Assembly (NCBI RefSeq): GCF_004803465.1
Contig: NZ_SRSF01000002.1
Coordinates: 372,001-436,000, forward strand
DNA: 64,000 nucleotides
Direction: 5' to 3'
Source of the DNA: Neolewinella litorea
Lineage (GTDB): Bacteria > Bacteroidota > Bacteroidia > Chitinophagales > Saprospiraceae
Shown here: positions 1-64,000 of the stretch, one piece after another
Numbering within the stretch: position 1 is the stretch's first letter
Layout: each line of letters starts with the position of its first letter
Translations under genes and position numbers: made by a program
The notes under the pieces: model-generated
The model's input: only the letters and a program-made list of their open reading frames with translations
What the model was told of the DNA's origin: nothing
The model's database searches: none

Positions 1-1
1 G

Positions 2-544
2 AAGGGGCTTAACCTGCGTAAGGAACTCGACGTCATCGTCGCCTCCGAGCAGTTTCGCGACCGCTTCCGCGACGCGGAACAGATCGATCCGACCGTCGGG
101 TACGGCCTGCCCCTGGGCTCCAAGGACCGTACCCTATCCGGCGACCACTACCTGCTCACGGGCGACGCCGGCCATCTGATTGACCCCCTGACCGGGGAAG
201 GGATCGGCAATGCGGTCTACTCCGGCTTCATCGCCGCCGAACTGGCCGAGAAGTGTCTGGCCGAAAACCGCTTTGACGCCGAATTCCTGGCGGCCTACGA
301 CGTGCGGATCGAACGGGTACTACGCACGGAACTGCGCCTGAGCTACCGGATGCAGCAAATTATGCAGTACAAATGGATAACAAATTTGCTTACGGGCATC
401 GTGGCAGCCAACCCTAAGGTCATCGAACTGCTCTGTAGAATGTACACCGACTTCGAACTCCGGAAGCAACTGGTGAAGCCGACTTTCTGGTGGAAACTCT
501 TCCGCACGAAAACCGGCCAGGTACCGGCCGTAGCGCGTAAATGA
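2..544 (+). CDS. Geranylgeranyl reductase family flavoprotein, C-terminal part (partial)
   Basis: The reading frame is open from the left edge and ends with TGA at 542-544, so only the last 180 codons are present. The motif GDAGHLIDPLTGEGIGNA (about 140-195) is the C-terminal FAD-binding signature of geranylgeranyl reductase and related NAD(P)/FAD-dependent oxidoreductases. These enzymes reduce prenyl chains or act as aromatic-ring monooxygenases. The tail after it is basic and contains aromatic residues, as is usual in the family. Substrate cannot be told from this fragment. Family assignment is solid; function is inferred. Confidence 0.8.
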   Translation, partial: KGLNLRKELDVIVASEQFRDRFRDAEQIDPTVGYGLPLGSKDRTLSGDHYLLTGDAGHLIDPLTGEGIGNAVYSGFIAAELAEKCLAENRFDAEFLAAYDVRIERVLRTELRLSYRMQQIMQYKWITNLLTGIVAANPKVIELLCRMYTDFELRKQLVKPTFWWKLFRTKTGQVPAVARK

Positions 545-657
545 TGCATATGTTAAAGAGAACAAAAAATGTGTGCCTTTTTGTAACAAAAGGCGATCTG
601 CCGTAGTTAGGCAGGTAGTTGATTAAGTTTCATATATACTAGTGAGTGTAAAGTGAG

Positions 658-697
658 CCTCCGACCCCATTATGCGGGCCAGGAGGTTCTTTTTTTG
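658..697 (+). terminator. Possible Rho-independent terminator after the reductase gene
   Basis: CCTCC (658-662) pairs with GGAGG (682-686), with a second inner C/G run, and is followed directly by TTCTTTTTTT. It lies 114 bp after the reductase stop codon. A separate small inverted repeat, GCCTTTT/AAAAGGC with a 6-nt loop, sits at 575-594. The stem has an internal mismatch loop, so this is moderate evidence. Confidence 0.5.
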
Positions 698-751
698 GGG
701 TCTATTCCCGGTTTTTACTGGTGGATTTATGGCCCCATCAAACCGCACGAA

Positions 752-2734
752 TCAATCCAGCAGTCGCCAGCTCGCCCCCAGCCGCAGGGCGTGATCCGGG
801 TAGGGATGCTCCGCCGTCAGGTAAAGCAAACGATCGTTCAAGATGGTCTGCGCCTGGATATACCTTACAAAAAAACGGAACCGCGTGACGCGCAGGCTGA
901 AGAAGGGGTCCACTTGGACGTACAGGTCGGTCTGCTGCCGGTCCTGCAACTGGAATTGCTGCAGTAGCGGATTGTAGTACCGGGGCCGCCAGCCGCTCAC
1001 CACCCGTACATCGACGCCGAGATTTACATTGAGTACGCCAAACCATTTGCCAGCGTAGTACAGACTGTGCTCGCCGTAAAGCTGCGGCAGGCGAAACACG
1101 GCCTCGTCGGCTTGCTGCAGCAGCAGTCGATTGTCAAAGCGGTAGCTGCCCAGGGTGAAGTTCCGCTCGGCGGTTAGTTGCAGGATGCTGTGCGGACCGT
1201 CGCTCTGCTGCGGCAAGCCAGCCTCGTCAAAGTAAATGTAGTTCGTCAGCAGGCTGTAGGCCATGCCCGCGCGCACGCCCACGAAGGGCAGGGTGTAGGC
1301 CCCTTCCAGGCGCAGTTCGAGGGTCTTGCCGAAGTCGCGGTCGTAGAGCAAGACATCATTCAGCCGGTAGGTACGCTGTACCAGATCCGGGGAATAGAGC
1401 TGATTGACCGCCCCTACCTCCAGCTTTCCGGCCGCGCCGAGGTCCAGCTCGCCCGTGGCCGCGACCCGGTAGTCGCCGATTTGGCCGATGAGGTTCAATT
1501 GTCCCTCAACCAAGAGCTGAACCCGGTCGCTGGGGCGCAGGCCGATGCTGGCGTTAGCCAGTAGGAAGTTGACGGTACTGTCGCCGCGGTCGCCGCCCAC
1601 GCGGTGCCACTGGTGCGTAAGACTTGCCTCCAATACATCACGCTGCACGGTCTCCCGGCTGGCCGAGCTTCCGCGGCGGTAGGTGGAGAAGCCCAGTTCA
1701 TTGCTGACGAGGTCGTGGGTGATGAGGTTCCGCACGCCCCTTGCATCCAGGTCGAGGAGCGGATTGAGGCGGTAAAAGCTGGTATCGTTCTCGGCGCGCA
1801 GACTGCTCATGCGGTACTGCTGCTGGTCGATTTTTATTTGATGCTGAAGGGTGAAGGCTCGCCGTTCGCGGCCCGTCAGCGTATCCCGGGCGGCGCCGAA
1901 TTGCAGGTACTGGGTGGCGGCAAACTCCCGGTAGGCGTGCCGCAGGAAGGTGCTTTCCAGGAAAGGCCGCAGCTGGGCCAGGTTGTCGATCTCTCCGAGG
2001 TCGGCGGCGGTCCCGAAGTCGGCGATCCCTCCGTTTTGTTCGGATTCGAAGGTATTGGCCGCGTAGCTGAAGAAGCTATTGTAACGGCTCCCCACCGGCC
2101 GCACCGATACGCCCACCGCCACCTGGGTGTTGCGGACGCGCGCGCCCGGGTACTGGTCCTGGTCGCCCACCTGGAAGATTCGCTCGTAGTTAAGTAGCAG
2201 GTTTACCCCATCGGCGAAGTTCCGGCTGAACCGCGCCGTCAGCATGCCGTCGTTCTGTTCGCTGCCGCGCAGGTAGCGCAGGTAAGTGAAGGGACGCTCG
2301 AGGCGGTAAAAATCCAGGTTATTGGCGTCTACCTTATACAGGTCAAATTGCCGGAAGCCCACCTCCAGCCCGCGCCGGTAGTCGGGCGTGTAGCGGAGGG
2401 GATAGGCCGCCGAGCCGAGTTGCCCCAGCGTGGCGTAGTCGAAGGGCACGGCCTGATCCGGGGCGTACTGCTGGAAGCCGTTGAGGAGACTATCCGCGAA
2501 GCGCACTTCGCGGTTCGGGTTGTCGACGCGGTACAGGAAGATGCCGAAAGTATCGGGCGCGATGATCCGTTGGTCCTGCGGGGAGCCGCGGCGGGCCGAG
2601 GCGGCGTCGTAGTCCGGGTCGTCGGGGTCCAGCTCTCCCGTATCACTCGGATCCAGGATCTGGGCGCGGACGCCGGTGCCGAGCAACAGCAGCAGGAGCA
2701 GGCAACAGTGGCTCAGGTTCCTTCTCATACGCAA
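752..2734 (-). CDS. Putative outer membrane porin (Porin_10-like)
   Basis: This 660-residue protein begins with a clear signal peptide: basic start, then a Leu-rich core, then a cleavage-type VRAQ near residue 25. The rest is rich in alternating aromatic/hydrophobic and polar residues with many short Arg/Tyr/Asp turns, as in a large beta barrel, and ends in a hydrophobic strand. Length, N-terminal spacer (a Asp/Pro-rich stretch then PDTFGIFLYRVDNP) and strand style fit the Bacteroidota 'putative porin' family (Porin_10). It should sit in the outer membrane. It lies downstream of fabI on the same strand, but a strong hairpin separates the two, so co-transcription is uncertain. Substrate is unknown. 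Confidence 0.75.
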   Translation of the reverse strand: MRMRRNLSHCCLLLLLLLGTGVRAQILDPSDTGELDPDDPDYDAASARRGSPQDQRIIAPDTFGIFLYRVDNPNREVRFADSLLNGFQQYAPDQAVPFDYATLGQLGSAAYPLRYTPDYRRGLEVGFRQFDLYKVDANNLDFYRLERPFTYLRYLRGSEQNDGMLTARFSRNFADGVNLLLNYERIFQVGDQDQYPGARVRNTQVAVGVSVRPVGSRYNSFFSYAANTFESEQNGGIADFGTAADLGEIDNLAQLRPFLESTFLRHAYREFAATQYLQFGAARDTLTGRERRAFTLQHQIKIDQQQYRMSSLRAENDTSFYRLNPLLDLDARGVRNLITHDLVSNELGFSTYRRGSSASRETVQRDVLEASLTHQWHRVGGDRGDSTVNFLLANASIGLRPSDRVQLLVEGQLNLIGQIGDYRVAATGELDLGAAGKLEVGAVNQLYSPDLVQRTYRLNDVLLYDRDFGKTLELRLEGAYTLPFVGVRAGMAYSLLTNYIYFDEAGLPQQSDGPHSILQLTAERNFTLGSYRFDNRLLLQQADEAVFRLPQLYGEHSLYYAGKWFGVLNVNLGVDVRVVSGWRPRYYNPLLQQFQLQDRQQTDLYVQVDPFFSLRVTRFRFFVRYIQAQTILNDRLLYLTAEHPYPDHALRLGASWRLLD

Positions 2735-2751
2735 TCAAACGAAAATCATTC

Positions 2752-2806
2752 CCGAATCGATCCCCCCCGGTCCGCGCGGGGCGCGGGCCGGGGGGGATCG
2801 ATTCGG
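2752..2806. other. Perfect 19-bp inverted repeat between fabI and the porin gene
   Basis: Arms 2752-2770 and 2788-2806 are exact reverse complements (CCGAATCGATCCCCCCCGG) around a 17-nt GC-rich loop. On the minus strand it follows the fabI stop by about 23 nt and is followed by a short T-rich stretch (ATTTTCGTTT). It probably ends or stabilises the fabI transcript. Confidence 0.75.
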
Positions 2807-2828
2807 CGGGGCCGGACGCTGAGGAGCT

Positions 2829-3629
2829 TTACTTCAGCGCCTTGGGGTTCATGCCCATGTTGCTAAATCCGCCGTCGTGGAAAAGATTCTGCATGGTGAC
2901 GTAGCGGGTCAGGTCGCTGAACAGGGTGGCACAGTACTCGCCGCAAGCGCGGGCGGGGGCGTTGCCGAGGGGCGACATATTGTCGGCATAGCCGAAGAAC
3001 TCATCGAATCCCTTCACGCCCTTACCGGCGGTGGTCATGGTCGGCGACTGGCTTACGGTGTTGACCCGAACGTTGTTCTTCTCGCCGAAGTGGTAGCCGA
3101 AGCTGCGGGCGAAGCTTTCCAGCAGGGCCTTGGATTCCGCCATCTCGCTGTAGTCGGGGAAGGTGCGCTGGGCGGCAATATAGGTGAGGCCCAGGATGCT
3201 GCCCCAGTCGGCCATGTGATTGCCGTTGTAGAGGACCTGGCACATCTTGTGAAAGCTCACCGCACTGATGTCGAAGGTCTTGAGCATCCAGTCGTGCTTC
3301 AGGTCGGTGTATTCCTTCCCCTTGCGAACATTGAGCGACATTCCGATGGCGTGGAGCACGAAGTCGATCTTTCCTCCCAGGACCTCCTCGGAGCGGGTGA
3401 AAAGATGCTGCAGGTCCTCCAGACTCGTGGCGTCAGCCGGAATGACCTCGGCGTTCAGCTTTTCGGCCAGCTCGTTGAGGCTGCCGAAGCGCAGCGCCAC
3501 GGGGGCGTTGGTCAGGGTGAAGGTGGCGCCCATTTCCGCACATACCTCGGCGACTTGCCAGGCGATGCTTTGGTTGTCAAGGGCTCCGAAGATGACGCCG
3601 CGTTTACCGGCTAGAAGTTGGGGGCTCAT
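2829..3629 (-). CDS. fabI: Enoyl-[acyl-carrier-protein] reductase (NADH) FabI
   Basis: FabI reduces trans-2-enoyl-ACP in the last step of each fatty acid elongation cycle, in the cytoplasm. The 266-residue protein has the SDR-type nucleotide-binding start KRGVIFGALDNQSIAW (residues 9-24) and the FabI active-site spacing Tyr-x6-Lys, here Y160 and K167 in DYSEMAESK, followed by RVNTVSQSPTMTTAGKGV. The ATG at 3629 is preferred over the upstream in-frame ATG at 3698, because the latter would run into the end of the neighbouring gene and adds 23 residues unlike FabI. The gene follows the arginyltransferase-like gene by 37 bp on the same strand. Confidence 0.95.
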   Translation of the reverse strand: MSPQLLAGKRGVIFGALDNQSIAWQVAEVCAEMGATFTLTNAPVALRFGSLNELAEKLNAEVIPADATSLEDLQHLFTRSEEVLGGKIDFVLHAIGMSLNVRKGKEYTDLKHDWMLKTFDISAVSFHKMCQVLYNGNHMADWGSILGLTYIAAQRTFPDYSEMAESKALLESFARSFGYHFGEKNNVRVNTVSQSPTMTTAGKGVKGFDEFFGYADNMSPLGNAPARACGEYCATLFSDLTRYVTMQNLFHDGGFSNMGMNPKALK

Positions 3630-3666
3630 ATAGCTTTCGTTTACGTATGAGCGCCAAAGGTAATGG

Positions 3667-4752
3667 TTAGGGTTTTGAGCTGCCCTCCACCCGTTCACAG
3701 ACTTTCTGGACGATCAGCGGCAGACTGTCCGATTCCACGATGCGGTTGTGGACCACCACGGGCGTGGTGAAGCGGGGCGTACCCCCCTTGCTGAGCACCT
3801 GCACCCGCATATCGTAGAGATTGGCGGTGCGCACCACGTCGTAGCGGTACCGCTGCGCCTCGTTGTCGTAGGTCAGAACAAAATAAAATTCCAGGGGCAG
3901 CGGCCGACCGATCAGCAGCAACTGCGGAGCATCCAACATTACGTTTTCCCCCTGCTGCACGGGGCGGAAACGGCCGGTAAAGGAGGGATATTCCCGGAAC
4001 TGGGCCCGTACGCCCACCTCGGTCAGGGCCTGCTGGGCTTCCTGCAGCCGCTGCCGGTTGATGACCAGGGGATCGGCGGGATCGTGACCGGAACCGATAC
4101 TATGGGGTCGCCACGTCCCCGTGGGAATGTCGCGGTATTCCATGGCCCCGAGCCGCAGTTTGTAATCGAAGGCCGGAAAGGTCGGCGAATAATAGCCCGG
4201 GTAATAATGCGACAGGCCGAGGTGCAGACTCATCTCCACCTCCAGCAGCATGGTGTAGAGTCCCAGGCTGGCGCTCGAATAGGCGGGATCATAAATGCCG
4301 GCCTTGGTGTACATCACCCGGCGGCCCACGTCGAAATAGCTGAAGGCCACCAGCCGCTCCCCTTCGTATATCCGCAGGACGCGGGTGTCGAGCACCTGCT
4401 GCCCGGTATCGCTGAAGACGTTGTACTCCAGGTCCTCGCGGGTCTTGTCCGGGTGTTCGGCCATATACAGGCGGTTTACGCGGAGCAGCTCCTCGTCGGG
4501 CTGTCGTGCCCGCTGGTGTTGTACCCGGAAGCGTTTTTTGTTCTTGCGCAGCAATTTGCGGTGTCGCTTCTTGAAGGAAAAATTCTTCAGTGGCAGCCGA
4601 ATCTGCAGGCAACCGTGCAGCTCGTCGTCGTCCGTCCGCAAATAATCCGAGGTGTAGATCGACTGTCCCGTTGGGCGCCAGCCCCGCTCCAGAAACGCAT
4701 CCAGGTTTTCCGGTTCAAGAAACTGTCGGGGGTGAATAATGTGAGTGGCCAA
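3667..4752 (-). CDS. Arginyl-tRNA-protein transferase-like GNAT protein
   Basis: The 361-residue protein contains the C-terminal fold signature of leucyl/arginyl-tRNA-protein transferases (ATE/Bpt): basic RKLLRKNKKRFRV near 65-80, then YDPAYSSASLGLYTMLLEVEM and HYYPGYYSPTFPAFDYKLRLG around 175-220. Classic family members move an amino acid from aminoacyl-tRNA to the N-terminus of target proteins and so mark them for degradation. The N-terminal Cys cluster of canonical ATE is not seen here, and the C-terminal 130 residues are not recognisable. Function as a true transferase is therefore inferred from the central domain only. Confidence 0.7.
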   Translation of the reverse strand: MATHIIHPRQFLEPENLDAFLERGWRPTGQSIYTSDYLRTDDDELHGCLQIRLPLKNFSFKKRHRKLLRKNKKRFRVQHQRARQPDEELLRVNRLYMAEHPDKTREDLEYNVFSDTGQQVLDTRVLRIYEGERLVAFSYFDVGRRVMYTKAGIYDPAYSSASLGLYTMLLEVEMSLHLGLSHYYPGYYSPTFPAFDYKLRLGAMEYRDIPTGTWRPHSIGSGHDPADPLVINRQRLQEAQQALTEVGVRAQFREYPSFTGRFRPVQQGENVMLDAPQLLLIGRPLPLEFYFVLTYDNEAQRYRYDVVRTANLYDMRVQVLSKGGTPRFTTPVVVHNRIVESDSLPLIVQKVCERVEGSSKP

Positions 4753-4866
4753 GGGGCGTAGAATAAGGAGGGTAACGAGGCGATAAAAATAAACCCCTCC
4801 GGGTAGCCAAATTGTTTAAATTCAGTCGGAAGGATACTCAGCGCGACACTTCGCATAGATATCCGG

Positions 4867-5424
4867 CTATGAAACCCTTCGCCACGGCCGGAACATCAGG
4901 ATCAGATCAAGGAGCAAGATGCCCAGCGCAAGTCCCGTCAGCCAATAATCAAGGTGCCGTTGCTGGTCGGCCCGGTTGGTTGCGGCCAGGCTCAGTTCGT
5001 CTACTATGGCGTCCATGGCGAGCAGGAACTCGTCCGCAAGCTGATTCACCTCCCGGCCCCGCTCAACACTTTGTGCCGGAGCCCGGGCGGCGGCGGACAG
5101 GGCATATACCAGGCTGTCCAACGCCAGCAGCCGCGCGTGAACGGGCCGGCCGGCCAGGTCGTCCTTCAGCCAATCGTGGCGGGCGCGCCATTCGCTGATG
5201 TCGGATCCTACTTCCGGGTAATCCAGAGCCACCAGTTTGGCGATGCGCTGACTGAGCATTCGCTGCCGGCCGGCTACGTTGATGATTTCCGCGTCCCGCC
5301 GTTGCTCCATCAGATAACCATCCACGAGCACCGTTTCAACCACCAGTAACACCGCAATCAGAAAGATTGCCAGCAGGTGTGGGCCGCGGGAACCGCGTGG
5401 AGGTAAAGGAAAAGGGTTACCCAT
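4867..5424 (-). CDS. Membrane protein with PilJ/NarX-type sensory domain
   Basis: The 185-residue protein has an N-terminal membrane segment (about 17-36), a periplasmic helical domain and a second membrane segment (about 161-178), then ends within a few residues. INVAGRQRMLSQRIAKL (48-64) is the hallmark of the 'type IV pili methyl-accepting chemotaxis N-terminal' (PilJ) helical domain found in NarX/NarQ and PilJ. No kinase, HAMP or signalling domain follows, so this is a stand-alone sensory module or a scaffold. Ligand is unknown. NarX-type domains bind nitrate, and the adjacent molybdopterin genes make an oxyanion ligand conceivable, but that is inference. Confidence 0.75.
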   Translation of the reverse strand: MGNPFPLPPRGSRGPHLLAIFLIAVLLVVETVLVDGYLMEQRRDAEIINVAGRQRMLSQRIAKLVALDYPEVGSDISEWRARHDWLKDDLAGRPVHARLLALDSLVYALSAAARAPAQSVERGREVNQLADEFLLAMDAIVDELSLAATNRADQQRHLDYWLTGLALGILLLDLILMFRPWRRVS

Positions 5425-5645
5425 GCATTAGTGAATTCCGGAGACTGCCGGTGACGTATACCGAACTTTGGTCTACCCCCGGGTGGTCCTCCCTGGTAGG
5501 GGTGATCACCACCCCTTTACGCAGCGCATTTCCCCCGGCCCCGATGACCGGGGCGGCTGTCCGGCCGGTATCCTGCAGCAAACGATCCATGCTGACAAGG
5601 TAGGACTATTCAAAATATCCGTGACAGGCGACCTGCCCAGACTCC
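5425..5645. other. Intergenic region with two short hairpins
   Basis: This 221-bp gap lies between mobA and the PilJ-domain gene, both on the minus strand. It contains AGGGGTG/CACCCCT (5498-5516, 5-nt loop) and GCCCCG/CGGGGC (5538-5554, 5-nt loop). Neither has a T-tract. It may be a structured leader of the PilJ-domain gene. No ORF is supported. Confidence 0.4.
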
Positions 5646-6722
5646 TTATCCCAACATATTCTGGACCCGGCGGCGCTCCTCGGGCGTATTGGCATTCGTG
5701 ATCGGCAGGGCCTCGCGCAACGTTAGCACCTCAGTATCGCTGTTGATGAGGAGCTTGCGCGGACACGCATAACCCAGCGACAGGAAGCGGAGCAGGCGCT
5801 GGTAGGCCCGCGGCTCGTAGATGGCGACCAAGGGTTCGGGCCATTCCTGCTCCGGACCGCGCACGGCTGTGGCCACCCGCTCGGGCCGGCGCGCGTCGAT
5901 GAGCCGGCGTAGCGTGGATTCGTCCAGCAGGGGCAGGTCGCAGGCCAGCACGAGCCAGGCAGCATCCGGGTCGGACAGGAAGGCCGAGCAGATCGCGCCG
6001 GCTGGGCCCAGCCCCACAAAGCGGTCGGTGACCAGGGGCAGGGAAAAGCCTTCCCCGTCCTGTTCCGAGCGGACGGACACGGAAGCGGGTACGCCGAGCG
6101 CCACGCAGAGACCGGCGAGTCTCTCGACTTCGGTCTGACCGTCGCGGTACACGATGCGGCTCTTGTCTTCCCCCATGCGCTGGCTCCGGCCACCGGCCAG
6201 GATGAGCGCACGTAAGGGGGGCACCGCTTCACCAAGGGCCTCGGCAATCAGGGCCGGCACCTCCCCTACCCTATCCAGTGGCAACACGGGCGCTTCCGGC
6301 AGCCAATCGGGCAGATCACCATTCACGTGGATCACCGCCACCACGTCCGTCAACTGCTCGCGGCGGCGCTCCAGCGTGCCCGCCTTTTCGGCGTCGATGA
6401 AAACGATCTGTCGGGCGGCCGGATAGTGGTTGCCATTGACGAGGGCCAGGTCGTACCCGCCACCGAGCAGCCGGTCGTCAAAATTGGTCCAGGAAAGGTG
6501 ATCGGAAGCAAAAGCCTTGCGACCGTAGCGCGCCGCTGCCGGCACTTCCGGCTCCTGGTGCTCACCGGTGACGGTCAGACAGCGGTACGAACCGGACAAC
6601 TCGCGCATCCATTCGCGCATCAGCTGCTCCATCCGCGCGCAGGTGGAACCTACCAGGGCAAATTCCGTGCGGGCGTACCGGCCGATGGCGGGGCGGGCGA
6701 TTTTGGGGTGCTTGTGGTGCAT
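5646..6722 (-). CDS. mobA: Molybdenum cofactor guanylyltransferase MobA-like, two-domain
   Basis: MobA attaches GMP to molybdopterin. The C-terminal half of this 358-residue protein carries the nucleotidyltransferase signature LAGGRSQRMGEDK (175-187), then LACDLPLLDESTL. The N-terminal 165 residues match the extra domain typical of Bacteroidota MobA proteins, distantly MobB-like (LALVNGNHYPAARQIVFID), but the P-loop lysine expected in MobB is absent. The gene starts 9 bp after moeA and is probably in one operon with it and ubiD. Confidence 0.85.
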   Translation of the reverse strand: MHHKHPKIARPAIGRYARTEFALVGSTCARMEQLMREWMRELSGSYRCLTVTGEHQEPEVPAAARYGRKAFASDHLSWTNFDDRLLGGGYDLALVNGNHYPAARQIVFIDAEKAGTLERRREQLTDVVAVIHVNGDLPDWLPEAPVLPLDRVGEVPALIAEALGEAVPPLRALILAGGRSQRMGEDKSRIVYRDGQTEVERLAGLCVALGVPASVSVRSEQDGEGFSLPLVTDRFVGLGPAGAICSAFLSDPDAAWLVLACDLPLLDESTLRRLIDARRPERVATAVRGPEQEWPEPLVAIYEPRAYQRLLRFLSLGYACPRKLLINSDTEVLTLREALPITNANTPEERRRVQNMLG

Positions 6723-6731
6723 GACTTTTTT

Positions 6732-7919
6732 TTAGAGGCGTAAGGGCAAATAGGGAAAACACTCCCCGGCGGCGAAGGTGTCGCGGTCGGCCGGCAGGAC
6801 GGCAAAGCCGTCGGTACGCAGCAGGCTCACGAGGTCGCCGCTGCCCCCGTTGCGGACCGGCTGCGCCCGCAGCTCTCCCGCCGCGGCAGTGACGGAAGCG
6901 GCGCGGAACAGCGTCAGGGGCGGGGTAAACTCGACCGCTTCGGTGAGTTTCACTTCCGCTCGGGGTTCCGGGACACCCAGACGGTGGCGCAGCCAGGGGC
7001 CTACGTAGGCCACCGCGCCAACCAGACTGGAAACGGGGTTACCGGGCAGCGCAAAGACCATCGTGCCGCTGGTCCGCCCCACCCAGAGGGGCTTGCCGGG
7101 CCGCTGGGCCACCCGGTGGAACAGGCACTCCACGCCGGCGGCGGCCAGCCACTCGGGCACGTGGTCGAGCTTACCCTTTGAGACCCCGCCGCTTAGGAGC
7201 AGGAGGTCGTGGTTTTTGAGGAGATCGCGCAGCGTGGCCCGGCCCCGATCGGGTGCGTCGGGCAGGTGACCCAGGGTGGGCTCGATGTTGACCGCGCGAA
7301 AAAGGCCCGCGAGCTGGTGGACGTTGGAACTGCGGATCTGGTGGTTCAGGGGCTGAGCGTCGACGTCGACCACCTCGTCACCCGTGGAGGCAATGGCTAC
7401 GCGGGGGCGCCGGCTCACCGCCACTTTCGCCACGCCGTAGGTAGCTAGCACGGCCATTTCCGCCGGACCGATCACCCGCCCCGGCTCCATCATCAACGCG
7501 CCGGAAAGAGCGTCGCTTCCACGCCGGTGAATGCTACGGCCGTCTTCCACACCGTCCGGTACGGTGAAGGTTTCGCCGTCCTTTTTCAGGTCCTCGTAGC
7601 GCACGACCGTAGTGGTTCCCGGGGGGAGCGGCGCGCCGGTCATGACCTCCACGCACTGCTTTGCATCCCGCAGGGGCTCAGGTGCGCGACCGGCGGGGGC
7701 CAGGTGGGAAACCGGGAAGCGGCGCTGCCCCGTGGCGTACGCGGCGAAGTCGAAAGCGATCCCGTCCATGGCCACGCGGTCGAAGGGCGGCTGGTCGCGG
7801 TCGGCGTAGACCTGCTGTCGGAGTACGCGCCCTCCGGCGCGCGCCAGGGCTACGCGTTCTACCCCCCAATCGAAGGATTGCTGCAGCACGAGGTCCAGAG
7901 CGGTGGAATAGTCGATCAT
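6732..7919 (-). CDS. moeA: Molybdopterin molybdotransferase MoeA
   Basis: MoeA inserts molybdate into adenylylated molybdopterin to form the molybdenum cofactor. The 395-residue length is normal. Visible family features are the N-terminal RDQPPFDRVAMDGIAFD segment, the MoaB-like domain with ASTGDEVVD and LLLLSGGVSKGKLDHVP, and ALPGNPVSSLVGAVAYV toward the C-terminus. It is 42 bp downstream of ubiD and 9 bp upstream of mobA on the same strand, which points to co-transcription. No molybdoenzyme is encoded in the window. Confidence 0.93.
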   Translation of the reverse strand: MIDYSTALDLVLQQSFDWGVERVALARAGGRVLRQQVYADRDQPPFDRVAMDGIAFDFAAYATGQRRFPVSHLAPAGRAPEPLRDAKQCVEVMTGAPLPPGTTTVVRYEDLKKDGETFTVPDGVEDGRSIHRRGSDALSGALMMEPGRVIGPAEMAVLATYGVAKVAVSRRPRVAIASTGDEVVDVDAQPLNHQIRSSNVHQLAGLFRAVNIEPTLGHLPDAPDRGRATLRDLLKNHDLLLLSGGVSKGKLDHVPEWLAAAGVECLFHRVAQRPGKPLWVGRTSGTMVFALPGNPVSSLVGAVAYVGPWLRHRLGVPEPRAEVKLTEAVEFTPPLTLFRAASVTAAAGELRAQPVRNGGSGDLVSLLRTDGFAVLPADRDTFAAGECFPYLPLRL

Positions 7920-7961
7920 GATAGCAGGAATACGGACGTGAGCGCCTCTGGGTTGACCGCG

Positions 7962-9773
7962 CTAGGGCAAATAGCGGTCGAGAATCTGCGCGGCCCGTTC
8001 CTGTACCGCGGGGTCGGGCACTAGTCCGGGTGCGTGCCAGGGTTTGATGCGCGCGTCGATGACCACCGGGCCGCGACAGCCCCAGTGCTTGTGCACGGTG
8101 AAGGCGTCGATGCCGTGGATGTCGTGACTGGGGTTGCTGCGCGTGAAGGTGGCCCAGACGAAGTTGGGGAAGGAAGCCGCCAGGAAGTCGCTGTCGTCGC
8201 AAACCACGATCAGCGGCACCCGGTCCAGCAGTTCGGCACCCGCGCGCTGCCGCAAAAAGGGTTGCAGGGAAGCGTAGCCGTCTTCTTGGGTGAAGCCGGG
8301 GCCCGTGACCGCCAGAATACCCGGCGCGACCGTCCTCGGCCGCTGAAAGCCCTCGGGGAGCTCAAGGGAGGCGGGGACCTTAGATGAAAGTTCGCGGCGA
8401 CGGTCGCCCCGGCAGGCCCAGATGAGTTTGGAGCCCGCGTTCCAGCCGGAGCCGCTATAGTCGAGGGTATCGATGGTGGTGCGCGTCTGGAAGTGGAGGT
8501 CGCGCGTGGGGTCAAAACGTTCGAGCAGGTGGCGGAAGAAGCCCGGCTGGTCGTCGGCGTCGAGGGAGGGGTCGTCCTCGTCGGCGGCGATCAGGCAGTA
8601 CTTGGCGAGGCTCGTCTGCCCGCTGCCCAGGATGCGGTTGGCCTGGGTGATGATCTCCTCCGGCACCCGCTCGCGGAAGGGCATGTAGCGCTCCGAGCCG
8701 ATGGCCAGCAGCAGGGGGTGGACGCCGGCCTCGTCGACGGCGTTGATCTGTCGGATGCCGGGGAACTCGCCCGGCGTGAGCTCCTTGACGATCTTGTGAA
8801 TGAGGTAGCCGAAGCTGGAATCCTCGGCCGGCGGACGCCCCACCACCGTGAAGTGCCAGAGGGGGTCCTTACGGTGCCAGACGGTCTCGACGTCCATGAC
8901 CGGAAAGTCGTGTTGCAGGGAGTAGTAGCCCAGGTGGTCGCCGAAGGGCCCTTCCGGTTTCTTCTCTCCCTTGCGGATGGTGCCCGTGATGACGAAGTCG
9001 GCATCGGCGGAGAGGAGCCAGTCGCGGTCCCAGGCGTAGCCGAAGCGCCGACCGGCCAGCATGCCGGCAAAGGTCATTTCGGTCAGTCCCTCCGGCAGGG
9101 GCATGATGGCGCAGAAAGCGTGGCTGGGAGGGCCGCCCACGAAAATGGAGCAGCGGAAGGGGGCGTCCGAGCGGTTGTATTGGGTGTGGTGGATGCCGAT
9201 GCCGCGGTGCAGTTGGTAGTGGAGTCCGATCTCCTGGTTCAGGCGGTAGTCGTTGCCGGTGAGCTGGATGCGGTACATGCCGATGTTGCTGTCCATGGGC
9301 TTGCGGCTGTCGGGCGGCAGGGTGCACACCTGGGGCAGGGTCACGAAGGCACCGCCGTCCATGGGCCACGACTTCACGAGGGGGAGCTGGTCGATCGTCG
9401 TCTGGGCGTATTTGACGGCGGGGCGCAGGTGCCGGCGCGGCAGGGCGGAAAGCGCGGTGAGCGGGCTCCCGACGTAGCGCAGGGGGTTTTTGGCGAAGTT
9501 GGCGGGGTCGGCCTTGAGCTCCACCACCTTCTTGACGGCGGGCAGGGTATTGCGGAAGAGGAAGTCGGTGCGCTCCGTGGTGCCGTAGAGGTTGGAGATC
9601 GCCTGGAAGGGGCTGCCCTTGACGCGCTCGAAGAGGATGGCCGGGCCCTGGCGGTCGAACACCTGCCGGTGAATTTCGGCCATTTCCAGGTCGGGATCTA
9701 CTTCTTCGGGGATGCGGAGGAGCTGGCCGGTGCGCTCGAGATCGTCGGCGGCGGCGCGGAGGGAAGCGTACAT
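7962..9773 (-). CDS. UbiD family (de)carboxylase
   Basis: UbiD enzymes are prenylated-FMN-dependent decarboxylases of aromatic or unsaturated acids, best known from ubiquinone and menaquinone synthesis. This 603-residue protein has the family core: VKGSPFQAISNLYGTTER near 50, HHTQYNRSDAPFRCSIFVGG around 195-215, LPEGLTEMTFAGMLAGR, and RKGEKKPEGPFGDHLGYYS. It is longer than E. coli UbiD (about 500), as is common in Bacteroidota. It heads a likely operon with moeA and mobA. The flavin prenyltransferase UbiX is not in the window. A menaquinone role is plausible but not shown. Confidence 0.88.
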   Translation of the reverse strand: MYASLRAAADDLERTGQLLRIPEEVDPDLEMAEIHRQVFDRQGPAILFERVKGSPFQAISNLYGTTERTDFLFRNTLPAVKKVVELKADPANFAKNPLRYVGSPLTALSALPRRHLRPAVKYAQTTIDQLPLVKSWPMDGGAFVTLPQVCTLPPDSRKPMDSNIGMYRIQLTGNDYRLNQEIGLHYQLHRGIGIHHTQYNRSDAPFRCSIFVGGPPSHAFCAIMPLPEGLTEMTFAGMLAGRRFGYAWDRDWLLSADADFVITGTIRKGEKKPEGPFGDHLGYYSLQHDFPVMDVETVWHRKDPLWHFTVVGRPPAEDSSFGYLIHKIVKELTPGEFPGIRQINAVDEAGVHPLLLAIGSERYMPFRERVPEEIITQANRILGSGQTSLAKYCLIAADEDDPSLDADDQPGFFRHLLERFDPTRDLHFQTRTTIDTLDYSGSGWNAGSKLIWACRGDRRRELSSKVPASLELPEGFQRPRTVAPGILAVTGPGFTQEDGYASLQPFLRQRAGAELLDRVPLIVVCDDSDFLAASFPNFVWATFTRSNPSHDIHGIDAFTVHKHWGCRGPVVIDARIKPWHAPGLVPDPAVQERAAQILDRYLP

Positions 9774-9831
9774 GCTGGGTAAATAGGCCGGGCCGGACTT
9801 TGGTTGTCGGAACGGCCCGACAGCGACCGGT

Positions 9832-9866
9832 AAAAAAGGAAAACCCCCGACCGGACCGGTCGGGGG
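9832..9866 (-). terminator. Strong Rho-independent terminator upstream of ubiD
   Basis: CCCCCGACCGG (9844-9854) and CCGGTCGGGGG (9856-9866) are exact complements around one base (an 11-bp stem, effectively a tight hairpin). On the minus strand the stem is followed by TTTTCCTTTTTT. It lies about 70 nt before the ubiD start and about 120 nt after the 38-aa ORF on the same strand. It most simply ends the small gene's transcript, but could also act as an attenuator in a ubiD leader. Confidence 0.8.
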
Positions 9867-9986
9867 TGGATTACCACTGAAAATCCTTCATTCACACCGT
9901 AGTGGTATTGACACATATTAAGGTTCCTTCAAAGCTAGGGGTTCGCCGGTGGTTTTACAAACCGGATTCACGCATTCGGCGCAGCT

Positions 9987-10103
9987 TCAGTCGGGTGCCA
10001 AGGGGCAGCGCTTGCAGTATTTGCCCTTTTTGATGTACTTCTCGCAGCATTTCTTTTTCTTGCCTTTGTCCTTTTTCTTGGATTGTTTGTCTTTCTTGCC
10101 CAT
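9987..10103 (-). CDS. 38-residue Lys/Cys-rich microprotein
   Basis: ATG at 10103 opens a 38-codon frame ending in TGA (9987-9989). The product begins with a stretch in which 12 of the first 18 residues are Lys, followed by a compact cysteine knot: C19-C20, then C30 and C33 in YCKRCPLAPD. The CC-x9-C-x2-C spacing suggests a metal site or redox Cys pairs on a nucleic-acid-binding basic tail. It is divergent from the sulfotransferase-like gene, whose ATG at 10107 is only 3 bp away on the other strand, and it is followed by its own terminator. I believe similar tiny KKC...CKRCP ORFs occur in other Bacteroidota, but this is unchecked. Function unknown. Confidence 0.6.
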   Translation of the reverse strand: MGKKDKQSKKKDKGKKKKCCEKYIKKGKYCKRCPLAPD

Positions 10104-10106
10104 ACC

Positions 10107-10835
10107 ATGAGAACCCGCCGACGCATCAACCTGTGGTCATCGCCGCGTAATATTAGTACCGCCCTGATGTATGCCTTCGCCCAGCGCGGGGATACTACGG
10201 TGGTTGACGAGCCCCTTTACGCCCATTACCTCACCCACCAACCCACCGAGGCCCACCACCCCGGCCGGGAGGCGGTGCTCGCCGCGCAGGAGAACGACGG
10301 CGCGAAGGTGGTCGATACGCTGCGCGAGCACGACTACGGCACCGAGAACGTGGTCTTCAAGCAAATGACGCACCACCTGGTGAACCTGGAGCCGGACTTC
10401 CTCTACCCCATGACCAACGTGCTGCTCATCCGCGACCCCCACGAAATTCTGGCTTCCTTCGGCAAGGTGATCGAGCGGGGGGTGACCGCCGAAGACGTCG
10501 GCCTGCCCCAGCAGGGCGAACTGTTCAACCGCCTCACCGTCACCGGCAGCCTCTCGGCGGTGGTCGACGCCGGCCGCCTGCTCGACGATCCGGCCGGCGT
10601 GATCGAGCGGCTGTGCCGGCGACTGGACATCGACTACGACCCCGCCATGCTGCAGTGGGAAGCCGGTCCGAAGCCCTACGACGGCGTCTGGGCCGAGCAC
10701 TGGTACGCGGGTGTCCACCAAAGTACCGGCTTCGAGCCCCGCCCCCGGAAGGTGATCGAACTTTCACCCGCCCTCGCCGCCGTGGCCGACCAATGCTCCC
10801 CCATCTACCAGCGCCTGCTGAAACACGCCCTTTGA
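10107..10835 (+). CDS. Sulfotransferase-like P-loop protein
   Basis: The 242-residue protein starts with RRRINLWSSPRNISTALMYAF, the degenerate phosphosulfate-binding loop typical of a sulfotransferase-like family, and has LLIRDPHEILASF near residue 105 (the usual 3'-phosphate-binding RDP...S). The ATG at 10107 is chosen because the family begins right at this segment; the upstream ATG at 10083 adds an unlike 8 residues. It precedes a class IV aminotransferase by 10 bp on the same strand. In plants, proteins annotated 'branched-chain-amino-acid aminotransferase-like' carry both domains in one chain, so the pairing is likely functional. Substrate unknown. Confidence 0.75.
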   Translation: MRTRRRINLWSSPRNISTALMYAFAQRGDTTVVDEPLYAHYLTHQPTEAHHPGREAVLAAQENDGAKVVDTLREHDYGTENVVFKQMTHHLVNLEPDFLYPMTNVLLIRDPHEILASFGKVIERGVTAEDVGLPQQGELFNRLTVTGSLSAVVDAGRLLDDPAGVIERLCRRLDIDYDPAMLQWEAGPKPYDGVWAEHWYAGVHQSTGFEPRPRKVIELSPALAAVADQCSPIYQRLLKHAL

Positions 10836-10845
10836 AACCCCACCC

Positions 10846-11742
10846 ATGCTCCAAGGATTCAACCCCGCCAACGAAAATATCAAGGTTTACATCGACGGAC
10901 AGCTGCTGCCGCGCGCCGAGGCCAAGGTCAGCGTCTTCGACAGCAGCGTACAGGGCGGCGACGCCGTGTGGGAAGGCTTGCGGGTGTACGACGGACGGGT
11001 ATTCTGCCTCGACGCTCATCTCGACCGGCTTTTCGATTCGGCGCACGCGCTCTGGTTTCAGAACGTCCCCAGCCGGGAAACCGTAGTGGACGCCATCCGG
11101 CAAACCCTAGTCACCAACGACATGCACAACGACGTGCACATCCGCCTCACCCTTACCCGCGGCGAGAAGATCACCTCCGGCATGGACCCTCGCCTCAACC
11201 AGCGGGGCTGCACCCTCATTGTCCTGGCCGAGCACAAGCCTCCCGTGTACCCGGAATCGATCACCTTGGCCACGAGCTCGGTGCGCCGCAACAGTCCGAT
11301 GAGCGTAGACAGCAAGATCCACCACAATAACCTGATCAACAACATCATGGCCAAGATCGAAGCCAACCACGCGGGTGCCGACGCCGGCCTGATGCTTGAC
11401 AAGGACGGATTCGTGTCGGAAGCCAATGGCGTAAATGTCTTCCTGATCCGTCGCGGCAAGGTGCGTACCCCCTGGGCGGACTACTGTCTGCCGGGTATCA
11501 CCCGCGCTACCGTGCTGCAGCTCTGCCGCGACAATGGGATCCCCTGCGAGGAGGCGCGCCTCTCCCCCAGCGAATTTTACGTCGCCGATGAGGTATTTAC
11601 CACGGGCACGATGGGTGAGCTTACGCGCGTCCGCGCGATCGATGGCCGCGAGATCATCAACAAACATTCGGAATCGGTACTGGAGCGAGTGCAGGGGTTG
11701 TTCCGGGCACTTACCGAGAGCGGGGGTACGCGTTTGCTGTAG
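10846..11742 (+). CDS. Class IV aminotransferase (branched-chain/D-amino acid type)
   Basis: PLP-dependent fold-type IV transaminase of 298 residues. The N-terminus IKVYIDGQLLPRAEAKVSVFD, followed by GDAVWEGLRVYDGRVFCLDAHL, and the lysine K157 in VDSKIHHNNLINNIMAK, which should carry PLP, are diagnostic. VSEANGVNVFLI and FTTGTMGELTRV complete the cofactor site. It could be IlvE-like, a D-amino-acid aminotransferase or aminodeoxychorismate lyase-like. The partner sulfotransferase-like gene suggests a distinct, uncharacterised role rather than routine branched-chain amino acid synthesis. Confidence 0.85.
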   Translation: MLQGFNPANENIKVYIDGQLLPRAEAKVSVFDSSVQGGDAVWEGLRVYDGRVFCLDAHLDRLFDSAHALWFQNVPSRETVVDAIRQTLVTNDMHNDVHIRLTLTRGEKITSGMDPRLNQRGCTLIVLAEHKPPVYPESITLATSSVRRNSPMSVDSKIHHNNLINNIMAKIEANHAGADAGLMLDKDGFVSEANGVNVFLIRRGKVRTPWADYCLPGITRATVLQLCRDNGIPCEEARLSPSEFYVADEVFTTGTMGELTRVRAIDGREIINKHSESVLERVQGLFRALTESGGTRLL

Positions 11743-11759
11743 GCCTTGTGAGATTTTTC

Positions 11760-12064
11760 TACCACGGATGTTTAGGTTTTTGTGGCTCCTCGGCTGGCTT
11801 CATAGAAGTCAAGGGAGAGTAATCTGCGCCCCAATCAGCGCCCCAATCCGCGAAATCTGCGGTAAGCATTTAAGCGTCTCTGGCGCTCTAAGCATTTTTG
11901 AAACGCAGATCACACAGATTCTTGCGCGGATTTAGGCGCAGATTTTTTCGCTCGCGCTGCTCGCGGATTTCGCAGATTATTCCGCCTTCGGCGGCTCGAA
12001 CGCGAAGTGTACTCTTTTTTCGTCGCATACCAAGGAATACGAATTACTGGTAGGCACCGAAACG
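11760..12064 (-). repeat. Interspersed palindromic repeat, copy A (inverted relative to 21 kb copy)
   Basis: The stretch contains many AATCTGCG/CGCAGATT words. A left arm (about 11820-11863) and right arm (about 11903-11945) are imperfect reverse complements around TCTCTGGCGCTCTAAG. The outer part (11950-12064: GCCTTCGGCGG, CACTTCGCG, GTATGCGACGAAAA and CGTTTCGG on the minus strand) matches 20990-21110 on the plus strand at most positions. It is non-coding and follows the aminotransferase gene. Confidence 0.8.
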
Positions 12065-12282
12065 TAGTGTGTACCGCCCTTGAGATCGCCCGGGCGGCGG
12101 GGCGCAGAAGGGCGAAAAAGAAGGCTGCACTGTTTGAGCGGGCTGAAGATTCGGATTGGATAGCAGATGGGGAATTATCGATAGGCTGGCAGCAGAGAAC
12201 GGATCGTGCAGCGAGTTTGCAGCATTCCGCCCTTTTGGGTTCCGACGACCGATTAAGGCGATATCACAGGCGTGCTTTTTTG
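12065..12282. other. Probable repeat-derived spacer without a supported gene
   Basis: Frames are open on both strands here (for example 12007-12294 plus, 12044-12355 minus), but the predicted peptides look like noise and the region is embedded between repeat copies. It most likely belongs to the interspersed element. No gene is called. Confidence 0.5.
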
Positions 12283-12308
12283 GTCCTTTTGTAGCTAGAC
12301 AAAAGGAC
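12283..12308. repeat. Hairpin repeat GTCCTTTTGT/ACAAAAGGAC, copy 1
   Basis: Perfect 10-bp arms flank a 6-nt AGCTAG loop. The same hairpin with one mismatch recurs at 12727-12752. Preceding bases (TTTTTTG, TTTGG) are also similar. Confidence 0.8.
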
Positions 12309-12369
12309 GAAGGAATTGTCTTAACCTCCGATTCTAAGAATTTTCTCACTCGCACAGCTGGCCTGCCAG

Positions 12370-12660
12370 AAGTTAAGGGGGATTAATCTGCGCCTTAATC
12401 TGTGCCCCAATCAGCGAAATCTGCGGTAACCTTTTTTAGCGTCTCTGGCGCTCTAAGCATTTTTGAAACGCAGATCACACAGATTCTTGCGCAGATTTGG
12501 GCGCAGATTTTTTCGGTCGGCCGACTGGCTTCATAGAAGTCAAGGGAGAGTAATCTGCGCCTTAATCTGTGCCCCAATCAGCGGAATCTGCGGTGAGCTT
12601 TTAACGCTTTTTGAACCGCGAATTTCGCGGATTCTTGCGCGGACCGCCCTCCAGATAGCC
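12370..12660 (-). repeat. Interspersed palindromic repeat, two tandem partial units
   Basis: AATCTGCGCCTTAATCTGTG occurs at about 12384 and again at about 12554, a 170-bp period. Between them lie GCGTCTCTGGCGCT, CGCAGATCACACAGATTC and the phrase GGCTTCATAGAAGTCAAGGG, also present near 11795. The second unit decays after 12600 (CCGCGAATTTCGCGGATTC). Confidence 0.8.
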
Positions 12661-12726
12661 CGGGCGCCCGATTAATGCGAGGTAAAAACTTCGTCCAGGG
12701 TTCCCCGCCGCTAGCCTCGTGGTTTG

Positions 12727-12752
12727 GTCCTTTTTTAGCTAGACAAAAGGAC
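12727..12752. repeat. Hairpin repeat GTCCTTTT.., copy 2
   Basis: GTCCTTTTTT and ACAAAAGGAC flank the same AGCTAG loop as in copy 1, with one mismatch. It lies 11 bp past the stop of the GNAT-nitrilase gene (minus strand) and may end that transcript, although it has no clear T-tract on that side. Confidence 0.75.
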
Positions 12753-12762
12753 AAATAACAAC

Positions 12763-14325
12763 CTACCGAAGCTTCAAAGAATAAACATCAGTACGCCGGT
12801 CGCGCAGATTATGTACGCTACCGTGCTCGTGCAACTCCTTCAGCAGATCAAGGTCTACGTCCGCGACCAGGATCATCTCGGTATTGGGAGTGGCTTCCGC
12901 TTTTACACCATTGCTTGGGAAGGCGAAATCGCAGGGCGTAAAGACCATCGACTGCGCGTACTGGATATCCATGTTGTGGACCTTGGGGAGGTTGCCGACG
13001 GAGCCGGCGATGGCCACGTAGCATTCGTTTTCGATGGCGCGGGCCTGCGCGCAGTGGCGCACACGGCTGTAGCCGTTCTGGGTGTCGGTGAGGAAGGGGA
13101 CGAACAGGATGTCGACGTCCTGCTCGGCCAGAAGGCGCGGCAGTTCGGGGAACTCGACGTCGTAGCAGATCAGGATGCCGATCTTGCCGCAGTCGGTATC
13201 GAAGGCGCGCAACTGGGTGCCGCCGACCATGCCCCATACCTTGGCCTCGTCCGGGGTGACGTGCAGCTTGTAGAACTTCTCCACCGTACCGTCGCGCTTG
13301 CAGAGGTAGCCTACGTTGAAGAGCTGTCCATCCTCCACGGAGGGCATCGATCCGGTGATAATGTTGATGTTATAGGAGATGCTGAACTCGGAGAACTTCT
13401 TGACCAGGGGCTCGGTGAACTCCGCCAACTTACGGATGGCCTCCGGCTCGGGCAGATCGTTGTAGTCGGCCATCAACGGCGCGTTGAAGAATTCCGGGAA
13501 GAGCGCGAAATCAGAGCGGTAGGCCGCCACCGCGTCCACGAAGTACTCCGCGTGCTCAAGCAGTTCCTCAATGCTTTTGTAGGGCCGCATCTGCCACTGC
13601 ACGAGGCCGAGGCGAACCACGCTCTTGTCGACGCCCACCTTGCGCGTCGGGGGCGAGTAGAGCACGTTGTTCCACATCAGCAGGGCGGCGTACTCCTTGC
13701 TTTCGTGGTCGCCCTCGAGGTAGTTCTTCATGATCTTCTTGACCACGAAGTCGTTGGCGAACTGGAAATTCAGGACGGGGTCGTGAATGTCCTTCGACTT
13801 CACCCGGTCGATGTACTGCTTGGGCGTCAGCTCATCGGCGTACTCGTGGTACTTCGGCAGGCGGCCGCCGAACATGATGCCTTCCAGGTTCCACTCCTCG
13901 CAGAGTTCCTTTCGGTAGTCGTACATCCGTCGGCCGAGGCGGAGTCCGCGAAACTGCGGTGCCACGAAGACGTCCACGCCGTAAAGGATATTCCCCTCCG
14001 GATCGTGGGTATCGAAGGTGTACTTACCGGTGATTTCCTCGTAGGTGTGGTTGTCGTTAAATTTCTTGTAGTCGACGATGATCGACAGCGCGCACCCGGC
14101 CAGCTGACCGTTGATGTGGATGGCGACCTGCCCCTCCGGAAACCGCTCGATCAGCTGCTGGATTTCGCCCCGCGACCAGGCCGCGTCGGGCAGCATGGCG
14201 TAGGCCTTCTCCATAATGGCCCGCAACTGCTTGTATTCCCGGATGGTGAGGTACTTCAGTTCTACCTTCTCAATTTCGGGGTGGACAAGTGGGGTGCTTA
14301 CTTCGGGCGTATTCGGACTGGCCAT
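12763..14325 (-). CDS. Bifunctional GNAT acetyltransferase / carbon-nitrogen hydrolase fusion
   Basis: The 520-residue protein joins two enzymes. Residues about 20-195 form a GNAT domain (YGVDVFVAPQFRGLRLGRRMYDYRKEL is the acetyl-CoA loop). Residues about 225-505 form a nitrilase-superfamily amidase with the Glu-Lys-Cys triad in DFALFPEFFN, KLHVTPDEAKVWG and GILICYDVEFPELPRLL. This fusion is common in Bacteroidota and is annotated as a carbon-nitrogen hydrolase. It probably cleaves an amide and acetylates a related amine, but the substrate is unknown. The start at 14325 gives a normal N-terminus. It is preceded by a 256-bp gap and followed by a hairpin repeat. Confidence 0.92.
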   Translation of the reverse strand: MASPNTPEVSTPLVHPEIEKVELKYLTIREYKQLRAIMEKAYAMLPDAAWSRGEIQQLIERFPEGQVAIHINGQLAGCALSIIVDYKKFNDNHTYEEITGKYTFDTHDPEGNILYGVDVFVAPQFRGLRLGRRMYDYRKELCEEWNLEGIMFGGRLPKYHEYADELTPKQYIDRVKSKDIHDPVLNFQFANDFVVKKIMKNYLEGDHESKEYAALLMWNNVLYSPPTRKVGVDKSVVRLGLVQWQMRPYKSIEELLEHAEYFVDAVAAYRSDFALFPEFFNAPLMADYNDLPEPEAIRKLAEFTEPLVKKFSEFSISYNINIITGSMPSVEDGQLFNVGYLCKRDGTVEKFYKLHVTPDEAKVWGMVGGTQLRAFDTDCGKIGILICYDVEFPELPRLLAEQDVDILFVPFLTDTQNGYSRVRHCAQARAIENECYVAIAGSVGNLPKVHNMDIQYAQSMVFTPCDFAFPSNGVKAEATPNTEMILVADVDLDLLKELHEHGSVHNLRDRRTDVYSLKLR

Positions 14326-14581
14326 AACAATAGGTTGGTTTCAAACGGGGTAAAGGGAGAGAACGCAGTGGGTGGGCGGTCGGTTTCTTAGAGCTTGATT
14401 GGGTTTTGCTTTTCTGACCGAAAGCGAGTCACTTTTTGAGTGGCCGAGGCGCTGAAAGTGGATCGTAAGCACGCGAAGCGCGGGGCAGGGGCCCTGCGGT
14501 GAAGCCGAAGCCATTTTCAGCAAAGAAGGACAGGCGAAAAGGGACCGTTTGCAGGTCGAATAATGAAGCCCAAACAAGCTC
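14326..14581. other. Intergenic gap, no supported gene
   Basis: The only open frame (14341-14577, minus) encodes a low-complexity peptide without recognisable features. A short palindrome GCAGGGGCCCTGC lies near 14486-14498. Nothing else is seen. Confidence 0.4.
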
Positions 14582-15385
14582 TTAACCCGCCGGAAGTTTG
14601 GTGCCCGCGGCGATGGGTACGGTCAGATCGTTTTCGGCCGGCGGGACGGGACAGGCGTAACCTTCCGTGTACGCGCAATAGGGATTGTACGCCTGGTTGA
14701 AATCCAGGATTACGGTGCCGGCGCGCGGGGCTTCCACGTTGAGGTACCGGCCGCCGCCGTAGGTGGTGGTGCCGGAGGTTGCGTCGCGAAAGGGCAGGAA
14801 CAAGCGTCCGGTGGCGGGGTCGTCGGCATCGCTGTTGCGGTAGAGGGTCAGCACCTGCGCGCCGCCGCCCAGCTCAAAGTACGCACGGCCGGAGACGGTG
14901 TAGGTGACGGAATCGGCGGCGCTGGTAGCCATGGTCAGACGGGTAAAGGAAGTGTCGGGCACGAAGCGCGCGGTGATGCGGAGGTCCTCATCCACCGGGT
15001 AGAAGGCGTGGCCCTCGCCCGCGGCAAAGGCCTCGCGTTCGGCCTCGGGCAGGGGGGAGGTGCTCGGACTGAGGTACTGCTCGTTGAGTCCCCAGCGGAA
15101 GGCCTTGATCTCCTGGGCGTAGGAGGTGTAACGGGTTTTGATCAGGCGGTCCTTGCCGTAGGTGCCGTCGGGATTCACCCAGATGTACTTGAATTCGTTG
15201 CCGTCGATCTCGTAGACGTTGACCACCAGGGGCGGGCCCAGGCGGATGGGGTTACCCTCGCGGTCGGTGATCGAATACTTGCTGTTGTTCAGCCACTCGA
15301 TGTCAAAGCGGAAGGTGGCGTCCCCGACCTGCTCGGTTTGGATTGATGGCCCAGCACAACGCGGTTTCCAACCGCGCCAGTACAA
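14582..15385 (-). CDS. DUF1684 domain protein, probably lacking its original 5' end
   Basis: Residues about 88-260 match DUF1684: YAQEIKAFRWGLNEQYL, SPLPEAEREAF, AFYPVDEDLRITARF, TYGGGRYLNVE, and the terminal GTVILDFNQAYNPYCAY...CPVPPAENDL. The preceding 85 residues are not recognised. The only upstream in-frame ATG (15385) lies inside the tandem hairpin array, and the first 14 codons are encoded by array sequence. No signal peptide is present although such proteins are usually exported. The natural start may have been removed when the array formed. The function of DUF1684 is unknown. Confidence 0.65.
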   Translation of the reverse strand: MYWRGWKPRCAGPSIQTEQVGDATFRFDIEWLNNSKYSITDREGNPIRLGPPLVVNVYEIDGNEFKYIWVNPDGTYGKDRLIKTRYTSYAQEIKAFRWGLNEQYLSPSTSPLPEAEREAFAAGEGHAFYPVDEDLRITARFVPDTSFTRLTMATSAADSVTYTVSGRAYFELGGGAQVLTLYRNSDADDPATGRLFLPFRDATSGTTTYGGGRYLNVEAPRAGTVILDFNQAYNPYCAYTEGYACPVPPAENDLTVPIAAGTKLPAG

Positions 15386-15533
15386 TGCGGCCTCAGGCCG
15401 CGCCAGTAAAACGCGGCCTCAGGCCGCGCAGGCAAAATGCGGTCTCGGACCGCGCCAGTTAAGACGCGGTTTCCAACCGCGCCAGTAGAACGCGGTCTCC
15501 GACCGCGCCAGCAGGATGCGGTCTCAGACCGCG
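15360..15533. repeat. Tandem array of seven 17-nt hairpins with covarying stems
   Basis: Hairpins start at 15360, 15386, 15412, 15438, 15465, 15491 and 15517, a 26-bp period (one step of 27). Each is a 7-bp stem with a 3-nt loop beginning TC, separated by a spacer close to CCAGTANAA. The two variable stem pairs change together: TT/AA in units 1 and 5, CC/GG in 2 and 3, TC/GA in 4, 6 and 7. The closing pair also varies between C-G and T-G. There are no unique spacers, so it is not a CRISPR. Confidence 0.92.
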
Positions 15534-15557
15534 CTAATAATTGATTATCTCAGTTAT

Positions 15558-15956
15558 CTATTCGTCTTTCCCAGGCAGCCGATCAGCCACCAAAAAAAGC
15601 ACGTAAAGATTGTACCCAGGAACGAGCAATACCAAAAGAGAGCGGCCGGTAGCGCGCATCCGATTAACGCATACCGTAGCGACCACGTAAATGTAGAGTA
15701 AAAATACCCACGGATAAATGTAGGGAGCGTAGGTGATCGGCGGGTGACCGAACAGGAGTCCGTCGCTAGGCCCTCTTCCCAAAGCTTCCCAAACAGCCAG
15801 CACCGTAGGCACCCCAAAGAACAGCAACACCGGCATAACGGCCAGCAACAGGGTAAAGGCGGAAAAATACGCGTGGCTGATGCACCGTCGGGGGTGGTAA
15901 AGATCCTGCAGGTAGATGCCGGGGGTCGGTGGAGTCTTACGTGGCATGTGGTTCAA
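15558..15956 (-). CDS. Small integral membrane protein (DUF805-like)
   Basis: The 132-residue protein has about three hydrophobic segments (near 33-52, 78-98 and 104-124). The end of the second loop, VNRMRATGRSLLVLLVPGYNLYVLF, resembles the R-R-x-x-x-x-G-x-S motif of DUF805 membrane proteins. The start could be the ATG at 15947 instead (second Met). The gene is isolated, upstream of the hairpin array on the same strand. Function unknown. Confidence 0.55.
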   Translation of the reverse strand: MNHMPRKTPPTPGIYLQDLYHPRRCISHAYFSAFTLLLAVMPVLLFFGVPTVLAVWEALGRGPSDGLLFGHPPITYAPYIYPWVFLLYIYVVATVCVNRMRATGRSLLVLLVPGYNLYVLFLVADRLPGKDE

Positions 15957-16267
15957 TGATACGCCCTTTCAGCATTCAGATTTTGTGGTGTAAGGCGGTG
16001 ACAGGGATTATTGCGGACGGTCCGGCTATGAGCACGAGCTGGCGCGCATCCGAGGCAAATTTGGCAGCTGCCTGCCTCCTTTAGTTCCACGTAGCTGTGG
16101 GGAGGGGGTAATTTTTTGCGGTATCCCGAAGATTTAACACCACTCCACCTGGGGTAGAGTGGTGGGTTGGATAATTGCGCTATGAATCAACGAGGAGCCA
16201 TGGCCCACCCCCCACGCGGGTGCGGGTATTAACGGCTTTCATCCTTAAAACAATCAAATTACAGTCT
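15957..16267. other. Upstream region of the peptide locus, with hairpins
   Basis: This 311-bp gap separates the divergent membrane protein gene and the first small peptide gene. CCACGTAGCTGTGG near 16087-16100 is followed after about 10 bases by TTTTTT, resembling a terminator. CACCACTC/GAGTGGTG (16138-16164, 11-nt loop) is a further stem. It may hold the promoter and leader of the peptide transcript. No additional gene is supported. Confidence 0.45.
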
Positions 16268-16441
16268 ATGCAACCCTTATCCTTTAAAGAAACTACTACC
16301 ATCGAAGGGGGAATACCCTGGCTTGTCGTATTCGGCGTCGGTATCATAGTCGCCGGATTTATCGACGGCTGCAACGATTCCCGCTACGAAACCACGGCCA
16401 AGGAAGAAGACCCGGCTACCGCTGCCACTCCTGAATGCTAA
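16268..16441 (+). CDS. Double-glycine leader peptide 1 (bacteriocin-like)
   Basis: A 57-residue precursor beginning MQPLSFKETTTIEGG, a classic double-glycine leader: Leu at -12, Glu at -8, Ile at -4 and Gly-Gly at the cleavage point. The predicted mature part starts with a hydrophobic, Gly-containing helix (IPWLVVFGVGIIVAGFIDG) and ends in a hydrophilic acidic tail with two Cys. This fits a secreted bacteriocin or signal peptide exported by a C39-peptidase ABC transporter. No such transporter lies in the window. The ATG at 16268 is chosen because the leader begins exactly there; the upstream in-frame start at 16175 has no leader logic. Confidence 0.7.
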   Translation: MQPLSFKETTTIEGGIPWLVVFGVGIIVAGFIDGCNDSRYETTAKEEDPATAATPEC

Positions 16442-16457
16442 CTTCAAATATCGCACC

Positions 16458-16622
16458 ATGAAAAGCTTACCTCCGCACGAAATCTCCACCATAACCGGCG
16501 GCGAAACGCCCTCCGCCGGAAGCTGGACCCCCTGGGGCCTGCTCTACGAAATCGGACGAGACCTCGGCCACCACTTCGGACACTGGTGGTACGGTAATGA
16601 AGAAGATCACGTCATCGATTAA
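16458..16622 (+). CDS. Double-glycine leader peptide 2 with GHHFGHWWYGN motif
   Basis: A 54-residue ORF 16 bp downstream of peptide 1. The leader MKSLPPHEISTITGG has the expected L, E, I and GG positions. The mature part (39 residues) contains Trp and His: TPWGLLYEIGRDLG, GHHFGHWWYGN, EEDHVID. The C-terminal part is shared with the third small ORF. Co-transcription with peptide 1 is likely, since a terminator follows only after this gene. Two adjacent leader peptides suggest a two-component secreted system. Function is inferred. Confidence 0.7.
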   Translation: MKSLPPHEISTITGGETPSAGSWTPWGLLYEIGRDLGHHFGHWWYGNEEDHVID

Positions 16623-16629
16623 GTATATT

Positions 16630-16662
16630 GCACGTCCTCTTTCGGGGACGTGCTATTTTTTC
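16630..16662 (+). terminator. Rho-independent terminator after peptide 2
   Basis: GCACGTCC (16630-16637) and GGACGTGC (16646-16653) form an 8-bp stem with an 8-nt loop, followed by TATTTTTTC. It starts 8 nt after the peptide 2 stop and separates the third ORF into its own or a read-through transcript. Confidence 0.85.
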
Positions 16663-16680
16663 ACATGAACCAAAGGAACA

Positions 16681-16827
16681 ATGAATCTGGATTCACCTAA
16701 AGATATCATGAAGATTATTCTACTCATCCTCCTGCTGGGAGTCGTCGGCAATCTGCTCTACCACTACAGTGGGGTGATCGGCCACGAGTTTGGCCACTGG
16801 TTTTATGGGAATGGGGGGGATCATTGA
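16681..16827 (+). CDS. Membrane-anchored small protein sharing the GHxFGHW motif
   Basis: A 48-residue ORF preceded by AAAGGAAC as a possible ribosome site. In place of a double-glycine leader it has a hydrophobic membrane segment (about residues 10-27, IMKIILLILLLGVVGNLL). Its last 20 residues match peptide 2: both contain LLY, five residues, then GH-x-FGHW-[WF]-YGN-xx-DH. It may be an immunity protein, a membrane decoy or a non-secreted paralogue. GHEFGH also fits the HExxH zinc motif, but at 48 residues it cannot be an ordinary metallopeptidase. Confidence 0.6.
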   Translation: MNLDSPKDIMKIILLILLLGVVGNLLYHYSGVIGHEFGHWFYGNGGDH

Positions 16828-17198
16828 AGTTGGCATCCATGTACTGAGTAAAGACAATACGTTTTGGAAGTGCCGGCTACGGTGCCTCTACTGGGCTTGA
16901 ATTTAGGGTAATCATTGAATTTGGTCGAAGCTAAAACTTGCCAATGGGGAAGCAATATAAGATTATCGCGTAGCACGAGAAGACCTCTTAGATAGGTAGC
17001 CAAAAGCCGGCCCTGGCGTGAGAATTAGTGGTATTAGCAATCCTGGAATCGAACGTTGGCGAGAATGTCCAGCATATTTCAAATTCTGTGGTAGAGGTCA
17101 TCAAAAGACTGCGTGCCTCGCATCAAATGGTCATCGACAGGTCGGAAATAGTAGGCCTTGGTTATTCATTCCTTATTTTTACATCAGAACGATCTATA
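16828..17198. other. AT-rich intergenic region before the MazG-like gene
   Basis: This 371-bp gap has no supported gene. Base composition shifts here from the GC-rich norm to clearly AT-richer sequence that continues through 19.7 kb. It should carry the promoter of the next two genes, but I could not pick a convincing one. Confidence 0.4.
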
Positions 17199-17528
17199 AT
17201 GACTGAAACCCAAAGGCTCATACGGCTGCTACTTAATTTTCGAGACGACAGAGACTGGGACCAATTCCATAATGCTAAAGACCTCGCCGTTGCACTTAAC
17301 ATCGAGTCGGCAGAATTATTGGAACTGTTCCTTTGGAAAAATCCCGAGGAAGCTGATAAGAAGAGAGTAGCAGAAGAGCTCGCCGATGTGCTCGCGTACG
17401 CCCTGCTAATTGCTGAAAAGTATGGACTCGATGTTTCGGAAATTGTCACTGAAAAGGTCAAACGCAATGGAGAGAAATATCCAGTAAATAAGGCTAGGGG
17501 ATCGGCCAAGAAGTACGACGAACTATGA
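17199..17528 (+). CDS. MazG-like nucleotide pyrophosphohydrolase
   Basis: A 109-residue all-alpha NTP pyrophosphatase. The helices carry the metal-binding acid pattern: ESAELLELFLW and then EELADVLAYALLIAEKYG (ExxE ... ExxD). WDQFHNAKDLAVALNIESAELLE is typical of the MazG/dCTPase-type small members, which hydrolyse non-canonical or excess nucleoside triphosphates. The ATG at 17199 gives the standard N-terminus; longer in-frame starts add unrelated residues. Its stop overlaps the next ATG (ATGA at 17525-17528), so the two genes are translationally coupled. Confidence 0.85.
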   Translation: MTETQRLIRLLLNFRDDRDWDQFHNAKDLAVALNIESAELLELFLWKNPEEADKKRVAEELADVLAYALLIAEKYGLDVSEIVTEKVKRNGEKYPVNKARGSAKKYDEL

Positions 17529-19738
17529 CGCTGCCTTATTCCTTTGATATTGCCCAATACGATTTCACCACTTCGATCCGTGAGGAGTTATTATCAAAGA
17601 GAGAAGCGAATGACTTGTGGCCACTTGTTTACATTTTGAGCAATGGACACAGAAAACAGGCATATGTAGGTGAAACCGCTGACGTATTGTCACGTTTGGA
17701 TGCCCACCAAAAGCACGAAAAAAAGCAGAAATTAACGACGGTCCACCTGATTTCAAGTAGCTTTTTTAACAAGTCGGCCACCCTGGATATAGAGTCAAAT
17801 CTTATTCAATATATGGCTGCTGACGGGCAGTTTGAATTAATGAATGCAAACCTTGGGATTGCTAACCATACTTACTATCAAAAGCAGGCATATTGGGGGG
17901 TATTCACGTCAATATGGGACAATCTGCAAGGTTTCGGCTTGGCCAAGCACTCTTTGGACCATATTGACAACTCCGACTTGTTCAAGTACTCTCCGTACAA
18001 GTCTCTATCCCGGGAACAGAACGCTGGACTGGTCAAAATTCTGCGATCACTGGCATTTGATGATGGCAGAAATATCGTCATCCAGGGCGGGGCGGGAACA
18101 GGTAAAACGATTTTGGCCATTTTCCTCTTCAAACTGCTAAACTCCTCTTTGCAGGACTTAAACTTCAAGGAGTTCGGGGAGCAAGAAGCTGAAATCGGCG
18201 ATCTGGTTGATCTTATTAAATCGCACTATGGTGACCTCAGCATGGGGCTCGTTGTTCCCATGTCATCGTTTCGAAAAACCCTGCAGAACATCTTCTCTGG
18301 TGTCGGCGGCTTAAGCCCTAACATGGTGATTGGTCCCGCCGACGTCGCAAATCGCCGGTACGATTTACTGATTGTAGATGAAGCCCACCGGTTACGGCAG
18401 CGGGTAAACCTGGGAGCTTATTTTCGAAGCTTCGATAAGGCAAGCGAAAAGCTGGGTCTGGACAAGATGAAGCACACCGAGCTTGACTGGATATTGCAGC
18501 AGTCTGACCGGGCCTTATTCTTCTACGATACTGATCAATCTATCAAGCCTTCAGACGTCAGCTCAGCAGCATTTGAATCCCTCAAGAGGAATCCGGCAAC
18601 CAAAATTCACTCACTGCAATCGCAATTCCGGGCACAGGGGGGAAATGATTATGTGGCATTCATTGATGGTCTGTTACAGCAGCAGCTACCCGACGACTAT
18701 CCAAAGTTCCTCCACAAAAATTACGAATTGAAGCTCTTCGATTCATTGGCGGATATGGTTGCCAAAATCAAAGACAAGAATGAGGACCACGGACTTTCCC
18801 GGTTGATTGCCGGATACAGTTGGCCATGGCTATCCAAAAGCCCCAAGAACAAGAAATATCAGCCACACGATATTGAAGAGGATGGTTTACGCCTGCGGTG
18901 GAATTCTACAAACATCGACTGGATCAATACTCCACATTCCATTGAGGAGGTAGGATGCATTCATACCACCCAGGGATACGACCTCAACTTTACCGGTATT
19001 ATTTTCGGGAAAGAAGTTGGTTTCGATCCGGAAACCCAGAAGATCGTTGTTCGCGCAGAACACTACCACGATCGTAATGGAAAAGCAACGATCAAATGTC
19101 CCGAGAGGCTTAAGGGTTACATTCTTAACATCTACAAAACCATCCTGCTTCGCGGCATCCGGGGCACTTACATTTATGTCTGCGACCCTGCTTTGCGGGA
19201 ATACATGTCCAGGTACATTCCGTTGGCTACGTCCGAAGCCCCCGTTGAAAAAACCATTCATCCCCTTCCTGCTCATCAGGTTGTCCCATTTGAAAACAGT
19301 GTTCCCCTGTATAGCATGCAAGCCGCCGCGGGAGGATTCGGTCTGGTTGAAGTAGTTGAGAAGGAAGACTGGATCACTGTGCCCACCCGATATGCCCTGG
19401 ACTCCGACTGTTTTGCCTGCCGGGTGGTGGGTGAATCTATGAATCGGGTCATCCCGAATGGCAGCGTTTGTTTATTTCGCCGGTATAAAGGTGGATCCCG
19501 GAGCGGAAAAATCTTTCTGGTTGAACTGAATGCCTTTACAGACGCGGAGGCGGGATCTGCCTATACGGTCAAGGAATACCGGAGTGAAAAGAACCTGAAC
19601 GACGAGAACTGGCAGCACCGCAAGATTTCACTCCATCCCCGTTCGCATGACCCCTCCTTTCAACCTCTTGAATTAAACGAGGAATCTGCCTCTGAAATGC
19701 GGGTCATTGGGGAGTTTATTGCCGTGTTGGGGAAGTGA
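17525..19738 (+). CDS. GIY-YIG / DUF2075 helicase / S24 peptidase fusion, probable defence protein
   Basis: A 737-residue multidomain protein. (1) A GIY-YIG nuclease-like domain at about 33-100 (VYILSN at 35-40, AYVGE at 46-50, R57). (2) A DUF2075 (Schlafen-type) P-loop ATPase/helicase at about 165-560, with Walker A GGAGTGKT at 188-195, Walker B IVDEAH at 283-288, a QSQFRAQGG motif and HTTQGYDLNFTGI. (3) A C-terminal LexA/UmuD-type S24 domain with VVGESM (Ser638) and a candidate Lys683 in TVKEY. Nuclease, ATPase and self-cleaving regulatory domain in one chain, coupled to a MazG enzyme and in AT-rich foreign-looking DNA, suggests an antiphage or stress-triggered system. Domain calls are by motif; the biological role is inference. 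Confidence 0.85.
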   Translation: MTLPYSFDIAQYDFTTSIREELLSKREANDLWPLVYILSNGHRKQAYVGETADVLSRLDAHQKHEKKQKLTTVHLISSSFFNKSATLDIESNLIQYMAADGQFELMNANLGIANHTYYQKQAYWGVFTSIWDNLQGFGLAKHSLDHIDNSDLFKYSPYKSLSREQNAGLVKILRSLAFDDGRNIVIQGGAGTGKTILAIFLFKLLNSSLQDLNFKEFGEQEAEIGDLVDLIKSHYGDLSMGLVVPMSSFRKTLQNIFSGVGGLSPNMVIGPADVANRRYDLLIVDEAHRLRQRVNLGAYFRSFDKASEKLGLDKMKHTELDWILQQSDRALFFYDTDQSIKPSDVSSAAFESLKRNPATKIHSLQSQFRAQGGNDYVAFIDGLLQQQLPDDYPKFLHKNYELKLFDSLADMVAKIKDKNEDHGLSRLIAGYSWPWLSKSPKNKKYQPHDIEEDGLRLRWNSTNIDWINTPHSIEEVGCIHTTQGYDLNFTGIIFGKEVGFDPETQKIVVRAEHYHDRNGKATIKCPERLKGYILNIYKTILLRGIRGTYIYVCDPALREYMSRYIPLATSEAPVEKTIHPLPAHQVVPFENSVPLYSMQAAAGGFGLVEVVEKEDWITVPTRYALDSDCFACRVVGESMNRVIPNGSVCLFRRYKGGSRSGKIFLVELNAFTDAEAGSAYTVKEYRSEKNLNDENWQHRKISLHPRSHDPSFQPLELNEESASEMRVIGEFIAVLGK

Positions 19739-19752
19739 CGTCTTGAATAAAA

Positions 19753-20015
19753 CTACCCAAGGTTCACAGGTTCTATCACCAGATCATCAATGAACTCGCT
19801 GGCCGTACGGGCACAGCTGATCCAAAGTTGGTCGCGGGCGCGGGTGCAGGCAACGTACAGCAAATGCCGTTCAGTTTCGTACAATGAATACTGGTCTTGG
19901 TCCTGGTTGTGTTCAATGCGGTACTTTATCGGAGTACGTCCTTATCGCATACGATGACGAGGACCACTAATAATTCCATGCCTCTGGCCAGCAAATTGCC
20001 GAGCTGGTAAAACCC
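19753..20015 (-). pseudogene. Remnant of a UvrD/Rep-type helicase C-terminus
   Basis: On the minus strand, 19753-19941 translates to RIEHNQDQ, YETERHLLYVACTRARDQLW, ISCARTASEFIDDL and ends in TAG. This is the conserved motif VI and end of superfamily I helicases (ERxLLYVACTRARDxLxVS). Another frame just upstream (about 19945-20015) encodes LLARGMELLVVLVIVCDKDVL, matching the segment that normally precedes it (K-GLEF..V..CD..VLP). The two pieces are separated by a frameshift and stop, and no upstream helicase body remains. It is a decayed fragment left beside the defence-like module. Confidence 0.75.
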
Positions 20016-20048
20016 ATTACCTAAGGTAACGAAAAATCCAAAGTAGCA

Positions 20049-20903
20049 TCAAAATACAAGCCCAAGACCAACCCCCCCAGCCTCGCCGGAAAAGGAAGCG
20101 CTAAGGCCCAGTGAGGAGCGGTGCTTCTCCTGCCAGCGCTTGTGGATGTGGGGCGTGAGAATGCCCACTGCAGCTCCGAGGCCGAAGCCCACTACGGTGT
20201 CGGTAGGGAAGTGGCGCAGGGCCCGTACGCGCTGGACGGCCACGTAAAGCGGCGGAATGCTGGCTGCGCCGTACAGCAGGGCGCGCTGTCCGCCGGACCA
20301 GTCGGGATGGTAATCGGAAAGCACCTTGGCGGCGAAGAAGGTTCCGGTAGCCGTGGTACTGACGTGGCCACTGAAGAAGGCGTTCAGGTCCTTACCGGGA
20401 GCGGTACCGTCTTCAAAAGCTTCGGGATAGTAGGCGGAGGGTCGCGCGCGATCCACCACGCTCGGACCGAGGGGCGTAGCGGCGTACAGTACCCCGTTGG
20501 CAGCCTGGGCGTTGAAGTACATGGTGGTGATGTCGAACCAGTCCTGGCGGATGTCGGGATCAAGAAAGAGGGCAAAGGGCAGTCCGATACCGGTATAAAA
20601 ACCGATGTCGCTGGCCCCGCTGGCCCGGGATACGCGATTGGTATTTTCGGGGAAGATCCAGCGGTCGTAGCCGGGCACGTCGTCGCGGTCGAGGGCCAGG
20701 GCGTCGAAATCGTCCTTCCCGTTGATCTTTTGAAAGGAGTAGATGGTCACGCCCAGTCCAATCGCCGCGGCACCGAGCTCGCGCAGGGGCTTTACCCGGT
20801 ACACCTTATCCGCATCGTCGTCAACCGCTCGGTTAACGGGTTGCGCGATGGCGACCATCCGCAGCAGTAGCAAACAGGCGAGGAGTAACAGGTAGCGTAG
20901 CAT
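20049..20903 (-). CDS. PAP2 family phosphatase-like membrane protein
   Basis: The 284-residue protein begins with a signal-like hydrophobic stretch (MLRYLLLLACLLLLRM). It contains the PAP2 motifs FFSGHVSTTATGTFF (SGH) and RVRALRHFPTDTVVGFGLG (RxxxxxHxxxD), plus RARPSAYYPEAF as a variant of the first motif. PAP2 enzymes dephosphorylate lipid phosphates such as undecaprenyl pyrophosphate. The end resembles an outer-membrane strand (GLSASF...VGLGLVF). The start at 20903 places the signal peptide at the N-terminus; the ATG at 20963 adds a non-hydrophobic extension. Confidence 0.82.
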   Translation of the reverse strand: MLRYLLLLACLLLLRMVAIAQPVNRAVDDDADKVYRVKPLRELGAAAIGLGVTIYSFQKINGKDDFDALALDRDDVPGYDRWIFPENTNRVSRASGASDIGFYTGIGLPFALFLDPDIRQDWFDITTMYFNAQAANGVLYAATPLGPSVVDRARPSAYYPEAFEDGTAPGKDLNAFFSGHVSTTATGTFFAAKVLSDYHPDWSGGQRALLYGAASIPPLYVAVQRVRALRHFPTDTVVGFGLGAAVGILTPHIHKRWQEKHRSSLGLSASFSGEAGGVGLGLVF

Positions 20904-20989
20904 GGCTAAGGGTTGTTGAGGAGATACTACCCTGCCCCGGGCAGATATGTTTATTGTCCTCATCTGATAGGGTCAAAGGCAGTTCGCAC

Positions 20990-21495
20990 CACGTTTCGGC
21001 GCCTACAGATGATTCGTACCTCTCGGTATGCGACGAAAAGAGAATGCACTTCGCGTTTGCGCCGCCGTAGGCGGACGATCTGCGTTAATCCGCGAGCAGC
21101 GCGAGCGAAAAATCTACGCCCAAATCAGCGCAAGAATCTGTGTAATCCGCGGTTAAAACCTTGAAGCCCCAAAGGCGCTATAAAAAACTTACCGCAGATT
21201 CCGCTGATTGAGGCGCAGATTATGGCGCAGATTGATCTTTTCTGACTTAGAACCGGCGAGCTGAGCGAGCGAGAAAATCTGCGCCCAAATCCGCGCAAGA
21301 TTCTGTGTAATCCGCGGTTAAAAACCTCGAAGCGCCAAAGGCGCTAAAAAAACTTACCGCAGATTCCGCTGATTGAGGCGCAGAGTAAGGCGCAGATTGA
21401 TCTTTCCTGACTTAGAACCCGCGAGCTGAGCGAGCGAAAAATCCGCGCCCAAATCAGCGCAAGAATCCGTGTAATCTGCGGTTCAAAAACCTTTA
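20990..21495 (+). repeat. Interspersed palindromic repeat, copy B (outer module plus about 2.3 tandem units)
   Basis: The outer part (20990-21100) matches copy A reversed (CGTTTCGG, GGTATGCGACGAAAA, CACTTCGCGTT, GCCGCCG..GGCGGA). Then units of about 165 bp start at about 21108, 21273 and 21437. Each unit reads, in order: ATCTGCGCCCAAATC, GCGCAAGAATCTGTGTAATC, CGCGGTT, a GCGCCAAAGGCGC core, ACCGCAGATTCCGCTGATTG, AGGCGCAG, CTGACTTAGAACC and GCGAGCTGAGCGAGCG. Left and right arms are imperfect reverse complements. The array fills the gap between the PAP2 and SET genes. Confidence 0.88.
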
Positions 21496-21509
21496 AAGGC
21501 AGGCAATCC

Positions 21510-22112
21510 TCAGTCCCGGCCCTCAGGGCCGTGGAACTTGAGGGCGTAGACCGACTTATACCGCTCCGGATCCTGGTGGTAAGCGTCCAGCTCGGTGCGG
21601 GTGTCGGGGGCGAGGAAAGGCATCAGGGGCTGTTCCACTTCAAACAGACGGGGGATGGAGGCGCGGATTTTGCGGTCCCACTCCCGGTAGTGGCGGTCGA
21701 AGTCGCCCGGACCGATGCGCTTGCGGCAGCCGGGTTTGTTGCACTCCAGCTGCATCTCGATGTCCAGGTTGAAGATGCCGTACTCGTCCGTGATCTGCTC
21801 GCCGGCGCGGATGGTGCGCAGGGCCATCTCGAAGCCGTAGCCCGTGCTGATGGTGTTGCAGTCGCAGCAGTGGTTGACGTACTTGGCGAAGTCCCAGCTC
21901 ACGATGCGGTTGCCGTGCTCGTCGATGTAGGAGTACTTGTCGACCACCTCCCGCATCTCGGGGCCGTGGCCCAGGTACTCGGTGGGGGAAATGATCAGCT
22001 CCAGGCTGTCCTTGACGTAGACGATGGTCCCTTCGGGAATGTCGGCGGTAGCGAAAACGCCGTAGCCGATGGTGTCACTGATGAATTCCAGGCGGGTGTT
22101 GGGATGGATCAT
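21510..22112 (-). CDS. SET domain protein
   Basis: A 200-residue stand-alone SET domain. GYGVFATADIPEGTIVY (about 15-31), FAKYVNHCCDCNTI (the NHxC AdoMet/pseudoknot motif) and ALRTIRAGEQITDEYG are the three conserved SET blocks. It is followed by a Cys pair CNKPGC like a post-SET segment. SET enzymes methylate lysines; bacterial targets are rarely known. The start at 22112 is chosen because IHPNTRLEFISDTIGYGVF begins the fold; upstream in-frame codons are unrelated. The gene follows the repeat array directly. Confidence 0.82.
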   Translation of the reverse strand: MIHPNTRLEFISDTIGYGVFATADIPEGTIVYVKDSLELIISPTEYLGHGPEMREVVDKYSYIDEHGNRIVSWDFAKYVNHCCDCNTISTGYGFEMALRTIRAGEQITDEYGIFNLDIEMQLECNKPGCRKRIGPGDFDRHYREWDRKIRASIPRLFEVEQPLMPFLAPDTRTELDAYHQDPERYKSVYALKFHGPEGRD

Positions 22113-22215
22113 TGAGGGGTCGCGGTGATGGGTTTTTGGTCCACGACGGTGCGAAAATAGGTACTTTCGATATTCGCCGCGCCTTAAATGTAAGGCTCCC
22201 GCGCCAAGTGTCGGC

Positions 22216-22835
22216 TCAACGCGCCCCGGCCACCTCATCCGCCAGATGATCAAGCCGTTCGCGAAACTCCCGGGTATCGTAGTCGGCCATGCCGCGGTGC
22301 ACCAGCAGCACCTCCCCCGCCGGCCCGAGCACGTACGTAGTGGGCAGCGACGTAGCCTCCAGCTCCCCCGGCAACGGGCCGCGCAGGTGATAAATCGGGA
22401 AGGCGAAGCCGCGACGTTCGACCCATTCCCTCCCCTTTCGGAAGTCCGCGTCCACGTTCACCAGCAGAAAGGCCACCCGCTCGTCGTCAGCAAAGTCGCG
22501 GTACAGCCGGTCGATTCCCGGCATCTCGGCCAGGCACGGCGGACACCATTCCGCCCAAAAGTTCACAAACACCACTTACCCTCCAGATCATCGGCCTCCA
22601 CCGCGCGTCCGTTCACGTCCACCATTCGGAAGTTCAGGTTTTGCGCGGACGCCGGTGCCGTATTCTCCCCTAAGCGGCCGAGCCCATCGGTATCCGGCCG
22701 GATCAGGCCCGTAGTCAGGATTGCCTGCTGCACGTACGCAATGGTCTGGGTATGCAGACCGGTAGCGTACAGCAAAAGGGCTATCGCTCCGGTAATGCCG
22801 TAGAAGGCGAGGTCTTTTTTGGTGGCGTGACTCAC
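22216..22835 (-). pseudogene. TlpA-like thioredoxin, split by a one-base frameshift
   Basis: Two frames together make one redoxin. The first (22563-22835, GTG start overlapping the DsrE stop) has an N-terminal membrane anchor and ends VEADDLEGKWCL-stop. The second (22216-22575) starts in mid-fold with VFVNFWAEWCPPCLAEMPG, the CPPC active site, and continues to the end of the domain. Restoring one G after the Lys codon near 22575 gives the usual LEGKVVFVNFW. Either the gene is inactivated, or the assembly has an error, or two pieces are made. Intact, it would be a membrane-anchored thiol-disulfide oxidoreductase of the sulfur operon. Confidence 0.8.
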
Positions 22836-23272
22836 AGGCTGATGGAGTAGTACCCCTTCTTCTGCAGGGTAAAGTTGTACTGAATGCCGTTCTCGACAAT
22901 CTCTACGCCTGCAGGCACCTTGGCGCGGTCAACCCCAAATTTATTGAGGGAGAAACCGCAGGCGACGATCTTTACCCCCAGGGCTTTGGCCTGCTTCAGG
23001 AAGGGATCCATGGTGGCTGCATCGGTGAGCTGGTCTACGTCCTGTCCGCAGACGATGACGCGGAAGTCGCCGAAGGCGGCCCCATCCTCCTGCTTGAAGT
23101 GCTCGGCGGTGAGCAGGATGGGTTTGAGCTGGGGAATCTTGCGGGTCAGGACCACGTAGTTGTTCTGCTCCGTATGGTGGGGCGTAACGCGGCTCTGGTC
23201 CTGGGCGGACAGTTTATGAGTGAATAAGGTGGTCAGGGTGAGGACGAGAAGTCCGAGCATCAGTCGTTTCAT
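22832..23272 (-). CDS. Secreted DsrE-family sulfur-carrier protein
   Basis: The 146-residue protein has a signal peptide (first about 23 residues, ending KLSAQ) and a DsrE/DsrF-like fold (VVLTRKIPQLKPILLTAEHFK, FRVIVCGQDVDQL, LGVKIVACGFSLNKFGVD, GVEIVENGIQYNFTLQKKGYYSISL). DsrE proteins bind or relay sulfane sulfur through Cys; C79-type and C108-type cysteines are visible in VIVCGQ and VACGFS. It overlaps the DoxX gene by 59 bp and the TlpA gene by 3 bp, so the three form one unit. Confidence 0.8.
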   Translation of the reverse strand: MKRLMLGLLVLTLTTLFTHKLSAQDQSRVTPHHTEQNNYVVLTRKIPQLKPILLTAEHFKQEDGAAFGDFRVIVCGQDVDQLTDAATMDPFLKQAKALGVKIVACGFSLNKFGVDRAKVPAGVEIVENGIQYNFTLQKKGYYSISL

Positions 23273-23666
23273 GGGTTGGTTTTGAAGGGGTGAAGGAGTT
23301 CAGGATAAAGAAGAGGAGTCCGCCGGCAATGGCTACATTCTTGAACAACGGCCCGAGGGTGGTTGCCTGCCCGACCTGGACTGTAATTGTGATCGGGATA
23401 AGGACCAGCAGAAGGACGGCGGCCGCATAGCGGGTGAGGTAGCCGGACATAAAGGTCAGTCCGGCACCAAGCATCACGATCCCCGAAATAATGACCAGGG
23501 CATCGGGCTCACCGAAGTAAAGGGCGAAATTCCTGAGGTTGGCGCGATCCATCCGCGCTACCGTCTGATCAACGTGGAGCAGGTGGTTCGCACCGGCCAC
23601 GAGGAAGATGCCGCTGAGCATGACGCGCAGGATGAGTACGGATTGCTTCGTGACGGTAAGTTGCAT
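23214..23666 (-). CDS. DoxX family membrane protein
   Basis: A 150-residue protein with four hydrophobic segments (about 8-28, 55-77, 79-99 and 105-123). LSGIFLVAGANHLLHVD and the following layout fit DoxX/DoxD-type proteins, which in other organisms belong to thiosulfate:quinone oxidoreductases or redox-control complexes. It is the first gene of a unit with DsrE and TlpA. A 14-bp palindrome lies about 65 bp before its start. Confidence 0.8.
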   Translation of the reverse strand: MQLTVTKQSVLILRVMLSGIFLVAGANHLLHVDQTVARMDRANLRNFALYFGEPDALVIISGIVMLGAGLTFMSGYLTRYAAAVLLLVLIPITITVQVGQATTLGPLFKNVAIAGGLLFFILNSFTPSKPTHETTDARTSRPHPDHLIHS

Positions 23667-23724
23667 AGTTTCTGTGGGTTAGCGGTTCTGGTCGCCAAGG
23701 TATCCGGCCCCAGCGCTCCGTACC

Positions 23725-23738
23725 GTGATCCAGATCAC
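23725..23738. promoter_or_regulatory. Predicted Crp/Fnr operator before doxX
   Basis: GTGATCCAGATCAC has perfect 6-bp arms around two bases. It is centred about 65 bp upstream of the DoxX start. The second such site (26223-26236) has the same GTGATSnnSATCAC form and the same AC flank, at the same distance from the YeeE start. Confidence 0.65.
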
Positions 23739-23751
23739 ACAGGCACGCCGT

Positions 23752-25095
23752 TTAGAATTCCTTAACAGCGTCGCTAAGGTCCAGCACCCGGGCCGCGCCG
23801 TCGAGGTCACCGGCCACAACGCTGGCCGCGATGGCCGAGCGGAAGCCGCCGGCGCAGTGCACTACGATGGGTTTGCCGCGGGGGATCTCGTTGGTCCGCT
23901 CGGGAAGCTCGGGCAGGGGGATATTCACCGCCGAGGCAAATTTCTTTCCCGACTGCTCCAGCTCGGAGGCGTTGCGGACGTCCACGATGGTGTACTCCGC
24001 GGGGTGGTCCCGGAAGTGGTCCACGTCGATGGCGTCCAGCTGGGCCGATCCAGCTCCGGCGTCCATAACGAAAGCGCCGCGAATGAAGGACTCATAGCCG
24101 ATCTTGGCTGACTTGCCGATTACGTCCTCCAGCGCCTCTTGGGAGCCGGCCACGAGGTAAAATTCGGTCTTGGGCGCCACCAGGGCACCGAGCCAGGTCT
24201 CGAATTTACCGCCGTTCTGGATGTTCAGCGCGCCGGGGTGGTAGCCCTGCTTAAATGTGGCTTCGTCGCGGGTGTCAATGACCACGGCGTCTTCCGTGGG
24301 TTCGAAATTCCGGTCGAGTCGCGGCACCCCGCCGAGTCCATCCTCGAAGGCCGGAGCCCCGCGCTTGTTGAGGGCCACGTCGTAGGGGAAGTATTTGGGT
24401 ACGAAGGGCAGGTCGGCCAGCAGCCAGTCGATGAACTGCTCTACCGACTCCTGCTGGAAGGCCGGATTGGTACGCAGTTCCTTGCCGATAGTGCTCGAAC
24501 GCTCGTCGCTCATCCCCTTACCGCAGAGGCTACCGGCGCCGTGGGCGGGATAGACGGTAACGTCCGCGCCGAGCGGCGCAAGCTGGTCGTGCAGGCTGTG
24601 GTACAGGGCGCGGGCGAGTTCCCGACGCTTGCTCTGGACCTCACTGCCGTCGCCTTCGCGGAGGTCCGGCCGGCCAACGTCGCCGACGAAGAGGGTATCG
24701 CCGGTGAAGACCGCCAGCTGTTTGCCGTCGGCGTCGGAGAGCAGCACCGAGATGCTGTCGGGCGAGTGGCCGGGCGTGTCCAGGGCCTTCAGGGTATGGT
24801 TGCCGAGTTTGATCTCCCCGCCGTCGAAGAAGGGTGTGTGCGGATATTCAGCGCCTACTTTATCGCTGACGTAGATGGGCGCGCCCAGGAATTCGTGAAG
24901 CTCCAGGTGGCCGGACACGAAGTCGGCATGGGGGTGGGTCTCAACGATTGCCTCCAGTTTGGCGTGGTGCTTGCGGAGGTATTCGAGGTAGGGACCCACG
25001 TCGCGGGCCGGATCTATCAGGGCCGCGGCTCCGTTGGAGATGATGGCGTAAGAAGCGTGGGCCAGGCCGTCGTCGAAGAATTGATGGATATGCAT
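23752..25095 (-). CDS. MBL-fold persulfide dioxygenase-like protein with two rhodanese domains
   Basis: The 447-residue protein has an N-terminal metallo-beta-lactamase domain of the ETHE1 persulfide dioxygenase type (THPHADFVSGH at 53-63; TPGHSPDSISVLL; FTGDTLFVGDVGRPDL). It is followed by a degenerate rhodanese domain (about 250-350, no active Cys) and a second rhodanese domain with the catalytic loop VHCAGGFRSA. Such proteins oxidise glutathione or other persulfides to sulfite and transfer sulfur. It lies 63 bp downstream of the YedE half, as part of the sulfur operon. Confidence 0.92.
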   Translation of the reverse strand: MHIHQFFDDGLAHASYAIISNGAAALIDPARDVGPYLEYLRKHHAKLEAIVETHPHADFVSGHLELHEFLGAPIYVSDKVGAEYPHTPFFDGGEIKLGNHTLKALDTPGHSPDSISVLLSDADGKQLAVFTGDTLFVGDVGRPDLREGDGSEVQSKRRELARALYHSLHDQLAPLGADVTVYPAHGAGSLCGKGMSDERSSTIGKELRTNPAFQQESVEQFIDWLLADLPFVPKYFPYDVALNKRGAPAFEDGLGGVPRLDRNFEPTEDAVVIDTRDEATFKQGYHPGALNIQNGGKFETWLGALVAPKTEFYLVAGSQEALEDVIGKSAKIGYESFIRGAFVMDAGAGSAQLDAIDVDHFRDHPAEYTIVDVRNASELEQSGKKFASAVNIPLPELPERTNEIPRGKPIVVHCAGGFRSAIAASVVAGDLDGAARVLDLSDAVKEF

Positions 25096-25158
25096 GCGTA
25101 GATATGTTATTGCGATTGGGAATGGACACGGAACCCGCGAACCCGCCCAATAAGGGAG

Positions 25159-25572
25159 TTAGTGCGGCAGCCGGTGGCGGACCACCCCGTAGCTGAAGGT
25201 GCCCACCGTGGCGCTGAGGATTACCAGCCCGATGAGCCAGATGCCCTGTCCGAGCAGGGTGAACATGGGTCCGGGACAAGCTCCGGTAAGGGCCCAGCCG
25301 AGACCGAAGAGCGTGCCCCCGTAGAGGTAGCGCGGGACGCTGAAGTTTTTGGGATTGAGCTTCAGCGCCTGTCCGTCGGAGGCGGTCCAACCAAAGCGCT
25401 TGGCCAGGGCCACGCCGATGGCGCCCAGTACGACGGCCGTGCCGATGATGCCGTACATGTGGAAGCTCTCGAAGCGGAACATCTCAAGGATACGGTACCA
25501 GGAGATGGCTTCCGACTTGGTCATGACGAAGCCGAAGAAGGTGCCGATGAAAAGGTATACCAGAAATCTCAT
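25159..25572 (-). CDS. YeeE/YedE sulfur transporter, second half
   Basis: A 137-residue membrane protein with about four hydrophobic helices. GLGWALTGACPGPMFTLLGQG contains the conserved Cys of YeeE/YedE (TsuA-type) thiosulfate channels. It is paired with the other half 4 bp upstream, as is typical when the transporter is split in two genes (this half corresponds to the DUF6691 type). It should import thiosulfate or a related sulfur ion. Confidence 0.85.
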   Translation of the reverse strand: MRFLVYLFIGTFFGFVMTKSEAISWYRILEMFRFESFHMYGIIGTAVVLGAIGVALAKRFGWTASDGQALKLNPKNFSVPRYLYGGTLFGLGWALTGACPGPMFTLLGQGIWLIGLVILSATVGTFSYGVVRHRLPH

Positions 25573-25576
25573 GGGG

Positions 25577-26158
25577 TTAGAGTTGCAGGATGAAGGGAAG
25601 CAGGACCCAGCTCATGAAGAGCCCGCCGATGAAGAAGCCGACCACGGCGATGAGGGAAGGCAGCTGGAGGTTGGACAGGCCGCTGATGGCGTGTCCGCTC
25701 GTGCAACCGCCGGCCCACCGCGCCCCGAAGCCGACCAGAAAGCCCCCGAGGATGACCACGAGGAGGGTGCGCAGGGTGAACAGCTGGTCGACGGCAAACA
25801 GCTCGCCGGGCACGAAGGAGGAATGCAGCTCGCCCGCACCGGGGGCACTGAGGCCCACCGACTGCAGGTAAGTTACCGTCTCGGCCGAGACCGTGACCGG
25901 CTCACTCGAGGGCAGCACGTAAAAGGCCAGGAAGCCGCCCAGTACGGAACCGGCCACGAAGGTGAGGTTCCAGCGCTGCGCCCGCCAGTCGATGCGGAAG
26001 AAGTCGTACTTCCGCCCCGCCCCGGCGATGGTACACATGGTGCGCAGGTTGGAGGAGACGCCGAATTCCTTGCCGGCGTACAGCAGGAGGAACATGACGG
26101 CGGCGATGGCCGCTCCGCTCACCGACCAGTGCCAGGGTTGGCTGATCCATTCTAACAT
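25577..26158 (-). CDS. YeeE/YedE sulfur transporter, first half
   Basis: A 193-residue membrane protein with about five hydrophobic helices. GFGARWAGGCTSGHAISGLSN holds the Cys-containing loop of the YeeE/YedE family. An insert of about 25 hydrophilic residues lies near 85-115. It is the first gene of the unit, with a predicted Crp/Fnr operator centred about 71 bp upstream of the start. The regulator gene lies immediately upstream on the same strand. Confidence 0.87.
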   Translation of the reverse strand: MLEWISQPWHWSVSGAAIAAVMFLLLYAGKEFGVSSNLRTMCTIAGAGRKYDFFRIDWRAQRWNLTFVAGSVLGGFLAFYVLPSSEPVTVSAETVTYLQSVGLSAPGAGELHSSFVPGELFAVDQLFTLRTLLVVILGGFLVGFGARWAGGCTSGHAISGLSNLQLPSLIAVVGFFIGGLFMSWVLLPFILQL

Positions 26159-26222
26159 ATTGATTATTAATTTCTTGTTGAGGTTGATAGGGCAAAACTA
26201 GGGGCCGCCGGCCGAGCGGTCA

Positions 26223-26236
26223 GTGATGTGCATCAC
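26223..26236. promoter_or_regulatory. Predicted Crp/Fnr operator before yeeE
   Basis: GTGATGTGCATCAC has 6-bp arms around a TG centre. It is centred about 71 bp upstream of the first transporter gene and 63 bp past the regulator's stop. It matches the site before doxX in all positions outside the inner pair. Confidence 0.65.
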
Positions 26237-26298
26237 ACACCGTAAAAACATGTGATCGTGGGCGCGCACGCGGGTGCCGGGGTCGGTGGCGAGGTCGC

Positions 26299-26949
26299 CT
26301 AGTGCTCCACCAGTACCCGGATGCGGTTGCGACCGAGCTCGATGCTGCCCCGTTTTTCGAGGGTCTTGAGCAGGCGGGAAATGGCCTCGCGGCTTACGTT
26401 TAGGTCGTCGGCGATCTCCTGATGGGTGGCCTGGATGGTGCCGTCGTCGCGCAGTCCCGCCCGTTTGATCACGTAATCGTACAGGCGCTCGTCCAATTGC
26501 CGGAAGGCGATCTGGTCGATGGTTTGCACCATTTCTTCCATCCGCTGGTCGTAGGCGGTCATGACGAAGTTTTTCCAGCTCTTGTAGCGCATCATCCACT
26601 GGTCGAGCGTCTGCTTCGGCAGGGCCAGGATGGTGGTGTCTTCCTCGGCTACGGCCCGGATCTGGCTGCGTTTGTCGGAGACGCAGCAGGTGAAGGTCAT
26701 GACGCAGCTTTCGCCCGCCCGCAGGTAGTATAGGAACAGCTCGGAGCCGTCGTCGCCGAGGCGGCTGACCTTGACCGCGCCGCTTATGATCAGGGGGATG
26801 GTGCGGACGAAGTTGCCGAAGTCCATCAGCATACCGCCGGCCTCGATCGTGTGCAGCCTTCCCTGCTCGGCGATGGCCTGCTGCAGTTCTGGCTCGACGA
26901 AGGTGGGGAAGTGCCGCTGTACTTGTTCGCTGCTGAGTTGGTCGGGCAT
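26299..26949 (-). CDS. Crp/Fnr family transcriptional regulator
   Basis: A 216-residue protein with a cyclic-nucleotide-binding-type beta roll (about 25-115), a dimer helix and a winged-helix HTH (ATHQEIADDLNVSREAISRLL, about 168-190). The recognition helix SREAISRLL combines the Arg and Glu of CRP with the SR of FNR, consistent with a GTGAT half-site. The beta roll contains a Cys cluster, CVMTFTCCVSDK, that could sense persulfide or redox state; this is inference. The ATG at 26949 is preferred over 26985 because the longer start would cover an inverted repeat. It probably controls the adjacent sulfur genes. Confidence 0.9.
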   Translation of the reverse strand: MPDQLSSEQVQRHFPTFVEPELQQAIAEQGRLHTIEAGGMLMDFGNFVRTIPLIISGAVKVSRLGDDGSELFLYYLRAGESCVMTFTCCVSDKRSQIRAVAEEDTTILALPKQTLDQWMMRYKSWKNFVMTAYDQRMEEMVQTIDQIAFRQLDERLYDYVIKRAGLRDDGTIQATHQEIADDLNVSREAISRLLKTLEKRGSIELGRNRIRVLVEH

Positions 26950-26975
26950 CACGGGCGGGTTTATGAGGTCAACAC

Positions 26976-26999
26976 ATGAAAACATGACGGAGTTTTCAT
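26976..26999. promoter_or_regulatory. Inverted repeat upstream of the Crp/Fnr gene
   Basis: ATGAAAAC (26976-26983) and GTTTTCAT (26992-26999) are exact complements with an 8-bp spacer, 27 bp before the preferred start of the regulator. It may be an operator of the regulator's own promoter, but it differs from the two GTGAT palindromes. Confidence 0.4.
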
Positions 27000-27015
27000 A
27001 TGTCGTGCCACGCCC

Positions 27016-27522
27016 TTACTCTACCCGGACGCCGCGAGTGGTGAAGGAGATGCCCTGCTGTCCGTAGGTGGAGATGAAAATCCCCTCAAAAAGGGGTTCG
27101 TGAATGCCTGGCGGGGTGCTCCACTCGAAGTAGAAGTTATCGCCCGTGCCGCCCACCCGATCGTGCGTATCGATGATGATGGCCACCGTTTCCATGGGCT
27201 TCAGCACGATAGGCTCCGTGAAGTAGGTGCGCACGAGTTCACCCCCGGTGCCGTAATAGGCGGCGTTGAGGATGTAGATCGAGTCGCGCGGGTTGATGTT
27301 GCGGATACTAATGGTGCCGGTCAGGTCGAAGGTGTGGTGTTCCGTTTCGGTGTAGATCTGGGAATAACTGCTCAGGTAGGTGGCGCCACTGGTGAGCGAG
27401 TCCTCGAGGGGCAGGGCCGCCCGGCGGATTGCCCAGTTGGTGGGGTCCACGGAGCTGATGGGCCGCTCGTCGTTGCAGGCGAGGAGGGTCAGCAGGAGGA
27501 GCAGTGGGCCGAGGTGGTACAT
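27016..27522 (-). CDS. DUF3124 lipoprotein
   Basis: The 168-residue protein has a lipoprotein signal (LLLLTLLAC, lipid-modified Cys16). The domain shows TFDLTGTISIRNINPRDSIYI, YYGTGGELVRTYF, DRVGGTGDNFYFEW and GISFTTRG, as in DUF3124 proteins. These are predicted periplasmic or outer-membrane-anchored proteins of unknown function. Confidence 0.8.
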   Translation of the reverse strand: MYHLGPLLLLLTLLACNDERPISSVDPTNWAIRRAALPLEDSLTSGATYLSSYSQIYTETEHHTFDLTGTISIRNINPRDSIYILNAAYYGTGGELVRTYFTEPIVLKPMETVAIIIDTHDRVGGTGDNFYFEWSTPPGIHEPLFEGIFISTYGQQGISFTTRGVRVE

Positions 27523-27561
27523 GTTCCGAAGGTACGGAAAGCGGTCCTTTTGGTGCGGTGC

Positions 27562-27966
27562 TTAGCGCAGGAAACGCACCTCGCGGATCAGTCCGTCCTC
27601 AACGAGGTACATGGCCACTACCTGCACCGGGGGCGCTTCGGGATCGAAGATCACGCTCTCGTGGTCGAGCACGCGGTTGCCCATGACGATACGGCTGATG
27701 AGTCGGCACTGGAGATCGGGCGAGTCGGCGAACATGGGTCCGTAGGTAGTGCGCATCCGCTCTTTGCCTTCATAGCGGAGTTCGTCGGGGAAGTTGTAGA
27801 TGCGCACGTCGTCGGCGTAGGCGCTGAGAAAGAGTTCCAGGTCGCCGGCGTTGTAGGCATCCAGCTGGGTCTGGACGGGGGTGACCGCGGCGTGGGGGTC
27901 TTCCGGAACCTGGGCCACGACCTGGAAGGGCAAAAGCAGGAGCAGCAGCATCGAGAGATAGTGCAT
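27562..27966 (-). CDS. Secreted SnoaL/NTF2-like protein
   Basis: The 134-residue protein has a signal peptide (LSMLLLLLLPFQVVAQ) and an NTF2/SnoaL-like cone fold (QTQLDAYNAGDLELFLSAYADDVRIYNFPDE, ...HESVIFDPEAPPVQVVAMYLVEDGLIREVRFL). The frame stays open far upstream, but the ATG at 27966 is the only start that gives a signal peptide. Family members are isomerases, cyclases or binding proteins; role unknown. Confidence 0.8.
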   Translation of the reverse strand: MHYLSMLLLLLLPFQVVAQVPEDPHAAVTPVQTQLDAYNAGDLELFLSAYADDVRIYNFPDELRYEGKERMRTTYGPMFADSPDLQCRLISRIVMGNRVLDHESVIFDPEAPPVQVVAMYLVEDGLIREVRFLR

Positions 27967-28137
27967 ATGGGTGGTTTTCGGGGCAAGATAAGTTGGCCGG
28001 CCCACGGGTATTGCATCTCGGGGATTGGCCCGGCACCCGCGTGTAGCGCCCGTAAATCCCGAACAGGAAGGCTTTCCGGCTAGCCCATTGCTTTTTCTAT
28101 CTTGGCGGTTCGTACACACTTCCAATTTATTCAACCT

Positions 28138-29289
28138 ATGTATAACTCCATTACCGTGGCCGTGGCCGGCGCCGGATTCATCGGTCCCGTTCACGTCGAA
28201 GGGCTGCGCCGCCTGGGCATCCGGGTTAAGGGACTCCTCGGGAAGGACCTCCAGGAATCCACCGACGCCTGTAAAAAGCTCAACCTCGAGCACCCTTACG
28301 CCACCTACGAAGACCTGCTGGCCGACGAGGAAGTCGACGCCGTCCACCTGGCCGTACCCAACGTCCTGCACTACAGTATGGTCAAAAAGGCCCTGGCCGC
28401 CGGCAAGCACGTGATGTGCGAGAAGCCCCTGGCCATGACCTCCGAGGAGGGCGCCGAACTCGTGGAACTGGCCCGCCAGAGCAACCTCAAAACCGGCGTG
28501 AACTATAACCTGCGCTTCTACCCCATCAACCTGGAGGTGCGCGATCGGCTGGCGCAGTCGGGCAGCCGCATCTTCTCCGTGACGGGCAGCTACCAGCAGG
28601 ACTGGCTCCTCTACGACACCGACTACAACTGGCGCGTGCTGGCCGACCAGGGCGGTGCCCTGCGGGCCGTATCCGACATCGGCACCCACTGGCTCGACCT
28701 GGTACACTTCGTCACCGGACTGGAAGCCGAGGCCGTGCTAGCCGACCTGACCACCGTGCACCCCCAGCGCAAGCGGCCGATCGGCGAAGTCTCCAGCTTC
28801 ACCAAGGACTCCGAAAAGGCGCAGGCCACCGAGACCATCGACGTGACCACCGACGACTGCGCCAGCATCCTGTTCAAATTCAAGGGCGGGGCCCGCGGCC
28901 AACTCTTCGTGAGCCAGGTCAGCGCCGGCCACAAGAACCAGCTCAAGTACGACATCGCCACCCAGGATGCCGCCTACGAATGGAACAGCGAGCGCCCCAA
29001 CGAGCTCTCGATCGGCCGCCGCGGCGACCTTAACCAGGTGCTGATGAAGGACCCCGGCCTGATGACCGGCACCGCCGCACCCTACATCAACTATCCCGGG
29101 GGCCACAACGAGGGCTTCCCCGACACCTTCAAGCAATGCTTCCGCGCCTTTTACGACGCCGTCCTCGGCGATACCGCAGCCGGCGAGGAGCTCTACGCAA
29201 CCTTTACCGACGGACACCAGGAACTGGTGCTTTGCGACGCGATCTTGCGGAGCAATGCTGAGCAGGGGTGGGTTCGGCTTTCTCAGTAA
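28138..29289 (+). CDS. Gfo/Idh/MocA family oxidoreductase
   Basis: A 383-residue NAD(P)-dependent sugar/inositol oxidoreductase-like protein. The Rossmann motif VAVAGAGFIGPVHVEGL opens the chain, MCEKPLAM carries the conserved catalytic Lys-Pro, and VSDIGTHWLDLVHFVTGLE has the typical His-containing motif. The ATG at 28138 is right before the Rossmann strand; the 12 in-frame codons upstream are unlike the family. It stands alone on the plus strand. Substrate is unknown, likely a sugar or cyclitol. Confidence 0.9.
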   Translation: MYNSITVAVAGAGFIGPVHVEGLRRLGIRVKGLLGKDLQESTDACKKLNLEHPYATYEDLLADEEVDAVHLAVPNVLHYSMVKKALAAGKHVMCEKPLAMTSEEGAELVELARQSNLKTGVNYNLRFYPINLEVRDRLAQSGSRIFSVTGSYQQDWLLYDTDYNWRVLADQGGALRAVSDIGTHWLDLVHFVTGLEAEAVLADLTTVHPQRKRPIGEVSSFTKDSEKAQATETIDVTTDDCASILFKFKGGARGQLFVSQVSAGHKNQLKYDIATQDAAYEWNSERPNELSIGRRGDLNQVLMKDPGLMTGTAAPYINYPGGHNEGFPDTFKQCFRAFYDAVLGDTAAGEELYATFTDGHQELVLCDAILRSNAEQGWVRLSQ

Positions 29290-29576
29290 AGGGGTCAAGG
29301 GGTTAAGGGGGGTGCCTTATTCACTTCTGGTGGGCCATTAATTTCGATTTTGGGCTGCCGGGCTTTGGTTTGTTAGCGCTCCTGATATTGCTAATGGCCT
29401 GCGACTGCGCAATGATGCTGACCACACGGATCAGAAAGTTGAAAACAATGTGCTGCTTTTCGAATCTAAGAAAACAGGATTCCACCTGACCGAAGATTAG
29501 TCCACGCCACTCCTAACCCCTTTATCCCCTCTACATCCTTACCCCTTTACCCCTGACCACCTAACTCCCTTACCCC
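29290..29576. other. Intergenic gap with C/G-run repeats, no supported gene
   Basis: The edges contain degenerate runs such as GGGGTCAAGGGGTTAAGGGG (about 29292-29311) and TTACCCC/TAACCCC words (29510-29576), which are roughly complementary. A 60-codon minus-strand frame lacking a start (about 29335-29520) is not recognisable. No gene is called. Confidence 0.4.
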
Positions 29577-30212
29577 TTGTCCAGATACGCCATTTCAGAC
29601 ATACACGGTTGCGCGTCGACCTTTGCGAACTTGTTGCAGCGCATCGACTTTGGGCGGAACGATGAGTTGTTCTTGCTGGGCGACTACATCGACCGGGGGC
29701 CGGACAGTCGGGGGGTGCTGCACCATATCTGGCGGTTGCAGGGTGAGGGGTACCAGGTGGTTTGTCTGCGCGGGAACCACGAGCAGATGTTGCTCGACGC
29801 GCTGCGGGAGGGGCGGGCGCCGTGGGATTACCTACCGCACCGGCGGGAGCGACAACAGACGATGCACTGGATGGAGTACCTGCCGTTTTACCACGAAACG
29901 CCGGGCTACTTCCTGGTGCACGCCGGTCTGAACTTCGAGATTGACGATCCGCTGGCCGATGAGGAGGCGATGCTCTGGATCCGCGATTGGGAGGATACCC
30001 TCGACCGCGATTGGCTGGGTGAGCGCATCCTGCTGTACGGGCATACGCCCCGCCCCATGGAGATCATGCAGCGGGAGGTGCAGGATATGTCTTTGCGACA
30101 GATGGTGTGCCTGGACTCCGGGTGCGCCATGCACTATCCGGGCATGGGATACCTGACGGCGCTGAATCTGGATACCGGGAAGGCGGTTTTTGAGGCTCGG
30201 GGGGGGATTTAG
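29577..30212 (+). CDS. Serine/threonine-type metallophosphoesterase
   Basis: A 211-residue calcineurin-like phosphatase with all PPP-family motifs: AISDIHGC (residues 5-12), LLGDYIDRGPDSRG, CLRGNHEQM, LVHAGLNF and LLYGHTP. Similar small bacterial enzymes dephosphorylate proteins or act on Ap4A-type nucleotides. The start is a TTG at 29577; no ATG is available near the family's N-terminus. It faces cystathionine beta-synthase convergently. Confidence 0.9.
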   Translation: MSRYAISDIHGCASTFANLLQRIDFGRNDELFLLGDYIDRGPDSRGVLHHIWRLQGEGYQVVCLRGNHEQMLLDALREGRAPWDYLPHRRERQQTMHWMEYLPFYHETPGYFLVHAGLNFEIDDPLADEEAMLWIRDWEDTLDRDWLGERILLYGHTPRPMEIMQREVQDMSLRQMVCLDSGCAMHYPGMGYLTALNLDTGKAVFEARGGI

Positions 30213-30416
30213 ACGTCGGACGTGTCAGGTCGGGCAATTTGGCAGACGTCGGACGTCTGCCAAATTGACAAAGCCAGGAAATGCTTGAAAGTTGGTCCTG
30301 CGCTAGGACCAAATTCCCAATAATCCACGAAATATCATACAAAACCGCAGACTAAGCACCTGACACGTCCGACGTCTGCCAAAAAGTCAGCACTGACACG
30401 TCCGACGTCTGCCACC
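30212..30416. repeat. Four copies of a GACGTC-type palindromic repeat
   Basis: The 20-bp word GGCAGACGTCGGACGTGTCAG (or parts or its complement) occurs at about 30212-30229, 30241-30263 (as the near-perfect palindrome TTGGCAGACGTC and its complement), 30359-30381 and 30394-30415. The outer copies are in inverted orientation. The cluster fills the space between two convergent genes, so the transcripts of both would carry hairpins there. Confidence 0.85.
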
Positions 30417-30418
30417 CC

Positions 30419-31777
30419 CTAAATCGCCTGCAAAATATCGTACTGCGCAATCAGGTGCTTCCGCCCGCTGCGGTCGGTGGCCACCACCGCGGGGTTCTCC
30501 TTGGTGATGTGCCGACCCAGTTCGGAAAGCGTAAGGTCAGTACCCACCTCGGGGAAAGGCCGGCGCATGATCTCACTAATGGGACGCTCGGCATGGTCCA
30601 TCGGGTTTTGGAGCAGGAAGTTCAGGACGTCCGTTTCGGTGATCGCCCCCACTACTTCCTCGCCGTCCAGCACCGGCATCTGACTGTACTCGTGGTCTTT
30701 CATGCTTTTCAGCGCGGCGCGGACGGACTCCGCCTTGCCGATGCCAGTAAAGGAGGCCTCCTTCTTGTGGCTGAGCAGATCGCGGACGCGCAGTTCGGTA
30801 TCCAGGAAGCCCCGATCGCGCATCCAGTCGTCGTTGTAAATCTTGCCGATGTAGCGGCTGCCGTGGTCGTGGATTACCACTACTACCAGGTCGTCGGGCT
30901 TGAGCTTGTCCTTCAGCTGCAGAAGACCGGCCACCGCGCTGCCGGCGGAATAGCCTAGGAGTAGACCTTCCTCCCGCGCCAGGCGCCGGGCCATGACGGC
31001 ACCGTCCTTGTCCGACACTTTCTCGAACAGGTCGATCACCTTGAAGTCGACATTTTTGGGCAGGATGTCCTCGCCGATACCTTCGGTGATGTAGGGGTAG
31101 ATCTCCTTCTCGTCGAACTCCCCGGTTTCGTGGTATTTCTTGAAGACCGAGCCGTAGGTATCGACGCCCCAGACCTGCACGTCGGGGTTTTGCTCCTTGA
31201 GGTACAGACCGGTACCGCTGATGGTGCCACCGGTGCCTACCCCCACGACGAGGTGGGTGATCTTGCCGTCGGTCTGTTTCCAGATCTCGGGGCCGGTGCT
31301 TTCGTAGTGGGCCTTCCGGTTGCTGAGGTTATCGTACTGGTTGAACCAGAAGCTGTTGGGGATCTCCTCGCTGAGTCGTTCGGCTACGGAGTAGTAGCTG
31401 CGGGGGTCGTCGGCCGATACGTTTGTGGGGCAGACAATCACTTCCGCGCCCATGGCACGCAGGATGTCCAGCTTTTCCTTGCTTTGCTTGTCGCTGGTGG
31501 TGAAAATGCAGCGGTAGCCCTTAACGCAGCCGGCCAGGGCCAGTCCCATACCCGTGTTGCCGGAGGTACACTCGATGATGGTGCCGCCGGGCTTGAGGCG
31601 GCCGTCCGCTTCGGCGTCCTCGACCATCTTCAGGGCCATGCGGTCCTTGATGGAGTGCCCCGGGTTGAAAGTTTCCACTTTCATCAGGACGCGGCAGGGC
31701 AGCCCCTTTACCACTTTGTGGAGTTGCACGAGCGGCGTGTTGCCGATGGTCTCGAGGATGTTGTTTTTTACTTCCAT
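30419..31777 (-). CDS. Cystathionine beta-synthase with CBS pair
   Basis: A 452-residue PLP enzyme. The catalytic part (about 1-325) has the PLP lysine K44 in PGHSIKDRMALK, the substrate loop IIECTSGNTGMGLA, the phosphate-binding GVGTGGTISGTG, and GYSAGSAVAG. The last 120 residues form two CBS motifs (MKDHEYSQMPVLDGEEVVGAITETDVL and the following HITKENPAVVATDRSG). It makes cystathionine from serine and homocysteine, and may also release H2S. The length matches PLP-CBS proteins lacking the heme region of animal enzymes. Confidence 0.92.
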   Translation of the reverse strand: MEVKNNILETIGNTPLVQLHKVVKGLPCRVLMKVETFNPGHSIKDRMALKMVEDAEADGRLKPGGTIIECTSGNTGMGLALAGCVKGYRCIFTTSDKQSKEKLDILRAMGAEVIVCPTNVSADDPRSYYSVAERLSEEIPNSFWFNQYDNLSNRKAHYESTGPEIWKQTDGKITHLVVGVGTGGTISGTGLYLKEQNPDVQVWGVDTYGSVFKKYHETGEFDEKEIYPYITEGIGEDILPKNVDFKVIDLFEKVSDKDGAVMARRLAREEGLLLGYSAGSAVAGLLQLKDKLKPDDLVVVVIHDHGSRYIGKIYNDDWMRDRGFLDTELRVRDLLSHKKEASFTGIGKAESVRAALKSMKDHEYSQMPVLDGEEVVGAITETDVLNFLLQNPMDHAERPISEIMRRPFPEVGTDLTLSELGRHITKENPAVVATDRSGRKHLIAQYDILQAI

Positions 31778-31825
31778 ATTTTTTTCGTACTAACCGTCCA
31801 ACGGCTAAAACCGTCCAACGCCTAC

Positions 31826-33367
31826 TCAGTCAATTTCGATGATCTCCACCTCCAGCCCGGACTCCCGGATGAAAGAGCGCGCAATATAGTTGGCCGTCCC
31901 TTCGTCGGTGGTCGGTTGGTCGAGGTACAGCAGATACCCCTCCCCTTCGGGCTCTACGCAGTCGGACGCCGCTACGGTAACCGCCGACCCGTACAGGCGG
32001 TTGAGTTCGAGGGCCCAGGACCGCGCCGCTTCGAAGGATTCGTACCGACCGAACAGCAACAGGAACACGGGCCCATCGCGTTCGTAGAGTGGAAGACAAT
32101 CGTACTCCACCACGGCACCGCCCCGCTCGTCCAGTTGGTACCGGCGCAGGAGACCCAGGTCTTCTATCCGGTCGGTGGCGACGAGCGCCTCCTCGGGTAC
32201 GTTGACGGTGGGGTCCGCGGCGGGCACGGAATCGAGGACGTGGCGGTACTCACCCGGCTCCAGCTCCAGCGGCGGGGCGGGGGCGGAGGCCGATTCCAGG
32301 TTGTCGAGATCGGGTTCGGCGTATCGGCCGCCCTCCACCGCCAGCGGATTGTAGATGGCGTGCCAGTAAAGCCCCCACCCCAGCATGCCCACGGCAGGGA
32401 TGCCCACGATGAATACCCACCAGCCCAATTTGTAGTAGCCGGGGCGGCGGCGCAACTCGTCCGGAAAGAAACTCCGGTACAGGCGGCGCAGCCGGGCCCG
32501 CAAGAGCAGCATGCGGCGGCGGGGTTGCCGCAGCAGAGCCGGACGGCCCGGGCGGGCGGGCACCAGTGCCTGCGCGGGGGGAGCGAGCGCCAGCGGGTCG
32601 ATCGTCCCCGGCGGGGCCGGGGGGAGTTGCGGCGGGGGCGGGGTGGTCTCGGCCCGGGCCAGCCACCGCGGCAGGCGGATGCGGTCGCCGCCGAACTGGT
32701 CCACGCGGCTGGGGCTCATGACGTTGCGGACCACCTTGTCGGCTTCCACGGCCAGCATGCCGAAGCCGTACTTGACGCACTGTCGCTCCAGCTCCCGGTA
32801 CTGCCGGCGCGTCCGCCAGGTGTCGGCGGCGAAGATCTCGCTGTCGTAAGCCACCCACTGCGCGTCGGCGTAGAAGTGCTTGAACTGGTCGACGGCGTAG
32901 ATATAGCGATAGGCCTTCATGCGACTCAGCAGGGCACCCACGGCCAGCACGAGGGCCGTGAAGGACAGCAGGAGGACCGCGTAGACTTGCGGGCTACCGA
33001 ACAGCATATAGAGGTTGCGCTCCGGCACCCGCGCGCCGCCGCCCAGCCAGACAAAAGCGGCGGCCAGGACGCACGACAGGACGAAGGCGTGAATGCCAAT
33101 GCGCCAGTAGTTGACGCGGTAGAGAATCTCTTCGCGGCGGTCCAGACTCGTGGCTTCCACCGTGGCGGTGAAAAAGGTTCGGTCGGGTCGCTGGTAGGCC
33201 AGCCGGGCGTCGATGAGCACCCCCTGGTAGTAGTGCGGCTTGTCTACGATGTGGGTGCCACTGCCGCCGTACCGGGGCCGCAGCTTGTAGTGAAACCGCA
33301 GAAAATTGATGGCGAGGCCGCGGATCTGCTGTTCGGAATAGGGCATCTGTTGGCAAAAGTCGCACAT
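31826..33367 (-). CDS. Membrane protein of unknown function
   Basis: The 513-residue protein has two N-terminal membrane segments (about 95-114 and 125-147), a long cytoplasmic or periplasmic part with a Pro-rich linker (about 250-285), a third membrane segment (about 335-355), and a C-terminal region about 85 residues long in which VFLLLFGRYESFEAARSWALELNRLYG resembles a SPOR-type repeat. No enzyme motif is seen. The frame is open far upstream, but the ATG at 33367 leaves 33 bp to the divergent folP start and avoids overlap. SPOR likeness is tentative. Confidence 0.6.
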   Translation of the reverse strand: MCDFCQQMPYSEQQIRGLAINFLRFHYKLRPRYGGSGTHIVDKPHYYQGVLIDARLAYQRPDRTFFTATVEATSLDRREEILYRVNYWRIGIHAFVLSCVLAAAFVWLGGGARVPERNLYMLFGSPQVYAVLLLSFTALVLAVGALLSRMKAYRYIYAVDQFKHFYADAQWVAYDSEIFAADTWRTRRQYRELERQCVKYGFGMLAVEADKVVRNVMSPSRVDQFGGDRIRLPRWLARAETTPPPPQLPPAPPGTIDPLALAPPAQALVPARPGRPALLRQPRRRMLLLRARLRRLYRSFFPDELRRRPGYYKLGWWVFIVGIPAVGMLGWGLYWHAIYNPLAVEGGRYAEPDLDNLESASAPAPPLELEPGEYRHVLDSVPAADPTVNVPEEALVATDRIEDLGLLRRYQLDERGGAVVEYDCLPLYERDGPVFLLLFGRYESFEAARSWALELNRLYGSAVTVAASDCVEPEGEGYLLYLDQPTTDEGTANYIARSFIRESGLEVEIIEID

Positions 33368-33400
33368 AATGCGGTAATTCGCAGATAACTTGCTCCTCCC

Positions 33401-34267
33401 TTGACCTTCCAGCCCTTCTCCCTCAACTGCAATGGCCGTCTGCTGACGGTCGAACGCCCCCAGGTGATGGGCATCCTCAACGCTACGCCAGACAGCTTCC
33501 ACGCGGACAGCCGAACGGACGTGCAGGCAGCGGGCGCGGCCGCGGGTGCCATGCAGGAAGCGGGTGCCACCTTCGTGGATATCGGGGGCATGTCCTCCAG
33601 GCCGGGCGCGGAGCTGATCGAGGCCGACGAAGAGATCGAGCGGGTCATTCCCGTCATCGAAGCCGTACGGGAAGCGGCGCCGAAACTGGTCATCAGCTGC
33701 GATACGGTCTATGCGGCTACCGCCCGGGCGGCCGTGGCGGCAGGTGCGGGCATGATCAACGACATCAGTGCGGGGCAATTCGACGAGGCACTCCTGCCCA
33801 CGGTGGCGGAGCTCAATGTGCCCTACGTGCTCATGCACCTGCCGCCGGGGGCCACGCCGGCCACCATGCAGAAGTTTACGGAAAGCTACGGCGACAAGGT
33901 GGTGACACACATCTGGGACTTCCTGGCCAACCGGCTGGCAGAACTGCGCGAGATGGGGATGAAGGACATCATCCTGGACCCCGGTTTCGGCTTCGGCAAG
34001 TCACAGTCGCAGAACTACGAACTGCTCAAGAACCTCCACACCTTCCGCCACCTCGGCGCCCCGGTGCTGGCCGGCATGAGCCGCAAGGGAATGCTCTACA
34101 AACCCCTCAAAACCACCCCCGAGGGAAGCCTGGCCGCCACGGCGGCCGTCAACCTGTATGCACTACAGCAGGGCGCTTCCATCCTGCGGGTCCACGACGT
34201 CAAAGAGGGTGTGGAAGTGGTAAAACTGTGGCGCCTCCTCGGGGAAACACCGGTGGTGGGTGAGTGA
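33401..34267 (+). CDS. folP: Dihydropteroate synthase FolP
   Basis: FolP joins pterin and 4-aminobenzoate in folate synthesis. The 288-residue protein contains QVMGILNATPDSFHADS, FVDIGGMSSRPGA (the usual GGESTRPG loop with a Met-Ser variant), ISCDTVYAATA, INDISAG, YVLMHLPPG, ILDPGFGFGKSQSQNYELL and LAGMSRKGML. The start is TTG at 33401. Divergent from the membrane protein gene. Confidence 0.93.
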   Translation: MTFQPFSLNCNGRLLTVERPQVMGILNATPDSFHADSRTDVQAAGAAAGAMQEAGATFVDIGGMSSRPGAELIEADEEIERVIPVIEAVREAAPKLVISCDTVYAATARAAVAAGAGMINDISAGQFDEALLPTVAELNVPYVLMHLPPGATPATMQKFTESYGDKVVTHIWDFLANRLAELREMGMKDIILDPGFGFGKSQSQNYELLKNLHTFRHLGAPVLAGMSRKGMLYKPLKTTPEGSLAATAAVNLYALQQGASILRVHDVKEGVEVVKLWRLLGETPVVGE

Positions 34268-34352
34268 GGCGGTATGGGGTTAAGGCCTTGCTGGTCGAGA
34301 ACGGGCAACCAACTTTGCCTCCTGAACCGTGTTTTCAGTAGTCCAAGTCGTA

Positions 34353-35543
34353 ATGCCCATGCCCCAAACCACCGCCCCCGAAAAGAAAGGAATCGGTACC
34401 GTCCAGATTGTGATAGCGGTAGCGATCATGGGGATTCTGGGACTGCTGGGGTACAAGGCGCTGCGAAATTCACCGGGCGGATTTCTGGCCGGGCCCGCGG
34501 AATACGAACTGCAGTACCGGCCGGCCGATTTCAGCTACAACATCGATAACGAGACGGCCCTGGCCATCCTGCAGAACCCGCGGCGGTATCGGCGGGAGTT
34601 CAACGAACTGGTACACGATATCAATACCGACATCCTGCGCCACGTCAGCAACCGCCTGGGGCTGAACGACAGTCTGCAGCAGGCCGTCCTGGAGGAGTAC
34701 GAACTGCAGCACCCGCAGTTTGTGGATCTGTACTACAACGACTTCATGCGGCTGCGGGACACCAGCGCCGCGTTGTACGAGACGTGGTACGATGAGGGCG
34801 GACAAAAAGTGACCGAAATCTTCGAGGAGGTGGCCAGCAACTACACCTGCTTTATGCTCAACAAGGTGCTGGCCGCGGTGATCCGTACCCGCAACGGAAA
34901 CATCCTCGCGCGGGGGGCCGACGTGCAGAATCCCTGCTCCATTGCCATGGGCGAAGCCTTGCAACCGCTACTGGCCCGCATGCGGGAACGGGCGGCGATC
35001 GAAGACTTTAGCAGGAGCAAGGGGCTGTTTCAGGAGAAAGTGGAGAACGTCATCGGCGAACTGGCCACCATTGAGATCCGCGACAAAAAGGGGATCAACA
35101 AGAACCTGCAGACCACTATCTGGGGTATGAACGTATCGGAAACCGACGTGGAGATCACAGCCCTGTCCATCCTGAAGGTCGGCTTCCGGCTCAATGAGTA
35201 CTTCGACCTGCAGCTCGACGAGCAGAACAAGACAGTCAATATCACCCTGCCGGAACCCGTCATCCTCAGTCACGAAGTACTGCCCAAGGTAGAAAAACTC
35301 GACATCGGCTGGCTGCGCGAGGTGGAAGGCGTGAACATCAACGAAGGGGTCAATGCGCTGCGCGAAAACTTCCGTGAGGATGCCCTCGAGAGCAACGTCA
35401 TGGAACGCGCGAAAACGCAGGCCCAGCAACTCATGGATACCATGTTCGGGCCACTGGTCGCCAATATCGGACCGGAATACCGGCTGGTGGTGAATTTCCG
35501 CGGTGCGCCGGTGCGGGTTACCCAGGGCGAACTGGGGAAGTAG
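34353..35543 (+). CDS. DUF4230 membrane-anchored protein
   Basis: The protein of about 396 residues has one N-terminal membrane segment (about residues 15-34, VQIVIAVAIMGILGLLGY), a helical middle part, and a C-terminal DUF4230-like region (ITALSILKVGFRLNEYFDLQLDEQNKTVNITLPEPVILSHEV). DUF4230 function is unknown. Start choice among the ATGs at 34329, 34353 and 34359 is uncertain; the middle one is used. Followed by the tRNA-Arg gene. Confidence 0.72.
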   Translation: MPMPQTTAPEKKGIGTVQIVIAVAIMGILGLLGYKALRNSPGGFLAGPAEYELQYRPADFSYNIDNETALAILQNPRRYRREFNELVHDINTDILRHVSNRLGLNDSLQQAVLEEYELQHPQFVDLYYNDFMRLRDTSAALYETWYDEGGQKVTEIFEEVASNYTCFMLNKVLAAVIRTRNGNILARGADVQNPCSIAMGEALQPLLARMRERAAIEDFSRSKGLFQEKVENVIGELATIEIRDKKGINKNLQTTIWGMNVSETDVEITALSILKVGFRLNEYFDLQLDEQNKTVNITLPEPVILSHEVLPKVEKLDIGWLREVEGVNINEGVNALRENFREDALESNVMERAKTQAQQLMDTMFGPLVANIGPEYRLVVNFRGAPVRVTQGELGK

Positions 35544-35648
35544 GACCGTAAAAACGGGTGGGCTGAGGTAGATAGTCCGCGGGGTAAAGTGCTGCGCGCT
35601 TCCGTTACTTTGTCGTCTGGGGTCGGGGGCTTAATTTTGCAGCCTTAA

Positions 35649-35722
35649 GCTCCGTTAGCTCAGTTGGATAGAGCAGGAATCTTCTAAATTTCAGGTCAAA
35701 GGTTCGAATCCTTTACGGGGCA
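35649..35722 (+). tRNA. tRNA-Arg (UCU)
   Basis: A 74-nt cloverleaf: acceptor GCTCCGT/ACGGGGC with one G-T pair, D-arm GCTC..GAGC, anticodon arm GGAAT/ATTTC with loop CTTCTAA (anticodon TCT), and T-arm AAAGG TTCGAAT CCTTT. The discriminator is A; CCA is not encoded. Confidence 0.97.
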
Positions 35723-35727
35723 CTTGT

Positions 35728-35791
35728 TAGTTCGTTAGTGCTTTAGTCCTTTAGTTCGCTGAGTCTAAAGGACTAAAGCACTAACGAACTA
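35728..35791. repeat. Perfect 27-bp inverted repeat after the tRNA gene
   Basis: Arms 35728-35754 and 35765-35791 are exact complements with a 10-nt loop. Each arm is built of repeated TTAGTnC-type words (TTAGTTC, TTAGTGC, TTTAGTCC). The right arm includes the stop codon of the phenylalanine hydroxylase gene. It could end both convergent transcripts. Confidence 0.92.
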
Positions 35792-36535
35792 CTCAGCATC
35801 ACCCCACCGCTGCTCCAGCTCGTCCACGGCACCGAAGAGGCTGGCGAAGCTGTCGATCGCGAAATAGCGCATCTGTACCTTGTCGATCACGAATTGCTGT
35901 TGCATTACCTGATCGAGTTCGAAGGGCAGGATTTCCACATCCGGGTTCTCGTAGACGTGCTTGGTTTCCTGCGGACTGCTGCAGATGCCGGCTCCGTAGA
36001 CTTTCAGTTCACCGTTTTGGCGGATGACCCCGAATTCGATGGTGAACCAGTACAGCCGCTGAAGTTGGGTAATTTTCTCTTCGTCGCCCGCGTATCTCAC
36101 GCCGAGGGCGCCGAGTTTCTGGGCAAAGTCGGCGTAGTCCTTGTTGAGGTAGAGGGGGATGTGCCCGAAAATATCGTGGAACATATCGGGCTCCTCGAGG
36201 TAATCCAGCTGCTTTTCGTTGCGCAGCCAGGTGCTGGAGCAAAAGCGACGGCGGGAAAGCAATTCAAAGAATTCATCCACCGGCAAAAAGCCCTTTACTA
36301 CTTCGATGCACCAGCCGTGGGCTTCCTTGAGCGCACGGTTGAGGTCGCTGAAGCGGGGCGGGTGCTCGGGGGACAGGATTGGATAGAGCTGGTGCAGGCA
36401 ATGCAAGTACTCCGCAGCGGCAACCGGCTTGAGCGCAGCCATTTGGCGCTGGGCCAACAGTCGCCAGATGCGGTAATCGGTCGAGGTATAAGCCTGGTAG
36501 TTCTGAACCGGGGCATTGGAAGCGGTGGCGGGCAT
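35789..36535 (-). CDS. Phenylalanine 4-monooxygenase (aromatic amino acid hydroxylase)
   Basis: The 248-residue protein has the non-heme iron site of aromatic amino acid hydroxylases: DMFHDIFGHIPLY (two His ligands) and RLYWFTIEFGVIR (Glu ligand), plus YGAGICSSPQETKHV. It uses tetrahydropterin and O2 to make tyrosine from phenylalanine. The length equals the bacterial catalytic domain without the regulatory ACT part. The ATG at 36535 is used; the in-frame ATG at 36607 adds an unlike tail. Confidence 0.93.
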   Translation of the reverse strand: MPATASNAPVQNYQAYTSTDYRIWRLLAQRQMAALKPVAAAEYLHCLHQLYPILSPEHPPRFSDLNRALKEAHGWCIEVVKGFLPVDEFFELLSRRRFCSSTWLRNEKQLDYLEEPDMFHDIFGHIPLYLNKDYADFAQKLGALGVRYAGDEEKITQLQRLYWFTIEFGVIRQNGELKVYGAGICSSPQETKHVYENPDVEILPFELDQVMQQQFVIDKVQMRYFAIDSFASLFGAVDELEQRWGDAE

Positions 36536-36803
36536 GATGGTGAGATTTGTTAAGACAACGGTTGTTACCGCAACTGTAAATGTAGGTGAAAAGTTTGTGA
36601 CGCACAAGGGTCGAAATGCCGCCCGGCCAACCTGCGTAGCGGCCCGGGGGCCGGTCGGCGCACCTGCAGGAGAGAGAAGTTACGCCCGTTTGGCCGATCT
36701 ACGATAGGTGGATTCTTTTCGCCGGTACCGTAGTGGAAATTCGCAATGAAATAGGGCAACCTGCATCGGCTTCCAAACGTCTACTTATCAGACCCCTACG
36801 TTC

Positions 36804-37685
36804 ATGTTACTGAAGAAAAAAAGGCTGTATCTGCTGCTGGCGGTCCTGGTTTTTATGACCTACGCCATTTACCGGATAGAGCCTTACGTTCGTATTCAGA
36901 TGAACGACGACCAGCTCAGCGCGACGCTGTTGCGGGCCAATATCGACTACGCCGAGATCGGGTACGTACAGGGGAGCAGCCGGCGCATGCGTTTTCTGCA
37001 GATCGGTCAGGACTCTACCAAACCCCTGTTGGTATTCATCCACGGGGCCCCGTCTTCCAGTGCCTGGTGGCTGAGCATGATGCGTGACAGCTCCCTGCGC
37101 GCCGACGCCAACCTCCTGGCCATCGACCGGCCGGGCTACGGCGGCAGTGGATTGGGCCGGCCCATGACCTCCGTGCAGGAGCAGGCTGAGAACGTAGCCG
37201 CGGTCATCCAGCGGCGGCGGCTGCCGGGACAAAAAGTGGTGATCCACGGCAGCAGTTACGGAGGCACAGTGAGTGCCCGACTGGCGATGGACTTTCCCGA
37301 ACTGGTCGATGGACTGCTCTTGCAATCGGCCAGCCTGGCCCCCCGTCAGGAGTACACCTACTGGATCTCTCACCCCACCAGTCACTGGACCCTCTCCTGG
37401 ATGATGCCGAGTGGCATCAATACCGCCAACCACGAGAAGCTGGCCCACGAAGCTGAACTCCTGGACATGGCCAACGAATGGGACCACATCAACGCCAAAA
37501 CGGTCATCCTGCACGGTACCGACGACTGGCTGATCTACCCCCGCAATGCCTACTACGCCTGCGAAAAGCTGGTCAACGCCCCCCTGCTCATCCACCACAT
37601 GGTGCCCGACAAGCAACACGATCTGCTTTACACCGCCCCGAAGCTGCTCCGGCGGTACCTCCACATGTTGCTGGAGGAGGTTTAG
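36804..37685 (+). CDS. Membrane-anchored alpha/beta hydrolase
   Basis: A 293-residue protein with an N-terminal membrane anchor (about 7-22). It has an alpha/beta-hydrolase core: oxyanion loop FIHGAPSSSAWW, nucleophile elbow VIHGSSYGGTV, acid in LHGTDDWLIYP and His in PDKQHDLLY. The substrate is unknown. Its TAG stop overlaps the TAA of the convergent rarA gene (TTTAG at 37681-37685). Confidence 0.87.
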   Translation: MLLKKKRLYLLLAVLVFMTYAIYRIEPYVRIQMNDDQLSATLLRANIDYAEIGYVQGSSRRMRFLQIGQDSTKPLLVFIHGAPSSSAWWLSMMRDSSLRADANLLAIDRPGYGGSGLGRPMTSVQEQAENVAAVIQRRRLPGQKVVIHGSSYGGTVSARLAMDFPELVDGLLLQSASLAPRQEYTYWISHPTSHWTLSWMMPSGINTANHEKLAHEAELLDMANEWDHINAKTVILHGTDDWLIYPRNAYYACEKLVNAPLLIHHMVPDKQHDLLYTAPKLLRRYLHMLLEEV

Positions 37686-38959
37686 CCTCCGTATTTATTG
37701 CCCCACAGCCGCTGCAGCCGCTCGGCGATCTTGACTTCGGTCGCGTTGTTGGATTGTGGCTTGAAGAAGGCCGTGCCCGCGAGTTCGTCGGGGAGGTATT
37801 CCTGTGCGCGGAAGTTGCCGGGGTTGTCGTGACTATAGTTGTAGTCCTTCCCGTAGTCCAGTTGCTTCATCAACTTGGTGGGCGCGTTGCGCAGGTGCAA
37901 TGGGACGGGCAAGTCGCCGGATTTGCGGACGGCCTGCTGTGCCGCGCCGATGGCCTGGTAGCTGCTGTTGGATTTGGGGCTCGTGGCCAGGTACACGGTC
38001 GCCTGGCTGAGGATGATGCGCGCCTCCGGGTAGCCGACCATTTGCGCAGCCTGTGCCGCCGTGGTGGCCATTAGGAGGGCGTTGGGGTTGGCCAGACCGA
38101 TGTCTTCCGAGGCGGCAATGACGAGTCGGCGGGCGATAAACTTCAGGTCTTCCCCACCCTCGATCATGCGGGCGAGCCAGTACACGGCGCCGTTCGGGTC
38201 GCTTCCGCGAATACTCTTGATCAGGGCCGAGGCGATGTCGTAGTGCTGCTCGCCCGTCTTGTCGTAGCGGGCCATGTTCTCCTGGACCCGGCTGGTGATG
38301 TAGGCGGTATCGAGCACGACCTTGTCGCCGTTGGCGGCTTCGTGGGTCACGAGTTCCAGGACGTTGTAGAGCCGGCGCCCGTCGCCACCGGAAAAGCGGA
38401 TGAGCGTATCGTAATCTACCACTTCCACCTGCATTTTCTGCAGGTAGACGTCCTCCGCCAGGGCGCGGTCGATCATACCTTTCAATTCCTCCCGGCCCAG
38501 CGGCTGGAGTACGTACACCTGGGCCCGGGAGAGGAGGGCGGGGATGACCTCGAAGCTCGGATTCTCGGTCGTAGCGCCGATGAGTGTGACCGTGCCGGCT
38601 TCGACCGCGCCGAGGAGGCTATCCTGCTGCGACTTGCTGAACCGGTGGATCTCATCAATGAACAGGATGGGTGAGGCCGATTCGAAGAACTTGCCGCGCT
38701 TGGCCTTATCGATCGTTTCGCGGACGTCCTTCACGCCACTGTTGATGGCCGAAAGCATGTAGAACGGCACTTCGAGTTGGTTGGCTACGATGCGCGCCAG
38801 GGTGGTCTTGCCGACGCCCGGCGGACCCCACAGGATGAAGCTGGGCAGGCGGCCGGTCTCAATGGCCCGGCGCAGTACGGCTCCTTTGCCGACCAGGTGC
38901 TGCTGGCCGACGTACTCGTCAAGATTGGTGGGGCGCATTCGTTCGGCAAGGGGCTGCAT
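37682..38959 (-). CDS. rarA: Replication-associated recombination protein A (MgsA/RarA)
   Basis: An AAA+ clamp-loader-like ATPase of 425 residues that acts at stalled replication forks. Walker A GPPGVGKTTLA, Walker B LFIDEIHRFSKSQQD, sensor GATTENPSFEV and the family C-terminus (HLRNAPTKLMKQLDYGKDY and the NFRAQEYLPDEL segment) are all present. The length is standard. Confidence 0.95.
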   Translation of the reverse strand: MQPLAERMRPTNLDEYVGQQHLVGKGAVLRRAIETGRLPSFILWGPPGVGKTTLARIVANQLEVPFYMLSAINSGVKDVRETIDKAKRGKFFESASPILFIDEIHRFSKSQQDSLLGAVEAGTVTLIGATTENPSFEVIPALLSRAQVYVLQPLGREELKGMIDRALAEDVYLQKMQVEVVDYDTLIRFSGGDGRRLYNVLELVTHEAANGDKVVLDTAYITSRVQENMARYDKTGEQHYDIASALIKSIRGSDPNGAVYWLARMIEGGEDLKFIARRLVIAASEDIGLANPNALLMATTAAQAAQMVGYPEARIILSQATVYLATSPKSNSSYQAIGAAQQAVRKSGDLPVPLHLRNAPTKLMKQLDYGKDYNYSHDNPGNFRAQEYLPDELAGTAFFKPQSNNATEVKIAERLQRLWGNKYGG

Positions 38960-39523
38960 AGGAGGGGGGGGTTGGGAGGGGTAGACCGGTTTGGGATTCT
39001 GGACCTACCCGGCATCGGTCACGCAAAGAAAGGAGAAAGGACCGGCTTTGTTTGGGCGGGCGGAGCGACCGGGGGAGGCAAAATACAAACAATTTGTTTT
39101 TTAAACTTTAAGTACCTATCTTTCCCCCGGCAGCTACCCGAACGATTCAGAGTTTTCTCCCTTATTCCACTCCTGCCGTTTCCTCGCCCCTTCGGGGCAT
39201 TTACATCATAGATGGCTTCACCCACCGCATCCCGGTACCGGACGGTTGAGGGGGTCTATCGGTTAACCTCCCTTCGCCCGCCAGATGCGCGGTGCGGAAA
39301 GGCCACCGGCGTGGGCGGTGGAATGGGCGAAAGGGGGGAGTCGGCGCGGCGGCGGTCGGGTGGGTTCTCCCACCCACTCAGAGGAGCCGTCTGCCCGCCC
39401 CACCCGGGGAGGTATAAACCCGTGGACGTCAAGCAGGAAGTGTTCCCTTGGTCACCTGGGCACGGGCACTCGGAGTAGTTAAGAAGCCGGAGATATGTCC
39501 CAAACTCTACCCGTGTACACGAC
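38960..39523. other. Long GC-rich intergenic region with strong secondary structure potential
   Basis: A 564-bp gap. From about 39230 to 39480 it is packed with complementary segments: CCTTCGCCC near 39270 with GGGCGAAAGG near 39325, CCACCG/CGGTGG (about 39302-39320), GGTGGG/CCCACC around a TTCT loop (about 39360-39375), and GCCCC/GGGGC near 39187. Frames open here do not look like proteins. It may encode a structured RNA. It shows none of the universally conserved boxes of RNase P, SRP or tmRNA. Confidence 0.45.
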
Positions 39524-40000
39524 TCAGGCGCCTTCCTCCTCCGCCACCGGTGCATCCAGCAGCATCGACCGGTGGGGTATCCCATCCTCATCGTAGATCT
39601 CCCCTACCCCTACGAATCCCAGACTGCCGTAGAACGACTGCAGATGTGCCTGGGCACCGATCTTGATGGGTTGCACGCCGTAGCGCTCGTACAGTATCCT
39701 GATGGACTCTTGCATGAGTGGACGGCCCAGCCCCTGTCCGCGCGCCGAGGGTGCGGTGATGACGCGTCCGATGCTGGCGTACTCCGGGTACGAAATTCCC
39801 TTCTGCAGGATCCGGGTGTAGGCCACCACCTTTCCCTCCCGGGTGCCAACTACGTGCAGGGCGGCCTGGTCCTTGCCATCGGCGTCCAGGTACCAGCAGG
39901 TCTGTTCCACCACGAATACTTCCTGCCGCAGGGCCAGGATGGCGTACAGCAGGTGAACGTCGAGCTCGTCAAAGGTGTAGACCTTCCAGTTGACCGGCAT
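39524..40000 (-). CDS. elaA: ElaA-like GNAT acetyltransferase
   Basis: A 158-residue GNAT protein. The N-terminus WKVYTFDELDVHLLYAILAL, followed by RQEVFVVEQTCWYLDADGKD, is typical of the ElaA family. The acetyl-CoA loop is IGRVITAPSARGQGLGRPLM. The ATG at 40000 is used because ElaA proteins start at this point. Substrate unknown. Confidence 0.88.
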   Translation of the reverse strand: MPVNWKVYTFDELDVHLLYAILALRQEVFVVEQTCWYLDADGKDQAALHVVGTREGKVVAYTRILQKGISYPEYASIGRVITAPSARGQGLGRPLMQESIRILYERYGVQPIKIGAQAHLQSFYGSLGFVGVGEIYDEDGIPHRSMLLDAPVAEEEGA

Positions 40001-40116
40001 GGAGTAGACTTTCGCGGCAAGATCGGGAGTCGCAGCCAAACGGCTCGGCTATCTTTGGGTTTTCTCCGCACCCGCGGACGCGCCCGCAACCCTTCACACC
40101 CCAAACGCCCCGCCCC

Positions 40117-41208
40117 ATGCGCTACTACATAATTGCCGGTGAAGCCTCGGGCGACCTCCACGGTGCCCGGCTGGTGACGGCCCTGCGCGAGCTAGACCCG
40201 GAGGCGGAAATTCGGGCCTGGGGCGGCGACCTGATGCGGGAGGCCGGTGCGGAGGTGGTAAAGCACTACCGCGATCTGGCCTTTATGGGCTTCGTGGAGG
40301 TGGTAATGAACCTGCGCACCATCATGGCCAACTTCCGGGAGTGCCAGGCCGATATTGAGGCCTTCGCACCCGACCGGCTCGTACTGATCGACTACCCCGG
40401 TTTCAACCTGCGCATCGCCAAGTGGGCCCGCCCGCGGGGCTTCGACATCAGCTACTACATCAGTCCGCAGATCTGGGCCTGGCACACCAGCCGCGTCCAC
40501 CAGGTGAAGGCGAACGTGGACCGCATGCTGGTGATCCTGCCCTTTGAGGAAGAATTTTACGCCCGGTACGGCGTCAAAGCGACCTTCGTAGGTCACCCCC
40601 TGCTCGACGTGGTCCGGGAAGTGGAGCACCGCACGCCCACCCATATTGCTTTGCTGCCCGGCTCACGGAAGCAGGAAATCAGCCGCAGTTTGCCCGTCAT
40701 GCTGGCCGCCGCGGCCGAACTGCCCGACCAGCGTTACGTCATTGCCGGGGCGCCGAGCCAGGACCGCGAAGTGTACGCCCGTATCATGGAGCAGTCCGCG
40801 CGCCCCCCGCAACTGGAACTAGTCAGCGGCCGCACCTACGAAGTGCTGTCCGGGGCAAAAGCGGCGGCCGTCACGAGCGGGACCGCCACCCTGGAAACGG
40901 CGCTTTTCGGCGTGCCGCAGGTTGTGTGCTACCGCGGCAACCCGCTGAACTACTGGCTGGCGCGCCGCCTGGTGGCCAGCCGTATCAAGTACATTTCGCT
41001 GGTAAACCTGGTCATGGACCGCGAGGTAGTGCCCGAGCTGATCCAGCAGGAATTTACGGCCCATCGGCTCCGGGAGGAGCTGCAAAAAACAATTGCCGGC
41101 CCCAAACGGGACCGGCAACTGCGGGATCTGGCCGAACTGCGCCGCACCCTCGGCGAGGGTGGCGCGGCCGCGCGGGCGGCGGCGGCCATTATCGATCGAA
41201 AGGATTAA
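40117..41208 (+). CDS. lpxB: Lipid-A-disaccharide synthase LpxB
   Basis: LpxB condenses UDP-diacylglucosamine and lipid X in lipid A synthesis at the inner membrane. The 363-residue protein begins with YIIAGEASGDLHGARLV and contains MGFVEVVMNL, IDYPGFNLRIAKWA, YYISPQIWAWHTSRV, HPLLD, LLPGSRKQEI and SGTATLETALFGVPQVV, the standard family blocks. Its TAA overlaps the TAA of the convergent gene (TTAA at 41205-41208). Confidence 0.97.
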   Translation: MRYYIIAGEASGDLHGARLVTALRELDPEAEIRAWGGDLMREAGAEVVKHYRDLAFMGFVEVVMNLRTIMANFRECQADIEAFAPDRLVLIDYPGFNLRIAKWARPRGFDISYYISPQIWAWHTSRVHQVKANVDRMLVILPFEEEFYARYGVKATFVGHPLLDVVREVEHRTPTHIALLPGSRKQEISRSLPVMLAAAAELPDQRYVIAGAPSQDREVYARIMEQSARPPQLELVSGRTYEVLSGAKAAAVTSGTATLETALFGVPQVVCYRGNPLNYWLARRLVASRIKYISLVNLVMDREVVPELIQQEFTAHRLREELQKTIAGPKRDRQLRDLAELRRTLGEGGAAARAAAAIIDRKD

Positions 41209-41633
41209 GCGTTGCCGAAAATCACCAGCAGGGCGTAGATCAGTCCGGGCAGGTAGAACAGCAGGGTAAGCAGCAGGGCGATCCAGAATTTGCTGTTGAG
41301 TTCACCCTGGTGCACCAGTACGGCCACGGGGGGCAGCAGGATGGCGAGGATGACCAGCAGAATGGTGTTGGTGTCGGCGTCCTGGTAGTCGTTCAGGGCT
41401 TGCTTGACGGCATCGCGCTGCTCGCGCTTCAGTTCACGGCGTTCCTTTCCGCTCATCTCCTTGAGCGATTCACGGTATTCGCGGGCGGCCTCCAGGGCTT
41501 CGGCTTCGGTAGGTGTGGTTGCGGCGGATTCGCCGGCCGGGGCATTCGGACCGGGGACGACGATGGCGGCCTGAAGGCTGCCGAAGAACATCGTCACCAG
41601 CAACAAGCTGAGGGTAAAGTAGCGTGTGCTCAT
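41205..41633 (-). CDS. YqaE/Pmp3-type membrane protein with signal peptide
   Basis: The 142-residue protein has a signal peptide (RYFTLSLLLVTMFFGSLQAA), a Glu/Arg-rich helical middle (about 45-85), and a C-terminal Pmp3/YqaE domain (LLVILAILLPPVAVLVHQGE...FWIALLLTLLFYLPGLIYAL) with two membrane helices. Pmp3 proteins influence membrane potential. The extension before Pmp3 is common in Bacteroidota. The ATG at 41633 gives the signal peptide. Confidence 0.82.
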   Translation of the reverse strand: MSTRYFTLSLLLVTMFFGSLQAAIVVPGPNAPAGESAATTPTEAEALEAAREYRESLKEMSGKERRELKREQRDAVKQALNDYQDADTNTILLVILAILLPPVAVLVHQGELNSKFWIALLLTLLFYLPGLIYALLVIFGNA

Positions 41634-41726
41634 AGGAATGTGGGAGTTATGTATCGGCAATATTGCCATTCCCACAAACCGGGTTTGCCGGGCAAGGTTT
41701 GTTACTGAACCGGTGTTTTTGCGCTC

Positions 41727-42590
41727 CTAGAAGGAGTAACAGCCATTTCCGCCCCCACCCCAGTTGCCCAGGCGGATGCCCAGGGTGAGGTTGATGAGGA
41801 AGTAGAAGTCGTTGGACCCACCCCCACGGGCGTAGACCAGATCGGAGGGTGCCTCGGCGGGATCCACCACCGGATTGGAGAAATAGGCGCCTTGCGTGCT
41901 GGATAGCGGATTGGAGAGTACGTCAATATAGTTGACGCGGCGGCCGGAGACGTCGTCGAGGTAATCGGTACCCGTAAAGCGGCCGCTCACCTCACCGCCT
42001 ACCACAAAACGCTCACCGAGCTTGGCGCGTACGCCGCCGCCCACATGGATGGTGGTGATGTCCAGTTCGTAGGGAACGGGATCGTAATTGCCGCCGCTCA
42101 CGCCCTGGGCTTCGGTGCGCAGGGGCTGCAGGTCGTAGTACACGCCGTCGATTTGCGATTGGGGGTTGAAGGAGGTACGCCCGATGCCACCCATGATGTA
42201 CGGGGCAACGAAACGGTCTTCGGGATCGCCGAGGTAGAAAAGGTCGAGCTCCACGGCCAGGTTGAATTCCCGGATCTTGGAACGGAAGTCGCGCGTGAAG
42301 GTGATCGATTGGCCGGTCTCGTCGGGCAGCGCCGTTTCCCGCTCCGCGGCGATATTACCGAAGATGCCGTTGAAACGGAAACCCACGCGGCTGATGGGCC
42401 GGTACCGCAGGTAGAAACCGCCGAAAGTGTTCCAATCCTTGAGGAAACCAAGGTTCGGGTCGCTCAGGTCGCCGTTATAGGGCATGTCGCCCCCCTGGAC
42501 ACCGAGTTCGAAATATTGCTGCGCCGCTAGCTTTGGAGACACCATCAGGCCCAGGGCCAACAGGAGACTGAAGTAGATCGATGTTTTCAT
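41727..42590 (-). CDS. DUF6089-like outer membrane beta-barrel protein
   Basis: The 287-residue protein has a signal peptide (IYFSLLLALGLMVSPKLAAQ), then FELGVQGGDMPYNGDLSDPN and beta strands with a barrel pattern (FYLRYRPISRVGFRFNGIFG, EFNLAVELDLFYL, PYIMGGIGRTSFNPQ, TIHVGGGVRAKLGERFVVGGE). It ends in an aromatic residue (CYSF). This layout fits DUF6089 proteins of Bacteroidota. The ATG at 42590 is the only start giving a signal peptide. Possibly a component linked to surface proteins; role unknown. Confidence 0.78.
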   Translation of the reverse strand: MKTSIYFSLLLALGLMVSPKLAAQQYFELGVQGGDMPYNGDLSDPNLGFLKDWNTFGGFYLRYRPISRVGFRFNGIFGNIAAERETALPDETGQSITFTRDFRSKIREFNLAVELDLFYLGDPEDRFVAPYIMGGIGRTSFNPQSQIDGVYYDLQPLRTEAQGVSGGNYDPVPYELDITTIHVGGGVRAKLGERFVVGGEVSGRFTGTDYLDDVSGRRVNYIDVLSNPLSSTQGAYFSNPVVDPAEAPSDLVYARGGGSNDFYFLINLTLGIRLGNWGGGGNGCYSF

Positions 42591-42885
42591 TGGAGGGTAA
42601 TTGGAATCAAATTCGTTGCAAAAGATCAAAAGGGTGCGATGCCTAATAAACTTTCCGGGGCACCTTAAAATTGTAGCAGCCCTGAGACGAGGGCACAAAG
42701 CAAAAGGTCACATTCCATCGGATAGCGACGGGGCGTGGGGAATCGATCGTGTAGTCAGAAAGAATAACTGCCGCCAGCAAGCTGCACGACACATTTCACC
42801 CGTTAGTACCCCGCTTCTTCACAGAATGTTCAAAATAACCGCCGCGCGTCACCTTTTGCCGCCGAATGCGTTTCCTTTGTGAAAC
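42591..42885. other. Divergent promoter region, no gene
   Basis: This gap of 295 bp separates the divergent DUF6089 and ABC transporter genes and should hold both promoters. No ORF or structure stands out. Confidence 0.4.
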
Positions 42886-44706
42886 ATGGTTACTACCCCC
42901 CAACAACCCGAAGCAGCCAAGCCGCGGATCACCAGGGATCGCCTGCACCGGTCGATGCGCATCTTCGACTATGTGTGGCGGTACCGCTGGCTGTTCCTGC
43001 TCAGTTTTGTGATTTTGGGCATCAGCAGCCTGGTTTTCCTCACGATCCTGCAGTTGCCGGGGGAAGCCCTGAACGTCTACCAGGGCAAGGGCAATTACGG
43101 CCTGACCATCGACCAGATTTTCCTGTTGCTCACGGCCCTGATCATCGTTCAGGCCCCGCTCAGTTTTTTCCGCGTCCGCATCCAGGCCATCGTGAGCGAA
43201 CGGGCCATGGCGGCCCTGCGGAAGGACCTCTTTTCCAAGATATTGCGCCTCAACATCCCCTTCTTCGAGCGCAGCCGGGTGGGTGAGCTCACCAGCCGCA
43301 TCACCAACGACATCACGCAGATTCAGGGGATCTTCAGCCTTACGCTGACGGAGTTCGCGCGCCAGATCATCATTCTGGTCGGCGCGATCACCTACATCCT
43401 CTTCACCATGTACAAGCTGGCGCTGGTCAGCCTGCTCATCTTCCCGGCCGTGGTGGTGGCGGCCATGGTATTCGGCAAATACCTGCGGCGCATGACCAAG
43501 GAGCGGCAGGAGAAGTTGGCCCAGTCCAACGTGATCGTAGAAGAGACCCTCCAGAGTATCGCCACGGTCAAGGCCTACACCAACGAAGACTTCGAGCTCG
43601 AACGCTACGCGCGCAGCATCGATGAGACGGTCGACATCTCCATCCGCACGGCCAACGTGCGCGGCCTCTTTTCGGCCTTCATCGTCACCGTCATGTTTGG
43701 CGCGCTGTTCTTCATCATTTACCGGGCCATACTACTGGTTGAAGCCGGTGACCTGCCGGTGGGCGACCTCTTTTCCTTCGTGGTCTTTACGGCCATCATC
43801 GGGGCGGGCATCGCCAGTCTGGGCAATTTCTACAGCGAGATCGTCTCCGCCCTCGGCGCTTCCGACCGGGTGGTCGACATTCTGGAAAGCCACGAAACAG
43901 AAGAGGTGGCGCGGACGCAGGTACCGGGTCCACGGCTGGCCGCCACAACCGGTGGTTCCTTCGCCGGGGCCATCCACTACCGCAACGTCGGCTTCTCCTA
44001 CCCCACCCGACCCGACGTGACCGTACTCTCGGACATCGACCTCCGGGTAGCCCCGGGCGAGAAAGTAGCCCTGGTCGGCGCCAGCGGCAGCGGCAAGTCT
44101 ACCCTGGTGAAGCTTCTGCTCCGCTTCTACCCCGTTACCCAGGGCGTGATCACCGTCGACGGCCGCAACATTGAGGATTTCAACCTGCACGATTACCGCG
44201 ACCAACTCGCGCTCGTGCCGCAGGAAGTACTGCTGTTCGGCGGCACCATCCGCGAGAACATCACCTACGGCAACCTGACCGCCACCGAGGCCCAGATCCG
44301 CGAGGCAGCCCGCAAGGCCAATGCCCTGGACTTCATCGACGGCTTCCCGGAAGGGATGGATACACTCGTCGGCGACCGTGGTATCCAGCTAAGCGGCGGA
44401 CAGCGTCAGCGCGTCGCCATTGCCCGCGCCATCCTGAAGGACCCCCGGATCCTATTGCTCGATGAAGCCACCAGTAGCCTGGACGCCGAAAGTGAGCGCG
44501 TAGTACAGGAAGCGCTGGACAACCTCATGGAAGGCCGCACGAGCATCATCATCGCCCACCGGCTGGCGACCATCCGCGACGTCGACCGCATATACGTGAT
44601 CGAAAACGGCACCATCGTCGAGTCCGGCACCCACCACGAACTGAGCGGCCGCCCCCACGGTGCGTACTCCGCCCTCGCCCGCCTGCAATTCGACCTGGCC
44701 GAATGA
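42886..44706 (+). CDS. ABC exporter with fused ATPase (MsbA/lipid exporter-like)
   Basis: A 606-residue half-transporter: six membrane helices in residues about 35-315, then an ATP-binding domain with Walker A VGASGSGKST, signature LSGGQRQRVAIARAIL, Walker B ILLLDEATSSLD and H-loop IIIAHRLATI. It should work as a homodimer in the inner membrane. Nearby lpxB and murB suggest envelope lipid or lipid A export, but multidrug or peptide export is also possible. Its end overlaps murB by 4 bp. Confidence 0.9.
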   Translation: MVTTPQQPEAAKPRITRDRLHRSMRIFDYVWRYRWLFLLSFVILGISSLVFLTILQLPGEALNVYQGKGNYGLTIDQIFLLLTALIIVQAPLSFFRVRIQAIVSERAMAALRKDLFSKILRLNIPFFERSRVGELTSRITNDITQIQGIFSLTLTEFARQIIILVGAITYILFTMYKLALVSLLIFPAVVVAAMVFGKYLRRMTKERQEKLAQSNVIVEETLQSIATVKAYTNEDFELERYARSIDETVDISIRTANVRGLFSAFIVTVMFGALFFIIYRAILLVEAGDLPVGDLFSFVVFTAIIGAGIASLGNFYSEIVSALGASDRVVDILESHETEEVARTQVPGPRLAATTGGSFAGAIHYRNVGFSYPTRPDVTVLSDIDLRVAPGEKVALVGASGSGKSTLVKLLLRFYPVTQGVITVDGRNIEDFNLHDYRDQLALVPQEVLLFGGTIRENITYGNLTATEAQIREAARKANALDFIDGFPEGMDTLVGDRGIQLSGGQRQRVAIARAILKDPRILLLDEATSSLDAESERVVQEALDNLMEGRTSIIIAHRLATIRDVDRIYVIENGTIVESGTHHELSGRPHGAYSALARLQFDLAE

Positions 44707-45692
44707 GGGAGTATGTCGACCTGCGCCGCTGCAACACCTTCGGCCTGCCCGCCGTGGCCGAACGCTACCTGCCCCTGACCGACCTAGCGCAACTGGAAGG
44801 TCCGGAGTTCCGGCAATCCCCCACCCTCGTACTCGGTGGCGGCAGCAACCTGTTGCTGCTGGAAGAGATCCCCGGACTCACCGTCCACGTCCTGCTGAGC
44901 GGCATCGCCTGGTCCGACGGTCGCGGCCGCTTTCGCGTGCTGGCAGGGACCGACTGGAATCAGTTCGTCCGCTATACCCTCGACACCGGCTTTCCCGGGA
45001 TGGAGAACCTCATCCTCATCCCCGGCACGGTGGGTGCCGCTCCCGTACAGAATATCGGTGCCTACGGCGCGGAGGTTTCCGAATTCATCACCGCCGTCCA
45101 AGCCTGGGAGTTCGGGCGCGGCATGGTGGAGTTGTCGCCGGAGGACTGCGCCTTCGGCTACCGCGACAGCCACTTCAAACGCGAGCCCGGCCGGTACCTG
45201 ATCACCGCCGTGGATTTTGATCTGAGCCGGCGGCGACCTCTTAAACTGGAATACGGAGCCATCAACGCCGAGTTGGAAGCCGAGGGCATCACCGACCCGA
45301 CGCCCCGCGACGTGGCGAATGCGGTGACCCGGATTCGGCGCAGCAAGCTGCCCGACTGGTTCTTCTACGGCAACAGCGGCAGCTTCTTCAAGAATCCGGT
45401 GGTTTCCCGCGGTCAGTACACCGCCCTGCAGACCGAGTACCCCGACTTGCCCGCCTACCCCATCGACGCCGACCACGTGAAACTTCCCGCCGGATGGCTG
45501 ATTGACCGGGCCGGCCTGCGCGGCGCGGGCACCGAAACGGTCGGCACCTACGAGCGGCAGGCACTGGTGATGGTGAACCGCGGTGGAGCGACGGGCCGCG
45601 ACGTCCTCTCCTTCAGCGAACGGGTACGTGGAGAAGTGAAGGGCAAATTTGGCGTAGAAATCGAACGCGAGGTCCAGCTGTTTCCCGCCTGA
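44703..45692 (+). CDS. murB: UDP-N-acetylmuramate dehydrogenase MurB
   Basis: MurB reduces UDP-GlcNAc-enolpyruvate to UDP-MurNAc for peptidoglycan. The 329-residue FAD enzyme shows RRCNTFGLPAVAERYLP, LVLGGGSNLLLLE, LILIPGTVGAAPVQNIGAYG, YRDSHFKRE, GNSGSFFKNPVVS (catalytic Ser) and LPAGWLIDRAGLRG. The ATG overlaps the end of the ABC gene (ATGA), suggesting coupling. Confidence 0.96.
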   Translation: MREYVDLRRCNTFGLPAVAERYLPLTDLAQLEGPEFRQSPTLVLGGGSNLLLLEEIPGLTVHVLLSGIAWSDGRGRFRVLAGTDWNQFVRYTLDTGFPGMENLILIPGTVGAAPVQNIGAYGAEVSEFITAVQAWEFGRGMVELSPEDCAFGYRDSHFKREPGRYLITAVDFDLSRRRPLKLEYGAINAELEAEGITDPTPRDVANAVTRIRRSKLPDWFFYGNSGSFFKNPVVSRGQYTALQTEYPDLPAYPIDADHVKLPAGWLIDRAGLRGAGTETVGTYERQALVMVNRGGATGRDVLSFSERVRGEVKGKFGVEIEREVQLFPA

Positions 45693-45793
45693 GCAGGACA
45701 AAATGCAATCATGCTGAGGTTTCGGACCGGCACCGCTCGTGTGCCGGCCTGGCCGCGTAAAACATCAACGGGCCAAACCGGCTTTTACCGCAA

Positions 45794-46984
45794 ATGTCAA
45801 TTGTGGTCAACCGACCTGTCCTTATCCTTCCCGTGCTATCGCTGGCGGACGCCATTCACCCCGCCTGCCGGTTATCCGTAACCGTTCCGGCCAAGGATGA
45901 AGCCGATTACATCCTGCCTACCCTGGAGGCGCTGCGCCGGCAGACCGACTTTATGGGCAATCCCCTAGACCCCGACACCTACGAAGTCATCCTCCTGGCC
46001 AACAACTGCTCGGACGCTACCGCGGAGGTGGCACGAGCCTACGGCACCCGCTACCCGGATTTCCACCTCCACGTCGCCGAAATCACCCTGACCGGAGACC
46101 TGGCCTGCGTCGGCGTCGCCCGCAAACTGATGATGGACGAAGCCGCCCGCCGCCTCCCGCCCGGGGGGATCGTAGCGATGACCGACGCCGATACGCAGTT
46201 GGACCCCCACTGGGTGTACGCTACCCTGCGGGCGTTCGATCGCGGGGCCCACGCCGTGGGTGGCCGCATCGTCGTTCCCCGGAGCGGCCGTACGGGTTAC
46301 CGCAAGATCCATCTCCAGGACGTCACCTACCGAAGCCTGCAGGCGCTGGTGGAACACATGATCGACCCCAGCGACGAAGACCCCTGGCCTCGGCACTTCC
46401 AGCACTACGGGCCCAGTCTGGCGGTGCGGGTGGAGGACTACCGGGCCTGCGGCGGCATGCCTCCCGTAAAGTGTATCGAGGACGCCGCTTTCGCCTGGGC
46501 TCTGGAGCGGATCGACGTGCAGTTCGTCCATGATCCTGCGGTGAAGGTCTATACCTCGGATCGCCGGAGTGAGCGCGTCGAGGGGGTAGCCTTCAGTCAT
46601 GCCCTCGACGAGTGGACACGCATGCAGTCTGCCGGCCGGCAGCCCGTGGTATTCGGCCTGCAACACTGCATCAATCTCTACAAATGGAAAGTAGCCCTGC
46701 GCCGGGCTTTTCAGGAGCGTCGCATCGCTGGACTCCCTGCCCTGGTGGACCTGGCGGCGTATCTGGACATGCCTTCCGGGGAATTGCAGCGACGGGTGGC
46801 GGAGGCACCTACCTTCGGTGCGCTTTACCTGGAGATCCGGCAGATGCTGGAGCGGACGCATGCCTTTTCGGACAGCCCGTTCCCGGAGGCCATTCGTGAC
46901 CTGCGGCGGTTTACCCGTGCGACCTGGTCAGCCCTTTCTTCTTCCACACGTCCAGGCGGTACCGGTCTGCACGACTGCCCTTGA
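45794..46984 (+). CDS. Family 2 glycosyltransferase
   Basis: The 396-residue protein has a GT-A fold start LSVTVPAKDEADYILPTLEAL, the NNCSDATAEVARAYG segment, and VAMTDADTQLDPHWV (DxD metal site). The region PWPRHFQHYGPSLAVRVEDYRACGGMPPVKCIEDAAF holds the ED acceptor motif. The C-terminal 130 residues are helical and unassigned. It overlaps the convergent PIG-L/methyltransferase gene by 74 bp at the 3' end. With the next two genes it forms a likely cluster for a modified glycan or glycolipid. Confidence 0.85.
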   Translation: MSIVVNRPVLILPVLSLADAIHPACRLSVTVPAKDEADYILPTLEALRRQTDFMGNPLDPDTYEVILLANNCSDATAEVARAYGTRYPDFHLHVAEITLTGDLACVGVARKLMMDEAARRLPPGGIVAMTDADTQLDPHWVYATLRAFDRGAHAVGGRIVVPRSGRTGYRKIHLQDVTYRSLQALVEHMIDPSDEDPWPRHFQHYGPSLAVRVEDYRACGGMPPVKCIEDAAFAWALERIDVQFVHDPAVKVYTSDRRSERVEGVAFSHALDEWTRMQSAGRQPVVFGLQHCINLYKWKVALRRAFQERRIAGLPALVDLAAYLDMPSGELQRRVAEAPTFGALYLEIRQMLERTHAFSDSPFPEAIRDLRRFTRATWSALSSSTRPGGTGLHDCP

Positions 46985-48290
46985 CCCGTTCGAAGCCGGT
47001 GAGTTTGCGCGCGAAAGCTTCGTGTACCTCATCGCCCGTGAGCGGGTAGTCGGGGACATAGGGAGTATAATGCACCAACAGCAGCACGCCCCCCGGCCGT
47101 AGGGAATTCTGAATAAGGTCAATGGCGCGCTCAAGGTCGGTGTAGCTCCAGTAGTAGCCCACTTCGGACAGCACCACCAGGTTGAAGCTACCTTCCGGAA
47201 ATTCCTGCGGGATGGACAGTCGGCGTAATTCCACGTGGATTTGGTTCGCCAATCGGTCCCGAGCGCGCTCCAATGCCGCCTCGCTGACGTCCACCGCCAG
47301 CAGTTCCTCGCAGCGCTCGGCAAGCTGCTCCGTCAGTACCCCGATGGAACAGCCGATCTCGAGGGCGCGGTCGTACCGTCCGAGGGGAAGCGCGGCCAGG
47401 GTGGCGGCGTACTTGCCGCGCTCGTATTCACTGGTCTCGAATTGCCAGGGGTCTTCGCTGCCCTGATAGATCGCCGCGAAATACTCCCCACCCAAACTGC
47501 GGTGGCGCTTCTCCGCGGGTTCAAAGTAGATCTCGCGGGGCCGGGTGAAGTGGCCAATCATGGACTCCGACAGCTGGAAGCCCGAGGCGTCATCGTCGAT
47601 GACCCCGTTCCACTGGGAGGCGTGGGCCCGGATGGCCTCCACTTTACGGTTCACGACATCGGCAATATCCAGCGACCAGGTGATCATTTCTTCTTGCCGG
47701 GGAAGATCTCCGGTATTCTTCGCCTCCCACATCCAGACGGGGTATTCCACCCAGCGGATGCCCGGACCGATCCGGTTAACCGCCGCGCGGCAGATGTCCC
47801 AGGTGGCGCGGTGATCTTCGTGGAGATCGCGGCGCCAGGGTACTACAAAGGTATCGGGGGACCACTGCCGGACCATTTCGGTCATGGATTCCACCGCGGG
47901 GGCGAAGGCCGGGTGCCCCTCACCCGGCACACGTCCGTCGGGCAGCCGCAGGAAGTGTACACGGTCTTCCGGAACGCCGAGGACACTGCATGCGGCCAGG
48001 GCTTCGCGTTCGCGCAGGGCGGTCCTTTCCTCCGAACTGAACTTTTGGGAATTGGGGTGCGACATGGAGCCATCGCTCACGAAGACCACCCTAACCTCCT
48101 GCCCGCGGTCGGTGAGGTGGAGAATGAGGCCGCCACAGCCCAGCGATTCATCGTCGGGATGGGGGCTGAACACTATGGTCGACCTCCAGGCGGCGAGGTC
48201 GCCCACGGGATGGTCGGGGGCTTGCTCGTACAGGGCATCCTTACGACCCGCTACGTGACCGGGATCAGTGGGCAGCGGGACCATGGCCAT
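46911..48290 (-). CDS. PIG-L deacetylase fused to NodS-like methyltransferase
   Basis: The 459-residue protein joins two domains. Residues about 35-240 form a PIG-L/LmbE zinc deacetylase (VFSPHPDDESLGCGGLI, and PWRRDLHEDHRATWDI with the second His site). Residues about 270-450 form a SAM-dependent methyltransferase of the NodS type (ALEIGCSIGVLTEQLAERC, LLAVDVSEAALERAR, FNLVVLSEVGYYW). This suggests N-deacetylation of a sugar followed by N-methylation in one chain, as in Nod-factor-like chemistry. It overlaps the acyl-CoA-dehydrogenase-like gene by 26 bp and should be co-transcribed with it. Confidence 0.88.
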   Translation of the reverse strand: MAMVPLPTDPGHVAGRKDALYEQAPDHPVGDLAAWRSTIVFSPHPDDESLGCGGLILHLTDRGQEVRVVFVSDGSMSHPNSQKFSSEERTALREREALAACSVLGVPEDRVHFLRLPDGRVPGEGHPAFAPAVESMTEMVRQWSPDTFVVPWRRDLHEDHRATWDICRAAVNRIGPGIRWVEYPVWMWEAKNTGDLPRQEEMITWSLDIADVVNRKVEAIRAHASQWNGVIDDDASGFQLSESMIGHFTRPREIYFEPAEKRHRSLGGEYFAAIYQGSEDPWQFETSEYERGKYAATLAALPLGRYDRALEIGCSIGVLTEQLAERCEELLAVDVSEAALERARDRLANQIHVELRRLSIPQEFPEGSFNLVVLSEVGYYWSYTDLERAIDLIQNSLRPGGVLLLVHYTPYVPDYPLTGDEVHEAFARKLTGFERVKGSRADRYRLDVWKKKGLTRSHG

Positions 48291-49395
48291 TGAGTAGGTA
48301 TTGCCCTACGGCTTCCAGAGCCGCGTCGGGGGCGGGTTGCCGGAGATACATGGACAGGTCGGCGTGCAGCCGGGCTACGGGATGGGGATGGAGCAGGCCG
48401 CGAGCCCCCACCGAACGCTGGGCCATTTCCAGGCACTGCTCGCAGTAGCCGGCGATGGCCGTCCGGACCATATTGGCGTAGTGCACGACCGCGGCGGGAT
48501 CCTCGGAGTGATCGCTGAGCTGACCGGCGCGGTCGAGCCAGAGTTGACCGCTCTCGACGAGGATGGCCATTTGTCCCACCCGGGTACGCTGGTAAGGATC
48601 TTCCGTACGGCCCAGATCGCGCAGGTATTCGCGGGTGGCGTCGAGCAGGGCCGCGGCGCCGCCCAGTTGCACGGCGGCAAAGCGCACCGCGCCGCCGCTC
48701 AGGTAGGGTTGGCGATTGTAATCTTCGGGGCCACCGAGCAGGTCGTCCGCGCCAAGTTCTATGCCGCTGAAATCGATCTTGTAGCTGACGCTGTTCCGCA
48801 TCCCGGCTGGATTCCAGAAAGTGGGATCGACCTTCACCCGGTGCTCATCCAAGGGTAATACGGCCATCTGCCAACCTGCATCTTCAGGTGCATCACCGCG
48901 CAATACTCCAGTGATTAGGGGTCTCGTGACCCGGTCCGCCCCACTGCAGAAACTCTTGCTGCCCGCCACCCGGACGCCCCCGTCGTGCTTACGGTGCAGC
49001 TCCACCCCATCAGCCATCTGGGTATTCCATACCCCAAAGAGGTGGCCGGCACGGGCGTCGGTGTACCAGCGCTTCCGCTGTTCCGGCGTGCCGTAAATCT
49101 TGATCAGTTGCAGGGCGTTGAGGTGGCCTTCATAGATGCGACCGACCGAGAGGTTTCCCCGGCCGATTTCCTTCAGCAGCCGGAGCACGCCGGCCGTGTG
49201 GCCGCGCTCCTGGTCCAGGGCCTCACCGGGCAGGGTGATGCGCAGCAGGCCCGCGCGGCGCAGCTCTTCCATTTCCCTTTCGGGAAATCCACCGTCTGCG
49301 TAGGTCGACGGTGCCCAGGTAGTGAAGCGGTCGACCAGCGCGCGGAGGCGGTCGGACTCAACCGGCGGGAACTGGATGGAGATTGGTACGGACAT
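48265..49395 (-). CDS. Acyl-CoA dehydrogenase-like flavoprotein
   Basis: The 376-residue protein has the acyl-CoA dehydrogenase layout: helical N-terminus with LRRAGLLRITLPGEALDQ, a middle beta domain (FGVWNTQMADGV, VRVAGSKSFCSGADRVTRPLI) and a helical C-terminus (AAVQLGGAAALLDATREYL, AQRSVGARGLLHPHPVARLHAD). It may oxidise an acyl chain or act as an oxidase. It is the first gene of a two-gene unit with the PIG-L/methyltransferase fusion. The catalytic base is not obvious, so a divergent function is possible. Confidence 0.82.
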   Translation of the reverse strand: MSVPISIQFPPVESDRLRALVDRFTTWAPSTYADGGFPEREMEELRRAGLLRITLPGEALDQERGHTAGVLRLLKEIGRGNLSVGRIYEGHLNALQLIKIYGTPEQRKRWYTDARAGHLFGVWNTQMADGVELHRKHDGGVRVAGSKSFCSGADRVTRPLITGVLRGDAPEDAGWQMAVLPLDEHRVKVDPTFWNPAGMRNSVSYKIDFSGIELGADDLLGGPEDYNRQPYLSGGAVRFAAVQLGGAAALLDATREYLRDLGRTEDPYQRTRVGQMAILVESGQLWLDRAGQLSDHSEDPAAVVHYANMVRTAIAGYCEQCLEMAQRSVGARGLLHPHPVARLHADLSMYLRQPAPDAALEAVGQYLLNGHGPAAH

Positions 49396-49476
49396 CTAGG
49401 TACCAAAAGCGCCTTCCGAAGGCCGGTGTTTGGGCGAAGGGAAAATATTTAGAAACGTGGCAAGCGTCTGCTCCCC

Positions 49477-50121
49477 TTACCCATACAGGCGTATGCTCTG
49501 CACGAGTGCCAGAATGGCCAGCAATCCGCCCAACAGGAAATTGATGTTGCGGGTCAGGAAGAGGGCTTTCCGTTGCATCCACTCAGCCAGGCGGGCGTAA
49601 GCCCCGAAGATCAGCATGGCACCCGCGCCCGCGCCCAACATGAACCCCAGACGTCCGAGGGCATCTGCCGACAGGTGATCATCGGCGAGCAACCACCCGC
49701 CGACGGCGAAGAAATAGGGCACGGTGAGGAGGTTCATCAGTGCCAGCAGGATGCCCCGCAGAAAGGGGCTGCCCCGGTACCGACCGCCGTCCGGTGCGGC
49801 CTCTGCCACCCGCGCGCGGTATCCCTTGAACAAGAAAAAGACGGCCAAAAAAAGGAAGGCCACAACCGCCCATTGCTTGAGCATTCCGATGATGGCCGGG
49901 TGCGTCGTGAAATAGTTGGCGAAGAAGATGGCCACCCCGGCCTGGGCCGTAAAGGTGAAGGCCATGCCCGCCGCGAATGCGTAGCCGGCGCGTCGGCCCG
50001 CACGCAGGCTAACGTTTACGCTGGTCATATTGAGCATTCCCGGAAAAAAGGTAGCCCCGGCCGCGGCGGCCAGGCCGATCAGCACGGCGGTGAGTAGTTC
50101 CACGCCGCAAAGGTAGGCCAC
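49477..50121 (-). CDS. LysE family translocator
   Basis: The 214-residue protein has six hydrophobic segments. AAAGATFFPGMLNMTSVNVSLRAGRRAGYAFAAG is the conserved N-terminal part of LysE/RhtB exporters, with FPG replacing the usual PGP. LysE proteins export amino acids or related small molecules. It is divergent from the phosphohexomutase gene across 106 bp that contain CCGGCG/CGCCGG around a 6-nt loop. Confidence 0.75.
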   Translation of the reverse strand: MAYLCGVELLTAVLIGLAAAAGATFFPGMLNMTSVNVSLRAGRRAGYAFAAGMAFTFTAQAGVAIFFANYFTTHPAIIGMLKQWAVVAFLFLAVFFLFKGYRARVAEAAPDGGRYRGSPFLRGILLALMNLLTVPYFFAVGGWLLADDHLSADALGRLGFMLGAGAGAMLIFGAYARLAEWMQRKALFLTRNINFLLGGLLAILALVQSIRLYG

Positions 50122-50227
50122 GGTGGTATTTTGCGTACATTTCCCGGCGGCATTACGCCGGACGAATAATATTTAGCAATATTGTCCGCATCCCCGACAC
50201 CCGGATCTTACCCACCAAACTTCAAGC

Positions 50228-51637
50228 ATGGACCCCATCAAGATTAAATTTGGCACCGACGGCTGGCGCGCCATCATCGCCCAGGAATACACCGTAGACA
50301 ACGTCAAGCGCGTAGCGGAAGGCACCGCGCGCTGGCTCAAGGAACAGGGCGGATCCCGCGTGGTCATCGGCTACGATTGCCGCTTCGGCGGGGAGTTGTT
50401 CACGGAAACCACCGCCCGGGTGCTCGGCAAACACGGCATCACCAGTCTGCTGGCCCCCTCCTTCATCTCCACCCCCATGGTGAGCCTGGGCGTGGTGAAG
50501 ACCGAAGCCGACCTCGGCATCGTCATCACCGCCAGTCACAACCCGCCGTCCTACAATGGTTTTAAACTGAAGTCGCGTCTGGGCGGGCCCAGCATCCCCG
50601 ACGACGTCACCGCGGTGGAAAACCTCATCCCCGACGCCGTACCCACCGACCTGCCAGAGATGGACGAGCTGCGCGAGCAGGGCCTCATCGAGGAGCATGA
50701 TTTCGAGCAGATCTACCTCGACCACGTCTACGCCAACTTTGACATGGAACTGATCCGCAACGCCGACTTCGGCATCGCCTACGACGCGATGTACGGCGCC
50801 GGGCAGTCGGCCATGATCAAACTGCTGCCCAAGGCCCGCCACCTGCACTGTGAGTACAACCCTAGCTTTATGGGCCAGGCCCCGGAACCCATCGGCCGCA
50901 ACCTGACGCAGCTCAGCGACGTCATCAAAAAGGACCCCAAGCTTTCCCTGGGCATCGCCAACGACGGCGACGCCGACCGCATCGGGCTCTTCGACGAGAA
51001 CGGCGACTTCGTAGACAGTCACCATATCCTGCTGCTCTTGCTCATGTACCAGTACGAGTACAAGGGGATCAAGGACGGGGAAGTGATCCTGACCTTTTCC
51101 GTAACCGACAAGCTGAAGCAGCTCGCCGAGAAGTACGGACTGGAATACGAAGTGACCCGTATCGGCTTCAAGTACATCGCCGAGATCATGGCCGAACGCG
51201 AAGTGATCGTGGGCGGTGAGGAATCCGGCGGACTGGCCGTAAGCGGCCACATCCCCGAGCGCGACGGCATCTGGATCGGCCTGATGATCGCCGAATACAT
51301 GGCCAAGACCGGCAAGTCGCTCAACGATCTGATCCAGGACGTCTACGACAAGGTGGGCAGCTTCAACTGCGACCGCGACGACGTCCACGTTGAGAACGAC
51401 CGCAAGTGGGATATCGTCAAGCAGGCAGAAAGCAATCCCTTCAAGAAGATCGGCCCCTACACGGTGACCGACGTGAAGCACGTAGACGGCACTAAGTTCT
51501 ACCTCGACGGCGAAGACCGTTGGCTGATGGTCCGCCCCAGCGGCACGGAGCCCGTACTGCGAGTGTACGCCCAGGGCGCCGACGCCGCGGAAACCCGCAA
51601 GATCCTCGACGCCGGACGCGCCGAGATGGGCATCTAA
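50228..51637 (+). CDS. Phosphoglucomutase/phosphomannomutase family enzyme
   Basis: The 469-residue alpha-D-phosphohexomutase opens with IKFGTDGWRAIIAQEYT. It has the active serine in GIVITASHNPPSYNGFK, the metal loop GIANDGDADRIGLFDENG, the sugar-binding VGGEESGGLAV and the phosphate-binding VRPSGTEPVLRVY. It interconverts hexose 1- and 6-phosphates, supplying glycan precursors. Specificity for glucose, mannose or glucosamine is not determined. It is 10 bp before the PLP decarboxylase gene. Confidence 0.93.
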   Translation: MDPIKIKFGTDGWRAIIAQEYTVDNVKRVAEGTARWLKEQGGSRVVIGYDCRFGGELFTETTARVLGKHGITSLLAPSFISTPMVSLGVVKTEADLGIVITASHNPPSYNGFKLKSRLGGPSIPDDVTAVENLIPDAVPTDLPEMDELREQGLIEEHDFEQIYLDHVYANFDMELIRNADFGIAYDAMYGAGQSAMIKLLPKARHLHCEYNPSFMGQAPEPIGRNLTQLSDVIKKDPKLSLGIANDGDADRIGLFDENGDFVDSHHILLLLLMYQYEYKGIKDGEVILTFSVTDKLKQLAEKYGLEYEVTRIGFKYIAEIMAEREVIVGGEESGGLAVSGHIPERDGIWIGLMIAEYMAKTGKSLNDLIQDVYDKVGSFNCDRDDVHVENDRKWDIVKQAESNPFKKIGPYTVTDVKHVDGTKFYLDGEDRWLMVRPSGTEPVLRVYAQGADAAETRKILDAGRAEMGI

Positions 51638-51647
51638 GCCGACCGAC

Positions 51648-53072
51648 ATGAGCGACCTGCTGGCCCGCGCCTACTCCCCCGCCGAGTTTCGTCGTCACGG
51701 CCACGCCCTGATCGACCAGCTCGCCGACTACCTGGAAAACGTGGAACGGTATCCGGCCAATCCCTACGCTACCCCCGAAGAGAGCCTGGAAGAATTTCGG
51801 GCCCTCCTCGGCCGGGGTGCCGCGCCGGAGGAAGTCTTCGGTCGCGTCATCGAGCGCAGCGTCCACCTGCACCACCCCGACTACATGGGCCACCAGGTGG
51901 TGCCCCCGGCGCCCCTTTCGGCCCTGTCCGACGTAGCCTCTAGTCTGCTTAACACCGGCATGGCCATCTTCGAGATGGGACGGCCCGGCACGGCGATGGA
52001 GCGCGTGGTCATCGAACGCTTCGCCGAATTGCTGGAGCTCGATCCGGGCAGCGGTGGCTTTCTCACCAGCGGCGGAAGCCTGGCCAACCTCACGGCCCTG
52101 CTCGCGGCCCGCGCCCGACACGGGGCTCCCGGCCGCTACTGCCTGCTGGTGAATGAGCACGCTCACTACTGCATCGAACGGGCCGTGCGGGTCATGGGCT
52201 GGGGAGAAGACGGTATCGTACACGTGCCCACCGACGACCACCTCAGCATGCGTACCGAACTGATCGACGGACTCATCGACGAGGCGCGCGGACGCGGTCT
52301 CACGCCCATCGCGTTGGTGGGCAGTGCCTGCACCACGGCCACCGGCACCTACGATCCGATCGCTGCCCTGGCCGATGCGGCGGAGAAGCACAACCTCTGG
52401 CTGCACATCGACGGGGCCCACGGGGCCGCGGTACGGCTGGATCCCGCGCGGCGGCACCGGGTCGACGGACTGGAACGGGTCGATAGTCTGACCCTAGATT
52501 TCCACAAGATGCTCATGGCCCCGGCCATTACCACCGGACTGTTCTTCCGCCGTGGCACCGACGCCTACCGCACCTTCCAGCAGCGGGCCGACTACCTACT
52601 CAACGCCGCCGACGGGGAGGGCGACTGGTCCAACGTGGCGCGGCGCAGCTTCGAATGCACCAAACGGATGCTTAGCCTGCGCATCTTCACCCTGCTGAGC
52701 GAGTACGGCCCCCAGCTTTTCGTCGATTACGTGCGCCGGGTGGGCGACCTCGGCCAGGAACTCGCCACGCTAATCCGCCAGCACCCCGAACTGGAACTGT
52801 TCACCCCGCCCGACATCAACATCGTCTGCTTCCGCTTCCGGCGACCTGACCTCGATACCGCATCGGTCAACGGTCTGAATGGAATGATCCGGGCCCACCT
52901 GACCGAAATCGGGCAGACCTACATCGTACAGACCACCATCGACGGCGCGGTATACCTGCGCTGCACCCTCACGAACGCCTTCACCACCACCGCCGATCTG
53001 GAGCGTATGCTGCAGCAGGTGGTGGCCACCGGAATTGAATTGTTAGCCCTGCGCCGGGGCATCGGCGTTTAG
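51648..53072 (+). CDS. Group II PLP-dependent decarboxylase
   Basis: The 474-residue protein belongs to the group II amino acid decarboxylases (glutamate, aromatic-L-amino-acid or 2,4-diaminobutyrate type). Visible features: HHPDYMGHQV, GFLTSGGSLANLTALLAAR, LLVNEHAHYCIERAVRVMG, VGSACTTATGTYDPI, LHIDGAHGAA and the PLP lysine in LDFHKMLMAPAITTGLFF. Substrate cannot be assigned. It lies between a phosphohexomutase and phosphatidylserine decarboxylase genes on the same strand. Confidence 0.9.
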   Translation: MSDLLARAYSPAEFRRHGHALIDQLADYLENVERYPANPYATPEESLEEFRALLGRGAAPEEVFGRVIERSVHLHHPDYMGHQVVPPAPLSALSDVASSLLNTGMAIFEMGRPGTAMERVVIERFAELLELDPGSGGFLTSGGSLANLTALLAARARHGAPGRYCLLVNEHAHYCIERAVRVMGWGEDGIVHVPTDDHLSMRTELIDGLIDEARGRGLTPIALVGSACTTATGTYDPIAALADAAEKHNLWLHIDGAHGAAVRLDPARRHRVDGLERVDSLTLDFHKMLMAPAITTGLFFRRGTDAYRTFQQRADYLLNAADGEGDWSNVARRSFECTKRMLSLRIFTLLSEYGPQLFVDYVRRVGDLGQELATLIRQHPELELFTPPDINIVCFRFRRPDLDTASVNGLNGMIRAHLTEIGQTYIVQTTIDGAVYLRCTLTNAFTTTADLERMLQQVVATGIELLALRRGIGV

Positions 53073-53188
53073 CCGGAGTGACCGGGCAACAGAACCCTGC
53101 CCGTTCTGCGACGTTAACCCACTACATCATATGGGGCAAAGACCGATCTTTGCCAAGCTACTTAAACCACCCAGCCTTGCGCAAGCCA

Positions 53189-53839
53189 ATGAGAATACAT
53201 CCGGAAGGTCGCCGGATGTTAGCCTTACTTTTTATCGGCCTGGCCATTATTTGTGCCCTGGTCTACTGGAAAGCCCCGGCTCAATTGCCCGTGGTGGCCA
53301 TTGCGTCCGGTATCTTTTTCGTCACGATCCTGCAGTTTTTCCGCAACCCCACCCGCATGGTACCGGAGGAGGCCGACCACCTCGTGTACGCGCCCGCCGA
53401 CGGCAAGGTGGTCGTGATCGAGGAAGCCTACGAGCCGGAGTACTTCAAGGCCAATCGCCTGCAGGTGAGCATCTTCATGTCGCCGGTGAACGTCCACGTT
53501 AACCGCAATCCGGTCAGCGGACTGGTGAAGTACAATAAATACCACCCCGGCAAATACCTGGTGGCCTGGCACCCCAAGAGCAGCACGGAGAATGAGCGCA
53601 CCACGGTGGTGATCGACACCGGCGAAACCGAGATCCTGCTGCGGCAGATCGCCGGGGCCCTGGCCAAACGCATCAAGAACTACCTCGAGGTGGGCCAGCA
53701 GGTCGTCCAGGGTGAAGACTTTGGCTTCATCAAGTTCGGCAGCCGCGTCGACCTCTTCCTGCCCCTCGGCACCCAACTGCGGGTCGACATCGGCCAGAAG
53801 GTCAAAGGCAACAAGACGGTAATCGCCGAACTGGAATAA
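53189..53839 (+). CDS. psd: Phosphatidylserine decarboxylase (short, Psd-II type)
   Basis: The proenzyme of 216 residues makes phosphatidylethanolamine at the inner membrane. It has two N-terminal hydrophobic helices (about 11-27 and 30-48), FFRNPTRMVPEEADHLVYAPADGKVV, IFMSPVNVHVNRNPVSG and the self-cleavage site FIKFGSRVDLFLP, where Ser of GS becomes the pyruvoyl group. The ATG at 53189 is used since the upstream in-frame stretch from 53078 does not look like the family. Confidence 0.92.
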   Translation: MRIHPEGRRMLALLFIGLAIICALVYWKAPAQLPVVAIASGIFFVTILQFFRNPTRMVPEEADHLVYAPADGKVVVIEEAYEPEYFKANRLQVSIFMSPVNVHVNRNPVSGLVKYNKYHPGKYLVAWHPKSSTENERTTVVIDTGETEILLRQIAGALAKRIKNYLEVGQQVVQGEDFGFIKFGSRVDLFLPLGTQLRVDIGQKVKGNKTVIAELE

Positions 53840-53847
53840 ATCCGGCC

Positions 53848-54183
53848 ATGGGGAAGAAAAAAAAGCGGTACGAACTCAAGACCCTGCGGGAAAAGAAAAT
53901 CGACTTCCGGCGTCACCTGCGTACCTACCTGGTGATGTGCGCCTTCTTCATCGCCCTCAACCTGCTGACCATTGGCAGCATCGGCTGGGCCATCTGGCCG
54001 ATCCTCGGCTGGGGCATCGGCGTATCCATGCAGGCGATGAGCCTCTACGGCCCTCTGGCTGACCCCGAGGACGTCCACCCGCGGGAAGAGCAACTCGGCA
54101 CTCCCCTGCCCGACCTCGAAGACGAAGCCCTCGACCTGCGTGAACTGGAGCGGCGGCCCTACCGCGACGAAGACCTCGTATAA
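53848..54183 (+). CDS. 2TM domain protein
   Basis: The 111-residue protein starts with a Lys-rich helix (KKKKRYELKTLREKKIDFRRHL), followed by two closely spaced membrane helices (YLVMCAFFIALNLLTIGS and WAIWPILGWGIGVSMQAMSLYG) and an acidic tail. This is the Bacteroidota '2TM domain' layout. It follows psd by 8 bp and overlaps the convergent NlpC gene by 25 bp. Function unknown. Confidence 0.8.
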   Translation: MGKKKKRYELKTLREKKIDFRRHLRTYLVMCAFFIALNLLTIGSIGWAIWPILGWGIGVSMQAMSLYGPLADPEDVHPREEQLGTPLPDLEDEALDLRELERRPYRDEDLV

Positions 54184-55358
54184 ACATCCCTGAAAGCCTC
54201 CGCCACCGGCACCACTCCCGGCGATCCTTCCCGGAGCCGGCGTGCCCGTAGCAGGCTGTTGCGGCGGTGTTCCGCGTAATCCTTCTCCCCTTCCCGCAGG
54301 GAATTTTCGGTGATGTAGCCATTGTCGGCCCCGGCGTGCAGGAATCGGCCCTCCCCCAGATAGAAGCCCACGTGGGTCACCCGCTCGCTGCCGTCGTCGC
54401 GGTAGTTGCCGAAGAACAGTAAATCGCCACGTTGCAGCGCACTGAAGTCGTCGTCCAATGGTACGTCGGTGCCGGAGTGTACCTGCTGACTGGCATCGCG
54501 GGGAATCACGTAGCCGTTCAGATAGTAGGCCGTTTTGGTAAAGCCGCTGCAGTCCATGGCCTTGGGACTGGTACCGCCCCAGAGGTAGGGCCGTCCCACC
54601 TGTTCAAAGGCCGTACTCAGCACCGATTCGATACGCACCGCGTCGGGAGTGGCCAGTGCGGTGTAGGGCGCGAGGTCTGAGGTGGGTACCCACCCGGTTC
54701 GTCCGTCCGGCAGGCGCACTTCCAGGGCACCACCCTGCTCATTTCCGGTGACTTGCAGAAGATTTCCGGCGACGAGTTCGGAGACGATGGAGCGGGAATC
54801 CGGGGCGCTCATTACGGCACTCTGGGCGGGGACGCAGGTGCGGAGATCATCCGTGAACCAGCCGGCCAGCGTGGCCCGGTCGGCCGGCTGAATGGCTCCC
54901 GTTTCGAGCCAGGCCAGGTAACGGTCGGGCGTACGGATAAGGTACCAGCCGTGATCGTAGTCCAGCAATTCCACCGGCGTACCCAGCAGGGCCTGGGAGG
55001 TAAGCTCCTGGGAATGGCCGGGTTCGGTGCGGATATTGGCTACGGATACGCGGATCAATCCGAAGGAGTCCTGCTGGCCGAGCAGGCGTACCCGATTGTA
55101 GGTATCTGGCAGATTCGCTGCAAGTGATTCGAGTTGTTTCAGGGCAGCCGGCACCGTTGTATAACCGTCCAGCACGAGACTGTCGCCCCGCCGTTCCGCG
55201 ACCACTTCGACGCGATCGGTGCGCCGGTCCGGAGCGTAGGTGCTTTTTATTCCCGCGATCCGCTCCTCCCACGCCGATATTTCGCTTTTGGGAGGGTCAT
55301 TGGAAGCACAAGTTGTCAAGAGGATGGCCAGAAATAGGTAAAAAGTTAGGTTTTGCAT
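54159..55358 (-). CDS. NlpC/P60 family lipoprotein (cell wall hydrolase)
   Basis: A 399-residue lipoprotein: signal MQNLTFYLFLAILLTTC, with Cys17 at the lipobox. Two SH3-like domains (about 110-240: VSVANIRTEPGHSQELTSQAL, PDSRSIVSELVAGNLLQVTG) precede an NlpC/P60 cysteine peptidase (about 255-370) with PYLWGGTSPKAMDCSGFTKT (catalytic Cys), THVGFYLGEGRFLHAG (His) and a third polar residue. It should cleave gamma-D-Glu-diamino acid bonds in peptidoglycan. The ATG at 55358 fits the signal peptide. Confidence 0.92.
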   Translation of the reverse strand: MQNLTFYLFLAILLTTCASNDPPKSEISAWEERIAGIKSTYAPDRRTDRVEVVAERRGDSLVLDGYTTVPAALKQLESLAANLPDTYNRVRLLGQQDSFGLIRVSVANIRTEPGHSQELTSQALLGTPVELLDYDHGWYLIRTPDRYLAWLETGAIQPADRATLAGWFTDDLRTCVPAQSAVMSAPDSRSIVSELVAGNLLQVTGNEQGGALEVRLPDGRTGWVPTSDLAPYTALATPDAVRIESVLSTAFEQVGRPYLWGGTSPKAMDCSGFTKTAYYLNGYVIPRDASQQVHSGTDVPLDDDFSALQRGDLLFFGNYRDDGSERVTHVGFYLGEGRFLHAGADNGYITENSLREGEKDYAEHRRNSLLRARRLREGSPGVVPVAEAFRDVYTRSSSR

Positions 55359-55530
55359 TGATTTCGGGGTTATTTTTGTCAGCAAGTCGGAACTTAACGG
55401 CGCAACGTTGTTACTGTTACGTATTATATCACGGTCTTGGAGTAGGCTAGTTTATTTGATTGTGCATTCATTATCCTTTTAGGCATCGCCTCCAACAATA
55501 CCATTTGTTTTATCCCTTTTCTCTTTCATT

Positions 55531-56229
55531 ATGAATTTATTTGTGGCCCGGCTAAGCTGGGATACCGACGAAGACACGCTTCGGAACACTTTCACCAGCT
55601 ACGGTGAGGTAGAGTCGGTAAAAATCATCCTTGACCGGGAAACCGGTCGTTCCCGTGGATTTGGCTTCGTTGAGATGCCAAACGACGATGAAGCGCAAGC
55701 TGCTATTGAAGCGCTGGACCAAACTGACCTTGACGGTCGCACTATTGTCGTCAAAGAAAACGACCGCAAAGGCGGTGGTGGCGGCGGCGGTGGCGGCTAC
55801 AGCGGCGGCGGAGGCGGCGGCGGTTACCGCGGAGGCGGTGGCGGCGGCGGCGGCTACCGTGGCGGTGGCGGCGGCGGCGGTTACCGCGGAGGCGGTGGCG
55901 GCGGCGGCGGCTATGACCGTGGCGGACGCGGCGGCGGAGGCGGCGGTTACGACCGTGGCGGACGCGGCGGAAGCGGCGGAGGCGGCGGCTATGACCGTGG
56001 CGGACGCGGCGGTGGCGGTGGCGGTTACGACCGTGGCGGCTACGGCGGCGGAGGCGGCGGCTACGAGCGCGGCAGCTACGATCGCGGCGGCGACTCCGGT
56101 TCACGTTACGACCGCGGCAATCGCGGCAGCTACGACCGTGGCGGCGACAAAGACTACGAAAGCTACGGACGCAGCGATGAGCGCAGCCGTCGGCCCCGTA
56201 ACACGCGCCATAACGACTACAACGACTAG
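55531..56229 (+). CDS. RRM RNA-binding protein with long glycine-rich tail
   Basis: The N-terminal 80 residues form one RNA recognition motif: RNP2 LFVARL (3-8) and RNP1 GFGFVEMP (45-52). From residue 86 on the protein is made of GGGGYRGGGG- and YDRGGRGG-type repeats, then an Arg/Asp/Tyr-rich end. Such RRM-Gly proteins are cold-inducible RNA chaperones in cyanobacteria and Bacteroidota. The tail DNA is itself repetitive (GGCGGTGGCGGC units), so its length may vary. A T-rich leader of at least 145 bp precedes the start, and a strong terminator follows. Confidence 0.93.
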   Translation: MNLFVARLSWDTDEDTLRNTFTSYGEVESVKIILDRETGRSRGFGFVEMPNDDEAQAAIEALDQTDLDGRTIVVKENDRKGGGGGGGGGYSGGGGGGGYRGGGGGGGGYRGGGGGGGYRGGGGGGGGYDRGGRGGGGGGYDRGGRGGSGGGGGYDRGGRGGGGGGYDRGGYGGGGGGYERGSYDRGGDSGSRYDRGNRGSYDRGGDKDYESYGRSDERSRRPRNTRHNDYND

Positions 56230-56252
56230 AGCCGAAAGGCCCTCAAACGACA

Positions 56253-56288
56253 AAGCCCCCCGGAAGTCATTCCGGGGGGCTTTTTTCA
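56253..56288 (+). terminator. Rho-independent terminator after the RRM gene
   Basis: AAGCCCCCCGGAA (56253-56265) pairs perfectly with TTCCGGGGGGCTT (56270-56282) around a GTCA loop, followed by TTTTC. It starts 24 nt past the stop codon. Confidence 0.95.
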
Positions 56289-56323
56289 TTATATCTTGGG
56301 CGCCGCATTGCTAAAACCACATC

Positions 56324-59300
56324 ATGCTCAGACATCTACTCCTGTTACTTTTCCTCTGGTCTGGGGCCTCGGTGCTTCACGCCCAGCTGGTCACCACCGA
56401 CCCCGCGGCACCCGTTGCCGGACAGCCACTAACGATCACCTTCGACGCTACCCAGGGTACGGCCGGACTGAAAGATTGCAACTGTGCGGTCTATCTCCAT
56501 ACCGGCGTGATCACCGACGGCAGTACTTCTTCGAGCGACTGGAAATTCGTGAAGACCACCTGGGGGGAAGCCAACCCCGCCTGGAAACTGGAGCCGGTAG
56601 CGGGCCAGCCCAACAAGTTTACCTACACCTTCTCCCCCTCCATCCGGGAATATTTCGGCGTGCCCGCGGGGACTGAAATCAAGCAGATCGCCATGGTTTT
56701 CCGGGACGCCACGGGCGACCGCGAGGGCAAGGCCACCGGGGGTGCCGACATCTTCGTCGACGTCAATACCGGCAGCTCCCTGGCCGTAAACCTGGTCGGC
56801 GACCCGGGCAGTGCTACCTATCCCCTCGGCAAGACCCTGTCGGTGACCGCGGGCGCCACCACTGCGGCCACCCTGCAACTGTACGACAACGACAGCCTGC
56901 TGACCACCGCCACGGGTGCCGAACTCAGCTACGACGTCCGCCTTCTGACGCCCGGATCGCACACCCTTAAGGTCGTCGCCTCCGCCGACGGTCAGGAAGC
57001 CGCGGATTCTTTCCAGATTGACGGCCAGCTGGTAGTCGAACGCTTCCTGCCCGCCGAGGCACTCGTCAACTCCAGCCCCGGCACGCCGGTGACCATCAGC
57101 GCCTTTTCCTACGTGGATGCCACCCTGCGCCTGCAACGGGAAGATGAGGTGATCGCCACCGTCACCAGCGACCGGATCACGGAGATGGTGAACCTGCCCG
57201 ACGCGCCGGTGACCACCTATACCGTCACCGCCACCTACCGCGGCGAAACGGCTTCTACCTCCGTCACCTTCATCACCGGCGACCCCGAAGTAGCGGCCGT
57301 ACCCGATGACGCCCGGCCCGGAGCCACGCGTACCGCCGATGGGGGCGTACTGCTGCACCTGCGCGCGCCGCAAAAATCGGATGTATTCGTGGTGGGCAAC
57401 TTCAACGACTGGACCCCCGTGGCCGCCTCCCGCATGAAAGTGGCCCCGAACGATACCTCTTTCTGGCTCAAGATCCCCGCGGAAGACCTGCCGGAGGGCG
57501 ACCTCCTTTACCAATACGCCGTGGACGGTGACGGGCGCTTTGCCGACCCCTACAGTACCCTGGTACTCGACCCCGATGACGATCCCTTTATCGGCCCGGA
57601 AACCTTTGCCGGCATCCCCGACTACCCCTCCGCCGATGCGGAAGGAATCGTAACCTGGCTGCGCCTCGACGCCCCGGAATACTCCTGGGAGACGGAGGAA
57701 TACACCGTCCCCGACCCCGAAAAGATGGTGGTGTACGAACTGCTGGTGCGCGACTTCATCGCTGCCCACGACTTCCAGACGCTCACCGATACGCTCGACT
57801 ACCTCGACCGCCTCGGCGTCAATACCATCGAACTGATGCCCGTGAGTGAATTCGAGGGCAACCTCAGCTGGGGCTACAATCCCAGTTTCCACATGGCCCT
57901 CGACAAGTACTACGGCTCGCCCGAAGCCCTCAAGGCATTCGTGGATGCCGCCCACGCCCGCGGCATGGCCGTGGTGCTGGACGTGGTCTACAACCACGCC
58001 TTCGGGGAAAGCTCCCTCATCCGCATGTGGCCGGGCAACCAACCCTTCGCACCCGGGGCCGACAACCCCTACGCCAACGTGACGGCCCGTCACCCCTTCA
58101 ATGTGGGCTACGACCTGAACCACGAAAGTGCCCTGACGCAGGAGTACGTCAAGACCACCCTGCAGTACTGGTTGGAGGAGTTCCGGATCGACGGCTTCCG
58201 CTTCGACCTCAGCAAGGGCTTCACGCAGAACTTCAGCAACGACGTCGGGACCTGGAATCGCTACGATGCCTCCCGGGTCGCCATCCTGAAGGAATACGCC
58301 GACCTGGTGTGGTCGGTCAACGAAGACGCCTACATGATCATGGAGCACCTGGGCGAGAGCCGCGAGGAGAACGAACTGGCCCAGTACGGCCAAGGGATGT
58401 ACTTCTGGTCGGGCTACCAGCCGCACGACGCTTACCTGGAGGCGGCCATGGGCTATAACGCCGGCAACGGATCCAATTTCAGCTCTGTACTGGCCGAGAA
58501 CCGGGGCTTCGACCAGCGCAGTCTGATCGCCTACATGGAAAGCCACGACGAGGAGCGGATGGTGTACAAGAACCTGCAGTTCGGCAACGGCAGCGGGAAC
58601 TACAACGTCCAGGAATTGGGCACCGCCCTGGACCGGGTTGAGCTGGCCAGCGCCTTCTTCTATACCCTACCCGGCCCGAAAATGCTCTGGCAGTTTGGGG
58701 AACTGGGCTACGACTACCCCATCAACTACTGCACCGACGGAACCGTAAACAACGGCTGCCGCACCGGCCCCAAGCCTATCGTGTGGGAATACCGCGACAA
58801 CCCCGCGCGGCAGGACGTGTACCACACCATTGCCGACCTGCTGTACGTCCGCAACAATTTCGAGTACTTCCACGGGGAGGTTACGGCCTCCAACTTTGCC
58901 GGCGAGGTGAAGTACGTATTCCTGGACAGTGAAGACGGTCCGGCGGCCATCGTCGGCAACTTCGGGGTGACCCCCGCTACGGTTACTACGGCCGTACCCG
59001 CTTCGGGCACCTGGTTCGACTTTTTCAACCAAACGGAGGTGCAGTTCGACGCCGCCAATACGAGCATCGACCTGGGCCCCGGGGAGTACCGGGTATTCCT
59101 GTCGCAGCCCGTGGACCGTAACGGCGGTCGCCTGACCTCTACCAACGATGAGGCAGTGGCCCGCCTGGCCTTTACCCTCAGCCCTAACCCTACGGCCGGG
59201 CAGCTGCGAACCTACTTTTTCCTGGAGCGCCCCTCTACGGTCAGCGTGACGGTGATCGACCTGATGGGCCGGCCCGTACGCCAGTTGCACAGTGGCTTCC

Positions 59301-59416
59301 TGCCGGCGGGTCAGCAACAGCTCCAGACCGAGCTGAGTGGATTGCCCGCGGGTACCTACTTCGTGCGGATTACGGAGGGAAGGCAGTCGGCCGTCCGTCC
59401 CGTGATCGTGCGGTAA
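56324..59416 (+). CDS. Secreted GH13 alpha-amylase-like enzyme with T9SS sorting domain
   Basis: The 1030-residue secreted enzyme has a signal peptide (first about 20 residues, LHAQ), an N-terminal starch-binding-like part (about 20-155), Ig-like domains (to about 335), a CBM48-like module (VFVVGNFNDWTPVAASRM, about 348-365) and a GH13 barrel (about 465-880). Catalytic residues: Asp628 in GFRFDLSKGF, Glu674 in IMEHLGE and the later ESHDEERM; VLDVVYNHAFGE is region I. The end (about 945-1030: FTLSPNPTAGQL, GTYFVRI) is a type IX secretion sorting domain. It should degrade alpha-glucans at the surface or outside the cell. Confidence 0.94.
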   Translation: MLRHLLLLLFLWSGASVLHAQLVTTDPAAPVAGQPLTITFDATQGTAGLKDCNCAVYLHTGVITDGSTSSSDWKFVKTTWGEANPAWKLEPVAGQPNKFTYTFSPSIREYFGVPAGTEIKQIAMVFRDATGDREGKATGGADIFVDVNTGSSLAVNLVGDPGSATYPLGKTLSVTAGATTAATLQLYDNDSLLTTATGAELSYDVRLLTPGSHTLKVVASADGQEAADSFQIDGQLVVERFLPAEALVNSSPGTPVTISAFSYVDATLRLQREDEVIATVTSDRITEMVNLPDAPVTTYTVTATYRGETASTSVTFITGDPEVAAVPDDARPGATRTADGGVLLHLRAPQKSDVFVVGNFNDWTPVAASRMKVAPNDTSFWLKIPAEDLPEGDLLYQYAVDGDGRFADPYSTLVLDPDDDPFIGPETFAGIPDYPSADAEGIVTWLRLDAPEYSWETEEYTVPDPEKMVVYELLVRDFIAAHDFQTLTDTLDYLDRLGVNTIELMPVSEFEGNLSWGYNPSFHMALDKYYGSPEALKAFVDAAHARGMAVVLDVVYNHAFGESSLIRMWPGNQPFAPGADNPYANVTARHPFNVGYDLNHESALTQEYVKTTLQYWLEEFRIDGFRFDLSKGFTQNFSNDVGTWNRYDASRVAILKEYADLVWSVNEDAYMIMEHLGESREENELAQYGQGMYFWSGYQPHDAYLEAAMGYNAGNGSNFSSVLAENRGFDQRSLIAYMESHDEERMVYKNLQFGNGSGNYNVQELGTALDRVELASAFFYTLPGPKMLWQFGELGYDYPINYCTDGTVNNGCRTGPKPIVWEYRDNPARQDVYHTIADLLYVRNNFEYFHGEVTASNFAGEVKYVFLDSEDGPAAIVGNFGVTPATVTTAVPASGTWFDFFNQTEVQFDAANTSIDLGPGEYRVFLSQPVDRNGGRLTSTNDEAVARLAFTLSPNPTAGQLRTYFFLERPSTVSVTVIDLMGRPVRQLHSGFLPAGQQQLQTELSGLPAGTYFVRITEGRQSAVRPVIVR

Positions 59417-59436
59417 ACCGTACCATACGGAAACAG

Positions 59437-59473
59437 AAAAGCCCCGGCATTCGTGAGAATGTCGGGGCTTTTT
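59437..59473. terminator. Bidirectional terminator between amylase and tmRNA
   Basis: AAAAGCCCCGGCATTC (59437-59452) pairs with GAATGTCGGGGCTTTT (59457-59472) with one G-T pair and a GTGA loop. T-tracts on both strands let it end the amylase mRNA (plus) and the tmRNA precursor (minus). Confidence 0.93.
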
Positions 59474-59499
59474 CATGGACCGCGAACGGCCCGGAAGTG

Positions 59500-59869
59500 T
59501 GGAGGCGGCGAGAGTCGAACTCGCGTCCAGCGAAAGCGCAAGGCAGCTTTCTACATGCTTATTTACCAATCAGATTTTCGAGCACCGGGTAAGTCTGGTA
59601 ACCCACTCATTCGGTGCCTTAGATCCTTAATCTCGCTCGTGACTCAGATCAGGGTCACGGGCCAGCCCGAGGGGGTGATGATATGCGGCGCGGTGTGTAT
59701 CAGGCGTCAACCACACGGCACATTTAGACAGCTAAACTGAGTTTAGGCTGCCATAGCATAGCTGGGAGTGCCAACTAAAGGGTAGATCGTTATTTTTTAC
59801 GGAGTAACCAATCATGCTCCGGCATGCTTACTACAAAGCTTACTTCCCTGTCGATTCCGGTACGCCCCC
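59500..59869 (-). ncRNA. ssrA: Transfer-messenger RNA (tmRNA)
   Basis: A 370-nt RNA. The 5' end GGGGGCG (59869-59863) pairs with CGCCTCC at the 3' end (discriminator A at 59500; CCA not encoded). The T-arm GACGCGAGTTCGACTCTCGCC is visible at the 3' side, and ACCGGAATCGACAGG at the 5' side is the conserved tRNA-like part. The tag frame reads G-T-P-S-Y-A-M-A-A then TAA (59743-59772), preceded by TAGTT as the resume signal. It rescues stalled ribosomes together with SmpB. Confidence 0.96.
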
Positions 59870-60059
59870 GTTGGGACTCGGCTTTCCGGGGAGAGCCGAC
59901 CTTCGGGTGGTAAACGCTTGAGGTGGGGGGTTGTTTTGGGTGGAGGAGAATTTTGGTTGCTGGGTCATGGTTGCGGGCCTCCATCTTCCCCTCGTCTTGC
60001 TCGGGGGGCACTCCCGCACCTACAACTAGCAACCAGCAACCCGAGCGATAGCGAGAACC

Positions 60060-60686
60060 CTACCGCACCCGAGTCCGCAGCATTTCCCGCTTTCCTTCGG
60101 TGGTGAACAGATAGCCGACCAGTTCGTCACCCTGCGTTAGGGGTCCCACACCTTCGGGCGTCCCGGTGAAGATCAGGTCGCCTTTCTGCAAGCGGAAGTA
60201 TTGGCTCACGTAGGTGATTAGCTCCGGGATGGGAAAGAGCATATTGCGGCTGTGGCCGTGCTGCACCTCCTCTCCGTTCTTCTCAAGGCTGAATTCAATA
60301 TCGTCGATTTGGGCGAAGGACGCGGGTGCCAGGAAGTCCGGCGAGAGCGGGGCGGAGTGGTCGAAGGCCTTGGCGATCTCCCAGGGGTGTCCTTTCTCCT
60401 TGCAGGCCTGCTGGAGGTCGCGGGCGGTGAGGTCTAGACCGAGGCCGATGCTCTCCACGTAGTCCATGGCAAACTGGGGCTCAACGTGGCGGCCGTTCTT
60501 GGCAATCTTGACCACCAGTTCGACCTCGTAGTGAATATCGCTGCTGAATTCCGGGTAATAGAAGGGCTTGTTGTTCGGCAGGATGGCCGAGCCCGGCTTC
60601 ATGAAGACGATGGGCTGGTCGGGACGGGCATTGCCCAGTTCGGCGGCGTGGGCGGCGTAGTTGCGGCCAATGCAGATTAGTTTCAA
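60060..60686 (-). CDS. Fumarylacetoacetate hydrolase family protein
   Basis: The 208-residue protein starts at TTG (60686) with LKLICIGRNYAAHAAELGN. It contains VFMKPGSAIL, DIHYEVELVVKI (metal-binding ExE), GLDLTARDLQ, KAFDHSAPLSP and LIFTGTPEGVGPL, all typical of small FAH-family hydrolases such as acylpyruvases or oxaloacetate decarboxylases. It lies 44 bp downstream of purC on the same strand. Substrate is inferred only at family level. Confidence 0.9.
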   Translation of the reverse strand: MKLICIGRNYAAHAAELGNARPDQPIVFMKPGSAILPNNKPFYYPEFSSDIHYEVELVVKIAKNGRHVEPQFAMDYVESIGLGLDLTARDLQQACKEKGHPWEIAKAFDHSAPLSPDFLAPASFAQIDDIEFSLEKNGEEVQHGHSRNMLFPIPELITYVSQYFRLQKGDLIFTGTPEGVGPLTQGDELVGYLFTTEGKREMLRTRVR

Positions 60687-60730
60687 CGCGGTTTGTTTTA
60701 GGGATGGCGAAAGGGAGAAACGGCGGGCGG

Positions 60731-61681
60731 TCAGTCGCGCACCCGCCAGGCGGTGGCGGCCAGGTTGCGGCGGATACGGCTTTCGATGTCGGTGGTATCG
60801 GCCGGCGCGAAGGATTTGCCGGTGATCCGCTCGTACAGTTCCGTATAGCGTTGGGTTACGCTTTCCACGAAGGCGTCGGGCATTTCGGGCATGGATTGTC
60901 CTTCGAGGCCCCGGAAGTCGTGTTCCATGAGCCACTCGCGGACGAACTCCTTACTGAGTTGCTTCTGGTGCTCGCCGCGGGCCTGACGGTCGGCGTAACC
61001 CTCGGCGTAAAAGTACCGGCTGGAGTCGGGGGTATGGATTTCATCGATGAGGTACACCTGCCCGTCGCGGATCCCGAACTCGTACTTGGTATCGACGAGG
61101 ATTAGTCCCCGTTCGGCCGCCATGGCCGTGCCCCGGGCGAAGAGGCGGAGGGTGTAGTCTTCGAGTTTGCGGTAGGTCCGCTCGTCAACGATCCCCCTCT
61201 GCAGGATGGCCTCGCGGCTGATGTCTTCGTCGTGCCCCTCCTCGGCCTTCGTGGCGGGGGTGATGATGGGCTCCGGGAACTGGTCGGCCTCCCGCATTCC
61301 CTCCGGGAGGGGTACGCCGCAGAGCTCCCGCTTGCCGGCGGAGTACTCCCGCCAACCGTGGCCCACCAGGTAGCCGCGGATGACCATTTCAATAGGGATC
61401 GGATCGCAAGCTTTGCCGATGGCTACGTTGGGATCGGGATTGGATTCGAGCCAGTTCGGACAGATGTCGCGGGTAGCTTCCAGGAAGTGGGCCGCGATCT
61501 GGTTCAGGATCTGCCCCTTGTGTGGGATGGCCCGCGGAAGCACGTGATCGAAGGAGCTGATCCGATCGCTGGCCACCATCAGCAGTTGGCCGTCGCGGCG
61601 ATAGACGTCGCGCACCTTGCCGCGGTACAGTTCCGCCGGCGGATCGAAGGTGAAGTGGGTTTCGCGGAGGGCATCGGCCAT
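60731..61681 (-). CDS. purC: Phosphoribosylaminoimidazole-succinocarboxamide synthase PurC
   Basis: PurC ligates aspartate to CAIR in purine synthesis. The 316-residue protein has [70 protein letters not shown] and [14 protein letters not shown]. The length (about 310) is that of the Bacteroidota/eukaryote-like type and is longer than E. coli PurC (237). Confidence 0.96.
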
Positions 61682-61806
61682 GGAAGAGGATTTGCGGCAA
61701 TATTACGGGTTTTGGCCGTGCATGCGTGGCTTACGGGGAACTTGGCGGGGGAGCCTGCAGGCACGGGGCTTCGGCCCGGCCCGGCACCGGCGCGCCGCCG
61801 CCCACG

Positions 61807-61840
61807 AAAAAGGCCCGACCGATAGACGGCCGGGCCCTTT
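61807..61840 (-). terminator. Rho-independent terminator after hpf
   Basis: On the minus strand GGCCCGGCCG pairs with CGGTCGGGCC (one mismatch) around a 5-nt loop, followed by TTTTT. It lies about 20 nt past the hpf stop. Confidence 0.85.
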
Positions 61841-61859
61841 CCCTGAGATGCATCCAGCG

Positions 61860-62159
61860 CTAGGCCTGGTGCGAGTGTTTGTTCTTGTGTTTGCGGATCT
61901 GTCGGCGAAGGGCTTCGGTCACCTCGGCAGTAGCGCGTTCGATGCTTTCGTCGGTGTGGGTGGCAAAAAGGTCGTTGCCGGGAATGGCCAGACGAATTTC
62001 AACGGTGTGCCCGTTGGCGGCGCTGCCGTCGTCTTCCTTGATAAATACCTCAGCCCGCTCAATGCGGTCGTAGTAGGTTTCGAGCTTGTTCACCTTTTCG
62101 GTGATGACCGCAATGGTCGGGTTGGAAAGCTCGGAAGACTTGTGGATGAGAACCTGCAT
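61860..62159 (-). CDS. hpf: Ribosome hibernation promoting factor (HPF/YfiA family)
   Basis: The 99-residue protein matches the short HPF/RaiA type: VITEKVNKLETYYDRIERAEVFIKED, HTVEIRLAIPGNDLFATHTDESI and the Lys/His-rich tail (RRQIRKHKNKHS). It binds the ribosome and keeps it idle in stationary phase. The first Met is the natural start. Confidence 0.9.
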   Translation of the reverse strand: MQVLIHKSSELSNPTIAVITEKVNKLETYYDRIERAEVFIKEDDGSAANGHTVEIRLAIPGNDLFATHTDESIERATAEVTEALRRQIRKHKNKHSHQA

Positions 62160-62282
62160 GCTTGCTTGGTTTTGGTGATGAAATATGCGTAAGCTAAGGG
62201 AAGCCTACCTTGCGGCGGCTAGGGGCCGTCGCACTGCCCCTGTCTAACCACCCGGCCCCCGGTTTCGTTCGCCCTAATATAC

Positions 62283-63167
62283 ATGTCCGACCACCAACTT
62301 TCCTTTATTACTCACGGCGGCCACCGGATAGCCACCCTCTCTTACCCCAACCCGGAGGCCCTCCGCCTGCCGGTGGTTTGGATACATGGCCTGACCGCCA
62401 GCCTGCGGTTCTGGGAGTGTGGCATGTACGACGAGATCGCGCGGGAGCGGTCCTGGTACTCGGTGAGCCTGCCCGTCCATCACCCCAGCATTTACGACGG
62501 AAAATTTACGGCGGACAGCCTCGACGAGCATCTCTTGGCCGAGCTCGTCCGGCTTTCCATCGAGAGCGTACTCCCGGAAGGTAAATTCCACCTCGTGGGC
62601 TACTCCCTCGGGGGCTTTGCCTGCCTGAACTACGCCGCCAAGTACCCGCAGCGGGTAACCTCGGTGGTCAGCGTAGGCGGCTTTATGACGGGCCGGGCCC
62701 GGGGACTGGAGGGCGTGCTGCAATTTTTCGCGCAGGGTCATCTGCTGCGCCGTGCCCTGTTTTACTCCAGCTGGTGGATCATGCAGCGGCACGTCGTTTT
62801 TCTCAAGCTGGCCACCCTCTTCTACGCCCGCCGGTGGCGGCAGTTGTTGCGTTACGCACCGCTCGACCCTACCCTGAAGGCCATTTTTCCCGACGTACAG
62901 CGGCATTCCATCGGCGGCCAACGGGCCCTGTTCCGCTACCTGCTGGATATGGACCTGATGGATGAGATCGACGACATCCAGACCCCCACCCTGGTTGTGG
63001 CGGGCGACCGCGATCCCATCATCCCCTACGCGCACCAGCGGGCCTACGCCGCCCGTTTGCCTCGCGGGGAATTTCTTTCCTTGCCGGGGGTGGGCCACGT
63101 CTCCTTTGCCGAAGCGCCGGTGGCCTTCCGCGAGGGCATCCTCAGTTGGCTAGCTCGATTCGACTGA
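62283..63167 (+). CDS. Alpha/beta hydrolase
   Basis: A 294-residue alpha/beta hydrolase: oxyanion region [15 protein letters not shown], nucleophile elbow [13 protein letters not shown] (Ser), acid [13 protein letters not shown] and catalytic His in [12 protein letters not shown] helical cap with many aromatic residues lies between. Substrate is unknown. It overlaps the convergent sbcC gene by 26 bp. Confidence 0.88.
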
Positions 63168-64000
63168 AGCCGTCGCCTACCGGTTCGAGTCGGATCTGGC
63201 AGTGTATCCGTTCGCGCAGCTGCTGCACGTGACTGATGATGCCGATGGTTTTTCCCTGGGCCTGGAGTTGTTCCAGGGTTGCCATGGCCTGGTCGAGGGT
63301 CTTGCCATCAAGTGTACCGAAACCTTCGTCGATGAAGAGCGACTGGATCAGTCGCTTGCCGCCCGCCAGGTCGGCCAGGGCCAGTGCGAGGGCCAAACTT
63401 ACCAAGAAACTTTCTCCGCCGCTGAGGGTCGACATCGTCCGGCGGTTGTCTTCCATATAGGTATCGATGATCTCGAGTTCGAGTTCTTCCTTACCCCCGG
63501 GCGGCGGCGGACTATACACCATCCGGTAACGGGGGTTGATGGTCTCGAGGTGCCGGTTACCCAGCCGGACGAGGCGCTGCAGGGTGATGCTCTGGGCGAA
63601 ACTGCGGAACTTCTTGCCGTCGGCCGAGCCGATAAGTTCATTCATGCGTGCCCAGCGGTCCCGCTCTTCCCCGAGTTGGTGGAGTTGCGCGCGCAAGTCC
63701 ACAAGTTTGTGGATTCTCTCGTCGTCCTGTCGTTGTCGAAGCCGCAACCCACCCAACTCCTCGCGGGCGGCGCTGACGGTGCCGGTAAGCTGCTCGTATT
63801 GCTCCCGCAGTTTCTCCTCCCGGGGCAAGTCATTAAACGCGGTCCGCGCCGCGCTCAGTTCATCTTCCACCTGTTGGGCCAGCGCGGTGGCCGTTTTGCG
63901 CTCCCCATCGACTTCGTGCACCCGCTGACGTATTCTCGTGGCGACTTCCACAGAGAGCAGTTGTTGACGGGCTTGGGCCAGGGGCAGGGGCGCCAGGGCC
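63142..64000 (-). CDS. sbcC: Exonuclease SbcC/Rad50-like ATPase, C-terminal part (partial)
   Basis: The frame is open through the right edge, so only the last 285 codons are present. It holds the end of a coiled coil (Arg/Glu/Leu-rich), then the ABC-type signature [21 protein letters not shown] and Walker [16 protein letters not shown] with the D-loop. SbcC forms the SbcCD nuclease that cuts hairpins and DNA ends. The many long hairpins in this window are natural targets of SbcCD, although that link is inference. Confidence 0.93.

What the first reader, a model, noticed from the sequence alone, without database searches (positions are those of the whole stretch)
16268..16827. Three-peptide locus: two double-glycine precursors plus a membrane-anchored paralogue
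Two tiny ORFs carry textbook double-glycine leaders (MQPLSFKETTTIEGG and MKSLPPHEISTITGG). A third, after a terminator, shares the C-terminal part of peptide 2 (LLY, then GHxFGHW[WF]YGN and DH) but has a membrane helix instead of a leader. A secreted peptide and its membrane-bound look-alike side by side suggest a toxin/immunity or signal/receptor relation. I know no described bacteriocin with a GHxFGHWxYGN motif.
Basis: partly seen in the sequence, partly recalled or inferred. Interest (0 to 1): 0.86.

Follow-up and report, generated by a model that had tools for sequence, protein, structure and literature searches.

The report
Bacteriocin-like peptides with membrane-anchored look-alike
A Lewinella-type bacterium carries two small exported peptides, probably a weapon against neighbours, next to a tiny membrane peptide that resembles the tail of one of them and probably protects the cell from it.

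Summary
pep1 (16268-16441) and pep2 (16458-16622) have 15-residue double-glycine leaders; pep3 (16681-16827) is a one-helix membrane peptide behind a terminator. All three are conserved in Lewinella sp. JB7 (G004), dN/dS about 0.11. The pep2-pep3 likeness is not chance. A C39-ABC exporter with HlyD partner lies on another contig; both places carry the same palindromic promoter-like element, found in 7 of 21 genomes of the genus and never by the reversed-pattern control.

Best reading: a two-peptide, class II microcin-like bacteriocin whose immunity peptide holds a copy of the toxin's C-terminal glycine-zipper helix in the periplasm. For: pep3 relatives adjoin CPBP (Abi-type) genes at 3 of 6 loci; G016 has the palindrome and pep3 without pep1 or pep2. 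Against: 3 of 5 genomes with pep3 show no recognisable pep2; both mature peptides are acidic; neighbouring pep2-pep3 pairs do not match each other best. Killing, processing and immunity are untested.

No strong pep3 match outside the genus (398 family and 395 class genomes searched). Pfam, NCBIfam, PADLOC and the PDB gave no family or relative; plasmids (pep2) and viral contigs (pep3) gave none. New variant of a known kind; toxin-mimic immunity would be unusual if shown.

The parts
16133..16161 (+). Palindromic promoter-like element TTTAACACCACTCCAC-N5-GTAGAGTG
   Evidence: 13 sites in G000, 43 in five genomes at up to 3 mismatches, reversed control 0; 7 of 21 genus genomes with a wider pattern, control 0; conserved in G004
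16172..16183 (+). TAATTGCGCTAT, possible -7 region (inferred; resembles the Bacteroidetes -7 box as recalled)
   Evidence: position read from the sequence; a TTGC-type box recurs behind many palindrome sites
16268..16441 (+). pep1, 57 aa double-glycine precursor; predicted mature peptide 42 aa, net charge -5, two Cys
16458..16622 (+). pep2, 54 aa double-glycine precursor; predicted mature peptide 39 aa, net charge -6, no Cys, GRDLGHHFG glycine zipper then HWWYGN
   Evidence: AlphaFold2 helix 25-52, pLDDT 65
16630..16661 (+). Intrinsic terminator between pep2 and pep3
   Evidence: stem also present in G004
16681..16827 (+). pep3, 48 aa, one membrane helix (9-27) followed by a helix like the C-terminus of pep2; proposed immunity peptide
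   Evidence: AlphaFold2 helix 6-43, pLDDT 81
15558..15956 (-). 132-aa membrane-type protein transcribed away from pep1; rival immunity candidate
   Evidence: 64% identical homologue in G004; 3 hydrophobic windows; no Pfam family over its cut-off

Best explanation
pep1 and pep2 are the two precursors of an unmodified, two-peptide, class II microcin-like bacteriocin. They are transcribed from a palindrome-marked promoter, cleaved after GG and exported by the C39-ABC transporter and HlyD protein coded on another contig (inferred). The mature peptides pair through glycine-zipper helices at a neighbour's inner membrane (inferred). pep3 is the immunity peptide: it is anchored N-in, C-out in the producer's inner membrane and holds a copy of pep2's C-terminal helix in the periplasm, where it pairs with pep1 or occupies pep2's site so that no toxic complex forms (inferred). 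Shown: the genes and their conservation, the non-chance likeness of pep2 and pep3, the exporter genes, the shared element. Not shown: killing, processing, immunity.
For: All three genes conserved in G004, dN/dS about 0.11, pep3 C-terminal 22 residues 0.029. pep1+pep2 pair kept at three loci in two genomes. Leaders of exactly 15 residues in 23 of 31 linked precursors, taking the Met nearest the GG. C39-ABC with HlyD, further precursors and two CPBP proteins at G000:C1. Palindrome at both places. Precursor sets are followed by a membrane-type gene in 11 of 11 linked loci read. pep3 relatives adjoin PF02517 (CPBP) genes at L034, L036 and L038, 3 of 6 loci. G016 has palindrome plus pep3 without pep1/pep2 at the same chromosomal place. 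pep2 of G000 and G004 match the pep3 profile at E = 3e-10. N side of the pep3 helix is more positive than the C side in 6 of 6.
Against: G016, G017 and G020 (3 of 5 genomes with pep3) have no detectable pep2. Neighbouring pep2-pep3 pairs do not match best: the G004:C23 pep3 scores 54 with its own pep2-like peptide but 82 with the C30 one. Mature peptides are acidic, -5 and -6. In the window the charge bias across the pep3 helix is only one charge. pep3 (48 aa) is just under the 51-216 aa range of confirmed microcin immunity proteins (PMC9746304 passages). The 132-aa membrane gene is another candidate. No genome-wide background was measured for membrane genes downstream. No activity data.
Confidence: 0.52

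Rival explanations
1. pep1 and pep2 are bacteriocins, but pep3 is not their immunity peptide: it assists CPBP proteins or another membrane process, and pep2 took over its C-terminal helix. Immunity comes from another gene, such as the 132-aa membrane protein at 15558-15956 or the CPBP proteins of the exporter locus.
For: pep3 is wider spread than pep2 (5 genomes against 2); it adjoins CPBP genes at 3 of 6 loci; the 132-aa gene is conserved in G004.
Against: No CPBP gene stands beside pep3 in the window, in G004:C30 or in G016; the 132-aa gene is on the opposite strand and no ORF for it appears between nitrilase and pep3 in G016.
Confidence: 0.17
2. pep1/pep2 are signals (pheromones) and pep3 is a membrane partner, decoy or brake that reads or quenches pep2.
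For: Shared helix in the two peptides; a palindrome shared by exporter locus and satellite operon suggests a regulated system.
Against: I saw no histidine kinase or response regulator at the loci read, and the MarR-like gene of the exporter locus does not follow the palindrome: it is missing in G009, which has the palindrome, and present in G001, G002, G007, G013 and G014, which lack it. pep3 has no cytoplasmic domain.
Confidence: 0.12
3. pep3 is a third effector: a tethered or leaderless pore-forming peptide, or part of the toxic complex.
For: It carries the same helix as pep2.
Against: No leader; separated by a terminator; occurs without pep1/pep2 in G016; adjoins immunity-type genes elsewhere.
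Confidence: 0.1
4. pep3 is a mini zinc protease (HEFGH).
For: The window copy reads HEFGH; Pfam M48 touches it at E = 0.32, below its cut-off.
Against: The glutamate is not conserved: GHEFGH in 3 of 6, GHHFGH in 2, GHAFGH in 1.
Confidence: 0.01

Closest known systems
Class II microcins (microcin V type)
   Same: Small unmodified precursor with double-glycine leader, C39 ABC exporter, membrane fusion protein, outer-membrane efflux protein in the genome, small membrane immunity candidate next door (definition from PMC9746304 passages).
   Different: Two precursors in tandem; exporter on another contig; a 48-aa immunity candidate that resembles its toxin. The passages read say confirmed immunity proteins show little or no similarity to each other; they do not describe toxin-like ones. 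Bacteroidota-type host, not Enterobacterales.
Class IIb (two-peptide) bacteriocins
   Same: Two neighbouring precursors; GxxxG motifs; Abi/CPBP proteins as known or suspected immunity proteins in the class (PMC6957408 passages).
   Different: Acidic peptides in a Gram-negative; need for both peptides untested.
Bacteroidetocins
   Same: Bacteroidota producers, 15-residue double-glycine leader, about 42-residue mature peptide (PMC6671954, section 8).
   Different: Four Cys and a thiol oxidoreductase gene there; pep2 has no Cys and pep1 two; no obvious immunity protein there (passages).
PepI, the Pep5 immunity peptide
   Same: Very small protein with apolar N-terminus and an outer C-terminal part needed for immunity (PMC8538875 passages).
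   Different: Lantibiotic of a Gram-positive; basic C-terminus; likeness to its toxin is not mentioned in the passages read.

Membership tests
Class II microcins | Precursor with double-glycine leader | tested here: met
   pep1 and pep2, GG at residues 14-15
Class II microcins | C39-peptidase ABC transporter and membrane fusion protein in the genome | tested here: met
   L039 11712-13889 (PF03412 2e-32) and 10550-11707 (PF13437 9.2e-18)
Class II microcins | TolC-type outer-membrane protein | tested here: met
   15 PF02321 matches in G000; which one would serve is unknown
Class II microcins | Cognate immunity protein | tested here: inconclusive
   pep3 by place and membrane helix only
Class II microcins | Antibacterial activity | not testable with these tools
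   needs an assay
Class IIb two-peptide bacteriocins | Two adjacent precursors kept together | tested here: met
   three loci in two genomes
Class IIb two-peptide bacteriocins | GxxxG motifs in both mature peptides | tested here: inconclusive
   pep2 has GRDLGHHFG, read by eye; pep1 has several Gly (FGVGIIVAGFIDG) but no strict GxxxG
Class IIb two-peptide bacteriocins | Both peptides needed for activity | not testable with these tools
   needs an assay
Bacteroidetocins | Four Cys in the mature peptide | tested here: not met
   pep1 two, pep2 none, against PMC6671954 section 8
Class IIa (pediocin-like) bacteriocins | N-terminal YGNGVxC | tested here: not met
   pep2 has WYGNEED near its C-terminus and no Cys
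Named Pfam, NCBIfam or PADLOC peptide families | Profile match over cut-off | tested here: not met
   pep1 and pep2 no match; pep3 only DUF2633 (E 0.061) and M48 (E 0.32), both under cut-off in Pfam, none in NCBIfam or PADLOC
Zinc metallopeptidases | Conserved HExxH | tested here: not met
   Glu in 3 of 6 relatives only

The most novel reading that the evidence does not exclude
Immunity by tethered mimicry: the producer displays a membrane-anchored copy of its own toxin's glycine-zipper helix in the periplasm, which pairs with the partner peptide and poisons assembly of the toxic complex. The H-xxx-H of pep3 (H35 and H39, invariant in 6 of 6) could add a metal-dependent clasp. Copies without pep2 in relatives would be protection against neighbours' peptides.
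Probability: 0.25. Interest if true: 0.8.

Novelty: new variant of a known kind. Interest (0 to 1): 0.56.

Why it matters
How immunity proteins of two-peptide bacteriocins work was still called a mystery in a 2019 paper (PMC6957408, passages seen). A 48-residue immunity peptide that copies part of its toxin would be small enough to test by synthesis and mutation, and would make dominant-negative immunity a concrete hypothesis. It would also put peptide weapons, and a control element that marks them, on record for Lewinella and kin; my searches of the held papers for Lewinella or Saprospiraceae with bacteriocin listed no paper on that subject by title.

Tried and rejected
Zinc-protease reading of HEFGH: rejected, the Glu varies. 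Bacteroidetocin and pediocin-like membership: rejected on Cys and on the place of YGN. Relatives: pep2 in plasmids none; pep3 in viral contigs none confirmed (11 stretches matched the pattern); PDB none; pep2 in genome contigs one, L003. MarR-like gene of the exporter locus as reader of the palindrome: not supported, presence does not match. pep3 matches at E 0.001-0.01 in 11 further family genomes were set aside as probable ordinary membrane segments and not read one by one; a second, short G020 match at E 4.7e-4 (C34:1097811) lies in a 28-aa open frame and looks like a remnant. Cognate matching of pep2-pep3 pairs: not seen. In the leader count, 34 rows were printed; I dropped 3 by eye (L038:4465 inside a CPBP gene, L106:4881, L125:977), leaving 31. 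Structure models show helices only, from two-sequence alignments; no fold search was run. Papers: PMC6671954 outline, section 8 and passages; PMC6957408, PMC9746304 and PMC8538875 passages; the others as search listings with the start of the abstract.

Full report
What is there. The window lies in a 4.40-Mb genome of 39 contigs. pep1 and pep2 have 15-residue leaders ending in GG. pep3 has no leader but one hydrophobic segment at residues 9-27. A strong terminator stands between pep2 and pep3.

They behave as genes. All three are in G004 in the same order. Nei-Gojobori dN/dS between the two genomes is 0.106 for pep1, 0.107 for pep2 (mature part 0.052) and 0.108 for pep3 (C-terminal 22 residues 0.029, first 26 residues 0.184). 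The genes are short and this is one pair of genomes, so the values are rough, but synonymous changes prevail.

pep1 and pep2 form a pair. A second locus in G004 (C23, L034) has a pep1 relative (E 3.1e-5) beside a pep2 relative (E 1.3e-9), at L034:6680-6859 and 6878-7039. So the pair is kept at three loci in two genomes. In the other 19 of 21 genus genomes pep1 had no match better than E 0.03.

pep3 is a family of its own. A profile of six relatives gave E below 1e-20 at six loci in 5 of 398 family genomes, all in the window's genus; in 395 class genomes it reached E 1e-4 in 2, G000 and G017, both of that genus. Invariant in 6 of 6 are M1, Y27, G34, H35, F37, G38, H39, Y42, H48; the Glu of HEFGH is not. 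Net charge before the helix is -1, 0, +2, +3, +1, +2 and after it -2, -3, -2, -1, 0, -2: the N side is the more positive in 6 of 6, by one charge only in the window. AlphaFold2 gives pep3 as one helix 6-43 (pLDDT 81) and pep2 as a helix 25-52 (pLDDT 65), each from two sequences.

pep2 carries the pep3 helix. pep2 of G000 and G004 match the pep3 profile at E 3e-10, and the pep2-pep3 alignment beats 2000 of 2000 shuffles. pep3 is found in five genomes and a recognisable pep2 in two, so pep2 may have taken its helix from a pep3-type ancestor rather than the reverse (inference).

Exporter and shared element. Two C39 domains exist in the genome. One belongs to a 725-aa C39-ABC protein, after a 385-aa HlyD protein and before a 110-aa weakly MarR-like protein, with further double-glycine precursors and two CPBP proteins downstream. 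Upstream of pep1 is the palindromic element TTTAACACCACTCCAC-CTGGG-GTAGAGTG (16133-16161). With up to 3 mismatches it occurs 13 times in G000 and 43 times in five genomes, the reversed pattern 0 times. A shorter search in G000 gave 12 sites against 1 control. With a wider pattern it is in 7 of 21 genus genomes, control 0 in all 21. The patterns were built from these sequences, so the counts are not independent of the choice. Three sites lie at the exporter locus and one before another precursor pair on C37. Of 31 precursors in 11 linked loci of seven genomes, 23 have a leader of exactly 15 residues.

Why immunity. In 11 of 11 linked loci read, the precursors are followed by a membrane-type gene: one-helix peptides (window, L035, L034), small hydrophobic proteins (L036, L106/L046, L125, L121) or PF02517 CPBP proteins (L038, L039, L108, L109). 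No background rate was measured. pep3 relatives adjoin CPBP genes at L034, L036 and L038. In G016, between the same nitrilase and PAP2 genes as in the window, I find only the palindrome and pep3; whether pep1 and pep2 were lost there or never arrived is open. Immunity genes kept without their toxin are a familiar pattern (general knowledge).

What speaks against. G016, G017 and G020 have pep3 relatives without a detectable pep2. Neighbouring pep2-pep3 pairs do not match each other best. Both mature peptides are acidic (-5, -6). pep1 has no strict GxxxG. The 132-aa membrane protein at 15558-15956, 64% identical in G004, is a rival immunity candidate.

Placement. It works like a class II microcin or class IIb bacteriocin system and meets the precursor and exporter features, but activity and immunity are untested. 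It is not a bacteroidetocin and not pediocin-like. No Pfam, NCBIfam or PADLOC family passed for pep1-pep3. I call it a new variant of a known kind. The mimic feature would be what is new; my searches for such an immunity listed no paper whose title describes one. That is a weak negative: only open papers are held and I read few.

Noticed in passing
Palindrome sites; in the window 16133-16161: The palindrome also precedes, in several genomes, genes for PF13366 GxxExxY-type proteins (L118 tested, E 5.7e-42), a secreted lamin-tail-domain protein (L105:905-2782, PF00932 E 2.2e-18) and a protein of about 200 aa with a MPNHFHLL-type motif that recalls Y1/RAYT transposases (recalled; Pfam found nothing for two of them). 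It may mark a genus-level regulon that joins peptide weapons with nuclease-like genes.
   Followed up: partly
Palindrome half-sites in G000/G004 against G020: The half-site differs between genomes on both arms: ACTCCAC/GTRGAGT in most G000 and G004 sites, AGTCCAC/GTRGACT in G020. This fits a binding site that drifts with its protein; the reader of the site is not identified.
   Followed up: partly
L038:2553-3130 (G020): Six copies of the palindrome at about 110-base steps in front of one precursor set.
   Followed up: no
window 17199-19738: A MazG-like protein (PF12643, E 3e-20) overlapping a Schlafen-group-3 helicase with GIY-YIG and S24 parts (PF09848, E 2.3e-65); weak PADLOC matches to AbiO, Nhi and PDC-S14. 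Possible defence pair in a cargo site: G004 has HsdS/HsdR-like genes there by eye, G016 only pep3.
   Followed up: partly
L034:7088-7204, L038:2350-2478, L039:14893-15069: Further one-helix peptides with a C-terminal LGxxF stretch at the exporter loci, too far from pep3 to be found by its profile; they may be sister immunity peptides.
   Followed up: partly
window 15360-15540: A run of short repeats with the theme aacgcggtctcnnaccgcgccagt.
   Followed up: no
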